Origin: Natronococcus sp. A-GB7
Lineage (GTDB): Archaea > Halobacteriota > Halobacteria > Halobacteriales > Natrialbaceae
Reading direction: 5' to 3'
Assembly: GCF_029688865.1 (NCBI RefSeq)
Contig: NZ_JARUKV010000008.1
Location: 1-64,000, forward strand
DNA length: 64,000 nucleotides
Numbering within the stretch: position 1 is the first letter of the stretch; each line of letters starts with the position of its first letter. The position numbers were made by a program, and so were the translations under genes. The notes beneath the pieces are model-generated. The model had not been told where the DNA came from, made no database searches, and saw only the letters and a program-made list of their open reading frames with translations. Shown here in pieces: positions 1 to 64,000 of the stretch.

Positions 1-1
1 C

Positions 2-517
2 CCCGAGAACGTCCGCGAGACTGCGAGCGTCATCTACCGTCGGGCGCTCGAGGAGGACCTCCTGCCAGGGCGCTCGATCGAGGGCGTCGCCACCTCGGCG
101 CTGTACGCCGCGGCTCGCCAGGCCGGCACCCCCCGTAGCTTAGACGAGATCGCCGCGGTCAGCCGCGTCGAGAAGGACGAGATCGCCCGCACGTACCGCT
201 ACGTGATCCGCGAACTCGGTCTCGAGGTTCAGCCCGCCGATCCCGAGAGCTACGTGCCGCGGTTCGCGAGCGAGCTGGAGCTCTCCGACGAGACCGAACG
301 GCGCGCCAGACAGCTCCTCCAGACGGCCAAGGAGGAGGGCGTCCACTCGGGGAAGTCGCCCGTCGGGCTCGCGGCCGCCGCTGTCTACGCCGCCGCCCTG
401 CTCACCAACGAGAAGGTCACCCAGAACGACGTCAGCGAGGTCGCCAGCATCTCCGAGGTCACCATCCGCAACCGGTACCACGAGCTGCTCGAGGCCGAGG
501 GCGGCCCTGCGGTCTGA
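2..517 (+). CDS. tfb: Transcription initiation factor TFB (3' part)
   Basis: Archaeal TFIIB homologue, which bridges TBP-bound DNA and RNA polymerase. The frame is open from base 2 and 171 C-terminal residues are in the window; the N-terminal zinc ribbon and B-finger lie outside. Two cyclin-type repeats are visible: the end of the first (RSLDEIAAVSRVEKDEIART) and the second (SGKSPVGLAAAAVYAAALL followed by the recognition-helix region VTQNDVSEVASISEVTIRNR). Haloarchaea usually carry several TFB paralogues, and this fragment does not show which one it is. No terminator T-run follows; the convergent nirK gene ends 47 bp downstream. Confidence 0.95.
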   Translation, partial: PENVRETASVIYRRALEEDLLPGRSIEGVATSALYAAARQAGTPRSLDEIAAVSRVEKDEIARTYRYVIRELGLEVQPADPESYVPRFASELELSDETERRARQLLQTAKEEGVHSGKSPVGLAAAAVYAAALLTNEKVTQNDVSEVASISEVTIRNRYHELLEAEGGPAV

Positions 518-564
518 GTTTCTGCCGTCGGGAGGAAAACGAGGACGGAGAGCGATCGACCCGA

Positions 565-1674
565 TCACGATCCGTCGTCGTACACGTCGGGGTTCGGCTC
601 GCCCTCGACGTCGATGACGCCGATCATCCCCTTGCGGACGACCCGCGAGAGCGCGTGGTCGACCAGCTTGACAGGACCGGGGACGGGCAGTTCCATCTCG
701 CCCGCGACGACGGTTCCAGGGGCGACCGGGCTCGTCTCGACGTTCCGTGCGGGCTCCGAGAGCAGGTCGCCGTCCCGGTAGTAGCGGCTCCAGACGTTTC
801 CGATCGGGTGGAGCGCGCTCGTCAGGTTCGGCCCGCCGTTGGCGAAGTACACCCGGACCGTCTCGCTGACTTCCGCGTGCATCGAGCCGTGGCCATCCTC
901 GGTAAGCGCGCCGACCTCGCCGTTCAGGAGGACGTAGGTCGGGTCCTCGTCGGCCGTCGCGTGGAAGTCGTAGCTGTGGTGCCCTTCCTCGCCCGCACGA
1001 CCGTCCGTGTAGAGTTCGTGCTGGCCGACGTAGAACTCCCGGTCGACCTCGGGGAGACCCTCGGCGGGTTCGACGAGGATCGCGCCGAACATCCCCAGGC
1101 TGATGTGCTGGTCCATATCCGGGACCGCACAGTGGTAGATGTGGACGCCGGGGAACTCCGCCCGGAACGTGAGTCGGGCGGGCTCGTCGCCGGGTCCGAT
1201 CGTGGTCGCCACGGCGCCGCCGCCGGGGCCGTAGACGGCGTGAAGGTCGACGTTGTGGGCGGCGACGTTGTGCTCGTCGGGCACCGCGAAGGTGAGCTCG
1301 ACGGTGTCGCCCTCCCGGACCCTGATCATCGGGCCGGGAATCTGTCCCTCGTAGGTCATGAAGTCGACCGTGACGCCGGGTTCGACCTCGGCGGTCACCT
1401 CGATCGACTCGAGGGTGATCTCGTGGGTCCGGGGCTCGTCCCAGTCGACCGGTGGCGGAATGTCCATCGGGTCGGCCGCGATGCGGTCGACGTCGACTGG
1501 TTCTGCCGGCGGGAGCGACTCCTCGTCCGCGGCGTCCGCGTCGGAGTCGACGGGCTCGTCCACGGGTGGTCGGTCGTCGGCGAGGCAGCCCGCGAGGGCG
1601 ACCACACCGGCTGCACCGATGGTCTGGATGACTGTGCGGCGGTTCGTCGTAGGTTGGGTGGCTGCTATGGTCAT
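565..1674 (-). CDS. nirK: Copper-containing nitrite reductase (NirK), Tat lipoprotein
   Basis: Reduces nitrite to nitric oxide on the outer face of the membrane in denitrification. The 369-residue product starts with a Tat motif (NRR, residues 11-13) and a lipobox ending at Cys30. Both cupredoxin domains carry the NirK copper ligands: H140 (type 1) and H145 (type 2) in HNVDLH, with catalytic D143 between them; H181 (type 2) and C182 (type 1) in IYHCA; H190 and M195 (type 1); catalytic-site His near 262-266 after GALTEDG; H289 (type 2) in SALHPIG. The ATG at 1674 was chosen because it places the Tat signal at the N-terminus; the frame stays open upstream but that stretch lies in the promoter. 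A CGAA-N4-TTCG palindrome lies 78 bp upstream. Confidence 0.93.
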   Translation of the reverse strand: MTIAATQPTTNRRTVIQTIGAAGVVALAGCLADDRPPVDEPVDSDADAADEESLPPAEPVDVDRIAADPMDIPPPVDWDEPRTHEITLESIEVTAEVEPGVTVDFMTYEGQIPGPMIRVREGDTVELTFAVPDEHNVAAHNVDLHAVYGPGGGAVATTIGPGDEPARLTFRAEFPGVHIYHCAVPDMDQHISLGMFGAILVEPAEGLPEVDREFYVGQHELYTDGRAGEEGHHSYDFHATADEDPTYVLLNGEVGALTEDGHGSMHAEVSETVRVYFANGGPNLTSALHPIGNVWSRYYRDGDLLSEPARNVETSPVAPGTVVAGEMELPVPGPVKLVDHALSRVVRKGMIGVIDVEGEPNPDVYDDGS

Positions 1675-1751
1675 TATCCGCTCCTCGGTTGTAGAGACGA
1701 GTGTCAAGGCCCTCACAGTTCCGACGATTCCTCCGAAAAGGGAAACCGGGG

Positions 1752-1763
1752 CGAATATGTTCG
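1752..1763. promoter_or_regulatory. CGAA-N4-TTCG operator in the nirK/hydrolase divergent promoter
   Basis: CGAATATGTTCG lies in the 165-bp divergent intergenic region between nirK and the alpha/beta hydrolase gene. The CGAA-N4-TTCG pattern is the one described for the Bat-type regulators NarO/DmsR that control denitrification and DMSO respiration genes in haloarchaea. Two more copies occur in this window before a Bat-type regulator gene and before an Fe-S/NrfD operon. Confidence 0.6.
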
Positions 1764-1839
1764 TATCCCGGTTGATATCCTCGCCGGGGAGGGTTCGCCG
1801 ACCGGTACGCAGATAGAAGTCCGGCCCCGACGTCTCGAC

Positions 1840-2754
1840 GTGACCACGACACCATCGCCGCTCGAGACGGACGCCTCGCTGCTCGCGTTCGACGGCGCGC
1901 GATCGACCTCGCGGGTCGTCAACGGAATCAGACAACACGTCGTCGTCGCCGGCGAGGCGGACGATCCGCTGGTCGTCCTGTTACACGGGTTCCCGGAGTT
2001 CTGGTACGAGTGGCGCGAGCAGATCGAGCCGCTGGTCGAGGCGGGCTACCGGGTCGTGGTGCCCGACCAGCGAGGGTACAACCTGAGCGAGAAACCCAAA
2101 AAGCCCCGGGCGTATCGGCTCCGGGATCTCTCGCGGGACGTCGCCGATCTGATCGCCACCGAGGGTCGGGAGAGCGCTCACGTCGTCGGACACGACTGGG
2201 GCGGCGTCGTCGCCTGGGACCTCGCGCGTCGCTACCCCGACCGGGTCGACCGCCTCGGGATCATCAACGCGCCCCACCCCACTGCCTACCGCCGACAGCT
2301 CCGATCGAACCTCGAGCAGCTCGGACGCAGCTGGTACGCGGTGGCGTTCCAGCTCCCCTGGCTGCCCGAGCGACTCTGCCGGTACGACGACTTTCGCCTC
2401 CTCGAGCGGGCCCTCCGGGACACCGCGGCTGAGGGGACGTTCACCGAACGCGAGCTAACCCACTACCGGCGGGCCTGGGCCCGCGAGGGCGCGCTGACGG
2501 GCTCGCTGAACTGGTACCGGGCAATCGCGCGATATCCGCCCGACGCGTCGCGGGATCTGATCGAGCAGCCGACGCTCGTGATCTGGGGCGAGGCCGACGA
2601 CGCGCTCGTGCCTGAACTCGGCCCGGCGAGCGTTCGCTTCTGTGAGCGGGGACGCCTCGAGCGCCTGCCCGAAACGAGCCACTGGGTGCCCCACGAGCGG
2701 CCGACGCGGACGACCGAACTGCTGTGCGAGCACCTCGACGGGAGCGGCGACTGA
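1840..2754 (+). CDS. Alpha/beta hydrolase (epoxide hydrolase-like)
   Basis: Soluble hydrolase of 304 residues. The oxyanion motif HGFPEFWYEW, nucleophile elbow GHDWGG (Asp nucleophile, as in epoxide hydrolases and haloalkane dehalogenases), acid residue in WGEADDALV and terminal His in ETSHWVPHERP make a complete Asp-Asp-His triad. The GTG at 1840 fits the family start; the frame is open far upstream, but that part is antisense to nirK. It is divergent from nirK and shares its promoter region, so it may be co-regulated. The substrate cannot be read from the sequence. Confidence 0.85.
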   Translation: MTTTPSPLETDASLLAFDGARSTSRVVNGIRQHVVVAGEADDPLVVLLHGFPEFWYEWREQIEPLVEAGYRVVVPDQRGYNLSEKPKKPRAYRLRDLSRDVADLIATEGRESAHVVGHDWGGVVAWDLARRYPDRVDRLGIINAPHPTAYRRQLRSNLEQLGRSWYAVAFQLPWLPERLCRYDDFRLLERALRDTAAEGTFTERELTHYRRAWAREGALTGSLNWYRAIARYPPDASRDLIEQPTLVIWGEADDALVPELGPASVRFCERGRLERLPETSHWVPHERPTRTTELLCEHLDGSGD

Positions 2755-2878
2755 CTTTCGACGGTCCGTGGTACCGATCGTACGTCCCGATACTTTGCGG
2801 GAGTGCCCCCGAACGTGCCATTCCCACCCGATAGGAATCGTGGGGGGTATCTTGCCGTCGTATCACATAGCTTCGAAC

Positions 2879-2890
2879 CGAACAGGTTCG
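2879..2890. promoter_or_regulatory. CGAA-N4-TTCG operator abutting the start codon of the Bat-type regulator
   Basis: CGAACAGGTTCG ends one base before the ATG at 2892. Its position over the expected transcription start or ribosome-binding region suggests negative autoregulation, in contrast to the more distal copies before nirK and the Fe-S/NrfD operon. Confidence 0.55.
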
Positions 2891-2891
2891 C

Positions 2892-3563
2892 ATGGCCCAG
2901 GCAACACTCACCATCACGCTGCCCGAACAGGTCTGGATCCAGCAGGTGTCGACGGCGTACCCGGAGGCGACGTTTCGCGTACTCGCCGCCGTTCCCGGCA
3001 ACGAATCCGGGTTCGCGCTCGTCCGCCTCGCGGGGTCGGGGGTTCCCGAGATGATCGACGAGATCAAGGCCCACCCGCAGGTCCTCGAGATCACGGTCGT
3101 CCAGCGCAGCGAACGGGAGGCGACGATCCACTTCGAGACGACCGCACCCCTGCTGTTGTTCTCCTCGCGGGAGTCCGGCATCCCGATCGAGCTCCCCGTC
3201 GAGATCCGGGACGGCGAGGCGACCATCGAGGTCACCGGGTCGCGCGAGCGCCTCGCCGAACTGGCCGAACAGCTCGAGCAGTTCGGGCTCCAGTACCGCA
3301 TCGAACGGGTCCAGGAGCGACTCCACCAGAGCCAGCTGCTCTCCGAGCGCCAGCTCGAGGTCGTCGCGGCCGCCGTCGACGAGGGGTACTACGACACGCC
3401 GCGGCGCTGTTCGCTGACCGAGCTGGCCGACCATCTCGGGATCGCCAAATCCACCTGCAGCGAGACCCTCCACCGCGCGGAGGAGGGGATCATCAAACGG
3501 TTCGTCGAGGAGCTGCCGACGCTCGACGACGAGACGCTCGAGAGACAGCTCGCGGGAGACTGA
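2892..3563 (+). CDS. Bat/HTH_10-family transcriptional regulator (NarO/DmsR-like)
   Basis: DNA-binding regulator of 223 residues. The N-terminal half (about 1-155) is a bacterio-opsin-activator-type domain without PAS or GAF. The C-terminal HTH_10 begins at LSERQLEVVAAAVDEGYYDTP (about 155) and runs through the recognition helix LADHLGIAKSTCSETLHRAE. It lacks the cysteine-rich N-terminus described for NarO and is closer in layout to DmsR, which regulates DMSO respiration; that match is inferred from layout. It sits between nirK and the Fe-S/NrfD operon, and all three have a CGAA-N4-TTCG palindrome upstream, so it is the natural candidate for the factor that reads it. Confidence 0.88.
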   Translation: MAQATLTITLPEQVWIQQVSTAYPEATFRVLAAVPGNESGFALVRLAGSGVPEMIDEIKAHPQVLEITVVQRSEREATIHFETTAPLLLFSSRESGIPIELPVEIRDGEATIEVTGSRERLAELAEQLEQFGLQYRIERVQERLHQSQLLSERQLEVVAAAVDEGYYDTPRRCSLTELADHLGIAKSTCSETLHRAEEGIIKRFVEELPTLDDETLERQLAGD

Positions 3564-3676
3564 CCGAGACTCGACTTCGGTCCGGATTCGATCCGTCCCG
3601 GCGAGCGACGTCGCGAATCGCGGTACCGCGCCGCACGGTATTTAATAGATTTCGGTTCCGTCCGTTTATGTACTAG

Positions 3677-3688
3677 CGAACATGTTCG
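3677..3688. promoter_or_regulatory. CGAACATGTTCG operator upstream of the Fe-S/NrfD operon
   Basis: A perfect 12-bp palindrome of the CGAA-N4-TTCG class, 144 bp before the Fe-S protein start, within a 268-bp intergenic region. An AT-rich TATA-like stretch (TTTAATA, 3641-3647) lies just upstream of it. The rest of the region holds no gene that I can see. Confidence 0.6.
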
Positions 3689-3831
3689 CACCCGTTCTCA
3701 GAAGTTGGAAATCGGCTCGATGGTTCAACACCATCTAGTTGCGAGTGCGGGATAGAGGCTACAGATATGGCTGTATTCAACTTCGTACCGACGTGTAATC
3801 GAACCGTTCCGACGAGAGGTGTTCTCGGGGA

Positions 3832-5649
3832 ATGAGTGCGGACGACGAGTCGTTCCACCCGCTCGGCGAGGAGTGGGAGAACGACCTCGAGGGGATGCTC
3901 GACGACACCGAGTACGACACCGATCTCGGGATGGCGATGGCCGAGGACGCCATGCGGGTCACTCGCGGCGAACTCTCGGAGGCAGATTTCCACGAGAAGT
4001 ACCACGAGGAGGTTCTCGAGGAGTTCGGCGAGGACAACCGTCCAACCCAGGAAGCCTACGAGAAGGCCCAGGAGGAGGCGAAGGGAACCGTCGGCAGGAT
4101 GCTCTCTCGCTTCGACGGCGACGGCGAGGAACCCCGCCGCGACGTGATGAAGAAGATGGGCGCTGGTGCAGCCGCGGTCGGTCTCGGCGCCTGGGCGACC
4201 GTCGACGACGGCGGCCAGGAAGCCGTCGCCGCCCAGGACGAGGAGGACGACGAGTCCGGCGCGCCCGAGGGCGGCGAGGGCGACGTCCAGTGGGGGATGG
4301 CCATCGACCTCGAGCGCTGTGACGGCTGTCTCTCCTGTGTGACCGCCTGTTCATCGGAGAACAACCTCGACCAGGGCGTCAACTGGATGTACGTCCTCGA
4401 GTTCGAGGATCCCGGCGCGTCGAGTTCGACGAGCCGGAACCGACTCGTCCGCCCGTGTCAGCACTGCACCGACGCGCCGTGTGAGAAGGTCTGTCCGACG
4501 ACGGCCCGCCACACGCGGGACTCGGACGGCCTCGTGTTGACCGACTACGACGTCTGTATCGGCTGCCGATACTGCCAGGTCGCCTGTCCCTACGGCGTCA
4601 ACTACTTCCAGTGGGACGAACCCGACATCTCGACCGACGAGATCGCGGAGTTCCACGAGGACATGGACGGCGATCACATGACGACCGACGACGGCTACGG
4701 TAGCGAGCGCTGGGTCGACAGCCGCGCGCCGCGAGGCGTCATGAGCAAGTGTACCATGTGTCCGACCCGTCAGGACGGCCAGATGGGCGACGAGATGGTC
4801 GGGACGACCGCCTGTGAGGAGGCCTGTCCGCCGGACGCGATCCAGTTCGGCAACATGCACAACGAGTCGAGCGACCCGCAGAAGTACGCCGACAACCCGG
4901 CCCGCGGTCGCACGCTCGCACAGATCAACCCGCCGTCGGCCGACGAACTCGAGGAGGACCTCGAGGGCGCCGACGAGGATCTCGAATCCGTCCTCGAGGC
5001 GGCCGACCTCGACGAGGAGGAACTCGCGCTGATGATCGCGGTGCAGATCACCGGCGGCGACGAGATGGGCGACGGCGACGGCGACGTCGCCGACCTCGAA
5101 AACGACGTCACCGAGGCGCTGGCTGCGATCGAGAGCCACGGTCTCGGCCTCGCGAACCAGGAGGTTCTCGCGGAGCTCGACCTCGCCGACGAACCCGACC
5201 TCGACGAGCCGGCCGACGGCGACGAGGAGGGTGTCGACGTCGACGACGAGGACGCCGACGCCGACGACGAGGCAGAAGACGAAGAGGGCGAGGACGAGGA
5301 AGAAAACGACGACGACGAAGAGGAGAACGGCGACGACGAAGAAGAGGAAGACGAGGACGACGAGGCGTTCGAACCCGACGAGGAGGCCGCGCAGTTCCTG
5401 CTCGAGCAGTTCGCCGGCACGCCGGCCTCGAACTTCAAGCTCCTCGAGGAGCAGGGAACGAACCCCAACATCATCTACCTCGGCAACGAGCCCGGCCCGC
5501 AGGCTGAACAGACCGAGCCGACGGGAACGGGTGTCAACTACGAGGACATCAGCTACGAGCGCGCCGACGGCGAGTCCGTCGAAGCCGTCGACAACCGCAA
5601 GGACGTCCTCGACGAGGGGACGGTCGGTGACGCAGGGGTGTCCCTATGA
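3832..5649 (+). CDS. Tat-linked four-cluster [4Fe-4S] protein (DmsB/PsrB/TtrB type)
   Basis: Electron-transfer subunit of 605 residues with the Cys pattern of four-cluster ferredoxin subunits: CDGCLSCVTAC (about 163), CQHCTDAPCEKVC (about 199), CIGCRYCQVAC (about 222) and CTMC...CEEAC (about 287-311). A Tat-like twin-arginine segment (PRRDVMKKMG then a hydrophobic run) lies near residue 101 instead of at the N-terminus, after an acidic cytosolic-looking domain. Residues about 360-540 form an insertion that becomes almost pure Asp/Glu (about 455-520), absent from typical family members. It overlaps the NrfD gene by 4 bp. No molybdopterin catalytic subunit is adjacent. It probably passes electrons between the NrfD quinone site and an extracytoplasmic partner. 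Confidence 0.85.
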   Translation: MSADDESFHPLGEEWENDLEGMLDDTEYDTDLGMAMAEDAMRVTRGELSEADFHEKYHEEVLEEFGEDNRPTQEAYEKAQEEAKGTVGRMLSRFDGDGEEPRRDVMKKMGAGAAAVGLGAWATVDDGGQEAVAAQDEEDDESGAPEGGEGDVQWGMAIDLERCDGCLSCVTACSSENNLDQGVNWMYVLEFEDPGASSSTSRNRLVRPCQHCTDAPCEKVCPTTARHTRDSDGLVLTDYDVCIGCRYCQVACPYGVNYFQWDEPDISTDEIAEFHEDMDGDHMTTDDGYGSERWVDSRAPRGVMSKCTMCPTRQDGQMGDEMVGTTACEEACPPDAIQFGNMHNESSDPQKYADNPARGRTLAQINPPSADELEEDLEGADEDLESVLEAADLDEEELALMIAVQITGGDEMGDGDGDVADLENDVTEALAAIESHGLGLANQEVLAELDLADEPDLDEPADGDEEGVDVDDEDADADDEAEDEEGEDEEENDDDEEENGDDEEEEDEDDEAFEPDEEAAQFLLEQFAGTPASNFKLLEEQGTNPNIIYLGNEPGPQAEQTEPTGTGVNYEDISYERADGESVEAVDNRKDVLDEGTVGDAGVSL

Positions 5650-7025
5650 GCACCAAATCGCCGACCGAGGCGGACATCCTCCGTCCGATTCAGAACGTCT
5701 CGAAGACGTACTTCATCATGTTCGCCGTCGCCGCGCTGGCGCTCGGCGCGTTCCTGATCGGCTGGGCCTACCAGCTTCAGCAGGGACTCGTCGTCACCGG
5801 CCTCTCCGACTGGGGGAGCGGTGGCGGCGTCACCTGGGGGCTGTACATCGGCGCGTTCATCTGGTGGGTCGGGATCGCCCACGGGGGAATCATCCTCTCT
5901 GCGGCGGTCAGACTCCTCGGGATGGACCGCTACATGCCCGTCGCCCGCCTGGCCGAACTGCTGACGCTGGCCGGGCTCTCGGCGGCTGGCTTCTACATCC
6001 TGGTCCACATGGGCCGTCCGGACCGGATGGTCACGAGCGTCCTCGGTCACTACCACATCACGGTCAACAACTCGCCGCTGGTGTGGGACGTTACCGTCAT
6101 TACGGCGTACTTCGTGCTGACGGCGACCTACCTCGCGCTGACGATCCGCTACGACGTCACGCGACTGCGCGATCAGCTGCCGGACCGCTTCGATCCGGTC
6201 TACGACGGGCTGACGCTTGGCTACTCCGAGAAGGAGGACCAGATCATCGATCGGATGGTCTGGTGGGTCGCCCTCGCGATCATCATTATGGCCCCGCTCC
6301 TGCTTCACGGCGGTGTCATTCCGTGGCTGTTCGCAGTGCTACCGAACTACCCCGGCTGGTTCGGCGCGGTGCAGGGTCCGCAGTTCCTCACCATCGCGCT
6401 GACCTCCGCTATCAGCGGCGTCATCCTGCTGTCGGCCGCCTTCCGGTGGGCCTACGACTGGGACCACATCATCACGGACGACATCTTCCGCGGGCTCCTG
6501 CTGTGGCTCGGGTTCTTCTGTCTGCTCTTCCTCTGGCTCCAGCTCCAGCAGCTCACCGCCGGGAGCTTCCACCCGACGGTCGACCACGGTGCGGCGACCG
6601 CCTCGAAGTTCTCGCACCCGCTGTACGTCGGTCCGATCCTGGGCGTCCTCGGCGTCCTCGGATTCATCTTCGCGACGACGATCCGTCCGTCGCTGTTCAC
6701 GAAGCTTCGGGCGATGATCGCCGGTGTGATCGTGCTGACGGCGACGCTGCTCGAGAAGCTCTACTTCGTCCTCTCGGGCTTCTGGTACCCGACGTTCAGC
6801 ATCTACGAGGCGACGCCGGGCGACTACTTCCCGAGCGCGATCGAGATCTCCTCGCTGCTGGGGACGATCGGGCTGGTCGTGTTGTTCTTCCTGGCCGTCG
6901 CGAAGGTGATCCCCGTGGTCGAGCTCCACGCGATCGAACACCTTCGTGGTGATCACGGACACGGTCACGAACCCGAACACGAACCGGTAGAGGAAAGTAC
7001 GAAGCAGCCGGAGGTTGAAGCATGA
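5646..7025 (+). CDS. nrfD: NrfD/PsrC-family quinol-interacting membrane subunit
   Basis: Polytopic membrane protein of 459 residues with roughly ten hydrophobic segments; the GGVTWGLYIGAFIWWVGIAH and VHMGRPDRMV regions are typical of NrfD/PsrC/ActC proteins that bind menaquinol without haem. The C-terminal tail is His/Glu-rich. The start overlaps the stop of the Fe-S gene (ATGA), and its own stop overlaps the start of the next small membrane gene, so the three are translationally coupled. With the Fe-S subunit it would form a membrane quinone:Fe-S oxidoreductase. Confidence 0.9.
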   Translation: MSTKSPTEADILRPIQNVSKTYFIMFAVAALALGAFLIGWAYQLQQGLVVTGLSDWGSGGGVTWGLYIGAFIWWVGIAHGGIILSAAVRLLGMDRYMPVARLAELLTLAGLSAAGFYILVHMGRPDRMVTSVLGHYHITVNNSPLVWDVTVITAYFVLTATYLALTIRYDVTRLRDQLPDRFDPVYDGLTLGYSEKEDQIIDRMVWWVALAIIIMAPLLLHGGVIPWLFAVLPNYPGWFGAVQGPQFLTIALTSAISGVILLSAAFRWAYDWDHIITDDIFRGLLLWLGFFCLLFLWLQLQQLTAGSFHPTVDHGAATASKFSHPLYVGPILGVLGVLGFIFATTIRPSLFTKLRAMIAGVIVLTATLLEKLYFVLSGFWYPTFSIYEATPGDYFPSAIEISSLLGTIGLVVLFFLAVAKVIPVVELHAIEHLRGDHGHGHEPEHEPVEESTKQPEVEA

Positions 7026-7336
7026 TTTCGGCACCGGCTGTCGCAAACGCCCTCTCGCAAATCATGTACCACGGGTACGACGGGACCGAAGGGCTAACCG
7101 GGTTTCCGAACATCGGAACCTACCTGATCTTCGGCGTCATCCTCGTCCCCGTCTACGTGATGGTCGCCGCGTGGTTCCTCGGCGAACCGCGCAACACGAG
7201 CACCGGACTGCTCGGTGTCGGCTACCTCGTCGGAATCACGGCCCAGATGTGGATCGGGATGTTCATCCTGACCATGATCATCGGGGTCGTGTTCTACGGC
7301 GGACTGCCGGAACCGCTCGCGTCACCGGGTCCGTAA
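7022..7336 (+). CDS. Small membrane subunit of the Fe-S/NrfD complex
   Basis: A 104-residue protein with two clear transmembrane segments (about residues 32-55 and 63-92). I do not recognise a family. It overlaps the NrfD gene by 4 bp and ends the operon, so it is probably an accessory or anchoring subunit of the same complex. A pyrimidine-rich stretch follows at about 7367-7380. Confidence 0.75.
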   Translation: MISAPAVANALSQIMYHGYDGTEGLTGFPNIGTYLIFGVILVPVYVMVAAWFLGEPRNTSTGLLGVGYLVGITAQMWIGMFILTMIIGVVFYGGLPEPLASPGP

Positions 7337-7503
7337 CCCGGTCGCTCGAGCCGACCGAACCGACGTTTCCTTTCTTCGTGGAGATACCGACCGAGCCCCG
7401 CGTTCGTCCCCGTTAGTCGTCCTCGGCCACCGTTTCGGGCCCCGAACCATCACACGTATCCCGTTGCACACCCTACCGATCTTCGAACACGCCTCCACCC
7501 AGT

Positions 7504-8595
7504 ATGAGCATCACAGAATACGAACTCAAGATCGAACTCGAGGGCATCGAAGACCCGGACATCGACGAGGACATCGTCACGCTCGGCCTGGTCAACGACG
7601 TCACGATCGACGACGAGACCGCCCGGATCTCGCTCGCGTTCAACACGCCCTACGCTCCCGCCGAGATGGAGATCGGCAACCGGATCCGCGAGGTCGTCCA
7701 GGAGGCCGGCCTCGAGCCCGACCTGCGGGCCCACGCCGGCGCCGAGCACGGGTTCGACGACGAGGTCCTGCCGCGGGTTCGTAACGTCATCGCGGTCTCC
7801 TCGGGGAAAGGCGGCGTCGGCAAGACGACCGTCGCGGCCAACCTCGCAGCTGGCCTCGAGAAACGCGGCGCGATGGTCGGCATCCTCGACGCTGACATCC
7901 ACGGGCCGAACATCCCCCGCATCTTGCCCGTCGAGAGCGACCCCGGCGTCACGCCCAACGAGGACATCGTCCCGCCGCGTTCGGACGGCGTCCGCGTGAT
8001 CAGTATGGGCTTCATGATGGAAGAGGAGGACGACCCGGCGATCCTCCGGGGGCCGATGGTCAACAAGTTCATGATGAAGTTCCTGGACGGCGTCGAGTGG
8101 GGCCGACTCGACTACCTCATCGTCGACCTCCCGCCGGGCACCGGCGACGCCACGCTGAACCTGCTGCAGTCGATGCCCGTCACGGGAGCCGTCGTCGTCA
8201 CCACGCCCCAGGAGATGGCCTTAGACGACACCCGAAAGGGGATCCAGATGTTCAACAAACACGACACGCCAGTGCTGGGCGTCGTCGAGAACATGAGCAC
8301 GTTCATCGCGCCCGACACCGGCAAGGAGTACGGGCTGTTCGGCACCGAAGGCGCCCAGCAGATCGTCGACAAGTACGACGTCCCGCTGATCGGCCAGATC
8401 CCGATCCACCCCGACTTCGGCGCAGACGGCAGCAAGGGGACGCTCGTCAAGGACGACGACAGCGAGGTCCAGGAGACGCTCGAGGAGATGGTCGCCACCG
8501 TCGCCGACCGCGTCAGCGAGTCCAACCGACGGACCGTCTCGGAGAACACCTCCGATACGCCCGACGACGCCCTGCCGACCGAACTCGAGGACTAA
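7504..8595 (+). CDS. mrp: Mrp/Nbp35-family Fe-S cluster carrier ATPase
   Basis: P-loop ATPase of 363 residues that carries or inserts [4Fe-4S] clusters. An N-terminal MIP18/DUF59 domain (residues 1-90) is followed by the deviant Walker A SSGKGGVGKTT (about 99-109), the switch regions DADIHGPN and DLPPGTGD, and the family segment ILRGPMVNKFM. The usual CxxC near the C-terminus is not visible, as in some archaeal members. It lies after the Fe-S/NrfD operon with a 167-bp gap, so it is probably transcribed separately. Confidence 0.92.
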   Translation: MSITEYELKIELEGIEDPDIDEDIVTLGLVNDVTIDDETARISLAFNTPYAPAEMEIGNRIREVVQEAGLEPDLRAHAGAEHGFDDEVLPRVRNVIAVSSGKGGVGKTTVAANLAAGLEKRGAMVGILDADIHGPNIPRILPVESDPGVTPNEDIVPPRSDGVRVISMGFMMEEEDDPAILRGPMVNKFMMKFLDGVEWGRLDYLIVDLPPGTGDATLNLLQSMPVTGAVVVTTPQEMALDDTRKGIQMFNKHDTPVLGVVENMSTFIAPDTGKEYGLFGTEGAQQIVDKYDVPLIGQIPIHPDFGADGSKGTLVKDDDSEVQETLEEMVATVADRVSESNRRTVSENTSDTPDDALPTELED

Positions 8596-8727
8596 GCGGA
8601 CTATCGGACGGTTTCGCCGTGCGACCACGAAGGAGTCCCGATGCGCGGGCTCTCAGAAACGGTCCGGAACTGTCCAGCGCCGAGCAATGGCCGACACTTT
8701 TGCCCGCGGAACCCGAACCTGAACCCG

Positions 8728-9057
8728 ATGACGCTCGATAGCTACACCGACGCGGTCGCCGACCTCGAGCCCGCAGACGGCGAGGTCGAGAGCACGGAAC
8801 TGGTCGTCGAGGACGACGTTCTCGTGAAGGCGTTCGCCCTCGGGCCGGGCGCCACCCTCGAGCCCCACGAACACGGCGACAGCACGAACGTTTTCCACGT
8901 CCTCGAGGGGACGGTGACGGTGCTGCGGGACGACGAGCGCGAGGAGATCGAGGCGCCGGGCGTGGTGCTCAACGAGCGGGGCGTCGAACACGGGGCGGAG
9001 AACGAGACCGCCGAGACCGTAATCTTCACCGCGAGTCTCTGCCCGCTGCCGTCCTGA
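8728..9057 (+). CDS. Small cupin-domain protein
   Basis: Single-domain cupin of 109 residues. The metal-binding motif 1 is GATLEPHEHGDSTNVFHVLEG; motif 2 (PGVVLNERGVEHGAEN) keeps the terminal His. The function is unknown; a beta-barrel small-molecule or metal-binding protein is all that can be said. The ATG at 8728 was chosen because the barrel starts soon after it. Three near-identical hexamers (AACCCG AACCTG AACCCG) immediately precede it. Confidence 0.8.
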   Translation: MTLDSYTDAVADLEPADGEVESTELVVEDDVLVKAFALGPGATLEPHEHGDSTNVFHVLEGTVTVLRDDEREEIEAPGVVLNERGVEHGAENETAETVIFTASLCPLPS

Positions 9058-9158
9058 CGGACGGCTTTTGCGGTTCGATCGCGACGCTCCTCGAGAGATG
9101 CGTCTCGACGCTCGAACGGGCGTCGCTGCCGACAGCGTCGGCTGTCGTGTGAGTTCTC

Positions 9159-9164
9159 AAAAAA
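9159..9164 (-). terminator. T-run terminator for the cold-shock gene
   Basis: Six A on the plus strand give a TTTTTT tract on the minus strand about 42 bp after the cspA-like stop, typical of haloarchaeal oligo-T termination. Confidence 0.5.
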
Positions 9165-9205
9165 GCGAATCGCCGTTCACCGTTTCACAACGGAGAGAAG
9201 CGAGA

Positions 9206-9400
9206 TTAGTTGCGGACGACGTTCGTCGCGCGGGGGCCCTTGGGGGCCTGGTCGATGTCGAATTCGATCTCTTCGCCTTCCTCGAGGTCCGGGCCGCCGA
9301 CGTCTTCCATGTGGAAGAAAACGTCCTCGTCCGCGTCGTCCGTGGAAATGAAACCGTAGCCGCCTGTGTCGTTGAAGAAGTCAACGTTGCCTTTCGCCAT
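9206..9400 (-). CDS. cspA: Cold-shock domain protein
   Basis: Single-stranded nucleic-acid-binding OB-fold protein of 64 residues. RNP1 (GGYGFIST) and RNP2 (DVFFHMED) are intact. The start MAKGNVDFFND matches haloarchaeal CspA homologues. It is monocistronic and is followed by an oligo-T terminator. Confidence 0.95.
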   Translation of the reverse strand: MAKGNVDFFNDTGGYGFISTDDADEDVFFHMEDVGGPDLEEGEEIEFDIDQAPKGPRATNVVRN

Positions 9401-9484
9401 TACAAACAATTGTTGGGCCAGTACGCGGATAAGGGTTCCGAGGGTCGCGGTATCACGACCGCCGCCTGCGGTTCCCACGTTTTC

Positions 9485-10567
9485 TCAGGTCTCGAGCAGC
9501 GACTCGACGTACTTCGTGACGTGGTCGTCCATCCGCCGTTTGTACCCCGCCTGGCGGGCGAGTCGGTCGAGTTCGCGGGCGACGAGGCTCCCGTACTGGA
9601 CCGCCTTCTTGTCCCGCATCGCCACCGACTCGGGCAGGGAATCGCTTGCCACCCGTCGGAAACCGCGCTTTCTGCCCGCTTCGTCGGCGAGCAGTTCGTC
9701 GGGTAAGCGGAGCGCGGCGTCGACGACGCCGTCGTGGAGCAGGGGCGCGACGGGCTCGAGGCCAGCCGCTTCGATGGCGCGGACGTCACGGGGAAGCTGC
9801 TCGGGGAGGCTGCGGATCTGTTCGCGAACGGCTTCCCGAACCGTTTCGGCTTCGACCCGGTGGTCGAGGTGGACGACCTTCTCGTAGCCGCCGAACAGTT
9901 CGTCCGCGCCCTGGCCGACCGCCAGCGCGTCGAACCCATCCGCGGCGACGCGCTCGCCGACTAAGTAGAGTGGAAGGGCGATCTGAACGTCCATCGCGTT
10001 GGTCCGCCCGGTCGCCCGGGCGACGTCGGGGACCGCTCGCTCGAGGTCGGCGGGCTCGAGTTCGACGACGGTGAGCTCGCGGCCCATCGCGTCCGCGGCG
10101 GTTCGGGCGGCCTCGACGTCGTGGCTATCGGGAAAGCCGACGACGTAGATGGGGGCGTCGAGGAGCTCGGCGACCAGCGCCGAGTCGACGCCGCCGGAGA
10201 AGGCGACAGCGACCTCGAGGTCGCGCTCGCGGACGCGGTCGATCGCCGTCCGAAGCGCGCAGTCGAGGGTCTCGAGGGCGGGCTCGGGCTCGTCGGGCGT
10301 CGGCTCCGGGAGCGACCAGACGCCCGAGGGCGACTCGCCGGGAACTCCGACCGAGCCCGCGGGAAAGAGCGCGGGATCCTCGAGCGGGCCGGGTTCGAAG
10401 GCCCACCGATCGGGGTCGGCGCGGTCGACGAACAGCGGCACCCGTCCGAGGACGTCCCGAACGAGTCGGCCGTCGACCTCGCCGGCGAAGCCGAAGGTTC
10501 CTGGCAGCGGCTCTCCGGTCTCGAGGACCTCGCGAACGGTGTCGGGATCGGTCCCGCGAAGCGTCAT
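9485..10567 (-). CDS. Asparagine synthase-like PP-loop ATPase with degenerate glutaminase part
   Basis: Protein of 360 residues. The C-terminal two thirds is an asparagine-synthetase PP-loop domain (AFSGGVDSALVAELL; GQGADELFGGY). The first 90 residues look like a vestige of a class II glutamine amidotransferase (GTFGFAGEVDGRL and LGRVPLFVDR), but there is no N-terminal catalytic Cys after the initiator Met. It could therefore use free ammonia or activate a substrate other than aspartate. The start at 10567 overlaps the stop of the PHP gene by 4 bp. The frame stays open upstream, but only antisense to that gene. Confidence 0.85.
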   Translation of the reverse strand: MTLRGTDPDTVREVLETGEPLPGTFGFAGEVDGRLVRDVLGRVPLFVDRADPDRWAFEPGPLEDPALFPAGSVGVPGESPSGVWSLPEPTPDEPEPALETLDCALRTAIDRVRERDLEVAVAFSGGVDSALVAELLDAPIYVVGFPDSHDVEAARTAADAMGRELTVVELEPADLERAVPDVARATGRTNAMDVQIALPLYLVGERVAADGFDALAVGQGADELFGGYEKVVHLDHRVEAETVREAVREQIRSLPEQLPRDVRAIEAAGLEPVAPLLHDGVVDAALRLPDELLADEAGRKRGFRRVASDSLPESVAMRDKKAVQYGSLVARELDRLARQAGYKRRMDDHVTKYVESLLET

Positions 10568-11250
10568 CGAAGGAGCCCGAGTGCGGTGTTTCTGATACGG
10601 CGCGTGACGCCCCCACCGAACTGGCGGAAGCTGATGTGCCACGGCGTTCGTTTCCCCTCGACGGAGGTTTTTCCCTCGTGGATCGCCTCGAGGATCGCTT
10701 CGGCCGAGCGCTCGTCGGCGTCGACGCGGGTGACCGCCTGCCCGACCATCTCGCTGATGTGGGCGTCGCTCCCCGCGGTCATCGGCATCCCGTGGTCCCG
10801 GGCGAACCGCCTGGCCTGGCGATTGGCCCGTCCGGTCAGCAGCCGCGAGTTGTATACCTCGATCGCGTCCGCCTTCGTGAGCTCCGCCGACGCGATGCGG
10901 GCGGTTACGCCGTGGCGCGACTGCTGGAACGGGTGGGGGATCACCGCCAGCCCCCCCTGCTCGCGGATTCGCTCGAGGGTCGTCTCGTAGGACAGCCCCG
11001 GCGGCACGGCCTCCTCGATGCCTAGCCCGAGGACGTGTCCGGCCGCGCTCGAGATTTCGATCGCCGGAACGCCGACGAGTCCGTACTCGGGGGCGCGCTC
11101 TGCAGCCTCGAGGCTCGCGTCGATCTCGTCGTGGTCCGTGATCGCGATCGCGTCGAGGCCGACGGCCTCCGCTTGCTCGAGGATGAGTTCGACGGAGTCC
11201 CGGCCGTCGTAGGACAGCGACGAGTGAGCGTGAAGTTCGACCGACAGCAC
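10564..11250 (-). CDS. PHP-domain metal-dependent phosphoesterase
   Basis: PHP-superfamily protein of about 228 residues with the metal ligands HAHSSLSYDG, ITDHDEID, PHPFQQSRHG and GSDAH. The substrate is unknown; relatives act on nucleotide or sugar phosphates. The GTG at 11250 is preferred because family members start just before VELHAHS; an ATG at 11283 is an alternative. It precedes and overlaps the asparagine-synthase-like gene by 4 bp. Confidence 0.85.
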   Translation of the reverse strand: MLSVELHAHSSLSYDGRDSVELILEQAEAVGLDAIAITDHDEIDASLEAAERAPEYGLVGVPAIEISSAAGHVLGLGIEEAVPPGLSYETTLERIREQGGLAVIPHPFQQSRHGVTARIASAELTKADAIEVYNSRLLTGRANRQARRFARDHGMPMTAGSDAHISEMVGQAVTRVDADERSAEAILEAIHEGKTSVEGKRTPWHISFRQFGGGVTRRIRNTALGLLR

Positions 11251-11376
11251 GAGTACGTCTTTCCACCGGTCGGTCAAAAACACCCCGATCGGCGGTTCGA
11301 GCCCGTCGGCCGAAGCCGCGGTTCGGCGATCGACGGGTCGGACCCGAGCGGAGCGATTCCGCTTCGAGGAAGGGAC

Positions 11377-11406
11377 GAAAACGGAAACGTAAACGGATAC
11401 GCAAAC
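11377..11406. repeat. Five tandem hexamers upstream of purL (consensus GNAAAC)
   Basis: GAAAAC, GGAAAC, GTAAAC, GGATAC and GCAAAC lie head to tail in the 274-bp divergent region between the PHP gene and purL, about 120 bp before purL. It may be an array of regulator half-sites or a simple slippage repeat. A TATA-like CATATACTG lies closer to purL (about 11490). Confidence 0.45.
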
Positions 11407-11524
11407 GGTCCCGTTCCTGCGGGTCCGTCGCGAACCCGCAGTCGGGGGTCCCCTCGAGCCACCCGGTGATCACGAACGTGCATATAGAAACCCATATACT
11501 GCCCGACTTTCACCACCTAGATGA

Positions 11525-13732
11525 ATGAGCCTTGCCGATTCGGACCGCGAACTCGTCGTCGAGGAGCTCGGACGGGAGCCGACGCCGGCCGAGGCGGCGC
11601 TGTTCGAGAACCTCTGGAGCGAACACTGCGCGTACCGCTCCTCGAGACCCTTGCTGTCGGCGTTCGACAGCGAGGGCGAGCAGGTCGTCGTCGGGCCGGG
11701 CGACGACGCGGCGGTCGTCGCACTGCCGGACCCCGAGACGGGCGAGAACGGCGACACCTACGTCACGCTGGGGATCGAGAGCCACAACCACCCCTCCTAC
11801 GTCGACCCGTTCGACGGCGCCGCGACCGGCGTCGGCGGGATCGTCCGGGACACGCTCTCGATGGGTGCCTACCCGATCGCGCTCGCGGACTCGCTGTACT
11901 TCGGGAGCTTCGACCGCGAACACTCGAAGTACCTGCTCGAGGGCGTCGTCGAGGGGATCAGCCACTACGGCAACTGCATCGGCGTCCCCACCGTCGCGGG
12001 TAGCGTCGACTTCCATCCCGACTACGAGGGGAATCCGCTGGTGAACGTCGCCTGCGTCGGCCTCACCGACGAGGACCGACTCGTCACCGCCGTAGCCCAG
12101 GAGCCGGGCAACAAGCTCGTCCTCGTTGGCAACGCCACGGGACGGGACGGCCTGGGCGGCGCGAGCTTCGCCAGCGAGGACTTGGCGGAGGACGCGGAAA
12201 CCGAGGACCGACCCGCGGTCCAGGTCGGCGACCCCTACGCGGAGAAGCTACTGATCGAGGCCAACGAGGTGCTCGTCGAGGAGAACCTGATCGAGTCCGC
12301 ACGGGACCTCGGCGCGGCCGGCCTCGGCGGGGCCTCGAGCGAACTCGTCGCCAAGGGCGGACTCGGCGCCGAGATCGAACTCGAGCGGGTCCACCAGCGC
12401 GAGCCGAACATGAACGCCCTCGAGATCCTGCTCGCGGAGTCCCAGGAGCGGATGTGCTACGAGGTCACGCCCGAGAACGTCGACCGCGTCCGCGAGATCG
12501 CGGAACGGTTCGATCTGGGTTGTTCGGTCATCGGCGAGGTCGTCGACGGGAACTACACGTGTACGTTCAACGGCGAAACCGTCGTCGACGTCGGCGCCGA
12601 GTTCCTCGGCGAGGGCGCCCCGATGAACGACCTGCCCGCCGAGGAGCCCGAGGTGCCGGAAACCGACCTGCCCGACGTCGACCTCGAGGACGCCCTCGAG
12701 ACCGTCGTCTCGAGCCCGAACACGGCGTCGAAGCGGTGGGTCTACCGCCAGTACGACCACGAGGTCGGCGTTCGGACGGCCCTTGGGCCGGGCGACGACG
12801 CGGCGGTCGTCGCAGTTAGGGAGGCGAGCGCGGAGCCACGGTCCGCGGACGAGTCGAGCGGTGGTAACCGCGAGATCGGAACGGGGCTCGCGATCTCCTC
12901 GGGCGCCGCCCCGAACTGGACCGCGACGGCACCCTACGAGGGGGCTCGAGCGATCGCCCTCGAGAACGCGACCAACGTCGCGGCCAAGGGCGCGACCCCC
13001 CTCGCGGCGGTCGACTGCCTGAACGGCGGCAACCCCGAGAAGCCGGACGTCTACGGCGGCTTTACGGGAATCGTCGACGGGCTCGCCGAAATGTGTGCCG
13101 AGCTGTCGACCCCCGTGGTCGGCGGGAACGTCTCGCTGTACAACGACTCCGTCGCGGGGCCGATCCCGCCGACGCCGACGCTAGCGCTCGTCGGCACGAA
13201 GGCGGGGTACGACGCCCCGCCGCTGTCCGTCGAGTCCGAGGGGGCCCTCCTGCTCGTCGGCGACCGCGGGATCGAGGACGACGAGTTCCGTCTGGGCGGT
13301 TCGGAGTACCTCGCACGGTTCGACGGCAGCGATCGGTTCCCCGCCCTGCCCGAGGAGCCGGCCGCACTCGTCGAGACGCTCGCCGACGTCGCGAACGCCG
13401 ACTCGACGCTCGCGGTGCACGACGTCAGCCACGGCGGACTCGCGGTCGCACTCGCGGAGATGATCACGGAGACGGCGGGCCTCGAGGTCGTCGTTCCCGG
13501 CGACGACCCGATCGGCGCGCTGTTCCACGAGCAGCCGGGTCGCGCGCTGATCCAGACCGACGATCCGGACGCCGTCCGCGAGGCGTTCGCCGGCGTCGCC
13601 CCGGTCCGCGAACTCGGTACCGCGACGACCGACGGGAGGCTCACCGTTCGGGACGCCGACGGCGACCTGTTCGAAGTCGGCGCGGCCGCGGTCGCCGACT
13701 GGCGGGCGACGATCGAGCGCGAACTTCACTGA
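11525..13732 (+). CDS. purL: Phosphoribosylformylglycinamidine synthase, PurL subunit
   Basis: Catalyses the ATP-dependent FGAR to FGAM step of purine synthesis, working with PurQ and PurS. The 735-residue length matches the small archaeal/Gram-positive PurL. Visible motifs include [11 protein letters not shown] (about 30-40), [20 protein letters not shown], and [15 protein letters not shown] (about 640). Residues about 431-451 ([20 protein letters not shown]) look like an in-frame insertion between the strand AAVVAV and the normal continuation GLAISSG. The ATG at 11525 precedes the conserved start; another out-of-frame ATG is at 11521. Confidence 0.96.
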
Positions 13733-13863
13733 CCACCTCCCGCGACTGAAGCCGTGGACGACCGCGCTGCATCCGCGTACCGCCCGAGAGACGGGCCCGG
13801 TATCTTGATATACGATCGGGCCGAACGCTACGACAAACTGATAGCTTCAGGTGCGTTCACCAG

Positions 13864-14445
13864 ATGGATACCGACACCCCCTCCGTGCTGATCGTCGAGG
13901 CCGAGCCCGACCTCGCCGAGCTGTACGCCTCCTGGCTCGAGGACGCCTATCGCGTCGAGACGGCCCGCGACGAGTCGGCGGTCCGTGCGGTCGTCGACGG
14001 GGAGTTCGACGTCGTCGTCGTCGACCGTCGCCGACTGCCGAACGGACCGACCGACGAACTGCGCGATGCGATCAGCGCCGACGAGTTCGACAGCAAGGTC
14101 GTGGCCGTCACGGGGACCGAACCCGCCGTCGACTCCGACGACGCGGCGTTCGACGACTACCTTCTCAAACCGGTCTCGCGGGGTGACCTCCGGCGCAGTG
14201 TCGAGAACCTGCTGTTGCGACGCACCTACGACGAGCAGCTCGGCGCGTACTTCGAACTCGTCTCGAAGAAGGCGACGCTCGACGGACGGCTCAGCGAGGC
14301 CGAACTCCAGTCGAGCCAGGAGTACGCCGAACTCGAGGATCGGATCGCAGTTCTTCGCACCAGGGTCAACGAGACGCGCTCGCAGCTTCTCGAGCGGGAC
14401 CACAACCGGCGGCTCTATCGGGACGTCTCGTCGGCCCCTGACTGA
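13864..14445 (+). CDS. HalX-family response regulator
   Basis: Receiver protein of 193 residues. The phospho-acceptor Asp lies in VVVVDRRRLP; the conserved Lys is in YLLKPVSR; the HalX helical output domain follows (about 125-185, LVSKKATLDGRLSEAELQSS). There is no DNA-binding domain. Its 3' end overlaps by 31 bp the convergent gene for a kinase-like sensor, a plausible partner. A TATA-like ATATAC is about 50 bp upstream. Confidence 0.92.
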   Translation: MDTDTPSVLIVEAEPDLAELYASWLEDAYRVETARDESAVRAVVDGEFDVVVVDRRRLPNGPTDELRDAISADEFDSKVVAVTGTEPAVDSDDAAFDDYLLKPVSRGDLRRSVENLLLRRTYDEQLGAYFELVSKKATLDGRLSEAELQSSQEYAELEDRIAVLRTRVNETRSQLLERDHNRRLYRDVSSAPD

Positions 14446-16253
14446 TCGCGTTCCTCGCTACACTCGAGGGTCGCGATCCCCGCGAGTTCGATCCGTCTTC
14501 GGCCTCGCTCGTCGCGATCGATCGCGGGTCGCCAGCCGTGAGCGCGGGCGATCGCCTCGAGGACCGCCAGCTCGAGCCCGCGGGCGTCGCCGACCCGGTC
14601 TTCGGGATCGGTCGCGTCGTCACGGACGACGAGTCCGCGCGACGCCGCCTCGAGCAGTCCGATCTCGACCGTCACCTCCGAGCCGTCGGCTCGTGTCGCG
14701 ATCTCGTCGAACGCCGACTCGAGGAGGTGGCCGAACCGCTCGCGGTCGGCCCGGAGCGTCGCCGGCTCCTCGAGGGTGACCGCGTCCGCCTCGAGCCCGG
14801 AGGACGCGATCGCCGCCTCGATCGCGGCCCCCAGATCGATCCGGGACCGCGCGCCGACGGCGGAGGCCTCGCGGGCGAGTTCGCGAACGTCGTCGACGAG
14901 CCGATCGGTTCGCTCGAGGGAGGCCTCGATCTCGGATTCGGCCAGCGGGAGCTCCCGGTCGTCGTCAGCGTCGAAGATCGAGACCACCTGCTCGAGCTGG
15001 TGTTGCAGATCCCCCGAAAGGATCCGCGCGATCTCCTCTAACCGTTCGGTCTGACGTTCGATTCGCTCGGTTCGCTCGCGGAGCACCCGTTCCCTGTCGG
15101 TTCGGTCGAGCGCGGCCCGAGTGTTCTCGACGAGCGTCGAGAGCAACTCGACGTCGGTCTCGTCGAACGCCTCCGGTTCGAACGAGCCGGTCATGAGCAC
15201 GCCGTGAGTCCCGATCGGCGCGATGATCTCCGATCGTAGCGGCGTGTCGGGGTTGTACAGGTCGTCGACGGTTCGGAGATCGTCGAAGCGCTCGATTCTG
15301 CCGTCCTCGAACACGTCCCAGACGATCCCCTCGCCCGGACGAAACCGGGGGAACCCGCCGAACTCGTCGTACGCCTCGGCCGTCCCGGCGACCGGTTCGA
15401 GGTAGCCCTGCTCCTCCTCGAGCAGCCAGACGCCGCTGATCGGCAGGCCGAGCAGATCGCTGCCGGCGCGGACGGCGACGGCACAGATCTCCTCGGGGTC
15501 GTCGGCCTCAAGGAGCCACCGGGTCACCTCGTGGAGGGATTCGACGACCCGTTCGTACTCTCGGCGATCGGTGACGTCCCTGACGACTGCCGCGACGGTT
15601 GCGGCTCCGTCCCGGACCGGGACGACCCGCAGTTCGCCGATCCGCTCGCTCCCGTCGCCGTCGGTGACCGGGAGCTCGAACCGGCGCTGTCGGGCCAGCC
15701 CCGACTCGACGTCGCCGATCCCGCGGCGGATCGCCTCGCAGTCGTCCTCGGGGATCCCGGCGAGTTCGGTCAGCGCCTCGACGCGCTCGCCGACGAGCGA
15801 GCCGCGGTCGGTACCCAGAAACTCGGTCATGGCCTCGTTGACGGCGACGACCCGCCGGTTTCCGTCGATCGTGACGACGCCGTCGTCGATCGCCTCGATG
15901 ACCGCGGCGTGGTGGTTGACGCTTCGCCGTCGGTCATCGAGCTCGAGGATGAACGCGGAGAGCCCCTCCTCGGAGGGGTACGCTCGAAGTTCGAACCGCG
16001 CCTCGCGCTCGTGGTGGTAGAACTCGAACGTCGTCGGGAGGTCGTCGTCGACCGCCTGGTAGAACGCCTCGGGGAACTGACTCTCGAGGGTCGCGGGAAT
16101 CCCCTCCCGAACGGACCGACCCAGCAGCTCCTCCCTCGAGGCGTCGAACAGCGCCGCCGCCTCGTCGTTGAGATACGTGAACTGGAACGACGGGTCGAGC
16201 GCGAAGACGCCGTCGGCGATCCGATCGGCGAACGGGACCGAGCGAACCGTCAC
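14415..16253 (-). CDS. PAS-PAS-GAF sensor with degenerate histidine kinase region
   Basis: Soluble sensor of 612 residues: PAS (about 5-110), PAS (about 115-235), GAF (about 250-390) and a kinase-like C-terminus. In haloarchaeal kinases the phospho-acceptor box reads SHDLRNPL; here it is SGDLQHQL (about 410-420), with Gly at the His position. The N-box (LLESAFDEIATR, about 510) lacks the Asn and the G-box is weak (VGDARGLELAVLEAI). It may therefore sense and bind without transferring phosphate. The GTG at 16253 has a GGGG-rich leader; an upstream ATG at 16295 is possible. Confidence 0.85.
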   Translation of the reverse strand: MTVRSVPFADRIADGVFALDPSFQFTYLNDEAAALFDASREELLGRSVREGIPATLESQFPEAFYQAVDDDLPTTFEFYHHEREARFELRAYPSEEGLSAFILELDDRRRSVNHHAAVIEAIDDGVVTIDGNRRVVAVNEAMTEFLGTDRGSLVGERVEALTELAGIPEDDCEAIRRGIGDVESGLARQRRFELPVTDGDGSERIGELRVVPVRDGAATVAAVVRDVTDRREYERVVESLHEVTRWLLEADDPEEICAVAVRAGSDLLGLPISGVWLLEEEQGYLEPVAGTAEAYDEFGGFPRFRPGEGIVWDVFEDGRIERFDDLRTVDDLYNPDTPLRSEIIAPIGTHGVLMTGSFEPEAFDETDVELLSTLVENTRAALDRTDRERVLRERTERIERQTERLEEIARILSGDLQHQLEQVVSIFDADDDRELPLAESEIEASLERTDRLVDDVRELAREASAVGARSRIDLGAAIEAAIASSGLEADAVTLEEPATLRADRERFGHLLESAFDEIATRADGSEVTVEIGLLEAASRGLVVRDDATDPEDRVGDARGLELAVLEAIARAHGWRPAIDRDERGRRRIELAGIATLECSEERDQSGADETSR

Positions 16254-16386
16254 GACCGATCCCCCCGTCGGTCTCGCCCCCAGCCGCGGTCCCAAGGCGA
16301 ACAGGTTCGGATTCCGATCATCGATACAGAAAAACCGTTAGGGACGGGGGGATTTGAGTTCCGCGGCCGCACCTGCCACGTGGGGC

Positions 16387-17373
16387 CTATAGCGCGGTCT
16401 CGGTTCCGAGCTCGTCCTCGAGCGCCCGATCGTAGACGAACCCCGCTGTCGCGGCGTCGAGCACCGCGGAGCCGACGCTCGCGGCGACGACGATATCGTC
16501 GGGCGACTCCCGATCGAACTCCCCCGCGAGGACGCCACCGAGAGCCACCAGCTCCCGGTCGCCGTGTTCGCGCAGATCGCCCGTCTCGGCCGCCTCCTCG
16601 GGGACGTCGGCGACGATCGTCGCCGCGCGGTCGACCGTCGTCGCGTCCAGCTCTCGCATCTCGGGCGTGTAGGCCCCCACCGCGACGACCAGCGTCCCCG
16701 CCGAAAGCGCCTCTCCCGGGAACACCGGTTCGGTGCTCGTCGTCGCCGTCACGACGACCGACGACTCCGCTACGGCCTCGCGGGGCGTCCCGACAGCACT
16801 CGCCGGAACGCCGAGTTCGGCCTCGAGCTCCTCGGCGCAGGCGACCTTCGAGTCGCTCGGCGAGTACACCCGGATCGACTCGAGCCGGGAGCCGACGGCG
16901 GCCGCGATCGCCCGCGTCTGCCAGCGGGCCTGCGTCCCCGCGCCGAGTACCCCCAGCTCGATCGGTCCCTCGGCCGCCAGCTCGCGGGCGGCGAGCCCGC
17001 CGATACAGCCCGTTCGGGCGCTGGTGATCCGGTTCGCGGCCATGTACGACAGCGGCTGGCCGGTCTCGGCGTCGGTGAGCGCCAGCTGGGCCGTGACCGT
17101 CGGCAGCCCGCGCTCGGGGTTGTCCGGACAGACCGTCGCAAGCTTCGTGGCGGCGTAGGGCTCGCCGTGGATGTACGCGGGCATACACAGTCCCGTCCCA
17201 GTGGGCTCCGTCGGCGCGTCGGGATCGAGCCCCGTCCCGATCGGGTAGTGGGGTCGCTCCGGTCGCTCGACCTCGCCCGCGTACTGTCTCTCGAAGGCCT
17301 CGCCCAGCACCGGCAGGAGGTCCTCGAGCTCGAGCACCGACGCCACGTCCGTATCGGAAAGCACGCGTACCAT
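16387..17373 (-). CDS. Ornithine cyclodeaminase/mu-crystallin family protein
   Basis: NAD(P)-dependent enzyme of 328 residues; relatives include ornithine cyclodeaminase, alanine dehydrogenase and ketimine reductase. The Rossmann motif is GVLGAGTQARWQ (about 133-144), and the family segment MAANRITSARTGCIGGLAAR is present. Which reaction it does cannot be told. It is divergent from two FAD-dependent amine/amino-acid oxidase genes, which suggests shared imino-acid or amino-acid metabolism. A T-run on the minus strand (16330-16334) may be its terminator. The long open frame upstream is antisense to the oxidase genes. Confidence 0.9.
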   Translation of the reverse strand: MVRVLSDTDVASVLELEDLLPVLGEAFERQYAGEVERPERPHYPIGTGLDPDAPTEPTGTGLCMPAYIHGEPYAATKLATVCPDNPERGLPTVTAQLALTDAETGQPLSYMAANRITSARTGCIGGLAARELAAEGPIELGVLGAGTQARWQTRAIAAAVGSRLESIRVYSPSDSKVACAEELEAELGVPASAVGTPREAVAESSVVVTATTSTEPVFPGEALSAGTLVVAVGAYTPEMRELDATTVDRAATIVADVPEEAAETGDLREHGDRELVALGGVLAGEFDRESPDDIVVAASVGSAVLDAATAGFVYDRALEDELGTETAL

Positions 17374-17401
17374 GGGTCGACTATCGTCGGGCCCCCACTT
17401 C

Positions 17402-17483
17402 ATACGGACTGCTGTAGGCCGTTGCCCGCACAACCGTCGGACGGGTCGCGGTTGCGCGGGCAAATCGTTACAGCAGACCGTAT
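17402..17483. repeat. 82-bp imperfect palindrome (REP/MITE-like hairpin element)
   Basis: Two 35-bp arms (17402-17436 and 17449-17483) are inverted copies with 7 mismatches, around a 12-base centre. The outer arms read ATACGG(A/T)CTGCTGTA and the inner arms TTGCCCGC(A/G)CAACCG. It fills the divergent promoter between the cyclodeaminase homologue and the first oxidase. There is no coding capacity. It resembles the short mobile palindromes scattered in haloarchaeal genomes, but only one copy is in this window. Confidence 0.7.
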
Positions 17484-17538
17484 CAGTGACGCGAGCGCGA
17501 CGGGAAACGACTGTATTCCCGGCCCGCCAAGAGGGCGT

Positions 17539-18630
17539 ATGCACACCGTCATCGTCGGCGGCGGGATCGTCGGCACCGCGATCGCCGCCCGCCTCGGCCC
17601 GACCGATCGCGAGGTCACGCTGCTCGAACGAGCCGAAATCGGCGAGGAAACGACGGCCGCCTCCGCAGGGCTGCTGATGCGGACCGTCGTCGACCCCGAT
17701 CCGTTCGATCTCCGGATCCGAGAACGGGCCCACGAGCGCTACCGCGAGCTCCGCAAGGACGGTCTCGAGACCGATCAGATCGGCATCGTCTACGTCGCCG
17801 AGAGCGCGGCGTTCGCCGACCGTCTCGCGGACTCCGCGAGGACGCTTCGCGAGGCCGGGATCGACGCCTCGTTTCTCGAGCCCGACGAACTCGTCGGACT
17901 GGGGATCGAGCCCGACGGCCTCGAGGGTGGGCTCTACACGCCCGAAGATCGGGTCTGCGATCCCGCAGCCGTGGCGACCCTGTTCGCCGACCGCGCGCGA
18001 GCGGCAGGTGCCAACGTCCGGACCGGAGTCTCGGTCACCGACGTCGAGACCCGTGACGGCGCCGTGACGGCCGTCGAAACGAGCGAGGGGCGGCTCGCGG
18101 CCGATCGGGTGATCAACGCGACCGGACCGTGGGCGCCGCAGCTGAACGAGGCCGTCGGGCTCGAACTCCCGCTGTGTCACACTCGCGGGCCGATGCTCGC
18201 GGTCGAGACGACCGACCCTCTCGAGGGGCCGACGGCGATCTTCGAGTCCAAGCGGTACGTCCGGCCTACCGAGGCGGGCGCCTGGCTCGGCGCCTACCGG
18301 ACCGACTACACCGAGGGCCAGCGGTACGACCTCGCGGACCGCTCGCTCTCCGCGTCGTTTCGCGACTCCGCGCGGGAGCTCGAGGCGTTCGTCCCCGGCC
18401 TCGAGGACGCGACGGTCGTCGACGACTGGGTCGGCTACCGGACGGTCACGCCCGACGGCCGACCGCTCGTCGGCGAGACCGAGGTCGGAGGCTATCTCGT
18501 CGCAGTCGGACTGAGCGGGCAGGGGATCACGCTGGCACCCGCGGTCGCCGACGTCGTCTGCGAGATTCTCGAGGGTGACGCCGACCCCGGGTACCGCAGT
18601 CGGCTCTCGCCGACCAGGTTCCGAGACTGA
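17539..18630 (+). CDS. FAD-dependent amine/amino-acid oxidoreductase (DAO family)
   Basis: Flavoprotein of 363 residues in the glycine/sarcosine/D-amino-acid oxidase superfamily. The N-terminal dinucleotide motif is VIVGGGIVGTAIA; the FAD-contact segment AASAGLLM follows; the C-terminal second FAD motif is TPDGRPLVGE...GLSGQGITLAPAVA. The substrate is unknown. It is followed after 39 bp by a second DAO gene of the same superfamily. Confidence 0.9.
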   Translation: MHTVIVGGGIVGTAIAARLGPTDREVTLLERAEIGEETTAASAGLLMRTVVDPDPFDLRIRERAHERYRELRKDGLETDQIGIVYVAESAAFADRLADSARTLREAGIDASFLEPDELVGLGIEPDGLEGGLYTPEDRVCDPAAVATLFADRARAAGANVRTGVSVTDVETRDGAVTAVETSEGRLAADRVINATGPWAPQLNEAVGLELPLCHTRGPMLAVETTDPLEGPTAIFESKRYVRPTEAGAWLGAYRTDYTEGQRYDLADRSLSASFRDSARELEAFVPGLEDATVVDDWVGYRTVTPDGRPLVGETEVGGYLVAVGLSGQGITLAPAVADVVCEILEGDADPGYRSRLSPTRFRD

Positions 18631-18669
18631 CGACGAACGCTTATCCCGTCCCGTGCCAACGTACCCCGT

Positions 18670-19824
18670 ATGCGCACTGTCGTCGTCGGTGGTGGGATCG
18701 TGGGGCTCTCGAGCGCGCTCGAACTCGCCGAGCGCGGGCTCGAGGTCGTCGTCTGCGAGAAGGGGTCGATCGGGAGCGGCAGCACGGAGCGGGCCGCAGG
18801 CGGGATCCGTGCACAGTTCTCGACCCCGACGAACGTCGAGCTCTCGGTCGCGAGCATGGCCGTCTGGAGGGAGTTCGAGGACCGGTTCGGGGTCGACATC
18901 GACTACCGGACGAACGGCTACCTGTTTCTCGCGCGCACCGACGAAACCGCCGCGGCCCTCGAGACGGCCGTCGAGATGCAGAACGAGCGAGGGGTGCCGA
19001 GCGAGGTGCTCGGGCCCGAGGCCGCCCGCGAGCGCTGTCCGGGGATCGATTCCGACAGGTTCGTCGCGGCGACGTACTCCCCGACCGACGGCTTCGCGGA
19101 TCCACACCTCGCGTTGCAGGCCTACGCCCGCGCGGCCGCCGACGCGGGCGTCGACGTCAGGACGGGAACGCCCGTCACGGACGTCCTGCGCGAGGACGGG
19201 GACGGTCGCGTCGTCGGCGTCGAGACGCCCGACGGCCGTCTCGAGGCCGAGCACGTCGTCAACGCCGCGGGGCCGTGGGCGCGTCGGGTCGCCGCGATGG
19301 CCGACGTCGACCTGCCGATCGCGCCCAGGCGCCGCCAGATGGTCGTCGTCGATCCCGAGTCGCCGGTCCCCGAGACCGACCCGCTGACGGTCGACCTCGA
19401 GACGGGCACCTACTTCCGACCGGAGCGCGACGGCGAGGCGCTGGTCGGAGGCCACCTCGGGGGACCGGACCCCGACCGGGATCCGGACGGCTACGACCGG
19501 GGTATCGACTTCGACTGGGCCGCCGACGTCCTCGAGACCGCTTCCGAGTGGGCGACCTACTTCGGACCCGACTCCCGGATCAAGCAGGGATGGGCGGGGC
19601 TGTACGCCGTCACCCCCGACGACAACGCCGTCCTCGAGGAGACGGTCCCCGGCCTGATCACGGCCGCGGGCTTTTCGGGCCATGGCTTCCAGCACGCGCC
19701 GGCAACCGGGCAGCTCGTCGCCGAACTGATCGACGACGGCGAGGCCTCGCTGGTCGATATCGGGGCGCTCTCGAGCGACCGGTTCGGGACCGAGCGTGAG
19801 CGGATCGAACGGAACGTCGTTTAG
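18670..19824 (+). CDS. FAD-dependent oxidoreductase (DAO family), second copy
   Basis: Flavoprotein of 384 residues with VVVGGGIVGLSSALELAERG at the N-terminus, the AAGGIRAQF active-site segment common in sarcosine-oxidase beta and dimethylglycine dehydrogenase-like proteins, and the C-terminal GFSGHGFQHAPATGQLVAEL. It is probably co-transcribed with the preceding DAO gene but clearly diverged from it. It acts in the cytosol on an unknown amine or amino acid. Confidence 0.9.
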   Translation: MRTVVVGGGIVGLSSALELAERGLEVVVCEKGSIGSGSTERAAGGIRAQFSTPTNVELSVASMAVWREFEDRFGVDIDYRTNGYLFLARTDETAAALETAVEMQNERGVPSEVLGPEAARERCPGIDSDRFVAATYSPTDGFADPHLALQAYARAAADAGVDVRTGTPVTDVLREDGDGRVVGVETPDGRLEAEHVVNAAGPWARRVAAMADVDLPIAPRRRQMVVVDPESPVPETDPLTVDLETGTYFRPERDGEALVGGHLGGPDPDRDPDGYDRGIDFDWAADVLETASEWATYFGPDSRIKQGWAGLYAVTPDDNAVLEETVPGLITAAGFSGHGFQHAPATGQLVAELIDDGEASLVDIGALSSDRFGTERERIERNVV

Positions 19825-20046
19825 GGCAGATAGGGATCGGAACGCTCTCTCTTGCGGTATCGAGCACGTAGGACGGGACGCTCCGAATCACCGTCCTCAG
19901 AATCGCCGTGCGATGCTGATGGCGGACGAGAGCGCCGCTCTCGTCAACGCCCGTGAAGACTGCCCTCCCCACCGAAACCACTTCGAGTCCTACGAAGCGC
20001 GTTTGTCGAGGGTACCTCGACAGGCTGTCAGACGCGGTCTGACGAC

Positions 20047-20102
20047 GTCTTGGAACCAGGAGGCTCTACTCAAGGAGCGAACGGCGTCAGCCGTGAGCGA
20101 GT
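20047..20102 (+). pseudogene. Possible remnant of a TnpB (IS200/IS605 orfB) 3' end
   Basis: In the 377-bp gap between the second oxidase and the ferredoxin gene, one frame reads LLKERTASAVSE, which as I recall resembles the C-terminal tail of haloarchaeal TnpB proteins; a frameshift precedes it. Nothing else of an insertion sequence is seen, and the rest of the gap holds no recognisable gene. Confidence 0.3.
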
Positions 20103-20201
20103 GGGTGGGGTAACGACGGAAAACGGAACGCCTCGCTGCAGCACCTCCTTCTCGATTCGTCGTCCAGTAGAACCACGTGGTGTGGGAACGTACCGAAACT
20201 C

Positions 20202-20534
20202 ATGGCCGAGGGAATTCCGGTGCGGGTCGTCGCCGGAGACGAGGAGACGAGGATCGAGGTCGAACCCGGGATGAACCTCCGGCGGGCGTTGCTCGAGCGC
20301 GACTTCCCGGTGTACGGAACGGTCTCGCAGTACGCCAACTGCGGCGGCCGAGGACTCTGTTCGACGTGTACCGTCGAGGTCGATCCCGCACCGGAACCGG
20401 TCCACTGGCACGACGCTGCCGCCGTTCGATTCGGCTATCCGCGGCTCTCCTGTTGTATCGAAGTCGAGGAGCCGATGACGGTCAGACTCCTGGAGAAACA
20501 CGTCTGGGGACAGGTCGTTCCGCGCCGGTTCTAG
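20202..20534 (+). CDS. [2Fe-2S] ferredoxin
   Basis: Ferredoxin of 110 residues with a plant-type cluster pattern: CGGRGLCSTC (C-x5-C-x2-C, about 47-56) and a fourth Cys in LSCCIEV (about 84). It is shorter than the typical acidic haloarchaeal ferredoxin (about 129 residues) and lacks its acidic N-terminal insertion. It lies downstream of the two flavoprotein genes but 377 bp away; an electron-acceptor role for them is only a guess. Its 3' end overlaps the convergent acetyltransferase gene by 4 bp. Confidence 0.9.
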   Translation: MAEGIPVRVVAGDEETRIEVEPGMNLRRALLERDFPVYGTVSQYANCGGRGLCSTCTVEVDPAPEPVHWHDAAAVRFGYPRLSCCIEVEEPMTVRLLEKHVWGQVVPRRF

Positions 20535-21727
20535 AAGTGGTGGCCGAGGTAGACGTCGTCCTCGGGGTAGAGCTCCTCGAGCGCCGCCACCGTCTCGGTG
20601 GCAGCCTCGAGCCGACCCGTTCGCTCGAGCGCGCTCGCGGATCGCGCGCCGACCGCGAGCTGCGAGAGCGCGCCGATGTCCAGGCTCGCGTCGGGCTCGC
20701 CGTCCCGATCGTCGGCTCGCTCGCAGGTCGCCGCTCCGTCGGTCGTCTCGAGGACGAACCGATCGTCGTTCGGGTCGGCCAGCGGGTCCGCGACCTCAAT
20801 CTCGAGTTCGGCGTCGGCCTCGCTCGCCGTCAGCGCGGGAAGCCCCACGGCGACGTCGACGATCCGGACCATCGGGCCGTTCTCGACGGTCGTCTCGATC
20901 TCGTCGGGATCGCGCGCGAGTTCCCGAACGGGGACGGTTTCGGAGACCCGTAGCTCGATGCGCTCGACCTGGGAGTCGTGGTCGGCACAGAAGGCAAACA
21001 GCGCGAGCAGCGCTTCGCGATCGACCGCGGCGAGCTCCGAAACGCGCATCGTCCGCACGCCGTCCTCGCGGTCGATCCGGTAGACGAGGTAGCCCGCAGG
21101 CTCGCCGTCGCGCTCGTAGACGTAAACGAACGGGTCCGTATCGTGGCCCGCGAAGATCCGGTGGCGCCACCACGCCTCGTCTCTCTCGATCGCCAGTCCC
21201 TCCGCGGCGGCGTCGTAGACGGGCTCGAGGACGGGATACTCGTCGGCCGCGAGGCGACGGAACGAGCCGTCGTCGGCGCCTCTGGCGAACGAGAAGACGC
21301 CGGGCGGCGCGGCGTGGGTGACGATCCGGTTGGCGGTCTCCCAGCCGTACTTGCGGTAGAAGCGATACTGGAACGGCCAGAGGATCGAGAGGCGGTCGCC
21401 ACGGTCGCGGTACTCCGCGAGCGAGCCAGCCAGGAGCTCGCGGACGTTTCCCTCGTGGCGGAACTCCGGGGGTGTCGCGACTGACGCCAGCCCGGCCGTC
21501 GGATGAGTGTCGCCGCGGACGCGGGCCTCGAGCCAGTAGTGTCGACAAACGGTTCGGGGTCGGTCGTCGCCCTCGGCGAAGATGCCACGACGGGCGCCCC
21601 GCGTGTCCCGAACCGTCTCGTGCTCGTCGGGGTCGTACGCTGGAACGCCCCCCTCGGGTCTGAACGCGTAGCTGCGGTACTCGTGGAAGATCTCCCGCTC
21701 ATCCGGGATCGGACGGTAGTCGGCCAT
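20531..21727 (-). CDS. Eis-like GNAT N-acetyltransferase
   Basis: Protein of 398 residues with the Eis-family layout: N-terminal GNAT domain with acetyl-CoA motif (GLASVATPPEFRHEGNVREL), the family segment ILWPFQYRFYRKYGWE, a second GNAT-like half and a C-terminal sterol-carrier-like domain (about 290-398). The acceptor is unknown. It follows the aminotransferase gene after 41 bp on the same strand and may be the last gene of that operon. Confidence 0.85.
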   Translation of the reverse strand: MADYRPIPDEREIFHEYRSYAFRPEGGVPAYDPDEHETVRDTRGARRGIFAEGDDRPRTVCRHYWLEARVRGDTHPTAGLASVATPPEFRHEGNVRELLAGSLAEYRDRGDRLSILWPFQYRFYRKYGWETANRIVTHAAPPGVFSFARGADDGSFRRLAADEYPVLEPVYDAAAEGLAIERDEAWWRHRIFAGHDTDPFVYVYERDGEPAGYLVYRIDREDGVRTMRVSELAAVDREALLALFAFCADHDSQVERIELRVSETVPVRELARDPDEIETTVENGPMVRIVDVAVGLPALTASEADAELEIEVADPLADPNDDRFVLETTDGAATCERADDRDGEPDASLDIGALSQLAVGARSASALERTGRLEAATETVAALEELYPEDDVYLGHHF

Positions 21728-21768
21728 ACGAACGACCGCGTCGGCGGCGGAAAAGAAGGTTCTGGAGC

Positions 21769-22944
21769 TTAGACGTTGTTCTCGACGAACGCCTCGATGC
21801 GGGCCAGGGCCTTCCGGAGGTCCTCGAGCCCCGTCGCATACGAGATCCGCAGGTGGCCCTCTCCGCCGGGCCCGAAGACGTCGCCGGGGACGACGGCGAC
21901 GCCTTCCTCGCGGAGGACTCCCTCGGCGAACTCCTCGGCGGTCCACCCCTCTGGCACCTCGGGGAAGCAGTAGAAGGCACCCTTGGCCTCGAAGACGTCC
22001 ATTCCGATCTCCCGGAACCGGGAGAGGACGAACCGACGTCGACGATCGTACTGGTCGACCATGTCACGGACGTCGCTCTCGCAGGACTCGAGGGCCTCGA
22101 GGGCGGCGTGCTGGGCGGTCGTCGGCGCCGACAGCATCGTGTACTGGTGGATCTTGTTCATCGCACCGATCGCCTCGCTCGGGCCGAGCGCGTACCCCAG
22201 CCGGAGCCCGGTCATGGCGTGGGCCTTCGAGAACCCGTTGAATACGACGGTGCGCTCGCGCATCCCGGGCAGGGTCGCGATCGACGTGTGATCGACGCCG
22301 TCCTCGCCGTCGCCGCCGTAGGTCAACTCGGCGTAGATCTCGTCGGACAGGACCGTCATGTCGTGCTCGCGGACGAACTCGGCGATCGGCTCGAGATCCT
22401 CCTTACGCATGATCGCACCCGTCGGGTTGTTCGGGTAACAGAGCACGAGGACGTCGGCCTCGTCAGCGCCCGCTGCGTCGAGGGCGTCAACGGTGAGCCG
22501 GAACTCGTCGGCCTCGGTCGTCGGCACCGACAGCACCTCGCCGCCGGCGAAGATCACGCCGGGCTCGTAGGAGATGTAGGAGGGCTGGGCGACCGCGACG
22601 GTGTCGCCAGGGTCGACGAACGCCCGGAACGCCAGGTCGACGGCCTCGCTCGCGCCCGCGGTGACGAGGATCTCCTCGGCGGGGTCGTACTCGAGGTCGA
22701 ACCGATCGTCGGCGTAGTCGGCGATGGCCTCGCGGAGCTCCCTCGTCCCGCGGTTTGCGGTGTAGGAGGTCCGCCCTCGCTCGAGGGAAGCGATGGCGGC
22801 GTCGCGGGCCGCCCACGGCGTCGAGAAGTCGGGCTCGCCGACCCCGAGCGAGATGACGTCGTCGCGCTCCTCGGCGATCTCGAAGAACCGGCGGATACCC
22901 GAGGGTGGCACCTCCTGGACCCGCTCGGAGAGTTCGAACGTCAT
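21769..22944 (-). CDS. Class I/II pyridoxal-phosphate aminotransferase
   Basis: PLP enzyme of 391 residues, close to archaeal aspartate/aromatic aminotransferases. Seen: NPTGAIMRK (Asn contacting PLP), LSDEIYAELTY, and the Schiff-base Lys in FNGFSKAHAMTGLRLG. The start overlaps the end of the upstream Lrp-type regulator gene by 4 bp, so the regulator and enzyme are coupled and the regulator probably controls amino-acid turnover. The amino donor cannot be told. Confidence 0.93.
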   Translation of the reverse strand: MTFELSERVQEVPPSGIRRFFEIAEERDDVISLGVGEPDFSTPWAARDAAIASLERGRTSYTANRGTRELREAIADYADDRFDLEYDPAEEILVTAGASEAVDLAFRAFVDPGDTVAVAQPSYISYEPGVIFAGGEVLSVPTTEADEFRLTVDALDAAGADEADVLVLCYPNNPTGAIMRKEDLEPIAEFVREHDMTVLSDEIYAELTYGGDGEDGVDHTSIATLPGMRERTVVFNGFSKAHAMTGLRLGYALGPSEAIGAMNKIHQYTMLSAPTTAQHAALEALESCESDVRDMVDQYDRRRRFVLSRFREIGMDVFEAKGAFYCFPEVPEGWTAEEFAEGVLREEGVAVVPGDVFGPGGEGHLRISYATGLEDLRKALARIEAFVENNV

Positions 22945-23426
22945 GGCGAGAACGAGAGCCGGTCGTCTTCCTCGCCGTCGCCGAACTCGATCCCGTTCTC
23001 CTTGTAGGAGGTCATCACGTAGTGGGTGACCGTCTGGGTGATCTCGGGGACCGGGGCGACCTTCTCGCTGACGAACTGCGAGACCTCCCGGATCGAGTCG
23101 CCCTCGACCTCCATGTCGAAGTCGTAGTCCCCGCTGACCAGCCGCAGGGCGGTCACCTCGGGGAACCGTGCGAGGCGCTCTGCGATCTCGCCGTAGCCGG
23201 TCTCGCGATCGAGGTGGACGTTGAGTTCGACCTCGGCCCGCACGCGCTCGTCCTCGAGTTTGTCCCAATCGACGACGGCCTGGTAGCCACGAACTACGCC
23301 CGCTGCCTCGAGCACCTGGATGGTCTCCTCGACCTCGCGCTCGTCGAGATCGGTCATTCGCGCGATGTCGTCGGCCGAGTACCGCGCGTTCTCACGGAGC
23401 AACTCGAGCACCTCGCGTTCGCTCAT
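22941..23426 (-). CDS. Lrp/AsnC-family transcriptional regulator
   Basis: Regulator of 161 residues with an N-terminal winged helix (residues 1-50, REVLELLRENARYSADDIAR) and a C-terminal RAM/AsnC ligand-binding domain (about 65-145). It is first in an operon with the aminotransferase it overlaps. The ATG at 23426 matches the compact family start; upstream codons in frame are intergenic. Confidence 0.92.
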   Translation of the reverse strand: MSEREVLELLRENARYSADDIARMTDLDEREVEETIQVLEAAGVVRGYQAVVDWDKLEDERVRAEVELNVHLDRETGYGEIAERLARFPEVTALRLVSGDYDFDMEVEGDSIREVSQFVSEKVAPVPEITQTVTHYVMTSYKENGIEFGDGEEDDRLSFSP

Positions 23427-23621
23427 ATCCCTCCCAAGCGCGAGGGCGAAGTAAAACGTTGTCCATCCCCGGTTTTTTGCGTTCGGCGAATCCCGACCGG
23501 TTCGGCGGGGTCGTCGCTCTACCGGAATCGTCGTCGTCGAAACGAGTTCCTCACCGCTCGCACTCGAGCGGCCAGGATCGGTCACGCTGGCCGCTGATCC
23601 ACGAACGGGACGCACCGACTC

Positions 23622-24296
23622 TCAACGGCTCCGATAGTTCTTGAACAGCAGCGCACGAACGTCGTCTTTCGTCTGGACCGTCTCGACGGAGCCGTCCGGG
23701 AGCGTAACCGCGTACCTTGCGTCGCCCGACGACGCCTCCTCCCACTTGTCGGCGTGGGTCCGGAGGAGGTTCATCATCTCGTCTAACATCTCGTCGTCGT
23801 CGGCGGTGCCGTCCGTGCCGTCGCCGACCGGTTCGGGGTCGTCGTCACCGTCCGTCCCGTCGTCGAGCGGGTCGGAGTCGTGCCCGTCGTTGGACTCGCC
23901 GTCAGCCGGCACGCCTGGCGTTCCCGCGAGCCCGTCGTCAGAGGAAGTACCTGGCCTGTCTGCTCCCCGGTTGGCGACCGGTTCGTCGGCGTCGACGGCG
24001 GAGGTCTCTTGGCTCTCGGAGGATTCGGCGTCGCGTCCCTCCTCGACCGACTCCGCCTCGTCGTACGAGACCGTCTGCATGTCCGCGTCGCCGTCGGTGA
24101 CGTCCTCGCTTACCTCCACGTCGTCGCCCGCGGTTCCGGGCTCGAGCTCGAGCTCGTCGTGGAGGTTGTCGATCAGGAACTGCACGGCGTCGCGTTCTCG
24201 GACGTGGCCGTACTTGCCGACGACGTGGTCTCCGATCTCCTCGCGTAGCTGCTGGACGATCGCGTACTGGTCGTCGGTTACCTCGAGTGTCTTCAT
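23622..24296 (-). CDS. Conserved haloarchaeal hypothetical protein with acidic linker
   Basis: Protein of 224 residues, family not named. A folded N-terminus (MKTLEVTDDQYAIVQQLREE, about 1-55) resembles small ribbon-helix or coiled segments; a long Asp/Glu/Gly/Ser linker (about 60-160) follows; a C-terminal part (about 165-224) holds AVTLPDGSVETVQTKDDVRA, which looks like a small beta sheet with a helix. Upstream are a TATA-like AATATATTTG and a 14-bp inverted repeat. Confidence 0.7.
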   Translation of the reverse strand: MKTLEVTDDQYAIVQQLREEIGDHVVGKYGHVRERDAVQFLIDNLHDELELEPGTAGDDVEVSEDVTDGDADMQTVSYDEAESVEEGRDAESSESQETSAVDADEPVANRGADRPGTSSDDGLAGTPGVPADGESNDGHDSDPLDDGTDGDDDPEPVGDGTDGTADDDEMLDEMMNLLRTHADKWEEASSGDARYAVTLPDGSVETVQTKDDVRALLFKNYRSR

Positions 24297-24343
24297 ACCG
24301 AACCAGTCATCCCGCTGGTACAAATATATTCCTGGTGGTTCAG

Positions 24344-24357
24344 TATAGAATACTATA
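24344..24357. promoter_or_regulatory. Inverted repeat TATAGAATACTATA
   Basis: 5-4-5 inverted repeat in the divergent region between the acidic-linker protein and the thioredoxin-fold gene, about 48 bp upstream of the former's start and next to its TATA-like sequence. It is a possible operator. Confidence 0.3.
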
Positions 24358-24465
24358 ACGTAGGGAACGCGGCGTTCGCGAGAAGACGGTCGGTTCCGGC
24401 GCGGCGACGGCGACTCGACGGCAGACGGCGTATCCTATAAGGGCAAATGGCTGTTACGTGCGAGT

Positions 24466-25029
24466 ATGGCACTCCAGTCCGACTCCGAACTCGAGGCCGG
24501 CGACACCGCACCCGACTTCGAACTCGAGGGCGCCGACGGCGGGACGCACACCCTCGACGATTTCGCCGATAGCGAGGCCCTGCTGGTCGTCTTCACCTGC
24601 AACCACTGTCCGTACGCGGAGGCGAAGTTCGACCTGCTGAACGAGCTGGCCGACGAGTACGACGCGGTCTCGGTCGTCGGGATCAACCCCAACGACGCCG
24701 AGGAGTACCCCGAGGACTCCCTCGAGAAGATGCGCGAGTACGTCGACGACGGCCGGATCGCGTACGACGCTTACCTGCGGGACGAGAGCCAGGACGTCGC
24801 TCGCGAGTACGGCGCGGTCTGTACGCCGGATCCGTTCCTGTTCAGTCACGAGGATGGCGCCTTCCGGCTGGTCTACCAGGGTCGACTCGACGACGCGTTG
24901 AACCCCGAGGACGAGCCGACTCGATTCCATATCCGCGAGGCCATCGAGAGCGTCCTCGCCGACGAGGACGTCGACCTCGAGTGGCAGCCCTCCCAGGGTT
25001 GCTCGATCAAGTGGACCGACGACGAGTAG
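24466..25029 (+). CDS. Thioredoxin-fold (AhpC/TSA-like) protein with CxxC motif
   Basis: Thiol protein of 187 residues. The redox motif is CNHCPY (about 45-50) after FTCN; the peroxiredoxin-like core (APDFELEGADGG...) is visible. Family members with CNHCPY are thiol-disulfide reductases or atypical peroxiredoxins. There is no signal peptide, so it is cytosolic. A TATA-like CCTATAAG lies about 35 bp upstream. Confidence 0.9.
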   Translation: MALQSDSELEAGDTAPDFELEGADGGTHTLDDFADSEALLVVFTCNHCPYAEAKFDLLNELADEYDAVSVVGINPNDAEEYPEDSLEKMREYVDDGRIAYDAYLRDESQDVAREYGAVCTPDPFLFSHEDGAFRLVYQGRLDDALNPEDEPTRFHIREAIESVLADEDVDLEWQPSQGCSIKWTDDE

Positions 25030-25128
25030 GACCGAACCCGTCGGCGAACGACACGGGACGATTCGATCGCCGTCGGACCACAAGAGCTTCTTGCCCGGAT
25101 CACCGTTCGTCTGACAGACTCCGTTCGC

Positions 25129-26295
25129 ATGCCCGTCGATCCCACCAGCTTCCCGTCGTCGTTTCCGCTCGAGCTGGTGCTCCAGCCCGACGCCGTCGAG
25201 TGGATTCAGGAGACGTACCTCGATACGCTCGGTCCGAAGCTGCTCGCAACGACCCTGCTCGTCATCCTGATCCTGTTCGGCGCCGCGAGCGCCTCCCGTG
25301 TCTACGACTCGCTCCGTCGTCGGTACGGGCCGAAGCTCGGCGAGGTAGTGTCGCTTCTTATTCTGGGACTCGTCGTCGCGATCGTCGTCTACAGCTTCAG
25401 TGCGATCTGGGAGGTGCTGTTCGTCCTCGAGTTCACCCTCGAGTCGGCGACGATCGACCGGTGGGAGGCCGCCCAGCAGATCACCACGCTCGGGATCGCG
25501 GCCACGGCGTATCTGGCGATCCGCTTCGTCAACCGGTCGATCGACGCGCTCGCCGAGAAGAGCGCGGTCACGAAACACCAGAGCGAGGTCGCCCACCACG
25601 TCGCCGACGTCGCGATCATCGCCGCGGCGGCGACGGTGATCCTCTCGCTGTGGGGGATCAACCTCACGAACATCTTCCTCGGTGCGGGCGCGATCACGGC
25701 GATCGTCGCACTGACCGCCCGCGAGACGCTGGCGGCGATGCTCGCGGGCTTCGTCCTGCTGTTCTCCCGGCCGTTCCACGTCGGCGACTGGATCGAAGTC
25801 AACGAGACGACCGGGATCGTCACCGACGTCACCATCTTCACCACCAAGATCCAGACGTTCGACGACAAACACGTCCTCGTCCCCAACGACGAGGTCACGA
25901 GCAGCCAGCTAACGAACTACTCGCGGAACAACCAGCTCCGGGTCGAGGTCGAGGTCGGCGTCGACTACGACACCGACGTCTCGCGGGCTCGAGGGATCAT
26001 CGTCGAGGCCGTCGAGGACTGCGAGATCGTCAAGGACTCGCCGAACCCCCAGGTCGTCACGAAGGCGTTCGGCGACTCCTCGATCCTGCTCGAGTGTCAC
26101 GTCTGGATCAGCAATCCGACGAAACGCCGCACCCACGACGCCCGTACCGCGGTCATCGAGGCCGTTGCGGACGCGTTCGATCGGGAAGACATCTCGATCC
26201 CCTACCCCCATCGCGTTCACTCGCCCCGCGAGGACGGGTTCCGGATCGAGAGCGGCCCTCGCGAGGAAACGGGGCTTTCGACGACCGACGACTGA
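25129..26295 (+). CDS. mscS: MscS-type mechanosensitive channel
   Basis: Small-conductance mechanosensitive channel of 388 residues that vents solutes under osmotic down-shock. N-terminal membrane segments (about 40-60, 75-100, 160-185) precede the pore helix/TM3 region GAGAITAIVALTARETLAAMLAGF and the beta domain RPFHVGDWIEVNETTG. A cytosolic alpha/beta cage follows to about residue 350. The gene is single, convergent with the cupredoxin gene. Confidence 0.93.
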   Translation: MPVDPTSFPSSFPLELVLQPDAVEWIQETYLDTLGPKLLATTLLVILILFGAASASRVYDSLRRRYGPKLGEVVSLLILGLVVAIVVYSFSAIWEVLFVLEFTLESATIDRWEAAQQITTLGIAATAYLAIRFVNRSIDALAEKSAVTKHQSEVAHHVADVAIIAAAATVILSLWGINLTNIFLGAGAITAIVALTARETLAAMLAGFVLLFSRPFHVGDWIEVNETTGIVTDVTIFTTKIQTFDDKHVLVPNDEVTSSQLTNYSRNNQLRVEVEVGVDYDTDVSRARGIIVEAVEDCEIVKDSPNPQVVTKAFGDSSILLECHVWISNPTKRRTHDARTAVIEAVADAFDREDISIPYPHRVHSPREDGFRIESGPREETGLSTTDD

Positions 26296-26411
26296 GATCT
26301 CATCCGCTCGCCGTCGGCGGGAGCCGACTGTCTCGAACCGTCCACGTCCGGACCGGTCGATTCGCTCGGAACGATCGAATAGAACGAGCGCCGTGTTTCG
26401 TCCGTGGTGGA

Positions 26412-26876
26412 TTACTCGACGCGGATCTCGCCTTCCATACTACCGTGGGGACGACAGCGGTAGGCCGCCATCTCTTCAGTGGCCGTGATCGCGAGGATCT
26501 GGTCGTCACCGGGATCGTCAGTGAGGTCGGTCTCGTAGTCCTCGACGACGTCGCCGTCCTCGTCCCAGATCTCGATGTTGTGTCGGCTCCCGTCACCCTC
26601 CGGCCAGCCGATTTCGTACTCCTCGCCTTCCTGAAGGATCAACGTCGGGTTCTGTTCCTCCGCGATCGCCTCGGGCTCGAGACCGACCCAGCCGCTCGTT
26701 CGTCCCTCGAACAGGATCGTCGTCCCGGGCTCGATCTCGTAGCCGTCGTCGGTCTCCTCAGCGCCGCCGTCGTCATCGTCGTCGTCGCCGTTTCCCCCGA
26801 AACAGCCGGCAGTCGTCGTTACGAGAAGGGATGCACCTGCAGCCTTCAGCACCGTTCGCCGTGTCGCTCGCGTCAT
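26412..26876 (-). CDS. Blue copper (halocyanin-like) Tat lipoprotein
   Basis: Cupredoxin of 154 residues, presumably a membrane-tethered electron carrier. The N-terminus has a Tat motif (TRRTVLK) and a lipobox ending in Cys25. Type 1 copper ligands: His in GSRHNIEIWD, then Cys, His and Met in YRCRPHGSM near the C-terminus. An acidic Asp/Gly spacer follows the lipobox. It could donate electrons to NirK-like enzymes, but it is 25 kb from nirK, so this is only a possibility. Confidence 0.9.
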   Translation of the reverse strand: MTRATRRTVLKAAGASLLVTTTAGCFGGNGDDDDDDGGAEETDDGYEIEPGTTILFEGRTSGWVGLEPEAIAEEQNPTLILQEGEEYEIGWPEGDGSRHNIEIWDEDGDVVEDYETDLTDDPGDDQILAITATEEMAAYRCRPHGSMEGEIRVE

Positions 26877-26970
26877 AACACCTCCTTGGTATCGGAGAAA
26901 CAGAACGTTGTCGGTGGCGCCCGGAAATCGGGAACGGTCCGATCGGGGTCGGAACTCGAGCCGGCTCGAA

Positions 26971-28062
26971 CTACTCGACGGCCCGCCGGTACTGGATCGG
27001 CCAGGACTCGGGCTCGTCCGCCAGTTCGTCGGCGGCCCGGAGCCCGAAGTACGGATCGCGCAGGAACTCCCGACCGACGAGGGCGAGATCCGCGCGGCCG
27101 TTCCGAACGATCGCATCGGCCTGCTCGGGTTCGGTGATTCCGCCGACCGCGCCGACGGCGATCCCGGTCTCCGCCCGAATCCGTTCGGCGAGGGGGACCT
27201 GGAAGTTCGGCCCGCCGGACGGGTTCTGGTCGGGATGGAGCCCGCCCGAACTGACGTCGATCAGGTCGGCGCCGAGCTCCTCGAGTTCCCCGGCCAGCCG
27301 AACGGATTGCTCGAGATCCCACGACGGCCGATCGTCGAGCCAGTCGGTGCCCGAGATCCGAACGAACACGGGCTTGTCGTCGGGCCAGACCTCCCGGACG
27401 GCCGCGGTCACCTCGCGGACGAGCCGCGTGCGGTTCTCGAAGCTCCCGCCGTACTCGTCCTCGCGGCGGTTCGTCGCCGGCGAGAGGAACTCGTGGAGCA
27501 GATAGCCGTGGGCCGCGTGGACCTCGGCGATCTCGAAGCCGGCCGACAGCGAGCGCTCGGCCGCAGTTCGGTAGGCGTCGATCACGTCCTCGATATCGTC
27601 GTGGGTCGCCCTCCGAATTGAGGGGTCGTCGCCATCGAACGGCGGGTAGCCCGAGGGAGAGGGCGAGAGCACCTCCCAGGCCTCGTCGTCCTCCTCGGGT
27701 CGGATCGGAACGTTGCCCTCCCAGGGCCGGGTCTTGCTCGCCTTGTGGCCCGCGTGGGCGAGCTGGATCGCAGGCACGCCACCCTGCGAGCGGACGAACT
27801 CGGTGATCGGCTCGAGCGCCTCGGCGTGCTCGTCGCTCCAGATCCCCAGGTCGGCGGGCGTGATCCGCCCGCGGGGTTCGACGGCCGTCGCCTCGGTCAT
27901 CACGATTCCCGCGCCGCCGACGGCGCGGCTGCCGAGGTGGACCCGGTGCCACTCGGTCGCCAGCCCGTCGGGCTCACAGGAGTACTGGCACATCGGCGAG
28001 ACGGCGAGCCGGTTCGGTACCTCCAGATCGCGCAGCGACAGCGTCGAGAACAGCTCTGACAT
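26971..28062 (-). CDS. Old-yellow-enzyme family NADH:flavin oxidoreductase (YqjM-like)
   Basis: FMN enzyme of 363 residues. Seen: SPMCQYSC at the N-terminus (YqjM-type Cys near the flavin), LAHAGHKAS, the OYE signature AAHGYLLHEFLSPATNRREDEYGG, and RISGTDWLD. It reduces activated C=C bonds using NAD(P)H; the natural substrate is unknown. It is a single gene, divergent from btpA. Confidence 0.92.
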   Translation of the reverse strand: MSELFSTLSLRDLEVPNRLAVSPMCQYSCEPDGLATEWHRVHLGSRAVGGAGIVMTEATAVEPRGRITPADLGIWSDEHAEALEPITEFVRSQGGVPAIQLAHAGHKASKTRPWEGNVPIRPEEDDEAWEVLSPSPSGYPPFDGDDPSIRRATHDDIEDVIDAYRTAAERSLSAGFEIAEVHAAHGYLLHEFLSPATNRREDEYGGSFENRTRLVREVTAAVREVWPDDKPVFVRISGTDWLDDRPSWDLEQSVRLAGELEELGADLIDVSSGGLHPDQNPSGGPNFQVPLAERIRAETGIAVGAVGGITEPEQADAIVRNGRADLALVGREFLRDPYFGLRAADELADEPESWPIQYRRAVE

Positions 28063-28170
28063 CGGCTGGAGTTACGCCTCTCGAGGGTTAACCGCCCCGG
28101 AGGCCGACGCGCTTGCCGGTGTGAGACGGGAGAACGGACCGCTTATTCCGATCGCGAGACCAGTTTCGGT

Positions 28171-29001
28171 ATGACCAGCGACTTCCTCGAGCGGTTCGAC
28201 GCCTCCCGTCCCGCCCTCGGGATGGTGCACCTCCTTCCGCTACCCGGCGCACCGGGGTACGACGCGGACGCCGGACGCGAGGCGATCCGCGAGCGAGCGC
28301 TCGAGGACGCCCGACGGCTCGAGGCCGGCGGGATCGACGGGATCGTCGTCGAGAACTTCGGGGACGCCCCGTTCTACCCCGAGGACGTGCCGACTCACAC
28401 CGTGGCGGAGCTGACCGCTATCGCCGCAGCGCTGACCGACGCGGTCGACGTCCCGGTGGGGATCAACGTGCTCCGCAACGACGCCGACGCCGCGCTGTCG
28501 GTCGCTGCTGCCGTCGGCGCCGACTTCGTCCGGGTCAACGTCCACGTCGGAACCGCCGCCACGGATCAGGGCGTCCTCGAGGGCCGAGCTCACGAGACCG
28601 TGCGTCTCCGCGAGCGGATCGACGCCGACGTCGCCGTCCTCGCGGACGTCCACGTCAAACACGCAGTCCCAGTTGGCGAGGACGACATCCGACGGGCCGC
28701 TCTCGAGACCGCCGAGCGGGGCTGTGCCGACGGCGTGATCGTCTCAGGATCCGGGACGGGCACGGAGACGGCCCTCGAGGACGTCGAGCGAGTCGCCGAG
28801 ACGCTTTCAGAACGCGAGATCGAGGTACCGGTCCTCGTCGGCAGCGGCGTGAACCCGGAGACGGTCGGCGACTGTCTCGCAGCCGGCGCCGACGGCGTCG
28901 TCGTCGGTACGGCGCTCAAGGAGGGCGGGGAGACGACGAACCGGGTCTCGAGCGAACGGGTCGAGGAACTCGTCGCGGCTCGAGTGTCGTGGGAACCGTG
29001 A
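28171..29001 (+). CDS. btpA: BtpA/SgcQ family protein
   Basis: TIM-barrel protein of 276 residues of the BtpA family, named for a cyanobacterial protein needed for photosystem I accumulation; the archaeal role is unknown. Motifs: GMVHLLPLPGAPGY (about 18-31), GIVVENFGDAPFY, and the phosphate-binding-like end GSGVNPETVGDCLAAGADGVVVG. It is convergent with the iron alcohol dehydrogenase gene. Confidence 0.9.
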   Translation: MTSDFLERFDASRPALGMVHLLPLPGAPGYDADAGREAIRERALEDARRLEAGGIDGIVVENFGDAPFYPEDVPTHTVAELTAIAAALTDAVDVPVGINVLRNDADAALSVAAAVGADFVRVNVHVGTAATDQGVLEGRAHETVRLRERIDADVAVLADVHVKHAVPVGEDDIRRAALETAERGCADGVIVSGSGTGTETALEDVERVAETLSEREIEVPVLVGSGVNPETVGDCLAAGADGVVVGTALKEGGETTNRVSSERVEELVAARVSWEP

Positions 29002-29016
29002 GGCAGATCGGAGACG

Positions 29017-30342
29017 TCACTCCCAGTTGTGCAGCGCGTCCCGGAAGATGTCGGCGGCGTCGTCTTTCGTCACTGGTCGGGGGTTACACCGCAACAGCCG
29101 CTGTTGGGTTTCGACCGTCTGATTCGCCAGCCAATCGACATCGTCCTCCGTAACGTCGGCGAGTTCGGCGAGCCCGCTCGGGATGACGTTCAGGTCCTGC
29201 TGGAGCCGGACGTACTCCGATCTGGCCAGATCGGCCGCCTCCCGCGTCCCGACGCCGTCGGTGTCGGCGCCGAGCATGTCGGCGACCTCGGCGAACCGTT
29301 CGGGATCGCTCGCGGCGTTGTAGCCGAGCGTGCTCGCGGGCGTTAGCACGGCGATCGTCTCGCCGTGATAGGTGTGGTACCGGTTTCCGACGGGGTAGGC
29401 CATCGCGTGACAGAGGCTCGCGCCGGCGGTCAGTCCCGCGATCGCGCCGAACAGGGCTCCCCTGAGCATCGCCTCCCGGGCCTCGAGATCGTCCCCGTTG
29501 TGGACGGCCGTCCGGACGTTGCTCGACAGCAGTTCGATCGCCTTCTCCGAGAACATCTCGGTGAGTTCGGTTCGGCCGGCGTAGACGGGCCGGGAGTCGG
29601 GATCCGAGGCTCGCAGGAGCCCGTCGAACGGATGGGTCGTGTACCCCTCGATGGCGTGGCCCAGCGCGTCCATCGCCGTCTTTCCCGTAACGTCCGGCGG
29701 CAGCGTCGTCGTGAACGTCGGATCGAGGAGCGCCGCGTCGGCCCGCACGTGGTTGCTCGAGATCCCCTCCTTGATCTCCTTCTCCTCGACGGAGAGGATG
29801 GCGACGGGTGAGATCTCCGCTCCCGTCCCGGCCGTCGTCGGCACGAGCACCAGCGGCGGCCCCGAGTCGGTCAGCGCCTCTCCCTCGCCCGTCGGTTCGG
29901 CGATGTAATCGAGTACCTGGCCGCCGTTGGCGATCACCGCCCGGGTCGCCTTCGCCACGTCGATACAGCTCCCGCCGCCGAAGCCGACGTAGAAGTCGTA
30001 CCCCGCCTCGCCCTCGTTCTCGCGGACGAACTCGATACAGCCGTCGACGTTCTCGATCGAGGGCTCGCGTTCCGCGCCGTCCCAGACGGTGACGTCGTAA
30101 CCCGCGTCCTCGAGGTGATCCGTCACTCGATCGACGTGGCCGATCTCGACCAGGTCCTCGTCGGTGACGACGAGACCGTGGGGATCGTCGTCGGTGTCGA
30201 CGCCGAGATCCGTCAGCTGGAACGCCAGCTCCTCGATTGCGTCGCGACCACACCGAATCTGTGGCATCTGGAGGTGCCAGACGGTTTCCGGCCGGAGTTC
30301 GTGCTCGGGAGCGGAGACCGAGCGCTCATAACCCGTCGTCAT
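29017..30342 (-). CDS. Iron-containing alcohol dehydrogenase
   Basis: Group III metal-dependent alcohol dehydrogenase of 441 residues. NAD-binding GFGGGSCIDVAK (about 121); metal ligands in LGHAIEGYTTHP, SLCHAMAYP and YHTYHGETIA. The length and layout are close to hydroxyacid-oxoacid transhydrogenase. The start at 30342 overlaps by 4 bp the end of the upstream lactonase-like gene, so the pair is one transcription unit and may act on the same pathway, for example oxidising a hydroxy acid released by lactone opening. Confidence 0.92.
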   Translation of the reverse strand: MTTGYERSVSAPEHELRPETVWHLQMPQIRCGRDAIEELAFQLTDLGVDTDDDPHGLVVTDEDLVEIGHVDRVTDHLEDAGYDVTVWDGAEREPSIENVDGCIEFVRENEGEAGYDFYVGFGGGSCIDVAKATRAVIANGGQVLDYIAEPTGEGEALTDSGPPLVLVPTTAGTGAEISPVAILSVEEKEIKEGISSNHVRADAALLDPTFTTTLPPDVTGKTAMDALGHAIEGYTTHPFDGLLRASDPDSRPVYAGRTELTEMFSEKAIELLSSNVRTAVHNGDDLEAREAMLRGALFGAIAGLTAGASLCHAMAYPVGNRYHTYHGETIAVLTPASTLGYNAASDPERFAEVADMLGADTDGVGTREAADLARSEYVRLQQDLNVIPSGLAELADVTEDDVDWLANQTVETQQRLLRCNPRPVTKDDAADIFRDALHNWE

Positions 30343-31145
30343 CGTCCCCAGCCGTCCTCGATCTCGGCGAACTGATCCGAGTCGTGCCCGTAGACGACCG
30401 CCGCGTCGTGACGGCGCTCGATCTCCTTGATCCGCTGGAGGCTGTCGAACCACTCGGTCTTCCCCCAGAGCAGGCCGGCGCCCAGCGGCGCCTCGTCCTC
30501 GTAGTTCGGCGCCTGGTACACCTGATCGCCGGTGAAGACGATCGTTCCCTCGTCGTCGAGGTGGATCACGGTTCCGGTCAGCCCCGGCGTATGACCCGGG
30601 AGCCGGACGAACTCGACGTCCTCGAAGTGCTGCTCGCTGTCGCGGTGGAGGACCTGCCAGTTCAGGTCGTGATCGAAGTCCTCGAGGATGTACGCGCTGC
30701 TGCCCTCGTCCGTTTTGGCGCTGTAGTAGGCGAACTTGAGCTCCCGCTCGTGGACGTAGACCGGGACGTCGGTACCGTCGAAGAACTCGAGGCCCCCGGC
30801 GTGGTCCAGGTGCAGGTGGGTCTGGAAGACTGCGTCGATGTCGTCGAGGTCGTAGCCGGCCTCCTCGAGGTCGTCGTCGAGGCGGTGCTCGTGTGCGTCG
30901 TAGGGGTAAAACGCCTGTGTGAGCCCCTCGGGCCAGTGGCCGTTCAGCGCGTCGTGGTGTGAGCCGGTGTCCCAGAGGATCGTCCCCTCCGGATGGTCGA
31001 TGACGAGGTTCCAGACCGGAATCTCATCGTAGTCGAGGTCCGGGTTCGGCTCGTCGTGACTGGCGAGCGTCTGTCCCTCGATCATGTAGTTCTGGTCGCA
31101 CTCGAGTCCACCGCGGTACAGGACGTCGATAGTAGCATCAACCAT
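30339..31145 (-). CDS. Metallo-beta-lactamase-fold lactonase (AHL-lactonase-like)
   Basis: MBL-fold hydrolase of 268 residues. The dinuclear zinc motif QTHLHLDHAGG (about 108), downstream His in RLPGHTPGLTG, Asp in FTGDQVY and His in VVYGHDSDQF match the N-acyl-homoserine-lactonase branch (AiiA/AttM). The true substrate may be another lactone. It is first in an operon with the overlapping iron alcohol dehydrogenase gene. Confidence 0.85.
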   Translation of the reverse strand: MVDATIDVLYRGGLECDQNYMIEGQTLASHDEPNPDLDYDEIPVWNLVIDHPEGTILWDTGSHHDALNGHWPEGLTQAFYPYDAHEHRLDDDLEEAGYDLDDIDAVFQTHLHLDHAGGLEFFDGTDVPVYVHERELKFAYYSAKTDEGSSAYILEDFDHDLNWQVLHRDSEQHFEDVEFVRLPGHTPGLTGTVIHLDDEGTIVFTGDQVYQAPNYEDEAPLGAGLLWGKTEWFDSLQRIKEIERRHDAAVVYGHDSDQFAEIEDGWGR

Positions 31146-31248
31146 GAGCGTTCGAGTCGTACGACACCATACCTAACTATTAATAACTTACATAGCCGGA
31201 AACGTACCTGGTCGACGGTTCGACGTTACGTCGCACCGTTGCTGACCG

Positions 31249-32478
31249 TTAGACGCCGAGCATCAGCGGACCGATCAGCACCCCCATCAGGTGGACCCGT
31301 CTGGCCCGGAGCCGAACGGGGACCATCCCGATCGCCGCTGCGACGACGAAGACCAGGATCCCGAGAAGGCCGGTGAAGAGATAGGAGAGAACGACCAGCA
31401 GGCCGAGAACCGCCGCCGAGATCTTCCAGTACTCCGTCTGGCCGACGAGCTCGAGATAGGCATCACCGGCCGTGATCACGACGACGAAGCCGATCACGCC
31501 GGCGATGAGCACCCCCGACAGCAGGACGGGAAGCTCGAGGGGCGCGCCGACATTCTCGAAGGCGACCATCACGCCAGTTCGGGGCTGACCGATCGCGAGC
31601 AGGGCAAACAGTGCGAAGATCGTGTTCGCGGTGTCGACTCCGCTGGTGGCGACGATGTACCCCCGATCGCCCGCGTCGCCGGGGACGAACACGAGCACTG
31701 CGACGGCGGCGATCGCGGCGGAGATCCCCGGCAGGTAGCCGACGACTGCGCCCGCGACGGCGCCGGCGACCGCGGTCGCGCCGACGAGCCAGCGCGGCAT
31801 CGCGATCGTCGCCGACTCCTGGGGCGGGATCCCGCTGCCCCGGATCGCGTCGATCAGCACGGGCGCGCCGAACAGCCCCGCGAACAGCGGCGCGAGTGTG
31901 CCTCCAGCCTCGAGGGGTGCGTCCGGCGAGAGGTCGAGCGTCGCCGCCCCGAGGAGCGCCGCGAGCGTAAAGGAGAGCGCGCCGCCGGCTCGTCCGCGCC
32001 AGGTTCGCTCGGAGGCGATCAGCGCGACGACGATCGCCGCGAGCAGCACCGAGAGGTTGCTCCTGATCGTCGGGTACGCCGCGGTCACGCCCCAGGTGAT
32101 CGGTACCGCGAGCGGAATCGCGACGAGCACGGCGAGCAGACTCCCCAGCGCCGAGAGGCGGATCGCCTCGTACCCTCGCCCCGCGAGCACCATCCGGTGG
32201 CCCGGCAGCGCGGTGACGGCCATCTCGGCGTCGGGAACGCCGAGCGCCATCGCGGGCACGGCGTTCAGAAAGGTGTGGACGACGCCGGCCGCGAGCATCC
32301 CCGCGCCGACGAACAGCGGCGGCCCGGGAACCGCGGGGGCGATCCCGGCGAGCAACAGCGCGAAGTTGTTGGCGTGGAGTCCGGGCACGAGCCCGCTCAG
32401 CGTGCCCAGCGCCGAGCCGGCGAGGATCCAGGCGAGCAGGTGTAGCGCCAGCCCCGGATCTCCGACGAGCTCGACCAT
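31249..32478 (-). CDS. TctA-like (DUF112) membrane permease
   Basis: Polytopic protein of 409 residues with about ten hydrophobic segments. The N-terminal GTLSGLVPGLHANNFALLL and internal VGYLPGISAAIAA are the paired GxxPG repeats of the tripartite tricarboxylate transporter large subunit family. No TctB or TctC gene is nearby, so it may work alone, as is usual for archaeal members. The substrate is unknown. It lies downstream of the L12 gene in reverse order but is separated by its own intergenic region. Confidence 0.85.
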   Translation of the reverse strand: MVELVGDPGLALHLLAWILAGSALGTLSGLVPGLHANNFALLLAGIAPAVPGPPLFVGAGMLAAGVVHTFLNAVPAMALGVPDAEMAVTALPGHRMVLAGRGYEAIRLSALGSLLAVLVAIPLAVPITWGVTAAYPTIRSNLSVLLAAIVVALIASERTWRGRAGGALSFTLAALLGAATLDLSPDAPLEAGGTLAPLFAGLFGAPVLIDAIRGSGIPPQESATIAMPRWLVGATAVAGAVAGAVVGYLPGISAAIAAVAVLVFVPGDAGDRGYIVATSGVDTANTIFALFALLAIGQPRTGVMVAFENVGAPLELPVLLSGVLIAGVIGFVVVITAGDAYLELVGQTEYWKISAAVLGLLVVLSYLFTGLLGILVFVVAAAIGMVPVRLRARRVHLMGVLIGPLMLGV

Positions 32479-32558
32479 CGCCGTCGTTGGCCCCGGCTTC
32501 GGATTTAAACTCGAGTATCGATCGGATACGCGGAGCTACCGCTGTACGTTGGTCGCGC

Positions 32559-32564
32559 AAAAAA
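32559..32564 (-). terminator. T-run terminator of the rpl1-rpl10-rpl12 operon
   Basis: TTTTTT on the minus strand 33 bp after the L12 stop codon, in the gap before the TctA-like permease gene. Confidence 0.55.
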
Positions 32565-32596
32565 TACGGGATCGGTCGAAATCGTCGCGTCGCGAC

Positions 32597-32938
32597 TTAG
32601 CCGAAGAGCTCGCCGAGGCCCTCGCCGCCGGCTTCCTCGTCTTCGTCGTCGTCGTCGTCTTCTTCTTCCGCTTCGGCCTCGTCGGCCTCGTCGGCTTCCT
32701 CGTCGGCTGCGCCCTCGTCGGCTGCAGCGCCACCCGCGGCGGCGCCGCCAGCGGCGGGGACGGCAGCGGCTTCCGAAACCGCGTCGTCGATGTCGACGTC
32801 CTCGAGCGCGGCGACGAGCGCCTTGACACGGGACTCCTCGACGTCGACGCCGGCGGCGTCGAGCACGTTCGTCAGGTTGTCTTCGTTGATCTCTTCGTCC
32901 GTCTCGTTCAGGATGAGTGCAGCGTAAACGTATTCCAT
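32597..32938 (-). CDS. rpl12: Ribosomal stalk protein P1/L12
   Basis: Archaeal P1-type stalk protein of 113 residues that recruits translation GTPases. The N-terminal dimerisation helices ([20 protein letters not shown]), an Ala-rich hinge, a highly acidic tail and the GLGELFG C-terminus that contacts elongation factors are all present. It is last in the L1-L10-L12 operon, 19 bp after L10, and is followed by an oligo-T terminator. Confidence 0.97.
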
Positions 32939-32957
32939 TGTAGTTACCTCGAGTTAG

Positions 32958-34001
32958 TTATCCGAACATCGCGCCGAGCCCTTCGCCGCCACCGCCGTCC
33001 TCGTCGTTGTCATCGTCGTCGGTGTCGGCCTCGTCGGCCTCGGCTTCCTGGTCGTCTGCCGATTCGTCGTCCTCGTCCGCGTCGTCAGCCGACGCGGACT
33101 CGGCGGGTGCCTCGACGCCCTGCAGTTCCTCGGGCAGGGCCTCCTCGTCGTCGATCTGGGCCGCGAGCGCGCGAAGCTGCGCGTCGGCCTTGCCGACGAG
33201 GTCGGGCATGAGCGCTTCGTCCTCGATCGCGGCCTGCAGGCCGAGGCTCTTGGCCTCGCCCGTGGCCTTGGCGATGAGGGTCGGCGCCGTCGCCTCGGTC
33301 GGGTAGCTCGCGTTGATCGAGAGGTTCCGGGCGCCGGCGGCCGCCGCCTGGATGTCGCTCTCGTAGGCCTCGACGTCGATGTCGAGGTCCTCGGGGTCGA
33401 AGAGGGTACCCTCGGCCACGACGGCGCGAAGGTCGAGCCCGACTTCCTTGGGCTCGATACCCAGCTCGTTGAGGACGTTCGCGAGGTCGGCGGTAACCTC
33501 CTCGCCGGCCTCGAGGACGGTCGAGTCCTCCATGACCTTGATCGAGCCGTCCTGGATCCGGGCGTTTGCGCCGACGCTCTGGAGCTCGCCGACGAACGGC
33601 CCCGGATCGACACCGGTGTCCCCTTCGGGGATCACGATGTCGTTGGGCGCGACCTCGCCCTCGTTGATCGGGGCGGGGGTCTTCGACGCCTCGAGCTCCT
33701 TGTAGAGCGCGAACGGGTTGTCGTTCGTGCCGACGAGTCCGACCTGTCCCTCGATGTGTTCGACGAGGTCATCGAGGTCGGCCTCCTCGAGCGCGCGGAC
33801 CTGCAGGGTGTTACGGCTCACCCGCAACTCGGCGGTGCCGTGCAGGTCACGGCGCATGTCCTGGAGCTGCTTGCTCGGGATGCCGGCGATGCCGACGATG
33901 CCGACGCTCTCGTAGCTCTCGATGAGGTCGCTGAGCTCGCCGACTTCCTCTTTCTTCCACTGGGGAAGGTTCTGGGTCTTGCGTTCGGCCTCCGCGCTCA
34001 T
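32958..34001 (-). CDS. rpl10: Ribosomal protein L10 (P0)
   Basis: Stalk base protein of 347 residues that binds 23S rRNA and anchors the P1 dimers. L10 domain with [20 protein letters not shown] and the archaeal domain II insertion; the C-terminal spine helices are followed by an acidic hinge and the shared tail GLGAMFG. It lies 1 bp after the L1 stop, so it is translationally coupled. Confidence 0.97.
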
Positions 34002-34002
34002 T

Positions 34003-34635
34003 TTAGGCCACCTCCACGGACGGGCCCATCGTCGTCTTCACGAAGACGGAGTCGATGTTCTGGGGACCCTTCTCGAGGTCGGCGTGCAGGCGCCGGAGGA
34101 TCACGTCGATGTTGTCCGAGATGTCCTCGGCGTCCATATCCTCGGCACCGACACGCGTGTGGAACGTGCGGCGGTCCCGGGAACGGATCTGCACGGTGTT
34201 TTTGAGCCGGTTGACGGTCTCGACGACGTCGTCGTCGGGACCGAGCGGGTCCGGCATCTTCCCTCGAGGACCCAGGACGGTACCCAGGTGTCGAGCGATA
34301 TCTTGCATCATCGCTTCCTCGGCGATGAAGAACTGAGTCTCGTCCGCGAGGTCTTTGGCCTCGTCGTCGTCCAGATCGGCCACGTCGCTCTCCGAGAGTA
34401 CCTCGTCCGCGACCTCCTCGGCGCGGACTGCGGTCTCGCCCTCGGCGATGACGACGATCTTGGTCTCTTGGCCGGTTCCGGACGGCAGGACGACCGACTC
34501 ATCGACACGGTTCGACGGTTCGTTCAGGTCGAGATCGCGCAGGTTAATCGCGAGGTCGACCGTCTCGGTGAAGTTCCGATCGGGTGCGTCCTCGAGTGCG
34601 CGAGTGACTGCTGTTTGAATATCCGAATCTGCCAT
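34003..34635 (-). CDS. rpl1: Ribosomal protein L1
   Basis: L1 stalk protein of 210 residues, also an mRNA-binding autoregulator in archaea. Two-domain fold with [20 protein letters not shown] as the recognisable rRNA-binding region. It is first in the operon. A TATA element (34723-34728 on the minus strand, TTTAAG) lies about 90 bp upstream, giving a leader of roughly 60 nt that contains a hairpin. Confidence 0.97.
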
Positions 34636-34644
34636 CGTTCACCT

Positions 34645-34671
34645 CCGTAGTACGCAGGAGTGCTCCTACGG
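34645..34671 (-). promoter_or_regulatory. Leader hairpin upstream of rpl1, candidate L1 autoregulatory site
   Basis: In the untranslated leader an outer stem CCGTA/TACGG and an inner stem GGAG/CTCC are separated by an asymmetric internal loop of about seven bases on one side. The L1-binding sites in 23S rRNA and archaeal L1 mRNAs have this kind of asymmetric loop between two helices. It lies just upstream of the ribosome-binding sequence GGAGGTGA. The fold is seen; L1 binding is inferred. Confidence 0.45.
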
Positions 34672-34824
34672 GTCAGTGAAACAGGCTGCGCCTGTCTCTG
34701 TTGAACGAAGTGGGATGTCGGACTTAAACCCGTCGAACTGTCTTGCCCGTGTGTCTCCGGCCCGTAGCCGGGCGACGAGCCCGCGTGCCGAAAGGGGTTT
34801 TTCTCCGCTTCCGGTACGTTCGGT

Positions 34825-35205
34825 ATGGCCGACCCCGCCGCCGACCTCGAGTTCGAGTCGCTCACGCCGACCCACTGGGCGGCGATCGGGCTGGCGGCGG
34901 TCACCGCCGCGGTCCACCTGCTCCTCGGTCTCTCCTTTCTGCCCCACTGGATGGGTGTGGCCTTCCTGGTCGCGACCGCGGGGTTCCTGCTGGGTATCTG
35001 GCTCGTCCTCGCCGACCACCGACGGCGTCTCGTCTATCTCGTCGGGATCCCGTTCATCGGCGCTCAGATCGTCCTCTGGTACGTCCTCAACGAGCCGACC
35101 GGGCTCGCCGACGTCACGGTCGCCGGCGCGGTCGACAAGGTCGCACAGGCGCTGTTGATCGTCGCGCTCGTCGTTCTGCTGATCCGCGGGGACCGAGAGC
35201 CGTGA
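34825..35205 (+). CDS. Four-helix membrane protein of unknown function
   Basis: 126 residues with four predicted transmembrane segments (about 22-38, 44-60, 68-86 and 101-120). No family recognised with confidence. Its stop overlaps the GTG start of the CDP-alcohol phosphatidyltransferase gene, so it is the first gene of that unit and may form a complex with it. Confidence 0.75.
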   Translation: MADPAADLEFESLTPTHWAAIGLAAVTAAVHLLLGLSFLPHWMGVAFLVATAGFLLGIWLVLADHRRRLVYLVGIPFIGAQIVLWYVLNEPTGLADVTVAGAVDKVAQALLIVALVVLLIRGDREP

Positions 35206-35951
35206 CGACCGATCCCCTCGAGCGACGACGCCCGACGGTCCCCCAGTGGGGACGGGCCACGGCAGGCTGTGTCACGTCCGCGCTCCTCGCGCTGTTCGCC
35301 CTCGAGACGGTCTGGCCCGGCGGGCCGACGATCGCCTTTCTGGGGGTCGTCGCGGGCGTTCTCGTCCTCGAGTCCGCACTGTTGTTCCGGACGATCGACC
35401 GCGCCAGCGCCCGGTCGCTTACATCCGCGACGTGGGTGACCCTGGCACGCGGCGGGGCGGTCGCGGTTCTGGCCGGCTTCCTCGTCGTCCCGATACCCGA
35501 CGGCCCCGTCGCGTGGGCGCCGGCGGTCCTCTTCGCGCTGGCGGCCGGGCTCGACGCCGTCGACGGTCTCATCGCGCGGGCGACCGACTCGACGACCGAA
35601 CTCGGGGCGCGACTCGACGTCGAGATGGACGGACTGGTCGTCCTCGTCGGCTCGGTCGTCGCCGTCGTCGCCGACGCGGTTCCGATCGCGTTCCTCGCCG
35701 TAGGTGCGGCCCGGTACCTGTTCGTACTGGGCTCGTGGTGGCGACGGCGACGCGGTCGGCGGGTTCTCGAGTTACCGCCCAGCCGGGTGCGGCGCCCGCT
35801 CGGGGCGCTGGCGATGGCGACCGTCTCGCTCGCGCTGGCACCGGTTCCCGGCCGAACGATCTCTTACACGGTCGCCGCGGTCGTAACGGTGCCGTTCCTC
35901 GCGAATTTCTGTCGGGACTGGCTCGCCGTCTGTGGCTACGACGTGCCGTAG
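35202..35951 (+). CDS. CDP-alcohol phosphatidyltransferase family protein
   Basis: Integral membrane enzyme of 249 residues that transfers a phosphoalcohol from a CDP-linked donor. The catalytic signature D-x2-D-G-x2-A-R-x8-G-x3-D-x3-D is complete from DAVDGLIARATD to LDVEMD (about residues 112-137). Unusually there are two or three hydrophobic segments before the signature. The GTG start overlaps the previous stop (GTGA). The lipid or soluble acceptor is not evident; in context it may act in the adjacent pterin/glycosyltransferase cluster. Confidence 0.88.
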   Translation: MTTDPLERRRPTVPQWGRATAGCVTSALLALFALETVWPGGPTIAFLGVVAGVLVLESALLFRTIDRASARSLTSATWVTLARGGAVAVLAGFLVVPIPDGPVAWAPAVLFALAAGLDAVDGLIARATDSTTELGARLDVEMDGLVVLVGSVVAVVADAVPIAFLAVGAARYLFVLGSWWRRRRGRRVLELPPSRVRRPLGALAMATVSLALAPVPGRTISYTVAAVVTVPFLANFCRDWLAVCGYDVP

Positions 35952-36054
35952 CACGGACAACGACCAAGTACCTCCCCGCGGAACCGTTCCGTACAGTGAT
36001 CTCTCTCCCCGACAGACCGGACGCCGTCGTCTGGGCCGACGACGGGAGGGCCGG

Positions 36055-37068
36055 ATGAACGCGCGTCGGCTCCGCTTTACTGCACCCCGATCGGTCGCCG
36101 TCCGAACCGAGCCGGTTCCGGAACCCGGCCCCGAGGAGGTGCGGGTCCGGACGACCGTCTCGGCGATCAGCGCCGGCACCGAGGGGCTGCTCTACCGGGG
36201 CGAGGCCCCGTCCGATCTCGAGGCCGACGCCGAACTCGACGCCCTCGACGGTGATCTCTCCTACCCCCTCTCGTACGGCTACGCCGCCGTCGGCACCGTG
36301 ACTGCCGTCGGCGACCGCGTCGACGATGACTGGCTCGATCGCCAGGTGTTCGCGTACAACCCCCACGAGAGCCACTTCTGTCGCTCCCCCGACGAACTAC
36401 TTCCGGTACCCGAGACGGTCGACTCCCGCGAGGCCGCGCTCTTTGCGACCCTCGAGACGGCGGCCACATTCGTCCTCGACGGCCGGCCGCTGCTGGGCGA
36501 GCGGGTGGCCGTGTTCGGACAGGGGGTCGTCGGCCTCCTGACGACGGCGCTGCTCGCCCGCTTCCCCCTCGAGGAACTCGTCGTCTTCGACCGGTACGAG
36601 CGACGGCGCGAGCTCGCGACGGCGCTCGGCGCGGATCGAGCGCTCGACCCGGATGAAGACGATGTCGCCGAGCGGTTCGCCGAGCTCGCCGGCGGACGGG
36701 CGGATCTCACCTACGAGCTGTCGGGCAACCCCGACGCGCTCGACGACGCGATCTCGACGACGGGGTTCGACGGCCGGGTCCTCGTCGGGTCGTGGTACGG
36801 GACGAAGCCGGCGACGGTCGATCTCGGCGGCCGTTTCCACCGCAACCGGATCGACCTCCGGAGCAGCCAGGTGAGCACCATCGCGCCCGATCTCTCCGGA
36901 CGATGGGACCGAGACCGCCGCCACGAGACGACCTGGGACCGCCTCCGGGAGCTCGAGCTCTCCGGACTGATAACTCACGAGTTTCCGCTCGAGGACGCCG
37001 ACGAGGCCTACGAGCGCCTCGAGAACTGTCCCGGGTCGACGATCCAAGTGCTGTTGACGTACGAGTGA
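36055..37068 (+). CDS. Medium-chain dehydrogenase/reductase without catalytic zinc site (BchC-like)
   Basis: MDR-superfamily protein of 337 residues. The N-terminal part has VSAISAGTEGLLYRGEAP, as in the BchC-like branch; the usual GHE zinc signature is replaced by YGYAAVGTV. The cofactor site VAVFGQGVVGLLTTALLAR (about 163) is intact. It probably reduces or oxidises a polyol- or sugar-like side chain. The ATG at 36055 has a GGAGGGCCGG leader. Confidence 0.88.
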   Translation: MNARRLRFTAPRSVAVRTEPVPEPGPEEVRVRTTVSAISAGTEGLLYRGEAPSDLEADAELDALDGDLSYPLSYGYAAVGTVTAVGDRVDDDWLDRQVFAYNPHESHFCRSPDELLPVPETVDSREAALFATLETAATFVLDGRPLLGERVAVFGQGVVGLLTTALLARFPLEELVVFDRYERRRELATALGADRALDPDEDDVAERFAELAGGRADLTYELSGNPDALDDAISTTGFDGRVLVGSWYGTKPATVDLGGRFHRNRIDLRSSQVSTIAPDLSGRWDRDRRHETTWDRLRELELSGLITHEFPLEDADEAYERLENCPGSTIQVLLTYE

Positions 37069-37144
37069 GCGCTCCGTTCAATTCTACGCGAACGTGTATG
37101 TACGCAAGCCTGTAGTTGATCTTGATGGGTTACGAGAACGGCGT

Positions 37145-37294
37145 ATGGACCGAGAGATCAGAGCAAGCTGTCCGAGCTGCGAGTCCGGAACAGCGGGTGA
37201 GATCGAGAAACACCGGAACGGAGCGCAGGTGACGGCGACGATGACCTGTGCCGACTGCGGGAACGAGTGGTCGAGAAGCCTGCGGCGCGAGTAG
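37145..37294 (+). CDS. Small zinc-ribbon protein
   Basis: 49 residues with two CxxC pairs (CPSC near residue 9 and CADC near 36) and EIEKHRNGAQVTATMTC between them, a TFIIS-like zinc ribbon. It lies between the dehydrogenase and pterin-synthase-like genes in the same direction. The function is unknown. Confidence 0.75.
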   Translation: MDREIRASCPSCESGTAGEIEKHRNGAQVTATMTCADCGNEWSRSLRRE

Positions 37295-37339
37295 GCGTCC
37301 GGCACAGCAGTTTACACGACCCCGCTCGTAGGTCGTGGC

Positions 37340-37717
37340 ATGTACGCCGTCTCCGTCGACCGGTCGCTCGTCGCCCAACACTACCTGACCGTCCCCGATC
37401 CGGGTCCGGAGGGAGAGCCCCACTCCCATCACTTTAGGGTCGAGGCGACCTTTCGGGGGCCGGAGCTGAACCGCTTCGAATACCTCGTCGACATCGACGC
37501 GGTGACGGCCGCGATGGACGCGGTCGCCGACCGCTACCGTGACGAGCTGCTCAACGACCTACCGGAGTTCGAGGACGCGAACCCGAGCGCCGAGCGGTTC
37601 GCCCGCGCGTTCGGGGACCGTCTGCTCGACGAGCTCGAGCCCGAGGGCGCGACCGAGCTCCGTATCGAAATCGCCGAGGACGACGTGGCCCGCGTCGCCC
37701 ACGAGCGGTCGCTGTAG
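37340..37717 (+). CDS. 6-pyruvoyltetrahydropterin synthase/QueD homologue lacking cysteine
   Basis: T-fold protein of 125 residues. Zinc ligands are H14 (AQHYL) and H28/H30 (HSHHF). The product has no cysteine at all, so the catalytic Cys that lies four residues before the HxH in PTPS and QueD is missing; Glu24 and Glu26 sit in that area, reminiscent of PTPS-III enzymes that use Glu. The pterin-anchoring Glu is likely in TELRIEIAEDD. The gene abuts the glycosyltransferase gene with zero spacing. Confidence 0.85.
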   Translation: MYAVSVDRSLVAQHYLTVPDPGPEGEPHSHHFRVEATFRGPELNRFEYLVDIDAVTAAMDAVADRYRDELLNDLPEFEDANPSAERFARAFGDRLLDELEPEGATELRIEIAEDDVARVAHERSL

Positions 37718-38794
37718 ATGGAGGTCGGACTCGTCGTCCCCGACGACCTCGAGACGACCTCCGGCGGCTACCGGTACGATCGCCGGCTCGTCGCCGAACT
37801 CCGGGCTCTGGGAGACGACGTCGAGGTGATCGTCCTCTCGACCGTGCCCGACGACGACGTTCGCGCCCGACTCGACCGTCCGTTCGACGTTCTGTTACAG
37901 GACGAACTCTGCTACGACCAACTCGTCGACTGCAGTTCGAGTCCCGAGTCGCCCGAACTCGTCGTCTCGCTCGTCCACAACCTCCAGTCCGACGACCCCT
38001 CGCTCGCAAGTCGGAAGCGAGAACGGATCCGCGAGCGCGAGCGACGCTACCTCGAGACCGTCGACGCGGCCGTCTGTACGAGCGCCCACACCCGGAACCG
38101 GGTCGCCGAGTCGGTCGACCTGCCGACGACGGTCGCCCCTCCGGCGGGTCGCCACGAGACGCTCCCGGTCGATCGCTCGGCGGTCGTCGCCCGCGTGAGA
38201 GAGGGTCCGCTGCGGATCGCGTTCGTCGGAAACCTCGTTCCCCGAAAGGGTCTCGAGGCACTGCTCGAGGCGGTTTCCCGGCTCGAGGGTGATTGGGAGC
38301 TGACCGTGGTCGGCGGCGAGGCCGATCCGGAGTACGCGACGCGGATACGCGACCGGGTCGAATCGCTCGAGGTCGACGACCGGGTCGAGTTCGCTGGCCG
38401 CGTTCCAGAGAATGCTCTCGAGTCGATCTACGAACGGAGCCACGTGCTCGCGGTCCCCTCCCGACACGAGGCGTTCGGCATGGTCTACCTCGAGGGAATG
38501 GAGTACGGCGCCGTCCCGATCGCCAGCCGGAACGGGGGTTCGAGCGAGTTCGTCGCCGACGGTGAGAACGGCTTTCTCGTCGCGCCCGAAGCCCCCGACC
38601 GAATCGCGGCCCGTCTCGAGGAACTCGCCGCCGACCGGGACCGGCTCGCGAGTCTCGGTGCCCGAGCGCTCGAGACCGCGGACGCCCACCCCTGGTGGAC
38701 CGAGACGGCGACGACGGTTCGGTCGTTCCTGCGACGCGGGCTCGAGGAGGAGTTCGAGTCGACCGGTGCCGAGAGCGGGGAGGCGAGCCCGTGA
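37718..38794 (+). CDS. GT4-family glycosyltransferase
   Basis: GT-B glycosyltransferase of 358 residues. The donor-binding half starts at RIAFVGNLVPRKGLEALLEAV (about 165), and the E-x7-E signature lies in PSRHEAFGMVYLEGMEYG (about 247). It is cytosolic. The acceptor is unknown; context suggests a pterin-derived or lipid acceptor. The ATG directly follows the PTPS-like stop, and its own stop overlaps the next GTG start, so all three genes are coupled. Confidence 0.9.
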   Translation: MEVGLVVPDDLETTSGGYRYDRRLVAELRALGDDVEVIVLSTVPDDDVRARLDRPFDVLLQDELCYDQLVDCSSSPESPELVVSLVHNLQSDDPSLASRKRERIRERERRYLETVDAAVCTSAHTRNRVAESVDLPTTVAPPAGRHETLPVDRSAVVARVREGPLRIAFVGNLVPRKGLEALLEAVSRLEGDWELTVVGGEADPEYATRIRDRVESLEVDDRVEFAGRVPENALESIYERSHVLAVPSRHEAFGMVYLEGMEYGAVPIASRNGGSSEFVADGENGFLVAPEAPDRIAARLEELAADRDRLASLGARALETADAHPWWTETATTVRSFLRRGLEEEFESTGAESGEASP

Positions 38795-39744
38795 CCGACC
38801 AGCGAACGTATCTCGAGGTGAAGCGAACCGTCGACGATCGGGCGCTGAACCGACGGGTGCTCGAGCGGTTCGTCGAGGGGCTCGACGCGCGCTCGAGTCC
38901 GGTCCGGATCGTCGAGATCGGCGCCGGGATCGGCACGATGATCGCCCGGCTGGCGGCGTGGGACTGCCTTCCGGACGAGGTCGCCTACCGCGCCGTCGAC
39001 CGGGACGCCGAAAGCGTTCGATACGCACGCGAGCGCGTCCCTGAGTGGCTCGAAGACGCGGGCTACGCGGTCGAACGACTCGAGGACGATCGGGGAGGGA
39101 CGACGCTGCTCGCTCGATCGGGCGGGCAGCGACTCGAGGTCACGCTCGAGGTCGCCGACGGATTCGAGATCGAGGACCGGGCCGACGCCGTGATCGCGTC
39201 GGCGGTGCTGGATATCGTCGACCTCGAGCGGGCGGTCCCGGCGATCGAGGCGCTGCTCGAGCCCGACGGGCTGCTGTACGCCCCGATCACGTTCGACGGC
39301 GGGACGACGTTCGCGCCGCCGGACCCGGCCGACGACCGGATCGAGCGCCGCTACCACCACCACATGGACGCCGTGCGATCGGCGGGCGGAAGTCGGGTCG
39401 GCCGCGAGCTGCTGTGGCGACTTCCCGACGCCGGCTGGTCAGTGCTTGAGGCCGGCGGCTCGGACTGGGTGGTTCGGCCCCGCGCCGAGGGAGCGAGAGC
39501 AGGGACGGAGACAGAGACAGAGATGGAGTATCCCGACGGAGAACGGTCGTTCCTCGAGGGTCTGCTCGAGACGATCGACGGCGCGCTCGCCGAACTCGAG
39601 ACCGACGAGCGCGAATCCGGGATCGGCGACCTCGAGCCTGCCGAGCGACGACGGTGGCTCGAGCGGCGTCGGAACGAACTCGAGAGCGGAGAACTGGTGT
39701 TCGTGGCGCACAACCTGGACGTCCTCGCGCGTCCGCCCGAGTAA
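38791..39744 (+). CDS. SAM-dependent methyltransferase
   Basis: Class I methyltransferase of 317 residues. Motif I is VRIVEIGAGIGTMIARL (about 38-54); acidic motif II is in YRAVDRDAE; motif III is near ALLEPDGLLYAPITF. A short Glu-Thr hexamer repeat (TETETEME) interrupts the C-terminal part. The GTG start overlaps the glycosyltransferase stop by 4 bp. It is the last gene of the cluster; a perfect hairpin (GACGCT-ACGG-AGCGTC, 39756-39771) follows before the convergent L11 gene. Confidence 0.88.
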   Translation: MTDQRTYLEVKRTVDDRALNRRVLERFVEGLDARSSPVRIVEIGAGIGTMIARLAAWDCLPDEVAYRAVDRDAESVRYARERVPEWLEDAGYAVERLEDDRGGTTLLARSGGQRLEVTLEVADGFEIEDRADAVIASAVLDIVDLERAVPAIEALLEPDGLLYAPITFDGGTTFAPPDPADDRIERRYHHHMDAVRSAGGSRVGRELLWRLPDAGWSVLEAGGSDWVVRPRAEGARAGTETETEMEYPDGERSFLEGLLETIDGALAELETDERESGIGDLEPAERRRWLERRRNELESGELVFVAHNLDVLARPPE

Positions 39745-39802
39745 CGAACGGAGCCGACGCTACGGAGCGTCCACGAAGAACCGCAAAACGAATCCGAGCG
39801 AC

Positions 39803-40279
39803 TTACGCCGACAGCGCGTCGTCGTACTCGCCGGCGTCGACCTTCTCCTTGAACTCGCGGGCGTCGTCGCCCTCGATGGTGACACCCATCGAGGCACAGG
39901 TGCCGACGACCTCTTTCGCGGCGTTTCGCGTGTCGTAGGCGAGCAGGTCGGGGTGTTTCTGCTCGGCGATCGTCTTCACCTGATCGATCGAGAGGTCGGC
40001 GACGAAGTCCTTCTGGGGTTCGCCGCTGCCGGTGTCGAAGCCGGCCTCGTCTTTGACCAGCGCGGCCGTCGGCGGGACGCCGACGTCGATCTCGAAGGAG
40101 CCGTCGTCGTCGTAGTCGACGGTGACGGGTACTTCGGTGCCGTCGAACGCTTCGGTCTGGTCGTTGATCTCCTGTACGACCGCCTGCACGTCGACGGGGG
40201 TCGGTCCGAGCTCGGGACCGAGCGGTGGGCCAGGGTTGGCCTGGCCACCCGGAACGAGCACTTCGATGGTTCCAGCCAT
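39803..40279 (-). CDS. rpl11: Ribosomal protein L11
   Basis: L11 of 158 residues, GTPase-centre rRNA-binding protein. N-terminal proline-rich segment GGQANPGPPLGPELGPTPVD and C-terminal RNA-binding GTCASMGVTIEG are present. It has its own TATA element (CTTAAAA on the minus strand, 40303-40309), about 25-30 bp upstream of the ATG, implying a nearly leaderless mRNA. It is separated from L1-L10-L12 by seven opposing genes. Confidence 0.97.
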   Translation of the reverse strand: MAGTIEVLVPGGQANPGPPLGPELGPTPVDVQAVVQEINDQTEAFDGTEVPVTVDYDDDGSFEIDVGVPPTAALVKDEAGFDTGSGEPQKDFVADLSIDQVKTIAEQKHPDLLAYDTRNAAKEVVGTCASMGVTIEGDDAREFKEKVDAGEYDDALSA

Positions 40280-40353
40280 ACCCGTCACAACCCGTGCGCG
40301 AGTTTTAAGGATTGCTTTTTCGGGTAGTCGAGCCTGTCACCGACTGGCGCACG

Positions 40354-40656
40354 CTACTCGACGCTGTCGGCGCGCCACTCGGCGAACGACTCGAGGACGT
40401 CGGCCTCGTCGAACCGCTCGATACAGGGGACGTCGTAGGGATGCAACTCCCGAACGCGGTCGACGAGGTCGTCGTAGGCGTCGTCGGTCGTCTTGGCGAG
40501 CAACACTGCTTCTTCGTCGCGGTGGATCTCGCCCTCCCACCGATACGTGGAGGTCGTCGACAGCTCGTTGACGCAGGCGGCTAGTCGTTCCTCGAGCAGC
40601 GTTTCGGCGATTTCGTCGGCCGCCTCGGGCGGCGCCGTAACGTAGACGGTCGGCAT
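40354..40656 (-). CDS. cutA: CutA1 divalent-ion tolerance protein
   Basis: Trimeric ferredoxin-like protein of 100 residues. Conserved core: MPTVYVTAPPEAADEIAE, ACVNELSTTSTYRWEGEI, the Lys-Thr pair LLAKTTDDAYD and ELHPYDVPCI. It is linked to copper tolerance in bacteria, but its precise role is unsettled. It lies behind the L11 promoter on the same strand. Confidence 0.93.
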   Translation of the reverse strand: MPTVYVTAPPEAADEIAETLLEERLAACVNELSTTSTYRWEGEIHRDEEAVLLAKTTDDAYDDLVDRVRELHPYDVPCIERFDEADVLESFAEWRADSVE

Positions 40657-40732
40657 GCTCGCGAGTACGTCGGTGACGGACAAAAGCGTGGTCGATCGGC
40701 GAGACGGCCGGACGAGGGGGATCGAGGCGCCC

Positions 40733-40927
40733 TCAGCTGTCGCCGTTTCCGACGACCGGATTGAACGTTCCGGTGATATCCCACTCGTGAATACAGTGGG
40801 GGTTGCCGACCAGTTTTTCCCCGTCCTCGAGACCCAGCTGCCACGCTCCGAGGTCTTCGTCCCATCGTTCTGCTCGTTCGCACGCCTCGCATACTCGCAT
40901 CGTCGGTTTCCGTACCTGTGCGTTCAT
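40733..40927 (-). CDS. HEWD-family small zinc-binding protein
   Basis: 64 residues. The haloarchaeal family signature HCIHEWDITGTFNPVVG is at the C-terminus. Two Cys (RVCEACER) near the N-terminus plus Cys/His near residue 46 could bind one zinc. The role is unknown. The ATG at 40927 gives the family-typical start before VRKPTMRVC. Confidence 0.8.
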   Translation of the reverse strand: MNAQVRKPTMRVCEACERAERWDEDLGAWQLGLEDGEKLVGNPHCIHEWDITGTFNPVVGNGDS

Positions 40928-41112
40928 TACCGGGTGTGCGAACTCGACGCACATAACGGTGTCTCTGCGCGGCAATTGCTGCCACTTGCTTCGAACTCGA
41001 ACGGTACCGGCGCCGTGACGGTACGAGGCGCGTAACTATACGACTGAGGCAAGTCAACACGGGATAGTGCGAGCGGGTCGCGAACAGCCGCAGCTCGAGC
41101 CCGGTCTTGTCG

Positions 41113-41118
41113 AAAAAA
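41113..41118 (-). terminator. T-run terminator of the acidic repeat protein gene
   Basis: TTTTTT on the minus strand 17 bp after the stop codon of the acidic repeat protein. Confidence 0.5.
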
Positions 41119-41134
41119 TAGATCTCGAGTGCTG

Positions 41135-42832
41135 TCAGCAGGCGACCGCCGCCTTCTCGTCGTCGTCCGCGTCGACGGGCTCCTCGAGGTCGTCGTTCTC
41201 GTCGATCGGTTCCTCGGCGTCGTCGTTCACCGGCTCCTCTACGGGCTCATCGTTGACCGGTTCCTCCGGATCGACCGGCTCCTCGACGGCATCGTCATTC
41301 ACCGGCTCCTCCTCTACTGGCTCTTCCTCAACCGGCTCCTCCTCTACGGGTTCTTCCTCATCGACCGGTTCCTCGTCCGGGAGTTCGTCGGCGTCGACGA
41401 TCATGACGAAGATGGTCGCCTCCTCGATCGTTACCTGTAGCACGTCGTCGTCGGGCGCATCGACGTCGTTCTCGTCGGTCGGTTCCTCGACGGCATCGTC
41501 ATCCATCGGCTCCTCCGGATCGACCGGTTCTTCGGGCTCAGCCGGTTCCTCTACGGCCTCGTCGTTCTCGTAGTCGTCGGCCTCGTCGTTCTCGTAGTCG
41601 TCGGCCTCGTCGTTCTCGTAGTCGTCGGCCTCGTCGTTCTCGTAGTCGTCAGCCTCGTCGTTCTCGTAGTCGTCGGCTTCGTCAACCGGTTCCTCCTCGA
41701 TCGGTGCCTCCTGGTGGACGCCGAGATCGACGATGGTCGCCTGCTCGATGGTCACTTCGATCGTTCCCTGGTAGACGAACATGCCGTCGTCGGCGTGTTC
41801 GTCGTCAGCGTAATCGTCCTCGACGCCGTTGTCCTCGAGTTCGTCGTCTTCGACGTCGTTCTCGTCGGCGTCGTCGTCCTCGACACCGTTGTCCTCGAGT
41901 TCGTCGTCCTCGACGTCGGTCTCGTCAGCGTAGTCGTCCTCGACACCGTTGTCCTCGAGTTCGTCGTCTTCGACGTCGTTCTCGTCGGCGTAGTCGTTCT
42001 CGACGTCGTTCTCGTCGATCTCGTCGGGGAGTTCGTCGACGTCTTCGACGATAACGAAGATGGTCGCCTGATCGATCGTCACCTGCTGGTCGTCAGGCGC
42101 GTCGACAGGTTCGTCCTCGAGTTCGTCTTCTTCATCGACATCGTCCTCGAGTTCGTCCTCAGCCTCGTCGTTCTCGTAGTCGTCGGCCTCGTCGTCCTCG
42201 TAGTCGTCAGCCTCGTCGTCCTCGTAGTCGTCGGCTTCGTCGTTCTCGTAGTCGTCGGCTTCGTCAACCGGTTCGTCCTCGAGTTCGTCCTCCTCATCGA
42301 CCGGTTCCTCCTCAACCGGATCCATGACCGGTTCCTCCTCGAGGAGGACGAGCGCGGTCGCCTGGCCGATCGAGATCTCGTGGGCGTCGTCGATGCCGTT
42401 GTCCTCGAGGTCGTTCTCGTCGAGTTCGTCGTTCTCGTCGGCCTCGTCATCGGCGTAGTCGTCATCGTTCTCGTCGGCCTCGTCGTCGGCGTAGTCGTCC
42501 TCGAGTTCGTCGTCGTCCTCGTCGACGGCGTCAGTCTCTTCGTCGGTCTCGTCGACGTCCTCATCGAGCTCGTCCTCCTCGTCAACCGGTTCCTCGTCAA
42601 CCGGCTCGTCGGGGAGGTCGTCGGCGTCCTCGATCAGGACGAAGATAGTTGCCTGTTCGATCGTCACCTGCAACGCTCCGTCGTCAGGAGCGTCTGTCGG
42701 TTCCTCGTCGGCTTCGTCGTTCTCGTAGTCGTCGACGCTGGTTACAGCGGGACCCGCTGCAACGGCTGCGGCTCCGCCCGAGCCCAGCACCATCAGCGCG
42801 ACGACTACGACGAGTATGTTACGTACGCTCAT
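41135..42832 (-). CDS. Secreted acidic protein with five beta-strand repeats
   Basis: 565 residues with a Sec-type signal (about 1-26). The mature part is mostly Asp/Glu with Asn, Val and Pro. Five short hydrophobic repeats occur at residues 56, 153, 251, 359 and 467, consensus VTIEQATIFVLIEDADELPDE, spaced about 97-108 residues; three end in LPDE. The linkers hold tandem YENDEADD octads (205-236 and 389-426), 20-residue units (281-340) and EEPV/VDEE blocks. There is no C-terminal membrane anchor; it ends in AAVAC. No known family. A TATA element (TTTAAG, 42865-42870) is 33 bp upstream. A surface or matrix protein is likely. Confidence 0.75.
   Translation of the reverse strand: MSVRNILVVVVALMVLGSGGAAAVAAGPAVTSVDDYENDEADEEPTDAPDDGALQVTIEQATIFVLIEDADDLPDEPVDEEPVDEEDELDEDVDETDEETDAVDEDDDELEDDYADDEADENDDDYADDEADENDELDENDLEDNGIDDAHEISIGQATALVLLEEEPVMDPVEEEPVDEEDELEDEPVDEADDYENDEADDYEDDEADDYEDDEADDYENDEAEDELEDDVDEEDELEDEPVDAPDDQQVTIDQATIFVIVEDVDELPDEIDENDVENDYADENDVEDDELEDNGVEDDYADETDVEDDELEDNGVEDDDADENDVEDDELEDNGVEDDYADDEHADDGMFVYQGTIEVTIEQATIVDLGVHQEAPIEEEPVDEADDYENDEADDYENDEADDYENDEADDYENDEADDYENDEAVEEPAEPEEPVDPEEPMDDDAVEEPTDENDVDAPDDDVLQVTIEEATIFVMIVDADELPDEEPVDEEEPVEEEPVEEEPVEEEPVNDDAVEEPVDPEEPVNDEPVEEPVNDDAEEPIDENDDLEEPVDADDDEKAAVAC
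41555..41668 (-). repeat. 24-bp tandem repeat coding YENDEADD
   Basis: Nearly five copies of a 24-bp unit inside the acidic protein gene, in frame; the unit encodes YENDEADD. Confidence 0.8.
41813..41992 (-). repeat. 60-bp tandem repeat coding a 20-residue acidic unit
   Basis: Three copies of a unit coding YADENDVEDDELEDNGVEDD with single substitutions, inside the acidic protein gene. Confidence 0.8.
42125..42220 (-). repeat. Second 24-bp tandem repeat coding YE(N/D)DEADD
   Basis: Four octad copies between the second and third beta-strand repeats of the acidic protein. Confidence 0.75.
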
Positions 42833-43133
42833 GTCCCGCGTTCGTGATACGGGGAGTCGTGGCGCTTAAACTGGGACTGCCATTTCAGTGATAAATATTC
42901 CGTTCCGCAGGGTAACCCGGGCGCTAGTCGCCATCGACGGCAGAAAATACCAATTACGATTACCCTTCTCGCTCGCTCGGATTCGATCGACTGCTCGGCA
43001 GTAGACCGTCGAACGGCGTCCCTAGTCTCGCCTCGCCGACCGTTCCGGCGGGCCTCTCAGATCCCGTTTCCTTCATCGATTCGCGTCGATCACTATCCAC
43101 ATAGATAACGGATACTGAACGACGGCTCGGCGC
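42833..43133. other. 301-bp intergenic region
   Basis: Holds the TATA element of the acidic protein gene (TTTAAG on the minus strand, 42865-42870) and an AT-richer stretch (42888-42965). I see no gene, repeat or RNA in the remainder. Confidence 0.5.
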
Positions 43134-44645
43134 TCAGTACACCGACTCGAGGATCTCCGCGCGGAGTTCGTCGAACTGGGCGAGGTAGTCCCGGCGCTCC
43201 CGTCGGAGTTCCGCCAGGGCCGCGTCGTAGTCGTCGACGTAGTCGGGAACGTAGTAGTCCTCGACGTCGATACCGGGAACCGACTCGGGAATCGTCAGTC
43301 CGGTCGCGGCGTCGTCGGTCCACTCGACGGTTCCACGAGCGGTTTCGGTGAGGATCGTCACCGACTCGGTGACGCCGACGTCCTTCGCGTCGTCGCCGAG
43401 TGAGCCCGTGTTGAGCAGGTAGCAGTCGACGTCGAGTGCCTCGATGAGGTCCTTGAACAGGTTCCCCTCCTCGCCCTCGGGACCGACGATGAAGGGGTTC
43501 GTTCCGACGACGCGGATCGACTCGCCGGCCCGCGAGGGATCGCCGGCGCTGGTCTCGATGGACTCGCCGAGCATGAACGCCGCAGCGGCCTGTGCGGTCG
43601 AGAGCTTCGAGACGGGCGGCATCAGCGGGTTCCGCGTGATGAAAAACACCTGGTCGACTCGGTCGAGGTCGATCTCGTCGGCCGCACTCGAGAGCTCGTC
43701 GCGCTGGACGGTCGCACGCGCGTTCGATGTGTACCGAGGCTCGTCGAAGTCGACGGTTCCGTCGTCGTCGACCGCGACGTTCTCGAGGATCGCCGACTCG
43801 TCAGTCGCGGCGTCGTAGAGGGCGGGCTGTTCGTCCTCGTCGAGTCCGATCGTCTTGATGAACAGTCCCTGTCCCTCGCTGCCGGGAACCGTCCCGTCGG
43901 GCAGCAGCGCGCAGACGTCGTCCTGGAGCATGGTCGCGCCCTCCTCGTCCTCGAGCCAGCAGCCGTGGGCGGTCAGCGTCGACTTGCCGGTCGCCGACAG
44001 TCCCATAAACAGCTGGCCGACGTCGCGCAGGTCGCCGTCGGCGTCTCGAACGCGGACGCGTTTGCTCCCGGCGTGGAGTCCGAGTCCGCCCTGCTGTTTG
44101 ATCCGGTACATGAACAGCCGGAGGAACGACTTCTTGGCCTCGCCGGTGTAGTCGCTGCCGAGCACCGCAGTGAACCCCTCCTCGGGGAGGATCCGGATCG
44201 CGGTCTCGTCGTGGTCGGGCAGCTGTACCGTCTGGAGGTCCGGCTCGCGGCCGTCACTTGGCTCGAACAGGCTCGCCCAGGCGAACGCGATCCGGGCGTG
44301 TTCGACGGGAACGTAGAGTCGGCAGCAGAAGGTCGCCTCAGGGTGGCGTCCCATCAGGCGGTCCACGCAGAGCAGCTCGCGGGTTTCGGTGGCTTCGACC
44401 GCGGTCTCGACCAGTTCGTGGTCGCGCTCGCCGAACCCGTGGTCGACGGCGTTTTTCGTTCGATCGGAGCTGCGCGAGCGAACGTCGCTGACGTACGACG
44501 GGGAGCCGAACTCCGTCGTCGTCTCCTCGTGGTCGGCGAGCTCGCGCAGCTCCTCGAGCGACGGATCGTACCGGACGTTCGATGCGGTCGCTGGGTCGGG
44601 AAGCGCTCGGCTCGGCGGACGCGGCTCCGCCCCGGTTTCGGACAT
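43134..44645 (-). CDS. pckA: Phosphoenolpyruvate carboxykinase (ATP)
   Basis: Gluconeogenic enzyme of 503 residues converting oxaloacetate to PEP. P-loop FMGLSATGKSTLTAHG (about 215-230), the substrate/Mn site region GSDYTGEAKKSF and the kinase-2-like QDDVCALLPDG match ATP-PEPCK. The 295-bp upstream region (44646-44940) contains a TATA-like TTTATACAT on the minus strand (about 44670) and a CAGAA-N4-TTCTG inverted repeat (44824-44837); no gene is seen there. Confidence 0.95.
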   Translation of the reverse strand: MSETGAEPRPPSRALPDPATASNVRYDPSLEELRELADHEETTTEFGSPSYVSDVRSRSSDRTKNAVDHGFGERDHELVETAVEATETRELLCVDRLMGRHPEATFCCRLYVPVEHARIAFAWASLFEPSDGREPDLQTVQLPDHDETAIRILPEEGFTAVLGSDYTGEAKKSFLRLFMYRIKQQGGLGLHAGSKRVRVRDADGDLRDVGQLFMGLSATGKSTLTAHGCWLEDEEGATMLQDDVCALLPDGTVPGSEGQGLFIKTIGLDEDEQPALYDAATDESAILENVAVDDDGTVDFDEPRYTSNARATVQRDELSSAADEIDLDRVDQVFFITRNPLMPPVSKLSTAQAAAAFMLGESIETSAGDPSRAGESIRVVGTNPFIVGPEGEEGNLFKDLIEALDVDCYLLNTGSLGDDAKDVGVTESVTILTETARGTVEWTDDAATGLTIPESVPGIDVEDYYVPDYVDDYDAALAELRRERRDYLAQFDELRAEILESVY

Positions 44646-44940
44646 ACGGTTCGGTCATCATCTTCCTTATGTATAAACATGGTGGCCTTTGATTCGAGCG
44701 TGTCAGTTTCTATCGTACGCCTGAGTGGGATAGGCAAAACCTACGCATTGCTGGCCGATACGCCGGATAACGTGTGTCCGGATACTAGTCACACTCCAGA
44801 CAATTGTAGAAGTAAACTCGCATCAGAAGTAATTCTGATTCGATTCCGAACGGGGTACTCTCGCGGAGACGAGAGCGACGGCTCGGCGGAGTGACGGTCG
44901 AAAGATCCCGTCGGTCGGTGACTGCGAGGTCGCCGTTCGG

Positions 44941-45306
44941 CTACTCCTCGAGGATCCCGTCGTCCTCGACGTTCGGTGCGGCGACGACCAGCACTCGGCT
45001 CTCCTCGGCGGCTCTGAGCTGTCGCCACGATTCCGGCGGAACGACGAGGACCTCGCCGGAAGTGAGTTCGACGACGTCGCGTCGGTCGTCGCGCTCGACT
45101 GTGACGTCGACAGTTCCCTCGAGGACGACGTACAGCTCCTCCTGTTCGTCCTGGCGGTGGTAGGCGTTCTCCTCGCCCTTCTCGTAGTGCCAGACACTCG
45201 GCCGCATCCGCTCGGTGGCGAGTTCGGACCCGATGTCGAGCAGCGTCGGCGCCTCTCCGTCGAGTTCGCGAGCGTCGGCGTTCTCGATGTCGACCAGCGA
45301 GTACAT
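44941..45306 (-). CDS. Cupin-domain protein
   Basis: Single cupin of 121 residues: motif 1 ENAYHRQDEQEELYVVLEG (about 47-65), motif 2 SGEVLVVPPESWRQL, which lacks the usual His. The ATG at 45306 precedes YSLVDIENADAREL, the expected fold start. Function unknown. Confidence 0.8.
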   Translation of the reverse strand: MYSLVDIENADARELDGEAPTLLDIGSELATERMRPSVWHYEKGEENAYHRQDEQEELYVVLEGTVDVTVERDDRRDVVELTSGEVLVVPPESWRQLRAAEESRVLVVAAPNVEDDGILEE

Positions 45307-45459
45307 GGCCGTCGGTTCGGGAACTGACCGCAAAAAACCGATGCCGGCGGAAGACGCGTGCCTGTGCCGTTCGGGTCGACGGTTCCCCCGAGGGCCGAGT
45401 CGAAGCTCCGCTCGAGTAGCGACCACGTTACCAATATCCTCTCGGGTCGAAGACCGAGT

Positions 45460-45696
45460 ATGGACCCGTACTTCCCCAGTCCGAACCCACCCTGCGCCCC
45501 GAAGCCGTGCCAGCGGTGTGAGACGCGCGTCGACGGCGACGAAACGGAGGGGTGGTGGCTCGAGCGCCGACAGTGGCAGGGGCCGAACTACTACCAGCTG
45601 CTGTGTCTGTCCTGCTGTGTCGCCGTGATGAACGAGGAGCCGATCCACCCGGACGTCACACACGAGGCCGACGTCCGTGACGTTCTCTACGACTGA
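45460..45696 (+). CDS. Small Cys-rich protein
   Basis: 78 residues with Cys clusters CAPKPCQRC (about 12-20) and CLSCC (about 49-53), likely one zinc site, around a Trp/Tyr-rich middle (GWWLERRQWQGPNYY). I do not recognise a family. The methyltransferase gene starts 46 bp downstream in the same direction. Confidence 0.65.
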   Translation: MDPYFPSPNPPCAPKPCQRCETRVDGDETEGWWLERRQWQGPNYYQLLCLSCCVAVMNEEPIHPDVTHEADVRDVLYD

Positions 45697-45742
45697 CCGG
45701 AAAGGGGGAACCGGGAAGTGCCGGCGGCGCAAACGACCGCCT

Positions 45743-46318
45743 ATGGGTTTTCACACGTTTCCGCTCGAACGCGCCGACGAACTCGAGGATCCCTCGCGGT
45801 ACCGGTACTGCTCGCGCGAGGAGCTGCTCGAGTTGCTCGATCCGTCCGACGACGACGTCCTCGCGGATCTCGGATCGGGGACCGGCTTCTACACCGACGA
45901 CGTCGCGCCGTTTGCCGGAACGGTGTACGCGGTCGACGTCCAGTCGGCGATGCACGACCGGTACCGAGAGAAGGGCGCACCCGAGAACGTCGAGTTCGTG
46001 ACCAGCGGGGTGTCGACGCTGCCGTTCGCCGAGGACGAACTCGACGGCGCGTTCTCGACGATGACCCACCACGAGTACGCGACCCCGCCCGGATCGGCGT
46101 CGTCCGACGACGCGCTCGAGGAACTCGCGCGGGTCCTCCGGCCCGGCGGTCGCCTCGTCATCGTCGACTGGTCGGGTGACGGCGACGGCGAGGACGGCCC
46201 GTCCCTCGAGGAGCGGTTCTCGGTCGAGGAGGCCGTCGACGGGCTCGAGGCCGCCGGATTCGCGGTCGAGATCGCTCGGGACCGCCCCGAGACGTTCGCG
46301 CTGGTCGCGGTCCGGTAG
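45743..46318 (+). CDS. Class I SAM-dependent methyltransferase
   Basis: 191 residues. Motif I is VLADLGSGTGFYTDDVAPFA (about 37-56), motif II VYAVDVQ, motif III RVLRPGGRLVIVDWSG (about 134), typical of UbiE-like small-molecule methyltransferases. The substrate is unknown. The ATG at 45743 was chosen because the upstream frame lies between genes and is Arg-rich. Confidence 0.85.
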   Translation: MGFHTFPLERADELEDPSRYRYCSREELLELLDPSDDDVLADLGSGTGFYTDDVAPFAGTVYAVDVQSAMHDRYREKGAPENVEFVTSGVSTLPFAEDELDGAFSTMTHHEYATPPGSASSDDALEELARVLRPGGRLVIVDWSGDGDGEDGPSLEERFSVEEAVDGLEAAGFAVEIARDRPETFALVAVR

Positions 46319-46450
46319 CCCGGACGTTACCACCACCCAATCTGGACGATCATCCAGAATTAAAGGGTATCGCTCCGATAACAGTGTTCGAATATCGCCT
46401 TCGAGTGTTCATACGAAACAGCCTTTCGTGTCACTTGCTGGCATGACCGT

Positions 46451-46588
46451 ATGGTCGTAGATCCGTACACCCCGGACGAACCGCACTACGAATGTGCCGG
46501 CTGTGGCTACAGGGGCAGCCCCGACTCGAGCGAGCTGTGTCCCGACTGCGGCGGCCAGCTCAGAAACATCGCGGTCGCCCGGGAGTAG
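46451..46588 (+). CDS. Rubrerythrin-like zinc-ribbon small protein
   Basis: 45 residues: CAGCGY and CPDCGG zinc knuckles separated by about 13 residues, N-terminal DPYTPDEPHYEC and C-terminal NIAVARE. This matches the haloarchaeal small proteins usually called rubrerythrin-like domain proteins. There is no di-iron domain. It is convergent with the next gene at 6 bp. Confidence 0.8.
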   Translation: MVVDPYTPDEPHYECAGCGYRGSPDSSELCPDCGGQLRNIAVARE

Positions 46589-46594
46589 CGCGGT

Positions 46595-47065
46595 TCAGTC
46601 GAAGTCCGGCAGGTCCTCGGGGGGTTCGTACTCGGCCTCCCAGTCGATGTACTCCTCCTTGAGGATCACCGAGACGATCTGGCCGAACTCGGTCAGCTCG
46701 GCGTTGATGGCCGAGACGGTGCCCCAGGTGTCGAGCTCGGGGTGGTACTCCCGCTCCTGCCAGTCCTCGGGGATGCCGGGAGCGTGGTAACCGACCCGGT
46801 CGGCGAAGTCGTCCCAGAAGAAGTCGAACTCGGCGAAGAGGTCGAGATCCCGGGCGATCCCGTACTCGCGATCGTCGAGGTCCGTGTCCTCGAGCCACTC
46901 CTCGAAGGCCTCCTCCCAGGCGCCCTCGTGGAGGAAGTCCTGTAGCTCCTCGCGTCGGTAATCGATCTCGGTCGGATCGTCAGCGCTGATGGTCGCGTCG
47001 TCGTACTCGTTTGGATCGACGAACGACAGCTCCGGCGGCTTCGGCGGGTCGACCTCGAGTCCCAT
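46595..47065 (-). CDS. Conserved haloarchaeal hypothetical protein
   Basis: Acidic soluble protein of 156 residues, rich in Trp/Tyr/Asp (EYGIARDLDLFAEFDFFWDD). No motif that I know. The ATG at 47065 gives a start MGLEVDPPKPPEL. It lies 44 bp after the small membrane exporter gene on the same strand and may share its transcript. Confidence 0.7.
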   Translation of the reverse strand: MGLEVDPPKPPELSFVDPNEYDDATISADDPTEIDYRREELQDFLHEGAWEEAFEEWLEDTDLDDREYGIARDLDLFAEFDFFWDDFADRVGYHAPGIPEDWQEREYHPELDTWGTVSAINAELTEFGQIVSVILKEEYIDWEAEYEPPEDLPDFD

Positions 47066-47109
47066 AGCGGGTCGTACGGCCGGTCCTCGGATAAGGATTC
47101 CCACAGCGG

Positions 47110-47604
47110 TCAGACGATGCCGAGCGCCGAGAAGCCGGCGACCGAGGCGACCGTCAGCACGACGGTCCAGACGGCGATCCCCGCGGTCATCCAGACCGCG
47201 ACGAGCCGACCCCGACTGCCGGCGAGCAGGGCCACGAGCGCGGCGATGTGGACCCCGGTCATCACCGGACCAGCGAGGGAGACGCCGGGCAGCCCGTACC
47301 GATCCCAGAGCCGACGGGCTCGCGCGTAGCGGTCGCTGGGTCCGTCGCTCTCGGTACGGCTCTGCCACCACTCCAGCAGCCGTCGGTAGCCCAGGATCAG
47401 CGCGTACACCGAGCCGACGTTGCCCGCGAACGCGACGATAGCGGTCGTCACCGGGTTGAGCCCGAGCCCGACGGCGACCGGGACGACGACGAGGATTTCG
47501 ACCACCGGGATCGCCGCGAACAGGAACACGAGCGCGTACTGGACGATACCCGTCGCTTCCTCGAGGGCCGTCCCGACGTCGACGAGCAGCGGTGTAACGG
47601 TCAT
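47110..47604 (-). CDS. Small multidrug-export-like membrane protein
   Basis: 164 residues with about five transmembrane helices; the segments IPVVEILVVVPVAVGLGLNP and RYGLPGVSLAGPVMTGVHIA match the Sm_multidrug_ex family (PF06695). The transport role is inferred from the family name only. Confidence 0.8.
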   Translation of the reverse strand: MTVTPLLVDVGTALEEATGIVQYALVFLFAAIPVVEILVVVPVAVGLGLNPVTTAIVAFAGNVGSVYALILGYRRLLEWWQSRTESDGPSDRYARARRLWDRYGLPGVSLAGPVMTGVHIAALVALLAGSRGRLVAVWMTAGIAVWTVVLTVASVAGFSALGIV

Positions 47605-47748
47605 CGAGCGTCTCTCCTTGGAGGTAGGCCGGTTTCGATCAAATACCTGCCGTTAGAGGACCAATCGAAACGATACCCACCGACGTTCGGTGGCTACTAC
47701 GGGTCGCGGATCCGAACACTCAACCCCACTCTTCCCGTACGCCCGGTG

Positions 47749-48528
47749 ATGACAGGCTACGAGGCGGCGATCCTCGACGTCGACGGGACGATCGTTCGGG
47801 GGGAACGGCTCCTTCCGGGCGCGACCGACGGGCTGGCGGCCCTCGACCGGGCCGGCTGCGACCGACTGCTGTTCTCGAACAACCCGACGCGGGGCAGCGC
47901 CCACTACCGGGAGAAACTCGAGCCACACGGAATCGCGGTCGAACCCGAAAACGTCCTGACGTCGGCGACGGTCTCGGCGGAGTACCTCGCCGCGACCCAC
48001 CCCGACGCGACGGTGTACCTGGTCGGCGACGACCGCCTCGAGTCGATCCTGGCCGACGCGAACGTCGCGCTCGCCGACGATCCCGAGTCGGCAGACGTCG
48101 TCGTGGGCTCGTTCGACAGCGACTTCTCCTACGGGACGCTCTGGGAGTCGCTGCGGGCCCTCGAGGACGGAATCGACTTCTACGGGACCGATCCGGACAC
48201 GACGATCCCGGTCGACGACGGGCTGATGCCGGGCTCGGGGGCGATCCTCGCGGCGATGGGCGCCGTCGCCGGCCGCAAACCGGACGCGATCCTGGGCAAG
48301 CCCTCGAGCGTCGCGGCCGAGGCGGCGATCGACCGGCTCGGCGTCGACCCGGCGGACGTGCTCGTCGTGGGCGATCGCCTCGACACCGACATCGCGCTGG
48401 GCGAGCGCGCCGGGATGGAGACCGCGCTCGTGCTCACCGGAATCACCGACGAGGCGACCGTCGAATCCGCGACCGTCGAACCCGACCACGTCCTCGAGTC
48501 GCTCGCCGAGGTCGAACGGCTGCTGTAA
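47749..48528 (+). CDS. HAD-IIA phosphatase (NagD/4-nitrophenylphosphatase-like)
   Basis: 259 residues. HAD motif I LDVDGTIVRGE, motif II FSNNPTRG, motif III GKPSS and motif IV VVGDRLDTDIALG are complete; the type IIA cap lies between II and III. It acts on phosphorylated small molecules such as phosphoglycolate or ribonucleotides. The ATG at 47749 puts motif I at residue 10. Confidence 0.92.
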   Translation: MTGYEAAILDVDGTIVRGERLLPGATDGLAALDRAGCDRLLFSNNPTRGSAHYREKLEPHGIAVEPENVLTSATVSAEYLAATHPDATVYLVGDDRLESILADANVALADDPESADVVVGSFDSDFSYGTLWESLRALEDGIDFYGTDPDTTIPVDDGLMPGSGAILAAMGAVAGRKPDAILGKPSSVAAEAAIDRLGVDPADVLVVGDRLDTDIALGERAGMETALVLTGITDEATVESATVEPDHVLESLAEVERLL

Positions 48529-48529
48529 C

Positions 48530-48862
48530 CTACTCCTCCGGGCTCTCGAGGAGCTTCGCGACCGTGACGAACGCGTCGAACTCGGGGGGTGAGCCGGTGA
48601 TCTGAACGACGTCTCGGGAGGGGTCGTACTGGATGAACTCCACCTCCGCCGACTTCGGCAGGTGGACGTGCTGGAGCTCCAGGGCGATCTCGTCGAGAGA
48701 ACCGAGCTCGGGACTCGTCTCCGCGGTATCGTCTTCCCACTTCTCGATGGTTTCGACGACCTCGGCGACCGAGACGGGGCCGTTCCGTTCGTAGAGGTAA
48801 TACAGCGCGTACCTGCGGCGTTCCTCCTGCAGAAGCTCGAAGACCGTCTCCAGCTCGACCAT
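48530..48862 (-). CDS. Haloarchaeal winged-helix protein (DUF7344-like)
   Basis: 110 residues with ELLQEERRRYALYYLYERNG, the typical opening of the halobacterial winged-helix family now called DUF7344. A possible DNA-binding regulator without a ligand domain. It is convergent with the HAD gene at 1 bp and precedes nothing on its strand. Confidence 0.75.
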   Translation of the reverse strand: MVELETVFELLQEERRRYALYYLYERNGPVSVAEVVETIEKWEDDTAETSPELGSLDEIALELQHVHLPKSAEVEFIQYDPSRDVVQITGSPPEFDAFVTVAKLLESPEE

Positions 48863-48886
48863 GGGATCTGTTGGCGCAGTAGCGAT

Positions 48887-49345
48887 TTAGCTCTTCTCGC
48901 TATTTCCGTCGGTTTCTCCCTGGAGAGCCTCCTGACGGAGACGTTCGCCCGCCTCGCTATCGACGGTTAGCTCCGGGACGGTCGTCGGTCGGTTCTCGTC
49001 GTCGATGGCGACGTAGACGAAGTACGATTCGGTGGTCTTCTCGCGCTCGCGGGTTCGCAGATCCTCACGCTCGGTGACCAGTCGGACCTTCACGCTCGAG
49101 GTGCCGGCGTCGTAGACGTAGGCGGTAATGTAGGCAGTGTCGCCGACCGGGATCGGTCGCTCGAAGTTCATCCGATCGACCCGGGCCGTGACGCAGGTCT
49201 CGCCCGAAAAGCGCATCGCCGACATCGCGCCCACCTCGTCCATCCACTTCATCACGTTGCCTCCGTGGGCGACCTCGAGCATGTTCGCGTGGTTGGGCTG
49301 GACCATCTCGCGGTTCTCGATCAGCGTCTCCAGTAGATCGGTCAT
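48887..49345 (-). CDS. Acyl-CoA thioesterase (hotdog fold)
   Basis: 152 residues of the YciA/ACOT7 type: NHANMLEVAHGGNVMKWMDE contains the active-site Asn/Asp region, and FERPIPVGDTAYITAYVYDA follows. It hydrolyses acyl-CoA in the cytosol; chain specificity is unknown. Confidence 0.92.
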   Translation of the reverse strand: MTDLLETLIENREMVQPNHANMLEVAHGGNVMKWMDEVGAMSAMRFSGETCVTARVDRMNFERPIPVGDTAYITAYVYDAGTSSVKVRLVTEREDLRTREREKTTESYFVYVAIDDENRPTTVPELTVDSEAGERLRQEALQGETDGNSEKS

Positions 49346-49462
49346 CGACGAGGGGTTATCCGCGTCCGCAGTTAGGGGTGCCGGGAGCGTTGCGCCGGCT
49401 GTGAACGCGCCCCGTTCGAGCCTTCGATACTGGTAAAAGTCGGCGACGAGTTGGCACTCCTA

Positions 49463-51235
49463 ATGAGTGATGCAGGCGACGCCGACGTCCCGGAGCCACC
49501 TACCCCCGGCGGCGAGGGTCGTGGCTCCGTCGACGTCCTCGGGACCGCTCACGTCTCGAAGGCGAGCGTCGACGAGGTCCACGAGACCGTCGACGAGCGG
49601 GAGCCGGACGTCGTTGCCGTCGAACTGGACGAGAACCGGTATCGCCAGATGCAGGGCGGCGCCCCCGACGATATCGAGGCGAAGGATCTGCTCTCGGGCA
49701 ACACCGTTTTTCAGTTTCTGGCCTACTGGATGCTGTCGTACGTTCAGTCGCGGCTCGGTAGCCGGTTCGATATCGAGCCCGGCGCGGACATGCGGGCCGC
49801 GATCGAGGCCGCCGAACGGAACGGCAGCGGCGTCGCGCTGGTCGATCGGGACATCCAGATCACGATCCAGCGGTTCTGGACGCGCCTGTCGTTCGCCGAG
49901 AAGCTCAAGATGGTCGGCGGACTCGCGCTCGGTGTCACCGATCCGCGGACGATCGGGCTCACCTTCGGCGCGGCGCTCGGCGCCTTCTTCGGACTGGTTT
50001 TCGGAGCCTTTCTCGCACCGATTTTCGGTCTCGGTGACCTGCTAGCCCTGGGTATCACCGATTCCGCGACCCTGCAGTACGTCGGCGCGGGCGGGGTCGG
50101 GATCCTCGGCGGACTGCTCGTCGGGCTGATCTTCCTGCCCTCGCTCGAGTCGGCCGGCCGCTCCGCCGGCGGGCTCCTCAGCGGCTTTTCGCTTCGCTTG
50201 CTCGCCGGAGCCGTCCTCGGGCTCGTCGGCTGTCTCGCGCTGGTCGCGACCGGAACCGGGATCGGCCCGCTCTCACCGGGGAGTTTCGAGAACTGGGGCG
50301 GCTACGCCGTTCGCGGCGGCGTCGGCGCGGTTGCGGGACTGGGAATCGGCGTCTCTCTCGGCGCCGTCGTCGGCTTCGTCCTCGACGGCCTCGCCGAGGA
50401 CACCGAGGAGTTAGACGAGATCGACATCGAGGAGATGACCGACGGCGACGTCGTCGCCGCGATGATGGAGGAGTTCCGCCGGTTCAGTCCCCGCGGGGCC
50501 GAAGCCCTGATCGACGAACGGGACGCCTACATCGCCCACAAGCTCCACGGGCTCCGCGAGCAGGGGTACCACGTCGTCGCCGTCGTCGGCGCGGGCCACA
50601 AGGCCGGCATCGAACGCTACCTCGAACGTCCCGGGGAACTGCCGCCGATGGAGTCGCTGACCGGCACCGCGTCGGGACGGCGGTTCTCGCCGGTGAAGAT
50701 CGTCGGCTACCTGGCGATGGTCGCCTTCGTCGGCTTCTTCTTCCTGCTGATCATGGCGGGGGTCCAGAACACGTTCCTCCTGCAGCTGTTCCTGGCGTGG
50801 TTCGCGTTCAACGGGATCTTCGCGTTCGCGCTGGCCCGGCTGGCAGGCGCGCGCTGGATCAGCGCCGGCGTCGGGGGGTCGGTCGCCTGGCTCACGAGCA
50901 TCAACCCGCTACTGGCGCCGGGCTGGTTCGCCGGCTACGTCGAGCTCAAGTACCGCCCGGTCAACGTCCGGGACGTCCAGCAGCTCAACGAGATCATCGG
51001 CGACGCCGACCGCCCGATGGGCGAGGCGATCGAGGAGATGTTCGACGTCCCGCTGTTCCGGCTGATCATGATCGTCGCGCTGACGAACATCGGGAGCATG
51101 ATCGCTACGTTCCTGTTTTTCATCGTCGTCATCCCGTGGCTCGCACCCGAGATCGGCGGCGTCGACGCCCTGATGAGCGAGCTGATCCGGGGCGCCGAGA
51201 ACAGCCTTGAGCTGATCAGGGGGGTGGTGGCGTGA
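49463..51235 (+). CDS. TraB/PrgY-family membrane protein
   Basis: 590 residues. The TraB domain begins at VDVLGTAHVSKASVDEVHET (about 24) and closes with VVAVVGAGHKAGIERYL (about 372); within and after it are about nine hydrophobic segments. PrgY limits pheromone signalling in enterococci; in archaea the function is unknown and a membrane protease-like role is proposed. Its stop overlaps the GTG of an M50-like peptidase gene, suggesting a joint proteolytic system. Confidence 0.88.
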   Translation: MSDAGDADVPEPPTPGGEGRGSVDVLGTAHVSKASVDEVHETVDEREPDVVAVELDENRYRQMQGGAPDDIEAKDLLSGNTVFQFLAYWMLSYVQSRLGSRFDIEPGADMRAAIEAAERNGSGVALVDRDIQITIQRFWTRLSFAEKLKMVGGLALGVTDPRTIGLTFGAALGAFFGLVFGAFLAPIFGLGDLLALGITDSATLQYVGAGGVGILGGLLVGLIFLPSLESAGRSAGGLLSGFSLRLLAGAVLGLVGCLALVATGTGIGPLSPGSFENWGGYAVRGGVGAVAGLGIGVSLGAVVGFVLDGLAEDTEELDEIDIEEMTDGDVVAAMMEEFRRFSPRGAEALIDERDAYIAHKLHGLREQGYHVVAVVGAGHKAGIERYLERPGELPPMESLTGTASGRRFSPVKIVGYLAMVAFVGFFFLLIMAGVQNTFLLQLFLAWFAFNGIFAFALARLAGARWISAGVGGSVAWLTSINPLLAPGWFAGYVELKYRPVNVRDVQQLNEIIGDADRPMGEAIEEMFDVPLFRLIMIVALTNIGSMIATFLFFIVVIPWLAPEIGGVDALMSELIRGAENSLELIRGVVA

Positions 51236-51858
51236 GCTACTCGAGTCGAACGTCGGAGCTCACGTTCAGCGACAAGGAGCTGTTCGACCTCGCCGTGGCG
51301 TGGGTCGCTCTGAGCGTCGCGTTCGCGCTGTTGCTGGCGCCGATCCACCGCTTCGATATCGAACTCGGCTGGTTCCTCACGATGATCGGGCTGAGCTTCG
51401 TCACCGTCGGCGTCGCCTTCCTGTTGCACGAACTCGCCCACAAGGTCGTCGCGATCGAGCACGGTCAGACCGCGGAGTTCCGGGCGGACTACCAGATGCT
51501 GTTCCTGGCGATCATGAGCGCCCTGGTCGGCTTCCTCTTCGCCGCGCCGGGTGCGGTCTACCACCGCGGCCGGATCACGGTCCGGGAGAACGGCCTGATC
51601 GCGCTCGCGGGGCCGGTGACCAACCACCTGCTCGCGCTGTTGTTCTTCCCACTAATGCTGTTTCCGGGACTTATCGGCCTCGTCGGCCACCTCGGCGTGT
51701 TGATCAACCTCTTCCTGGCCGCGTTCAACATGATCCCCTTCGGCCCGCTCGACGGGAAGTCGGTCCTCGAGTGGAGTAAGCCGCTCTTCGGGGCCGTCTT
51801 CGGACTGAGCCTGGTCCTGCTGATCGGGTTTTACGTCGTCTTCGGCTTCCCGTTCTGA
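51232..51858 (+). CDS. Site-2-protease-like M50 metallopeptidase
   Basis: 208 residues with five or six transmembrane helices. Zinc motif HELAH (about 66-70) lies in a hydrophobic segment; the third ligand is in FNMIPFGPLDGK (about 165-176). The compact form lacks PDZ or CBS domains. It starts with GTG overlapping the TraB stop by 4 bp. It cleaves within membranes; targets are unknown. Confidence 0.9.
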   Translation: MSYSSRTSELTFSDKELFDLAVAWVALSVAFALLLAPIHRFDIELGWFLTMIGLSFVTVGVAFLLHELAHKVVAIEHGQTAEFRADYQMLFLAIMSALVGFLFAAPGAVYHRGRITVRENGLIALAGPVTNHLLALLFFPLMLFPGLIGLVGHLGVLINLFLAAFNMIPFGPLDGKSVLEWSKPLFGAVFGLSLVLLIGFYVVFGFPF

Positions 51859-51903
51859 ACGCCGACCGGTGACCTTTTGCTCGGCCCTGGCAGTCGTTGA
51901 GGT

Positions 51904-52899
51904 ATGCCAGACCACGCGGACGAGGGGACCGACGAAGAGGGACTGACCTACGCCGACACCGGCGTCGACATCGAGGCCAGCGAGGACGCCACCGCCGCTC
52001 TGCTCGAGGCGTTCGGCAGCGACCTGACGACCGAGTACGCCGGCCTGCTGGACATCGGCGACCGCTACCTCGCACTCGCGACCGACGGCGTCGGCACCAA
52101 GCTGCTGGTCGCCGAGGCGATCGAGGACTTCTCGACGATCGGGATCGACTGCATCGCGATGAACGTCAACGATCTGGTCGCGGCGGGGGTCGAGCCCGTC
52201 GCCTTCGTCGACTACCTCGCGGTCGACGAGCCCGACGACGCGCTGACCAACGAGATCGGCGAGGGGCTGGCCGTCGGCCTCGAGGAGGCCGACCTCACCC
52301 TGCTGGGCGGTGAGACGGCCGTGATGCCCGAGGTCGTCACCGGCTTCGACCTCGCCGGCACGTGCGCTGGCCTCGCCGGGAAAGACGAGATCCTCGCGGG
52401 CGAGGCGCAGGTCGGCGACGCGCTCGTCGGCTTCCCCTCGAACGGGATCCATTCGAACGGGCTGACCCTCGCTCGGGAGGCCGTCACCCGAGACCACGAG
52501 TATACGGACCCGTTCCCACTGAACCCCGAGGTCTCGATCGGCGAGGAGCTGTTGCGACCGACACGGATCTACACCGACCTGCTCGAGCCGATGCGCGCCC
52601 ACGACGCTCGCGCGGCGGCCCACGTCACCGGCGGCGGCTGGACCAACCTCTCGCGGATGGGCGAGCGCCGGTACGTGGTCGACGATCCGCTGCCGGCCCA
52701 GCCGATCTTCGAGTTCGTCCAGTCGGAGGGTGACGTCTCCGACGAGGAGATGCATCGCACGTTCAATATGGGTACGGGGTTCGTCGTCGCGCTCCCCGAA
52801 GAACGAGCCGAATCGCTGGTCGCCGAAACCGACGGGCAGCTCATCGGACGCGTCGAAGAGGGCGACACTGTCGAGATCCGTGGCCTCTCGCTGTCCTGA
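51904..52899 (+). CDS. purM: Phosphoribosylformylglycinamidine cyclo-ligase
   Basis: AIR synthetase of 331 residues, the step after PurL in purine synthesis. Motifs: LTYADTGVDIEASEDA, LATDGVGTKLLVA, MNVNDLVAAGVEPVAFVDYL and HVTGGGWTNLSRM. It lies 38 kb from purL and is not in a pur operon here. Confidence 0.95.
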   Translation: MPDHADEGTDEEGLTYADTGVDIEASEDATAALLEAFGSDLTTEYAGLLDIGDRYLALATDGVGTKLLVAEAIEDFSTIGIDCIAMNVNDLVAAGVEPVAFVDYLAVDEPDDALTNEIGEGLAVGLEEADLTLLGGETAVMPEVVTGFDLAGTCAGLAGKDEILAGEAQVGDALVGFPSNGIHSNGLTLAREAVTRDHEYTDPFPLNPEVSIGEELLRPTRIYTDLLEPMRAHDARAAAHVTGGGWTNLSRMGERRYVVDDPLPAQPIFEFVQSEGDVSDEEMHRTFNMGTGFVVALPEERAESLVAETDGQLIGRVEEGDTVEIRGLSLS

Positions 52900-52971
52900 A
52901 CACAACCGCTCTCGACGGGCGCTTCGAGGCTTGAGATACCGAGTCGGCCGCGATACGATCGCGTCGATCTC

Positions 52972-53394
52972 TCAGACCGCCTGTACTGGGATCTCGGTCT
53001 GGCGCACGACTCGTTCAGTGACGCTGCCAAGCGGCGTTCGACGATCGTTGGTCGCCCCTCGCCGTCCCATCACGATCAGGTCGGCGTTATCCCGCTCCGC
53101 GTAGTCGACGATCTCCTCCCAGGGTAGCCCGCGGCAACACTCACACTCCGCTTCGAGCCCGACCTCGCGGGCGCGGTCGGCGATCTCCTCGAGCATCTCG
53201 ACGGCCTCGTCCTCGACTTTCTCGTGTTCGGCCTCGACGCTGCCGAGCGCCGGCGGTCGTCCGTGACGCCGTTCGTCGACGACGTAGAGACACACTACCG
53301 ATGCGTTGTACTGCTCGGCGAGGTTCAGCCCGTGATCAACGCCACGGGACGCCTGTTCACTACCATCCGTCGGAACGAGGATCGTGTCGTACAT
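52972..53394 (-). CDS. UspA-type universal stress protein
   Basis: 140 residues. N-terminal MYDTILVPTDGSEQASRGVD and the ATP-binding signature G-x2-G-x9-G-S (GRRG...PLGSVTE) are intact, so it probably binds ATP. The ATG at 53394 has GGTGA six bases upstream; an ATG two codons earlier is possible. Confidence 0.92.
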   Translation of the reverse strand: MYDTILVPTDGSEQASRGVDHGLNLAEQYNASVVCLYVVDERRHGRPPALGSVEAEHEKVEDEAVEMLEEIADRAREVGLEAECECCRGLPWEEIVDYAERDNADLIVMGRRGATNDRRTPLGSVTERVVRQTEIPVQAV

Positions 53395-53512
53395 CTCCAT
53401 TCACCCGTGTACGACTCCGACGGCCTGTCAGGTAAAGACTGACAACGGTTCTCAGCGAGGAGGAATCCGGTCACCAGTCGGCTTCGCTCTCACCCTGCTG
53501 CGACTCGATCGC

Positions 53513-54007
53513 CTACCCGGTCGCTGCCCGGATCGCGTCGTACTCCTCGTCGCTGTAACCGATGAGTCGAACGTCCTCGAGCGACTCGGGATCGTAGCCG
53601 TCGATCTCCTCGCCGATGATCTCGGCGCCGTCCTCGAGGTCGAAGCCGGCGACGCCACAGCCCAGCGCCGGCATCACGAGCGACCGACAGCCCAGCTCGT
53701 CGGCCGTCTCGAGGGCGTTCCGCGTGGCGTCGCGGATGCTCTCGGCGGTCGCCTGGCCGTCACCGTAGTGGGGCATCGCCGCCGCGTGGATCACGTACTC
53801 GGCGTCGAGGTCGTAGGCGTCGGTGACCGCGGCTTCCCCGAGGTCGACCGGGCCCTTCTCGGTCGCCTCCTCGTTGATCTCTCGGCCGGCTCCGCGTCGG
53901 AGCGCCCCGGCGACGCCCGAGCCCATCTCGAGGCTCGTGCCGGCGGCGTTGACGAGCGCGTCGGCGGACTGTTCGGCGATGTCGCCCTGAACGACGTCGA
54001 ACTCCAT
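53513..54007 (-). CDS. Macrodomain ADP-ribose-binding protein
   Basis: 164 residues, a single macrodomain. VVQGDIAEQSADALVNAAG (about 5-23), LEMGSGVAGALRRGAG and the second loop MPALGCGVAGF match ADP-ribose-1''-phosphate phosphatase or deacetylase types. It is divergent from a small gene with TTAGGT operators. Confidence 0.92.
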   Translation of the reverse strand: MEFDVVQGDIAEQSADALVNAAGTSLEMGSGVAGALRRGAGREINEEATEKGPVDLGEAAVTDAYDLDAEYVIHAAAMPHYGDGQATAESIRDATRNALETADELGCRSLVMPALGCGVAGFDLEDGAEIIGEEIDGYDPESLEDVRLIGYSDEEYDAIRAATG

Positions 54008-54088
54008 ACGCGCGGTTACGACGGTACCGGGCTTGAAAGTACGCCCGACGGGGGAGAACCCCTCCCAATCGTCGTCGTTCCCAGGGTC

Positions 54089-54127
54089 TTAGGTCGACCA
54101 AAACCTTTTATATTTAGGTCTACCTAA
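54089..54127. promoter_or_regulatory. Two TTAGGT-type palindromes flanking a TATA box
   Basis: TTAGGTCGACCAAA (54089-54102) and TTAGGTCTACCTAA (54114-54127, perfect 6-2-6 palindrome) lie 25 bp apart, centre to centre, around an AT-rich TATA region (54106-54115), 10 bp before the small gene at 54137. The sequence class resembles sites of archaeal DtxR-family metalloregulators. Position over TATA and start implies repression. Confidence 0.6.
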
Positions 54128-54136
54128 TCCCTCGTA

Positions 54137-54304
54137 ATGGACGTACCCGCCCGTAGGGAGGAGACGGACACCGAGGAACCGACCGAAGAGCCGGCCGCAG
54201 TCGTTTCCAGTCACGAACCCCGCCCAGGCAAGCTCGTAATCACCGAACGCGACAACAAGGACGGCTGGATCGCGACCGACTGCGCCGTCGATCTCGAACC
54301 GTAA
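54137..54304 (+). CDS. Small haloarchaeal protein (DUF7331-like)
   Basis: 55 residues. An acidic N-terminus is followed by the conserved-looking EPRPGKLVITERDNKDGWIA and TDCAVDLEP. I believe it belongs to a small halobacterial family (DUF7331) of unknown role. Strong flanking operators suggest metal-dependent control. Confidence 0.75.
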   Translation: MDVPARREETDTEEPTEEPAAVVSSHEPRPGKLVITERDNKDGWIATDCAVDLEP

Positions 54305-54365
54305 CGGCTCCGACTCCCTCGTCGACCGAGCTGTCGAGAGCGGGCTCTCTCCTTCTGACGGGCAC

Positions 54366-54371
54366 AAAAAA
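54366..54371 (-). terminator. T-run terminator of dpsA
   Basis: TTTTTT on the minus strand, 45 bp after the dpsA stop. Confidence 0.45.
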
Positions 54372-54415
54372 GCCAAAGCGAGCGCGAGTACCGCCGCCGT
54401 GCCGTCGGTCGACCG

Positions 54416-54961
54416 TTACTTCGTCGCCTCTTCGAGGACGAGCGTGTCGTCCTCGAGGTAGTGCTCGAAGTGGTGGCCGTCGTCCTCCAGGGTCACGAGA
54501 ATCTCCCGGAGGATCTCGGCGGTCGCGTAGTCGCCGAGGTTCTCGGCGAGTTCGATGCTGTCGCGCATCGACTCGATGATGTCACCGTACATCTCGAGGT
54601 CGTTCTGGAACATCGTCCGAACGTCGTAGACGTCCTCGCCCTCGAACTCGACGGTCGCGCGGGCCTCCTGGTTCGACGGTCCAGAGACGGGGACGCCGCC
54701 CAGCGCCTGTGCGCGCTCGGCGATGACGTCGGCGCCCTCCTCGACGTGTTCGTAGGCTTCCTCGAGGAACTCGTGGAGCGGGAGGAACTCTGCACCCTCG
54801 ACGACCCAGTGGTGCTTTTTGAGCTGGTGGTACAGTACGTACGCGTTCGCCAGCTCCGTGTTCAGCGCCTCGACGACCTGCTCGGCCTTCTCCTGGTCGA
54901 GCCGAAGCTCGTTCTCCTCGACGACGTCTGCCTGCTGACGGACGGTCTTCTGGGTGCTCAT
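54416..54961 (-). CDS. dpsA: DNA-protecting ferritin-like protein DpsA
   Basis: Dodecameric iron-storage protein of 181 residues that oxidises and stores iron and protects from peroxide. The inter-subunit ferroxidase site is in YHQLKKHHWVVEG (His) and LEEAYEHVEEGADVIAERA (Asp/Glu). C-terminal DDGHHFEHYLEDD matches the Halobacterium DpsA type. A TATA element (TTTAAG, minus strand, 54989-54994) lies 28 bp upstream, so the mRNA is nearly leaderless. Confidence 0.95.
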   Translation of the reverse strand: MSTQKTVRQQADVVEENELRLDQEKAEQVVEALNTELANAYVLYHQLKKHHWVVEGAEFLPLHEFLEEAYEHVEEGADVIAERAQALGGVPVSGPSNQEARATVEFEGEDVYDVRTMFQNDLEMYGDIIESMRDSIELAENLGDYATAEILREILVTLEDDGHHFEHYLEDDTLVLEEATK

Positions 54962-54988
54962 CGTACTACACGATACAGGCGCCTCGCT

Positions 54989-55021
54989 CTTAAACCTTTC
55001 CCATGCAAAAATATTTTTTGC
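54989..55021 (-). promoter_or_regulatory. dpsA promoter with palindrome GCAAAAA-TAT-TTTTTGC
   Basis: A perfect 7-3-7 palindrome (55005-55021) directly upstream of the TATA element (54989-54994). The position suggests an activator or metal-responsive factor. The remaining gap up to the YihY gene shows nothing else. Confidence 0.5.
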
Positions 55022-55173
55022 GAATGAGGAAAGATAACTTCCCAATTCCCCCTCCATACGGAGGGTCCGAACGGCCCGGGTCGAGTCGGTGAGGGTGTGT
55101 GCGGCTCTTACGTACACCGCGAGCGGTCAGTGCAAGCGGGTGATCTTTCACCCCTCGAGCGAATTCGTTCCGT

Positions 55174-56292
55174 ATGTCCGGCGACACTCAGGGTGCCGTC
55201 CCGTTCGCGAAATCGGTCGTGGCGGGAATCCAGGAGAAAAACGTTCCGTTCATGGCCGCGAGCATCGCGTACCACGCGTTCATCTCGTTGATTCCGCTGC
55301 TCGTCCTCCTGTTCTTTCTCGTTTCGCTGCTCGGCGACGAACAGCTCGCGGCCGACGTCGCCGCGACGACCGAGGGCGTCCTCCCCGAGAGCGGCCAGAT
55401 CATGCTCGAGGACGCCCTCACGGAGTCGCCGGCGACGGCCGGCGCGTCGATCATCGGGCTCGTCACGCTCGTCTGGGGGTCGCTGAAGATCTTCCGCGGG
55501 CTCGACACCGCGTTCTCAGAGATCTACGGGACGACTGCGGAGAGCTCCCTGCTCGGCGAGGTTCGTGACGGGATCATCGTCCTCGGTGCGATCACCCTGG
55601 CGCTGGTGGCCGCGTCGGCGGCGACGATCGCCTTCGCGATCCTGCCGGACGTGCCGTTTCTCGGGCTCATAAACCCGCTCCTGTTGATCGTGGGGCTCTC
55701 GATCGCGTTCATGCCGATGTACTACTTCTTCCCCAAGATGGAGGTCACCGTCCGCGAGATCCTCCCCGGGGTCGCCGTCGCCGCGGTCGGCTGGGCCGCG
55801 CTCCAGTCGCTCTTTCAGGTGTACGTCTCGCTGGCGGCCGACTCCGAGTCGGCGGGCGCGATCGGCGCCATCCTGCTGTTGCTCACCTGGCTGTACTTCG
55901 GGGGCATGATCCTGCTCGTGGGCGCCGTCGTCAACGCGACCCGATCGAACGAGGTCGCCCTCGCCGAAGACGACGACGAGGTCACCGTCCAGAAGCGGAA
56001 GTTCGACCGGAGCCAACGCACCAACGAGCGGCTCCGAGCGGAGCTCGAGGAGCTCCGTCGCGAACGAAACAAGCTCCGCCAGGACCTCGAGGCCCACCGG
56101 AGCCGACGGTACGACCTCGAGGATCGGGTCGACGACCTCGAGAGCCGTAGTCGGACGCTCGAGGACGAGAACGAGCGGCTCCGGGCGGAGCTCGAAGTGC
56201 GCGAGGAGCCCGAGTGGAAGCAGGCGGTTCGGGCGGCGGCGTCCCAAATCGAGACGATCAACGTCGGAACGGTTCGCGAGCGACGACGGTAG
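55174..56292 (+). CDS. YihY/BrkB-family membrane protein with coiled-coil tail
   Basis: 372 residues. The first 265 residues form the YihY/UPF0761 membrane domain with about six helices (FMAASIAYHAFISLIPLLVL is diagnostic). Residues about 280-350 form a charged heptad coiled coil (RLRAELEELRRERNKLRQDL). The function of the family is unknown; a lipid or envelope-related transport role has been proposed. Confidence 0.88.
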   Translation: MSGDTQGAVPFAKSVVAGIQEKNVPFMAASIAYHAFISLIPLLVLLFFLVSLLGDEQLAADVAATTEGVLPESGQIMLEDALTESPATAGASIIGLVTLVWGSLKIFRGLDTAFSEIYGTTAESSLLGEVRDGIIVLGAITLALVAASAATIAFAILPDVPFLGLINPLLLIVGLSIAFMPMYYFFPKMEVTVREILPGVAVAAVGWAALQSLFQVYVSLAADSESAGAIGAILLLLTWLYFGGMILLVGAVVNATRSNEVALAEDDDEVTVQKRKFDRSQRTNERLRAELEELRRERNKLRQDLEAHRSRRYDLEDRVDDLESRSRTLEDENERLRAELEVREEPEWKQAVRAAASQIETINVGTVRERRR

Positions 56293-56325
56293 CACACGAA
56301 AGTCGTGAGAGCTTAGTGGAAGCCC

Positions 56326-56751
56326 GTGGCAGTGACGGTCGTGTCTCACCCCGTCCGGGCGACGCGACGCCGGATCCAGCGCGAGTGGGGAGCCGTCGTC
56401 GAAGGCGTCGATCACTGTGCGGATCTGGTCGCCGAACCCTGGGATACCTCCCGGACGACGAACGCCGACCGGGTCGTCGTTCCGCTGCGAGCCGCCCTCG
56501 AGTCGGCCGGGCTGCTCGAGCAGCTGTCGGCCCTGCTGGTCGACGCCGTCGACGCGGCTGGCTGCGAACTCGGCGCGAGCCCGGTTCCCGCCCCGCCCTA
56601 CGTCACCGTCACCAGTCGGGGCCCGATCCTCCGGGCGACGATCGATCCTGGACGCCTCGTGATCCGGTTCGACGCGTTCGAGGTCGTCCGCGACCCGGGT
56701 CCCGCCTACCGACGGCTCGACGGCGTTCGCCTCGACGTCTCGCTCGAGTAG
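56326..56751 (+). CDS. Conserved haloarchaeal hypothetical protein
   Basis: 141 residues starting with GTG. An N-terminal helical part (about 1-75) contains DRVVVPLRAALESAGLLEQL; a C-terminal beta part holds PPYVTVTSRGPILRATIDPG. No family function known to me. It follows the YihY gene by 33 bp and precedes the YbaK-like gene by 49 bp, so the three may share a transcript. Confidence 0.7.
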   Translation: MAVTVVSHPVRATRRRIQREWGAVVEGVDHCADLVAEPWDTSRTTNADRVVVPLRAALESAGLLEQLSALLVDAVDAAGCELGASPVPAPPYVTVTSRGPILRATIDPGRLVIRFDAFEVVRDPGPAYRRLDGVRLDVSLE

Positions 56752-56800
56752 CGGGTCCCCGTCCGACGACTTTTTGTCGCGCGTCTCGGTGGTGTAGTCC

Positions 56801-57277
56801 ATGCACCCGCGCGCAGCGACGTTCGCCGAACGGGCTCGCGAGGCTTATGGGTTCGAGCCCGACGTCGAGGAGTTTCCGGAAGGGACGAAGACTGCGGAGG
56901 ACGCGGCCGACGCCGTCGGCTGTGACGTCGCCCAGATCGCCAGCTCGCTGGCTTTCGACGTCGACGGCTCGCTGGTCGTCTGCGTCACCAGCGGCGCGAA
57001 CCGCGTCAACGAGTCGGCCCTCGGCGCCGCCTTCGACGCATCGGCCGAGGACGTCGAGATGGCCGACCCCGAACGGATCAGGGAGACCCTCGGCTGGTCG
57101 ATCGGCGGCGTCCCGCCCTTCTGTCACGACACCGTGGTCCCGGTCGTCGTAGACGAGACGCTGCTCGAGTTCGACACCGTCTGGGCGGCAGCGGGGACGC
57201 CGACGGCGGTCTTCCCGATCGATCCCGACCGACTGCACCGGTACGCCGACGCCGAGCCGGCCGCCGTCGCCGACTGA
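56801..57277 (+). CDS. YbaK/EbsC-type aminoacyl-tRNA deacylase
   Basis: 158 residues, editing-domain fold that hydrolyses mischarged tRNA. Seen: SLAFDVDGSLVVCVTSGANRVN and the catalytic loop SIGGVPPFCH (about 104-113), in which the GxxPF is conserved. Substrate (Cys, Pro or other) not determined. Confidence 0.9.
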   Translation: MHPRAATFAERAREAYGFEPDVEEFPEGTKTAEDAADAVGCDVAQIASSLAFDVDGSLVVCVTSGANRVNESALGAAFDASAEDVEMADPERIRETLGWSIGGVPPFCHDTVVPVVVDETLLEFDTVWAAAGTPTAVFPIDPDRLHRYADAEPAAVAD

Positions 57278-57422
57278 GCCGTCGATCGGTCGACTCCGGC
57301 GGTTTTCGAAGCCGCCGCGCCCAAAAGCACTTTATTCTGGTAGTTCAGAGATCTAGTAATGTATCTGGATTCGTCGCTCGTTGATCGTCCTCTCGATCGC
57401 CCGCTTCGGGACCCCTCGAGCG

Positions 57423-57917
57423 ATGGCGACTGAACGGACCCGACGAGCGGTGCTCGCGGCGTCCGGCTCTCTCGCGACGTTCGGCCTCGCCGGCTGTTTC
57501 GGCGACGACGACGAGGAGTCCGAAGAGTACGTGACCGTCGAGGCGTTCGGCCTCACGGATCCCGAGACCGGGGAGTCGCTCACGACGGTCGACGGGGACG
57601 GGTGGGAGGTCGGGCCGCTCCTCGTTCCGCTCGAGGGACGGCTCTCCGTCGGTGCTCGGGTCGAGGACGCCGACGGCGAGCTGCCGCTCGGCGAGGACGG
57701 AGGCTACCACCTCGGTGCCGTCGCCGTCGAGGAGGGAGACGAGACCGTCGCGATCGAACCCGACGGCGACCGCGTCGGTCTGGTCGGTCGCTCGGCGGGA
57801 ACCACCGAGATCGCCCTCGAGCTCTGGGACGGCGATCGGTTCGGGTGGGACTCCCCGCCGCTCGAGGTCGAGGTCGTCGACGACTTCGAGGGACCGGTGA
57901 ACCACACCAGCGACTAG
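57423..57917 (+). CDS. Tat lipoprotein sharing the ZnuA-insert domain (His-poor copy)
   Basis: 164 residues. Tat motif TRRAVLAASG and a lipobox ending at Cys25, then an acidic spacer. Residues about 36-155 match the domain in the two following genes: VEAFGLTDPETGES, VPLEG, VEDADGELPLGED and SPPLEVEVVDDFE. Where the paralogues have HDDHW this copy has GDGW, so the likely metal ligands are lost. It is the first of a probable zinc-uptake locus. The ATG at 57423 places the Tat signal correctly. Confidence 0.8.
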   Translation: MATERTRRAVLAASGSLATFGLAGCFGDDDEESEEYVTVEAFGLTDPETGESLTTVDGDGWEVGPLLVPLEGRLSVGARVEDADGELPLGEDGGYHLGAVAVEEGDETVAIEPDGDRVGLVGRSAGTTEIALELWDGDRFGWDSPPLEVEVVDDFEGPVNHTSD

Positions 57918-58067
57918 CGATTCAGCTTATCGGCGCCGTCTCCCCCTCGAGACCGACCGAAGGGCGTCCCGTCCCGCTCCGTGGACCCGTTACGTCTTTT
58001 ACTCCGCTCTACCACTATCGTTCGATCGTCGCCGCAACGATTAATAACATCGTCAGCTTCATTACTA

Positions 58068-58090
58068 ACCACTCGTACTCTACGAGTGGT
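58068..58090. promoter_or_regulatory. Perfect 10-3-10 palindrome before the His-rich lipoprotein gene
   Basis: ACCACTCGTA-CTC-TACGAGTGGT ends 8 bp before the ATG at 58099. The left arm, together with the preceding bases, reads ACTAACCAC, which recurs before the ZnuA-like gene (58988-58996). It could be a zinc-regulator operator or an mRNA hairpin covering the ribosome-binding region. Confidence 0.55.
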
Positions 58091-58098
58091 ATCTAACA

Positions 58099-58848
58099 AT
58101 GACGATCGATCGAACCAGCTCGACCCGTCGGAAGTTGCTCGCGGCGTCCGGTTCCCTCGCGGCACTCGGTCTCGCCGGCTGTGTCGGCGACGACGACGAG
58201 GACGACGAGGCAGGCGCTGATGACGGCGACGACGACCACGATGACGGCCATGATGACGATCACGACGACGACCATGATGACGATCACGACGACGACCATG
58301 ATGACGATCACGACGACGATGATCACCACATGGACGTCGAGGAGTTCGAGCTGATCGACCACGAGTCTGGCGAACAGCTCGCGTACGTCCACGATGACCA
58401 CTGGGATCACGGCCCGCTGTACGTTCCGCTCGAGGACGCCATCGCCGTCGAGGCCCACGCCGAGGACGCCGACGGCGAGGAGATCGCCTTCGGCGAGGAC
58501 GAGGAGTACCAGCTCGAGGCCGAAGTCGTCGAGGGTGCCGAGGAGAACGTCGAGATCGAGTCCCACGGCGACCACGTCGAGCTAACCGGCGAGGCGGAGG
58601 GGATCACCGAGGTCATCTTCCAGGTCTGGCACGACGACCACTCCGACTGGGATTCGCCGGAGCTCGAGGTCGAAGTCGTCGAGGACTTCGACGCCGAAGA
58701 GAACTACGCCGACGGCGACTACCACGACGACGATCACGACCACAATCACGACGATCACGACCACGATCACGACGACCACGACGACGATCACGACCACGAC
58801 GACGATCACGACCACGACGACGACCACGACCACGACGACGGCCACTAG
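58099..58848 (+). CDS. His/Asp-rich Tat lipoprotein, probable extracellular zinc scavenger
   Basis: 249 residues. Tat motif TRRKLLAASG, lipobox Cys28. A His/Asp tract (47-77, HDDD repeats), the shared domain (about 79-200; HDDHWDHGPLYVPLED, FGEDEEYQLEAEV, SPELEVEVVEDF) and a second His/Asp tract (about 209-249) follow in order. The DNA of both tracts is a short tandem repeat. A metal-buffering or metal-capture role on the cell surface, handing metal to the ZnuA-like protein, is inferred from the tracts and from the following ABC transporter genes. Confidence 0.82.
   Translation: MTIDRTSSTRRKLLAASGSLAALGLAGCVGDDDEDDEAGADDGDDDHDDGHDDDHDDDHDDDHDDDHDDDHDDDDHHMDVEEFELIDHESGEQLAYVHDDHWDHGPLYVPLEDAIAVEAHAEDADGEEIAFGEDEEYQLEAEVVEGAEENVEIESHGDHVELTGEAEGITEVIFQVWHDDHSDWDSPELEVEVVEDFDAEENYADGDYHDDDHDHNHDDHDHDHDDHDDDHDHDDDHDHDDDHDHDDGH
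58237..58329 (+). repeat. Tandem repeat coding the HDDD tract
   Basis: Repeated 12-bp-like units encoding HDDD inside the His-rich lipoprotein; a less regular second tract lies at 58723-58845. Confidence 0.75.
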
Positions 58849-59040
58849 CGACTCGGCTCCGCCCTTCCACACCCGTACCCGACTCTCGTGTCTCCCCGTT
58901 CCGCCCGCCGACGGTCCCCTTTTGCCGGCTGTGCTCGAGGCCGTCGTTCGTTGTTATCACACAGCCGATTGCTGCAACGAGTTATTAACTAACCACACCT
59001 ACATAATAACCCTTTTACCCACCCGCTCGTATCTCTCCGT

Positions 59041-60429
59041 ATGACACGATCACGCCGCGCAGTGTTGCGGTCGAGCGCCGGCGCGCTCTCCCTCGGCGTT
59101 CTCGCGGGCTGTCTGAGCGAGCCCGACGGCGAGGGCGGGGACGCGGACGAGGGGTACGCCGCCTTCTTCACGCTCGCCGACTGGACGGAACAGGTCGTCG
59201 GCGACGAGCTGGCGATCGAGAACCCGATCGAAACCGGAGAGATGGGCCACGGCTGGGAGCCGCCGGTCGACCTCCAGCGCGAGATCACGGAGTCGGCGTT
59301 TTTCGTCTACCTCGACAGCCCCGAGTTCGCCTGGGCCCAGGACGTCGCCGCCGACCTCGAGTCCGAGGACGTCGAGCTGATCGACGCGCTCGAGGCCGTC
59401 GAGGGACAGTTAATCCCGATGGACCGCGAGACCGACGAGGATCGCGACCCCGTCGAGGAGTACGACGACGATCCGACGGCCGTCGAGGTCGCCGAGTTCG
59501 AACTCTACGACGGGCGCACCGGCGAAGAGGTCGCCTACTGGCACGACGACCACTGGCACGGCGGCGTTCCCGACGTTCCGCTCGACGGACAGATCACGAT
59601 CGAGGGCGTCTTCGAGGACGCGGAGGGACGCGTCCTTCCGCTGGGCGAGGACGAACCGTTCGCGCTCGAGGCCAAGGTTCCCGACGGCGCTGACGCCGAC
59701 GCTATCGAGATCGAACCGCAGGGCGATCGCGTCGAGTTCCACGGTCTCGAGGAGGGACGGACGATGGTCGTCTTCGAACTCGTCGCGGACGGCGAGGTCG
59801 TCTGGGATACGAGCGCGGACAATCTCTCGGTCGCAGTCGTCGAGGATAGCGACGACGAGGAATCGACGGAGTTCGCCGATCCCCACGTCTGGGTCGATCC
59901 CGTCCTCGCCCAGGAGATGGTCGAGGCGATCGCCGCCGAGCTGGGCGAGATCGACCCGGACAACGCGGAGCTGTACGAGGAGAACGCCGCCGACTACGCC
60001 GAACGGATGGACGAGGTCCATCAAGGGTTCGAGGAGGTCGCCGAGAACGCCTCCCGCGAGGTGGCGGTCCTCGCAGGCCACCAGTCGTTCGGCTACCTCG
60101 AGGAGCGCTACGACTTCGAGATCCGAACCCCCGTCGGCGTCTCGCCCGACGCCGTCGAATCGAGCGAGGACGTCTCCGAGCTGATCGAGGTGATCGAGGA
60201 CGAGGACATCGATACGATCCTCTACGATCCATTCGAGACGCCCGATCCAGACGAGGACGTCCCACAGATGGTCGAGGTGTTGCTCGACGAGACCGACGCG
60301 ACGGACGCCGAACCCGTCACGCCCGCGGAGGGGACGACCGAGGAGTGGAACGAGCAGGGGTACGGCTGGGCCGAGCAGTTAGAAGAGATCACTATCCCAT
60401 CGCTCGCGAAAGCACTCGGTGCCGAGTAG
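59041..60429 (+). CDS. znuA: ZnuA-like metal-binding protein with inserted shared domain
   Basis: Cluster A-I substrate-binding Tat lipoprotein of 462 residues (SRRAVLRSS, lipobox Cys24). Zinc ligands are expected at H70 (GHGWEPP), H282 (DPHVWVDP) and the His in VLAGHQSFGYLEERY (about 353), with an acidic residue in ILYDPFETP. Between the first and second halves, residues about 146-269 hold a domain homologous to the two upstream lipoproteins (VAYWHDDHWHGG, LPLGEDEPFALEA), taking the place of the usual His-rich loop. TATA-like CATAATAAC is about 36 bp upstream. ZnuC and ZnuB homologues follow. Confidence 0.9.
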   Translation: MTRSRRAVLRSSAGALSLGVLAGCLSEPDGEGGDADEGYAAFFTLADWTEQVVGDELAIENPIETGEMGHGWEPPVDLQREITESAFFVYLDSPEFAWAQDVAADLESEDVELIDALEAVEGQLIPMDRETDEDRDPVEEYDDDPTAVEVAEFELYDGRTGEEVAYWHDDHWHGGVPDVPLDGQITIEGVFEDAEGRVLPLGEDEPFALEAKVPDGADADAIEIEPQGDRVEFHGLEEGRTMVVFELVADGEVVWDTSADNLSVAVVEDSDDEESTEFADPHVWVDPVLAQEMVEAIAAELGEIDPDNAELYEENAADYAERMDEVHQGFEEVAENASREVAVLAGHQSFGYLEERYDFEIRTPVGVSPDAVESSEDVSELIEVIEDEDIDTILYDPFETPDPDEDVPQMVEVLLDETDATDAEPVTPAEGTTEEWNEQGYGWAEQLEEITIPSLAKALGAE

Positions 60430-60484
60430 ACGGCGAAATGGAAGACATAAGAATATCCGCGTTCGATACGCGAGTGAGAGTCCC

Positions 60485-61225
60485 GTGAGTTCGATCGTCG
60501 ACATGGAGCACGTGACGTTTTCCTACGGCGAAACCGTCGCCGTTAGAGACGTCTCGCTGACGATCGACGCGGGAGACTTCCTCGGGCTGGTCGGGCCGAA
60601 CGGGTCGGGGAAGACGACCCTGTTGCACCTGATGCTCGGCCTGCACAGCCCCGACAGCGGACGGATCGAACTCTTCGGCCAGCCCGTCGACGAGTTCGAC
60701 CAGGGCGGGCGCATCGGCTACGTCTCCCAGAAGGCCACCAGCCGGGGCGGAACGATGCCCGTCACCGTCCGCGAGGCGGTGACGATGGGACGGTTCGCCC
60801 ATGCCGGCCACTCGCGGCTGACCGACGCCGACCGCGAAATCGTCGACGACGCCCTCGAGACGGTCGGTATTACCGACCTCTCCGACCGACGGATCAACGC
60901 ACTCTCGGGCGGACAGCGCCAGCGCGCCTACATCGCGCGAGCGCTGGCCTCCGAGGCCGACCTGCTGGCGCTGGACGAACCCACCGTCGGAGTCGACGCC
61001 GAATCCCGAGACGCGTTCTACAAGCTGCTGGACTCGCTCAACAACGCCGGAATCACGATCGTCCTGATCGAACACGACATCGGCGTCGTCACCGATCGCG
61101 CCGATCGGATCGCTTGCATCAACACGGAGCTGTTCCACCACGGGGACACGGAATCGTTCGTCGAGAGCGACGCCTTAGAGCAGGCGTACGGAACGACCGG
61201 GCAAGTCGTCCACCACCACCACTGA
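60485..61225 (+). CDS. znuC: Zinc/manganese ABC transporter ATPase (ZnuC-like)
   Basis: 246 residues. Walker A GPNGSGKTT (about 38), Q-loop YVSQKATSRGG, signature LSGGQRQRAYIARAL, Walker B LLALDEPTVGVD and H-loop IEHD are present. It ends in VVHHHH, an extra His run that may sense or bind metal. The GTG at 60485 is 55 bp after the ZnuA-like stop. Confidence 0.93.
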   Translation: MSSIVDMEHVTFSYGETVAVRDVSLTIDAGDFLGLVGPNGSGKTTLLHLMLGLHSPDSGRIELFGQPVDEFDQGGRIGYVSQKATSRGGTMPVTVREAVTMGRFAHAGHSRLTDADREIVDDALETVGITDLSDRRINALSGGQRQRAYIARALASEADLLALDEPTVGVDAESRDAFYKLLDSLNNAGITIVLIEHDIGVVTDRADRIACINTELFHHGDTESFVESDALEQAYGTTGQVVHHHH

Positions 61226-62241
61226 TGGAGCGGACAACCAGACGCCACCTCGAGCGGATCGGAATCGCGCTCACAGGGGTGTTCGCGGTCGTGATGATGG
61301 GCTTTCTGGCCCTCGAGTGGCTCCAGGAGTACCCCTACGCGGGGACGCTGTACGAGCAGTATACGGTCGCCGGAATGTGGCTCGACTACTACCTCGGCAC
61401 GAGCGTCTTCGGCTACTCGTTTATGTTGCGGTCGATCGCGACGGGCGTGCTCGTCGGGATCGCCGCCCCGCTGGTCGGCACCTACCTCGTCCACCGGGAG
61501 ATGGCCCTGATCGGGGAGACGCTCGCCCACACCGCGTTCGCGGGGGTCGCTATCGGGCTGCTGTTTAGCGCAACGACGGACTGGGACGGCTCCCTGCTCG
61601 TCTCCGCACTCGTCGTCGCCGTGGTCGGTGCGTTACTCGTCCAGTTTCTGTCCGAGCGGACGAACACCTACGGCGACGTGCCGATCGCGATCATGCTCAC
61701 CGGGAGCTTCGCCGTCGGGACGCTGATTATCAGCTACGGTCGGGGCGGTTTCTCGGGAGTCAGCATCGAGGACTACCTGTTCGGGAGCGCGGCCGTCATC
61801 CCTGCCGAGGGCGCACGGCTGGTCGCGATCCTGACCGTCGCGGTCGTCGCCGTCGTCGCGCTCACCTACAAGCAGCTGCTCTTCATTACGTTCGACGAGC
61901 AGGCCGCCCGGGTCGCCCGCCTCAACGTCACCTGGTACAACACGCTGTTGATCGTGATGACCGCCGTCGTCGTCGTCGGCGCCATGCAGATCATGGGCGT
62001 GATCCTCGTCGCCGCGATGCTCGTCATCCCGGTCGCGGCGGCCTCCCAGGTCGCCCACGGGTTCCGCGAGACGCTCTCGCTGTCGATCCTGTTCGGGCAG
62101 GCCTCGGTGCTCGGCGGCTTTGGCTTCGCGATCTCGCAGGGGCTCCCTCCCGGCGGTTCGATCGTCGTCGTCGCGATCGCGATCTACGCGCTGGCGATCC
62201 TCGCCTCGAGCAGGGCCGGCAGTGCGATTTCGATGCATTAG
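61225..62241 (+). CDS. znuB: Zinc/manganese ABC transporter permease (ZnuB-like)
   Basis: 338 residues of the ABC-3 family with about eight helices. VGTYLVHREMALIGETLAHT near the start of the core and VAAMLVIPVAAASQVA are family motifs. An N-terminal extension of about 65 residues includes an extra helix. The start overlaps the znuC stop by one base (TGATG), so they are coupled. Confidence 0.93.
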   Translation: MERTTRRHLERIGIALTGVFAVVMMGFLALEWLQEYPYAGTLYEQYTVAGMWLDYYLGTSVFGYSFMLRSIATGVLVGIAAPLVGTYLVHREMALIGETLAHTAFAGVAIGLLFSATTDWDGSLLVSALVVAVVGALLVQFLSERTNTYGDVPIAIMLTGSFAVGTLIISYGRGGFSGVSIEDYLFGSAAVIPAEGARLVAILTVAVVAVVALTYKQLLFITFDEQAARVARLNVTWYNTLLIVMTAVVVVGAMQIMGVILVAAMLVIPVAAASQVAHGFRETLSLSILFGQASVLGGFGFAISQGLPPGGSIVVVAIAIYALAILASSRAGSAISMH

Positions 62242-62301
62242 GTTCCCGGACTGCGGGAGCACGCTACACGTTTAACCCGCTGCCCGGCAAACACTCGAGT
62301 G

Positions 62302-64000
62302 ATGGGACGGTTATCCGACCTCTTTGCACCCGAGACCGTCGCCGTGGTCGGCGCCACCGACCGCGAGGGCGCCGTCGGTCGGGCGATCCTCGAGAACCTG
62401 CGAGACGAGTTCGCAGGCGAGGTGATCCCGATCAACCCCAACCGCGACGAGGTCCTCGGACTCGAGTGTTACCGCGACGTACAGGACGCACCGTCGATCG
62501 ATCTGGCGGTGGTCGTCGTTCCGCCGACGGTCGTGATCGACGCCATCGAGGACGTCGCCGAGGCGGGTACCGACGACGTCGTCGTCATCACCGCCGGGTT
62601 CTCGGAGACCGGGGGTGAGGGCGCCGAGCGCGAACGGCGCCTCCGCGAACTCGCCGCGAAGCACGACCTCAACGTCGTCGGCCCGAACAGCCTCGGCGTG
62701 ATGTCGACCCCGAACGGGATGAACGCGACCTTCGGCCCCGAGAGCGCCCTCGAGGGCTCGATCTCCTTTATGAGCCAGTCGGGGGCGTTCATCACGGCCG
62801 TACTCGACTGGGCCAACGAGCAGGGGATCGGCTTCCAGGACGTCGTCTCGCTGGGCAACAAGACGGTCCTCGACGAGACCGACTTCGTCCGCGAGTGGGG
62901 CCAGGACCCCGACACGGACGTCATCATCGGCTACCTCGAGGATATCGACGACGGACAGGGGTTCGTCCGGGCGGCCCGCGAGGTGACCGACGACACCCCG
63001 ATCGTGCTCGTCAAGTCCGGCCGCACCGACGCTGGCGCGCAGGCCGCCTCCTCGCACACCGGGGCGATCGCCGGCAGCGAACGCGCCTACGAGGCCGGCC
63101 TCGAGCAGGCGGGCGTCGTACGGGCGACGTCGGTCCAAGAGCTGTTCGACTACGCTCGAGCGCTGTCGGGGCTGCCCGAGCCCGAGACCGACGGCGTCGC
63201 CGTCGTCACCAACGCCGGCGGCCCCGGCGTGCTCACGACCGACGCGGTCGGGGACTCCTCGCTCCGGATGGCCGACTTCACCGACGAGACGATCGGCGCG
63301 CTCGCCGAGGCGATGCCCGACGAGGCCAACGTCTACAACCCGATCGACGCCATCGGCGACGCCGACATCGAGCGCTTCCGCGAGGCGCTGGACATCGCGC
63401 TCGAGGATCCGAACGTCGGAAGCGCGGTCGTCGTCAGCGCGCCGACCGCAGTGCTCGCCTACGACAAGCTCGCCGAGGTCGTGATCGAAAAACGGGAGGA
63501 ACACGGCAAGCCGGTCGTCACCTGCATGATGGGTGGCGACCGCGCGCGGGCCGCCGAAGAGGTCCTGCGGGAGTTCGGCATTCCGAACTACTTCGACCCC
63601 TCCCGCGCGGTCGCGGGACTCGACGCGCTGGCTCGCCACCGCGACATCAGCGATCGGCCGATCGACGAGCCGACCGAGTTCGACGTCGACCGCGAGCGCG
63701 CCCGGAAGATCCTGGAGCGGGCCCGCGACCGCGACGACAACCGCCTCGGCGTCGAGTCGATGGATCTACTCGAAGCCTACGGGATCCCGACGCCGGAGGG
63801 AGAGATCGTCGACGGCCCCGACCGGGCCCGCGACGTCGCCGAATCGATCGAGGGCGACGTCGTGATGAAGATCGTCAGCCCCGACATCTCCCACAAGTCC
63901 GACATCGGTGGCGTGAAGGTCGGGGTCAGCGACGACGACGTCTACGACGCCTACGAGGACGTCGTCGCCCGGGCTCGTAACTACCAGCCCGACGCGACGA
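62302..64000 (+). CDS. acd: ADP-forming acetate/acyl-CoA synthetase (5' part)
   Basis: Fused alpha-beta acyl-CoA synthetase (ADP-forming) that makes ATP and acid from acyl-CoA in archaeal fermentation and sugar/amino-acid catabolism. 566 codons are in the window. CoA-binding domain VAVVGATDREGAVGRAIL (residues 13-30); catalytic phospho-His H252 in SSHTGAIAGS; ligase-CoA domain with TNAGGPGVLTTD; the beta ATP-grasp part begins about 480-490 (LLEAYGIPTPEGEIV) and KIVSPDISHKSDIGGVKVG follows before the window ends. Confidence 0.94.
   Translation, partial: MGRLSDLFAPETVAVVGATDREGAVGRAILENLRDEFAGEVIPINPNRDEVLGLECYRDVQDAPSIDLAVVVVPPTVVIDAIEDVAEAGTDDVVVITAGFSETGGEGAERERRLRELAAKHDLNVVGPNSLGVMSTPNGMNATFGPESALEGSISFMSQSGAFITAVLDWANEQGIGFQDVVSLGNKTVLDETDFVREWGQDPDTDVIIGYLEDIDDGQGFVRAAREVTDDTPIVLVKSGRTDAGAQAASSHTGAIAGSERAYEAGLEQAGVVRATSVQELFDYARALSGLPEPETDGVAVVTNAGGPGVLTTDAVGDSSLRMADFTDETIGALAEAMPDEANVYNPIDAIGDADIERFREALDIALEDPNVGSAVVVSAPTAVLAYDKLAEVVIEKREEHGKPVVTCMMGGDRARAAEEVLREFGIPNYFDPSRAVAGLDALARHRDISDRPIDEPTEFDVDRERARKILERARDRDDNRLGVESMDLLEAYGIPTPEGEIVDGPDRARDVAESIEGDVVMKIVSPDISHKSDIGGVKVGVSDDDVYDAYEDVVARARNYQPDAT

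Follow-up and report, generated by a model that had tools for sequence, protein, structure and literature searches.

The window, i.e. the whole stretch of 64,000 nucleotides of Natronococcus sp. A-GB7 that was analysed, contains seven open reading frames that are all carried by the + strand and together span positions 34825-39744. This set is flanked by the genes of the ribosomal proteins uL11 and uL1, both oppositely oriented. The seven genes are the following:

34825-35205, + strand: small membrane protein of the DUF7475 family, 126 aa long with four hydrophobic stretches (PF24287 in Pfam, 35.2 bits, cut-off 31.3)
35202-35951, + strand: CDP-alcohol phosphotransferase (CDP-AP), GTG start (CDP-OH_P_transf PF01066, 47.1 bits, cut-off 22); core
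36055-37068, + strand: BchC-like medium-chain dehydrogenase (ADH_zinc_N PF00107, 56.3 bits, cut-off 31.8); core
37145-37294, + strand: zinc-ribbon protein (49 aa, two CxxC pairs); outside the conserved core
37340-37717, + strand: PTPS homologue of PTPS/QueD fold (PF01242, 79.9 bits, cut-off 22.4); core
37718-38794, + strand: GT4 glycosyltransferase (Glycos_transf_1 PF00534, 126 bits, cut-off 26.4); core
38791-39744, + strand: class I SAM-dependent methyltransferase (MT), GTG start (Methyltransf_11 PF08241, 22.8 bits, cut-off 21.2); core

The DUF7475 and CDP-AP genes overlap by 4 bases (GTGA), as do the GT4 and MT genes (GTGA); the PTPS homologue and GT4 genes follow each other with zero spacing, and the remaining intergenic gaps are 45-103 bases long. 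The coordinates thus confirm the first-pass annotation, which had described seven co-oriented genes, some of them overlapping or directly abutting. Searches with family profiles gave no match above cut-off for the zinc-ribbon protein.

A five-gene core in haloarchaea and bacteria

Gene order was compared in 38 haloarchaeal loci centred on a relative of the PTPS homologue. The MT is found in 33 of them, the dehydrogenase in 31, the GT4 in 30 and the CDP-AP in 28. DUF7475 (24/38) is a frequent companion of these genes, and the zinc ribbon, detected at E<=1e-4 in only three loci (L032, L035 and L067), is outside the conserved set. The cluster of seven initially proposed therefore shrinks to a conserved module of five genes, encoding the CDP-AP, the BchC-like dehydrogenase, the PTPS homologue, the GT4 and the MT. 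The same synteny also occurs on plasmids of Haloarcula, Halobellus, Natronorubrum and Haladaptatus, the cluster of the Haloarcula plasmid additionally including a creatininase gene. On plasmid pNG700 of Haloarcula marismortui, the dehydrogenase, GT4 and CDP-AP are annotated together with a hypothetical protein that follows the GT4 where the MT would be expected, and the PTPS match falls between the dehydrogenase and the GT4.

Co-occurrence was also assessed genome-wide by Fisher tests on 61 genomes, 39 harbouring the PTPS homologue and 22 devoid of it. The MT was found in 36/39 versus 0/22 genomes (p 1e-13), the dehydrogenase in 37/39 versus 1/22 (p 4e-13) and the CDP-AP in 34/39 versus 0/22 (p 4e-12; the PTPS-positive genomes lacking it are G015, G025, G029, G043 and G054), these p-values overstating independence because the genomes and loci are related. 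Scattering of the genes in relatives had been set beforehand as the outcome that would speak against a conserved functional unit; most haloarchaea that carry the core genes keep them clustered and, where they are dispersed, the genes still co-occur in the genome, so that the proposal of such a unit stands.

The five core genes lie together in bacteria too. As a mixed alignment of haloarchaeal and bacterial PTPS homologues included no sufficiently conserved stretch, bacteria were scanned with bacterial sequences only, and the best 80 of at least 589 relatives were retrieved. Among the 87 bacterial loci examined, the dehydrogenase is present in 86, the GT4 in 83, the MT in 81 and the CDP-AP in 75. 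Profile matches connect the haloarchaeal and bacterial versions of the CDP-AP (E 5.5e-33), the dehydrogenase (36% identity, E 3.9e-72), the GT4 (E 2.4e-55) and the MT (E 7.4e-30). Among solved structures, the one nearest to the window PTPS homologue is SCO6650 from Streptomyces coelicolor (PDB 3d7j), and other Streptomyces carry the same core adjoining creatininase and RibA genes. The association of the dehydrogenase, PTPS homologue, GT4, MT and CDP-AP genes is named here the SCO6650 module; the window cluster, in which all five lie together, is one instance of it. The comparison establishes the module, its co-inheritance and its conservation across both domains. No paper describing the five-gene module was found in the literature searched.

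Bacterial loci frequently include additional genes, which encode a RibD reductase domain (59/87), an LPG-synthase-type flippase (LPG-synthase-TM, 54/87), a RibA-type GTP cyclohydrolase II (44/87) or a creatininase-family protein (38/87); FkbM methyltransferase genes are also present. RibD and the flippase were not found adjoining the haloarchaeal clusters. One PTPS relative, in Streptomyces anthocyanicus (L076), lies outside any such cluster, and viral contigs scanned with the bacterial PTPS sequences gave no match.

The PTPS homologue and its partner enzymes

The window PTPS homologue belongs to the PTPS/QueD superfamily (PF01242), according to both its profile score and its fold. Its closest PDB entry is 3d7j (E 5.6e-8), which its AlphaFold2 model (pLDDT 94.2) matches in Foldseek with a TM of 0.87. 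The protein carries Glu24 in the column of the catalytic Cys, a zinc-type H14/H28/H30 triad and Glu113 as anchor. Three motifs, CxxxHGH, CxxxxxHGH and ExxHGH, characterize PTPS subfamilies (PMC5041015). The window protein shares with the enzymes bearing them the fold and the conserved Glu anchor but has none of the three. Indeed, the QueD/PTPS-I motif CxxxHGH is absent, HSH replacing HGH; the PTPS-II motif CxxxxxHGH is excluded by the lack of any Cys; and, instead of the PTPS-III motif ExxHGH, Glu24 lies four residues before His28, position 25 being Gly in 34/37 haloarchaeal sequences. The Cys column holds Glu in 36 of these 37 sequences and Asp in the other. Whereas the haloarchaeal proteins keep H14, H28 and H30, the bacterial relatives have Ala in place of H30 as well as in the Cys column; the step catalysed by the PTPS-fold protein may therefore differ between the two groups. 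SCO6650 itself is not known to have the catalytic triad or PTPS activity. Comparison designates Glu24, H14, H28, H30 and Glu113 as candidate functional residues. An enzyme with a predicted pterin-type binding Glu lies at the centre of the cluster, in support of this part of the first-pass interpretation.

In the CDP-AP, the motif DxxDGxxAR(8)GxxxDxxxD is present as DAVDGLIARATDSTTELGARLDVEMD at residue 118. In the dehydrogenase, S39, G41, E43, Y74-G75-Y76, H104, S246-W247, H262 and Q272 have a conservation of 1.00 across 115 haloarchaeal and bacterial sequences. Its description as a BchC-like dehydrogenase holds for the dehydrogenase family, whose cut-off is passed, whereas BchC itself (TIGR01202) is a mere resemblance (73.2 bits versus a cut-off of 291.25). 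The MT model (AlphaFold2, pLDDT 89.5) retrieves with Foldseek generic small-molecule methyltransferases, which do not narrow its substrate. The gene content had already suggested that the cluster transfers sugars, methyl groups and lipid-type head groups, and these chemistries are supported as likely.

Putative precursor and pathway, and alternatives

Genes for enzymes that convert GTP into diaminopyrimidines are associated with the module, as the comparison of loci also establishes. In nine haloarchaeal genomes, a GTP cyclohydrolase III gene adjoins the dehydrogenase gene; only seven genomes carry two copies of it, and all seven are among these nine. The window cluster itself includes no gene for a GTP-to-diaminopyrimidine enzyme and the genome has a single GTP cyclohydrolase III, located outside the window, so that, in this organism, the pathway would be fed from the pool of precursors for riboflavin and F420. 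In bacteria, SCO6655, encoded near SCO6650, makes the formylaminopyrimidine. The RibA position equivalent to E. coli Tyr105 would decide whether the deformylated pyrimidine is made. All 19 RibA versions with Met, His or Cys at this position share their locus with a creatininase, and the six actinobacterial Tyr versions have none in their locus, as expected if both arrangements yield the same deformylated pyrimidine; in proteobacterial loci, a Tyr version occurs together with a creatininase relative. As GTP cyclohydrolase III and RibA are present and neither GTP cyclohydrolase I nor lumazine synthase was detected in the 87 bacterial loci, a diaminopyrimidine nucleotide appears the more likely precursor. 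The cyclohydrolases encountered and the missing QueD, PTPS-II and PTPS-III motifs thus argue against the initial idea that an ordinary pterin is modified.

On balance, we lean towards the view that the core is the haloarchaeal form of a widespread SCO6650 module that would take a 2,5-diamino-4-oxopyrimidine nucleotide derived from GTP and turn it into a small molecule bearing a sugar and a methyl group, which may well be linked to a membrane lipid or phospho-alcohol. From the sequences, we infer the substrate and the product, the succession of reactions and the attachment to a lipid as follows. GTP cyclohydrolase III in haloarchaea, or a RibA-type enzyme in bacteria, would open GTP to a formylaminopyrimidine nucleotide. 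Where needed, a creatininase-family deformylase would convert it into 2,5-diamino-6-ribosylamino-4(3H)-pyrimidinone 5'-phosphate, on which a RibD-type reductase may act in bacteria. Having the Glu that anchors pterins but not the Cys chemistry, the PTPS-fold protein would then close or rearrange the ring to give a pteridine, whose oxidation state the BchC-like dehydrogenase would adjust. The GT4 would add a sugar and the MT a methyl group; finally, the CDP-AP would join the product to a lipid and, in bacteria, the flippase would move it.

The first steps resemble the route by which archaea enter riboflavin and F420 synthesis (GTP cyclohydrolase III, ArfB, ArfC). The PTPS homologue could thus act in an F420/flavin side branch, the other genes decorating a deazaflavin or flavin: GTP cyclohydrolase III, present in the cluster of nine genomes, starts that route, PTPS-IV has been proposed to be involved in F420 synthesis (unpublished data in PMC5041015) and the subfamily described here may be PTPS-IV. 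This is nevertheless unlikely, since lumazine synthase is found in 0/87 bacterial loci and no FO synthase is annotated in the bacterial regions read; the extra GTP cyclohydrolase III copy that seven haloarchaea carry next to the cluster also sets the module apart from that route. A plain riboflavin cluster was considered and set low.

The combination of a PTPS fold, a retained Glu anchor and a glycosyltransferase recalls the cyanobacterial pterin glycosides (cyanopterin, PgtA; PMC3546692). A conventional neopterin/biopterin-type glycoside derived from dihydroneopterin, like these or the archaeal charged pterins, is however distinctly unlikely: the cyanobacterial compounds depend on GTP cyclohydrolase I, which was not found in the bacterial loci, the cyclohydrolases present being GTP cyclohydrolase III or RibA, and the catalytic Cys and PTPS-II/III motifs are missing. 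It is also quite improbable that the genes form a polar-lipid or surface-glycan cluster having recruited the PTPS homologue to a reaction that involves neither pyrimidines nor pterins; glycolipid synthesis typically relies on such enzymes as the CDP-AP, GT4, MT and, in bacteria, the flippase and the FkbM methyltransferase, but the repeated link with separate GTP-to-diaminopyrimidine enzymes, including the second GTP cyclohydrolase III copy, speaks against this reading. A reading of the PTPS homologue as nothing more than QueD, the archaeosine enzyme, with incidental neighbours, is hardly credible: QueD is its top NCBIfam match but stays below cut-off (40.7 versus 89.25 bits), the neighbouring genes are strongly conserved, the genome carries a second PTPS-family gene, most tested genomes without the cluster retain one, and four paralogues from relatives, separate from the cluster protein, bear the CxxxHGH typical of QueD.

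Judged by its residues, the cluster protein is thus not QueD, and the automatic annotation as 6-carboxytetrahydropterin synthase appears misleading for this subfamily. A bolder version of the SCO6650 module pathway, somewhat doubtful, is that it makes, in archaea and bacteria alike, a new class of membrane-anchored glycosylated pteridines by splitting the GTP cyclohydrolase I reaction between GTP cyclohydrolase II or III plus a deformylase and a subsequent ring closure by the Cys-less PTPS-fold protein. If the proposed conversion of a diaminopyrimidine nucleotide is true, haloarchaea, actinobacteria and proteobacteria would share a pathway without known product, a sizeable metabolic gap for which the formylamino- or diaminopyrimidine nucleotide offers a testable precursor.

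Organization and conservation of the cluster in haloarchaea

The seven genes, of which six receive a Pfam domain assignment, include two neighbouring pairs with 4-base overlaps, and the PTPS homologue and GT4 genes abut. The 49-aa zinc ribbon scored above no family cut-off among Pfam and further family models.

34003-34635, opposite to the cluster: uL1, flanking one side
34825-39744, + strand: seven-gene cluster (open reading frames encoding a DUF7475 protein, CDP-alcohol phosphotransferase, BchC-like dehydrogenase, zinc ribbon, PTPS homologue, GT4 glycosyltransferase and methyltransferase)
39803-40288, opposite to the cluster: uL11, flanking the other side

This arrangement (34003-40288), in which the cluster lies in reversed direction between uL1 and uL11, is common to many genomes of the same family. 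Nearby (41135-42832, - strand), a very acidic 565-aa protein displays a signal-like start followed by many near-identical repeats (e.g. DDYENDEA).

Relatives of the PTPS protein were found in 39 of 61 genomes. In 38 haloarchaeal loci centred on them, the companions are the methyltransferase (33), dehydrogenase (31), GT4 (30), CDP-alcohol phosphotransferase (28), DUF7475 (24) and zinc ribbon (3); uL11 and/or uL1 adjoin the cluster in 16 loci, the remainder having other contexts. Across the 61 genomes, presence of the methyltransferase, CDP-alcohol phosphotransferase and dehydrogenase tracks that of PTPS (p 1e-13, 4e-12 and 4e-13, respectively; weak or fragment matches in G003, G030 and G060 left out of the first two counts, and dehydrogenases counted when matching with E < 1e-60 or as remnants). 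This also holds in G019, G020 and G049, where some parts are distant from PTPS.

Within the genus, the pathway has undergone decay and can be dispensed with: G003 retains only fragments of the methyltransferase and dehydrogenase (the latter with two stops), and G008 carries a broken dehydrogenase and lacks GT4 and methyltransferase. Cluster remnants with stop-bearing dehydrogenase fragments and a fragmentary or missing methyltransferase were seen in two congeners (G003:C1:1446070-1448087; locus L067). In Haloarcula and some other haloarchaea (L169:4827-6797; L052), the cluster has a neighbouring oxidoreductase of GFO/IDH type, which in Haloarcula carries the annotation aldo/keto reductase. The PTPS relative of Haloarcula marismortui pNG700 (L169:9001-9276) has no gene entry in the PLSDB table, where its neighbours have entries.

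A bacterial form of the module

Searching plasmids and scanning genomes revealed the same core in Thiodictyon, Streptomyces, Methylosinus, Peteryoungia and Microbacterium, as well as in many genomes of Halomonas, Variovorax and actinobacteria. The 87 bacterial loci, 80 of which are the best of at least 589 from the genome scan by similarity to bacterial PTPS and thus not a random sample, encode the dehydrogenase (86), GT4 (83), methyltransferase (81) and CDP-alcohol phosphotransferase (75), and frequently RibD (59), an LPG-synthase-TM protein (54), RibA (44) and a creatininase-family protein (38). Profile comparisons between haloarchaeal and bacterial proteins (dehydrogenase, E 4e-72; GT4, 2e-55; CDP-alcohol phosphotransferase, 6e-33; methyltransferase, 7e-30) indicate homology between the two groups for each of the four. 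The core also occurs on a short contig with bacterial-looking content (L069, G005:C164) in a haloarchaeal assembly whose listed contamination is 7%; this bacterial-form cluster is most likely a contaminant. Among the papers searched, none was found to describe this module.

The PTPS-fold protein

Of 37 haloarchaeal sequences, 36 carry Glu and one carries Asp in the column of the catalytic Cys, and the 87 bacterial sequences have Ala there; four haloarchaeal paralogues serving as controls, which illustrate rather than test this column as they were selected by CxxxHGH itself, have Cys within that motif. His14 and His28 are kept in all three groups and Asp51, Glu85 and Glu113 are invariant, while His30 is kept in haloarchaea and controls and replaced by Ala in bacteria. 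AlphaFold2, supplied with the window protein aligned to bacterial relatives, gave a model with a pLDDT of 94.2, and the nearest structure, by both sequence and fold, is Streptomyces coelicolor SCO6650 (PDB 3d7j). The window genome encodes a second PTPS-family protein. PTPS motifs are given in PMC5041015, where PTPS-V is called unclear and unpublished evidence is mentioned for a role of PTPS-IV in F420 synthesis.

Link to diaminopyrimidine supply and proposed pathway

The consistent partner of the module is diaminopyrimidine nucleotide supply. Bacteria and archaea open GTP in two steps (PMC9478397), and Haloferax becomes auxotrophic for riboflavin when its GTP cyclohydrolase III gene is deleted (PMC8305020). 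In nine genomes (G013, G015, G025, G043, G045, G049, G054, G055, G058), GTP cyclohydrolase III adjoins the dehydrogenase or lies in the cluster, being placed after the methyltransferase in G055 and before PTPS in G049; only seven of the 61 genomes have two copies, all among these nine. Creatininase-family genes occur near the cluster in L052, L065 and Haloarcula plasmids.

In bacterial loci, the places of these GTP-route genes are taken by RibA, creatininase and RibD. With E. coli query sequences, GTP cyclohydrolase I and lumazine synthase gave no match in the 87 loci, and RibA queried likewise gave 44. The residue at E. coli RibA position 105 is Tyr in 25 of these, Met in 12, His in six and Cys in one. 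In SCO6655, loss of this Tyr probably accompanies formylaminopyrimidine production. Every one of the 19 non-Tyr loci has a creatininase and none of the six Tyr loci from actinobacteria does. The pattern is consistent in actinobacteria alone, since 17 further Tyr loci, proteobacterial or acidobacterial, also carry a creatininase. The Streptomyces creatininase matches the mycofactocin MftE model better than the ArfB one but scores below both cut-offs, which leaves its deformylase role putative.

The window genome carries one GTP cyclohydrolase III gene, about 127 kb from the cluster, together with one RibD_C gene and five genes of the creatininase family. Haloarchaea devoid of a clustered GTP cyclohydrolase III would draw on a housekeeping copy, such as this one. 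Diaminopyrimidine nucleotide would be supplied first and would enter the PTPS-fold step; the dehydrogenase would act next, and glycosylation, then methylation, then a transfer of the CDP-alcohol type would follow. We infer a product in which a pyrimidine or pteridine is glycosylated and methylated and may be linked to a lipid.
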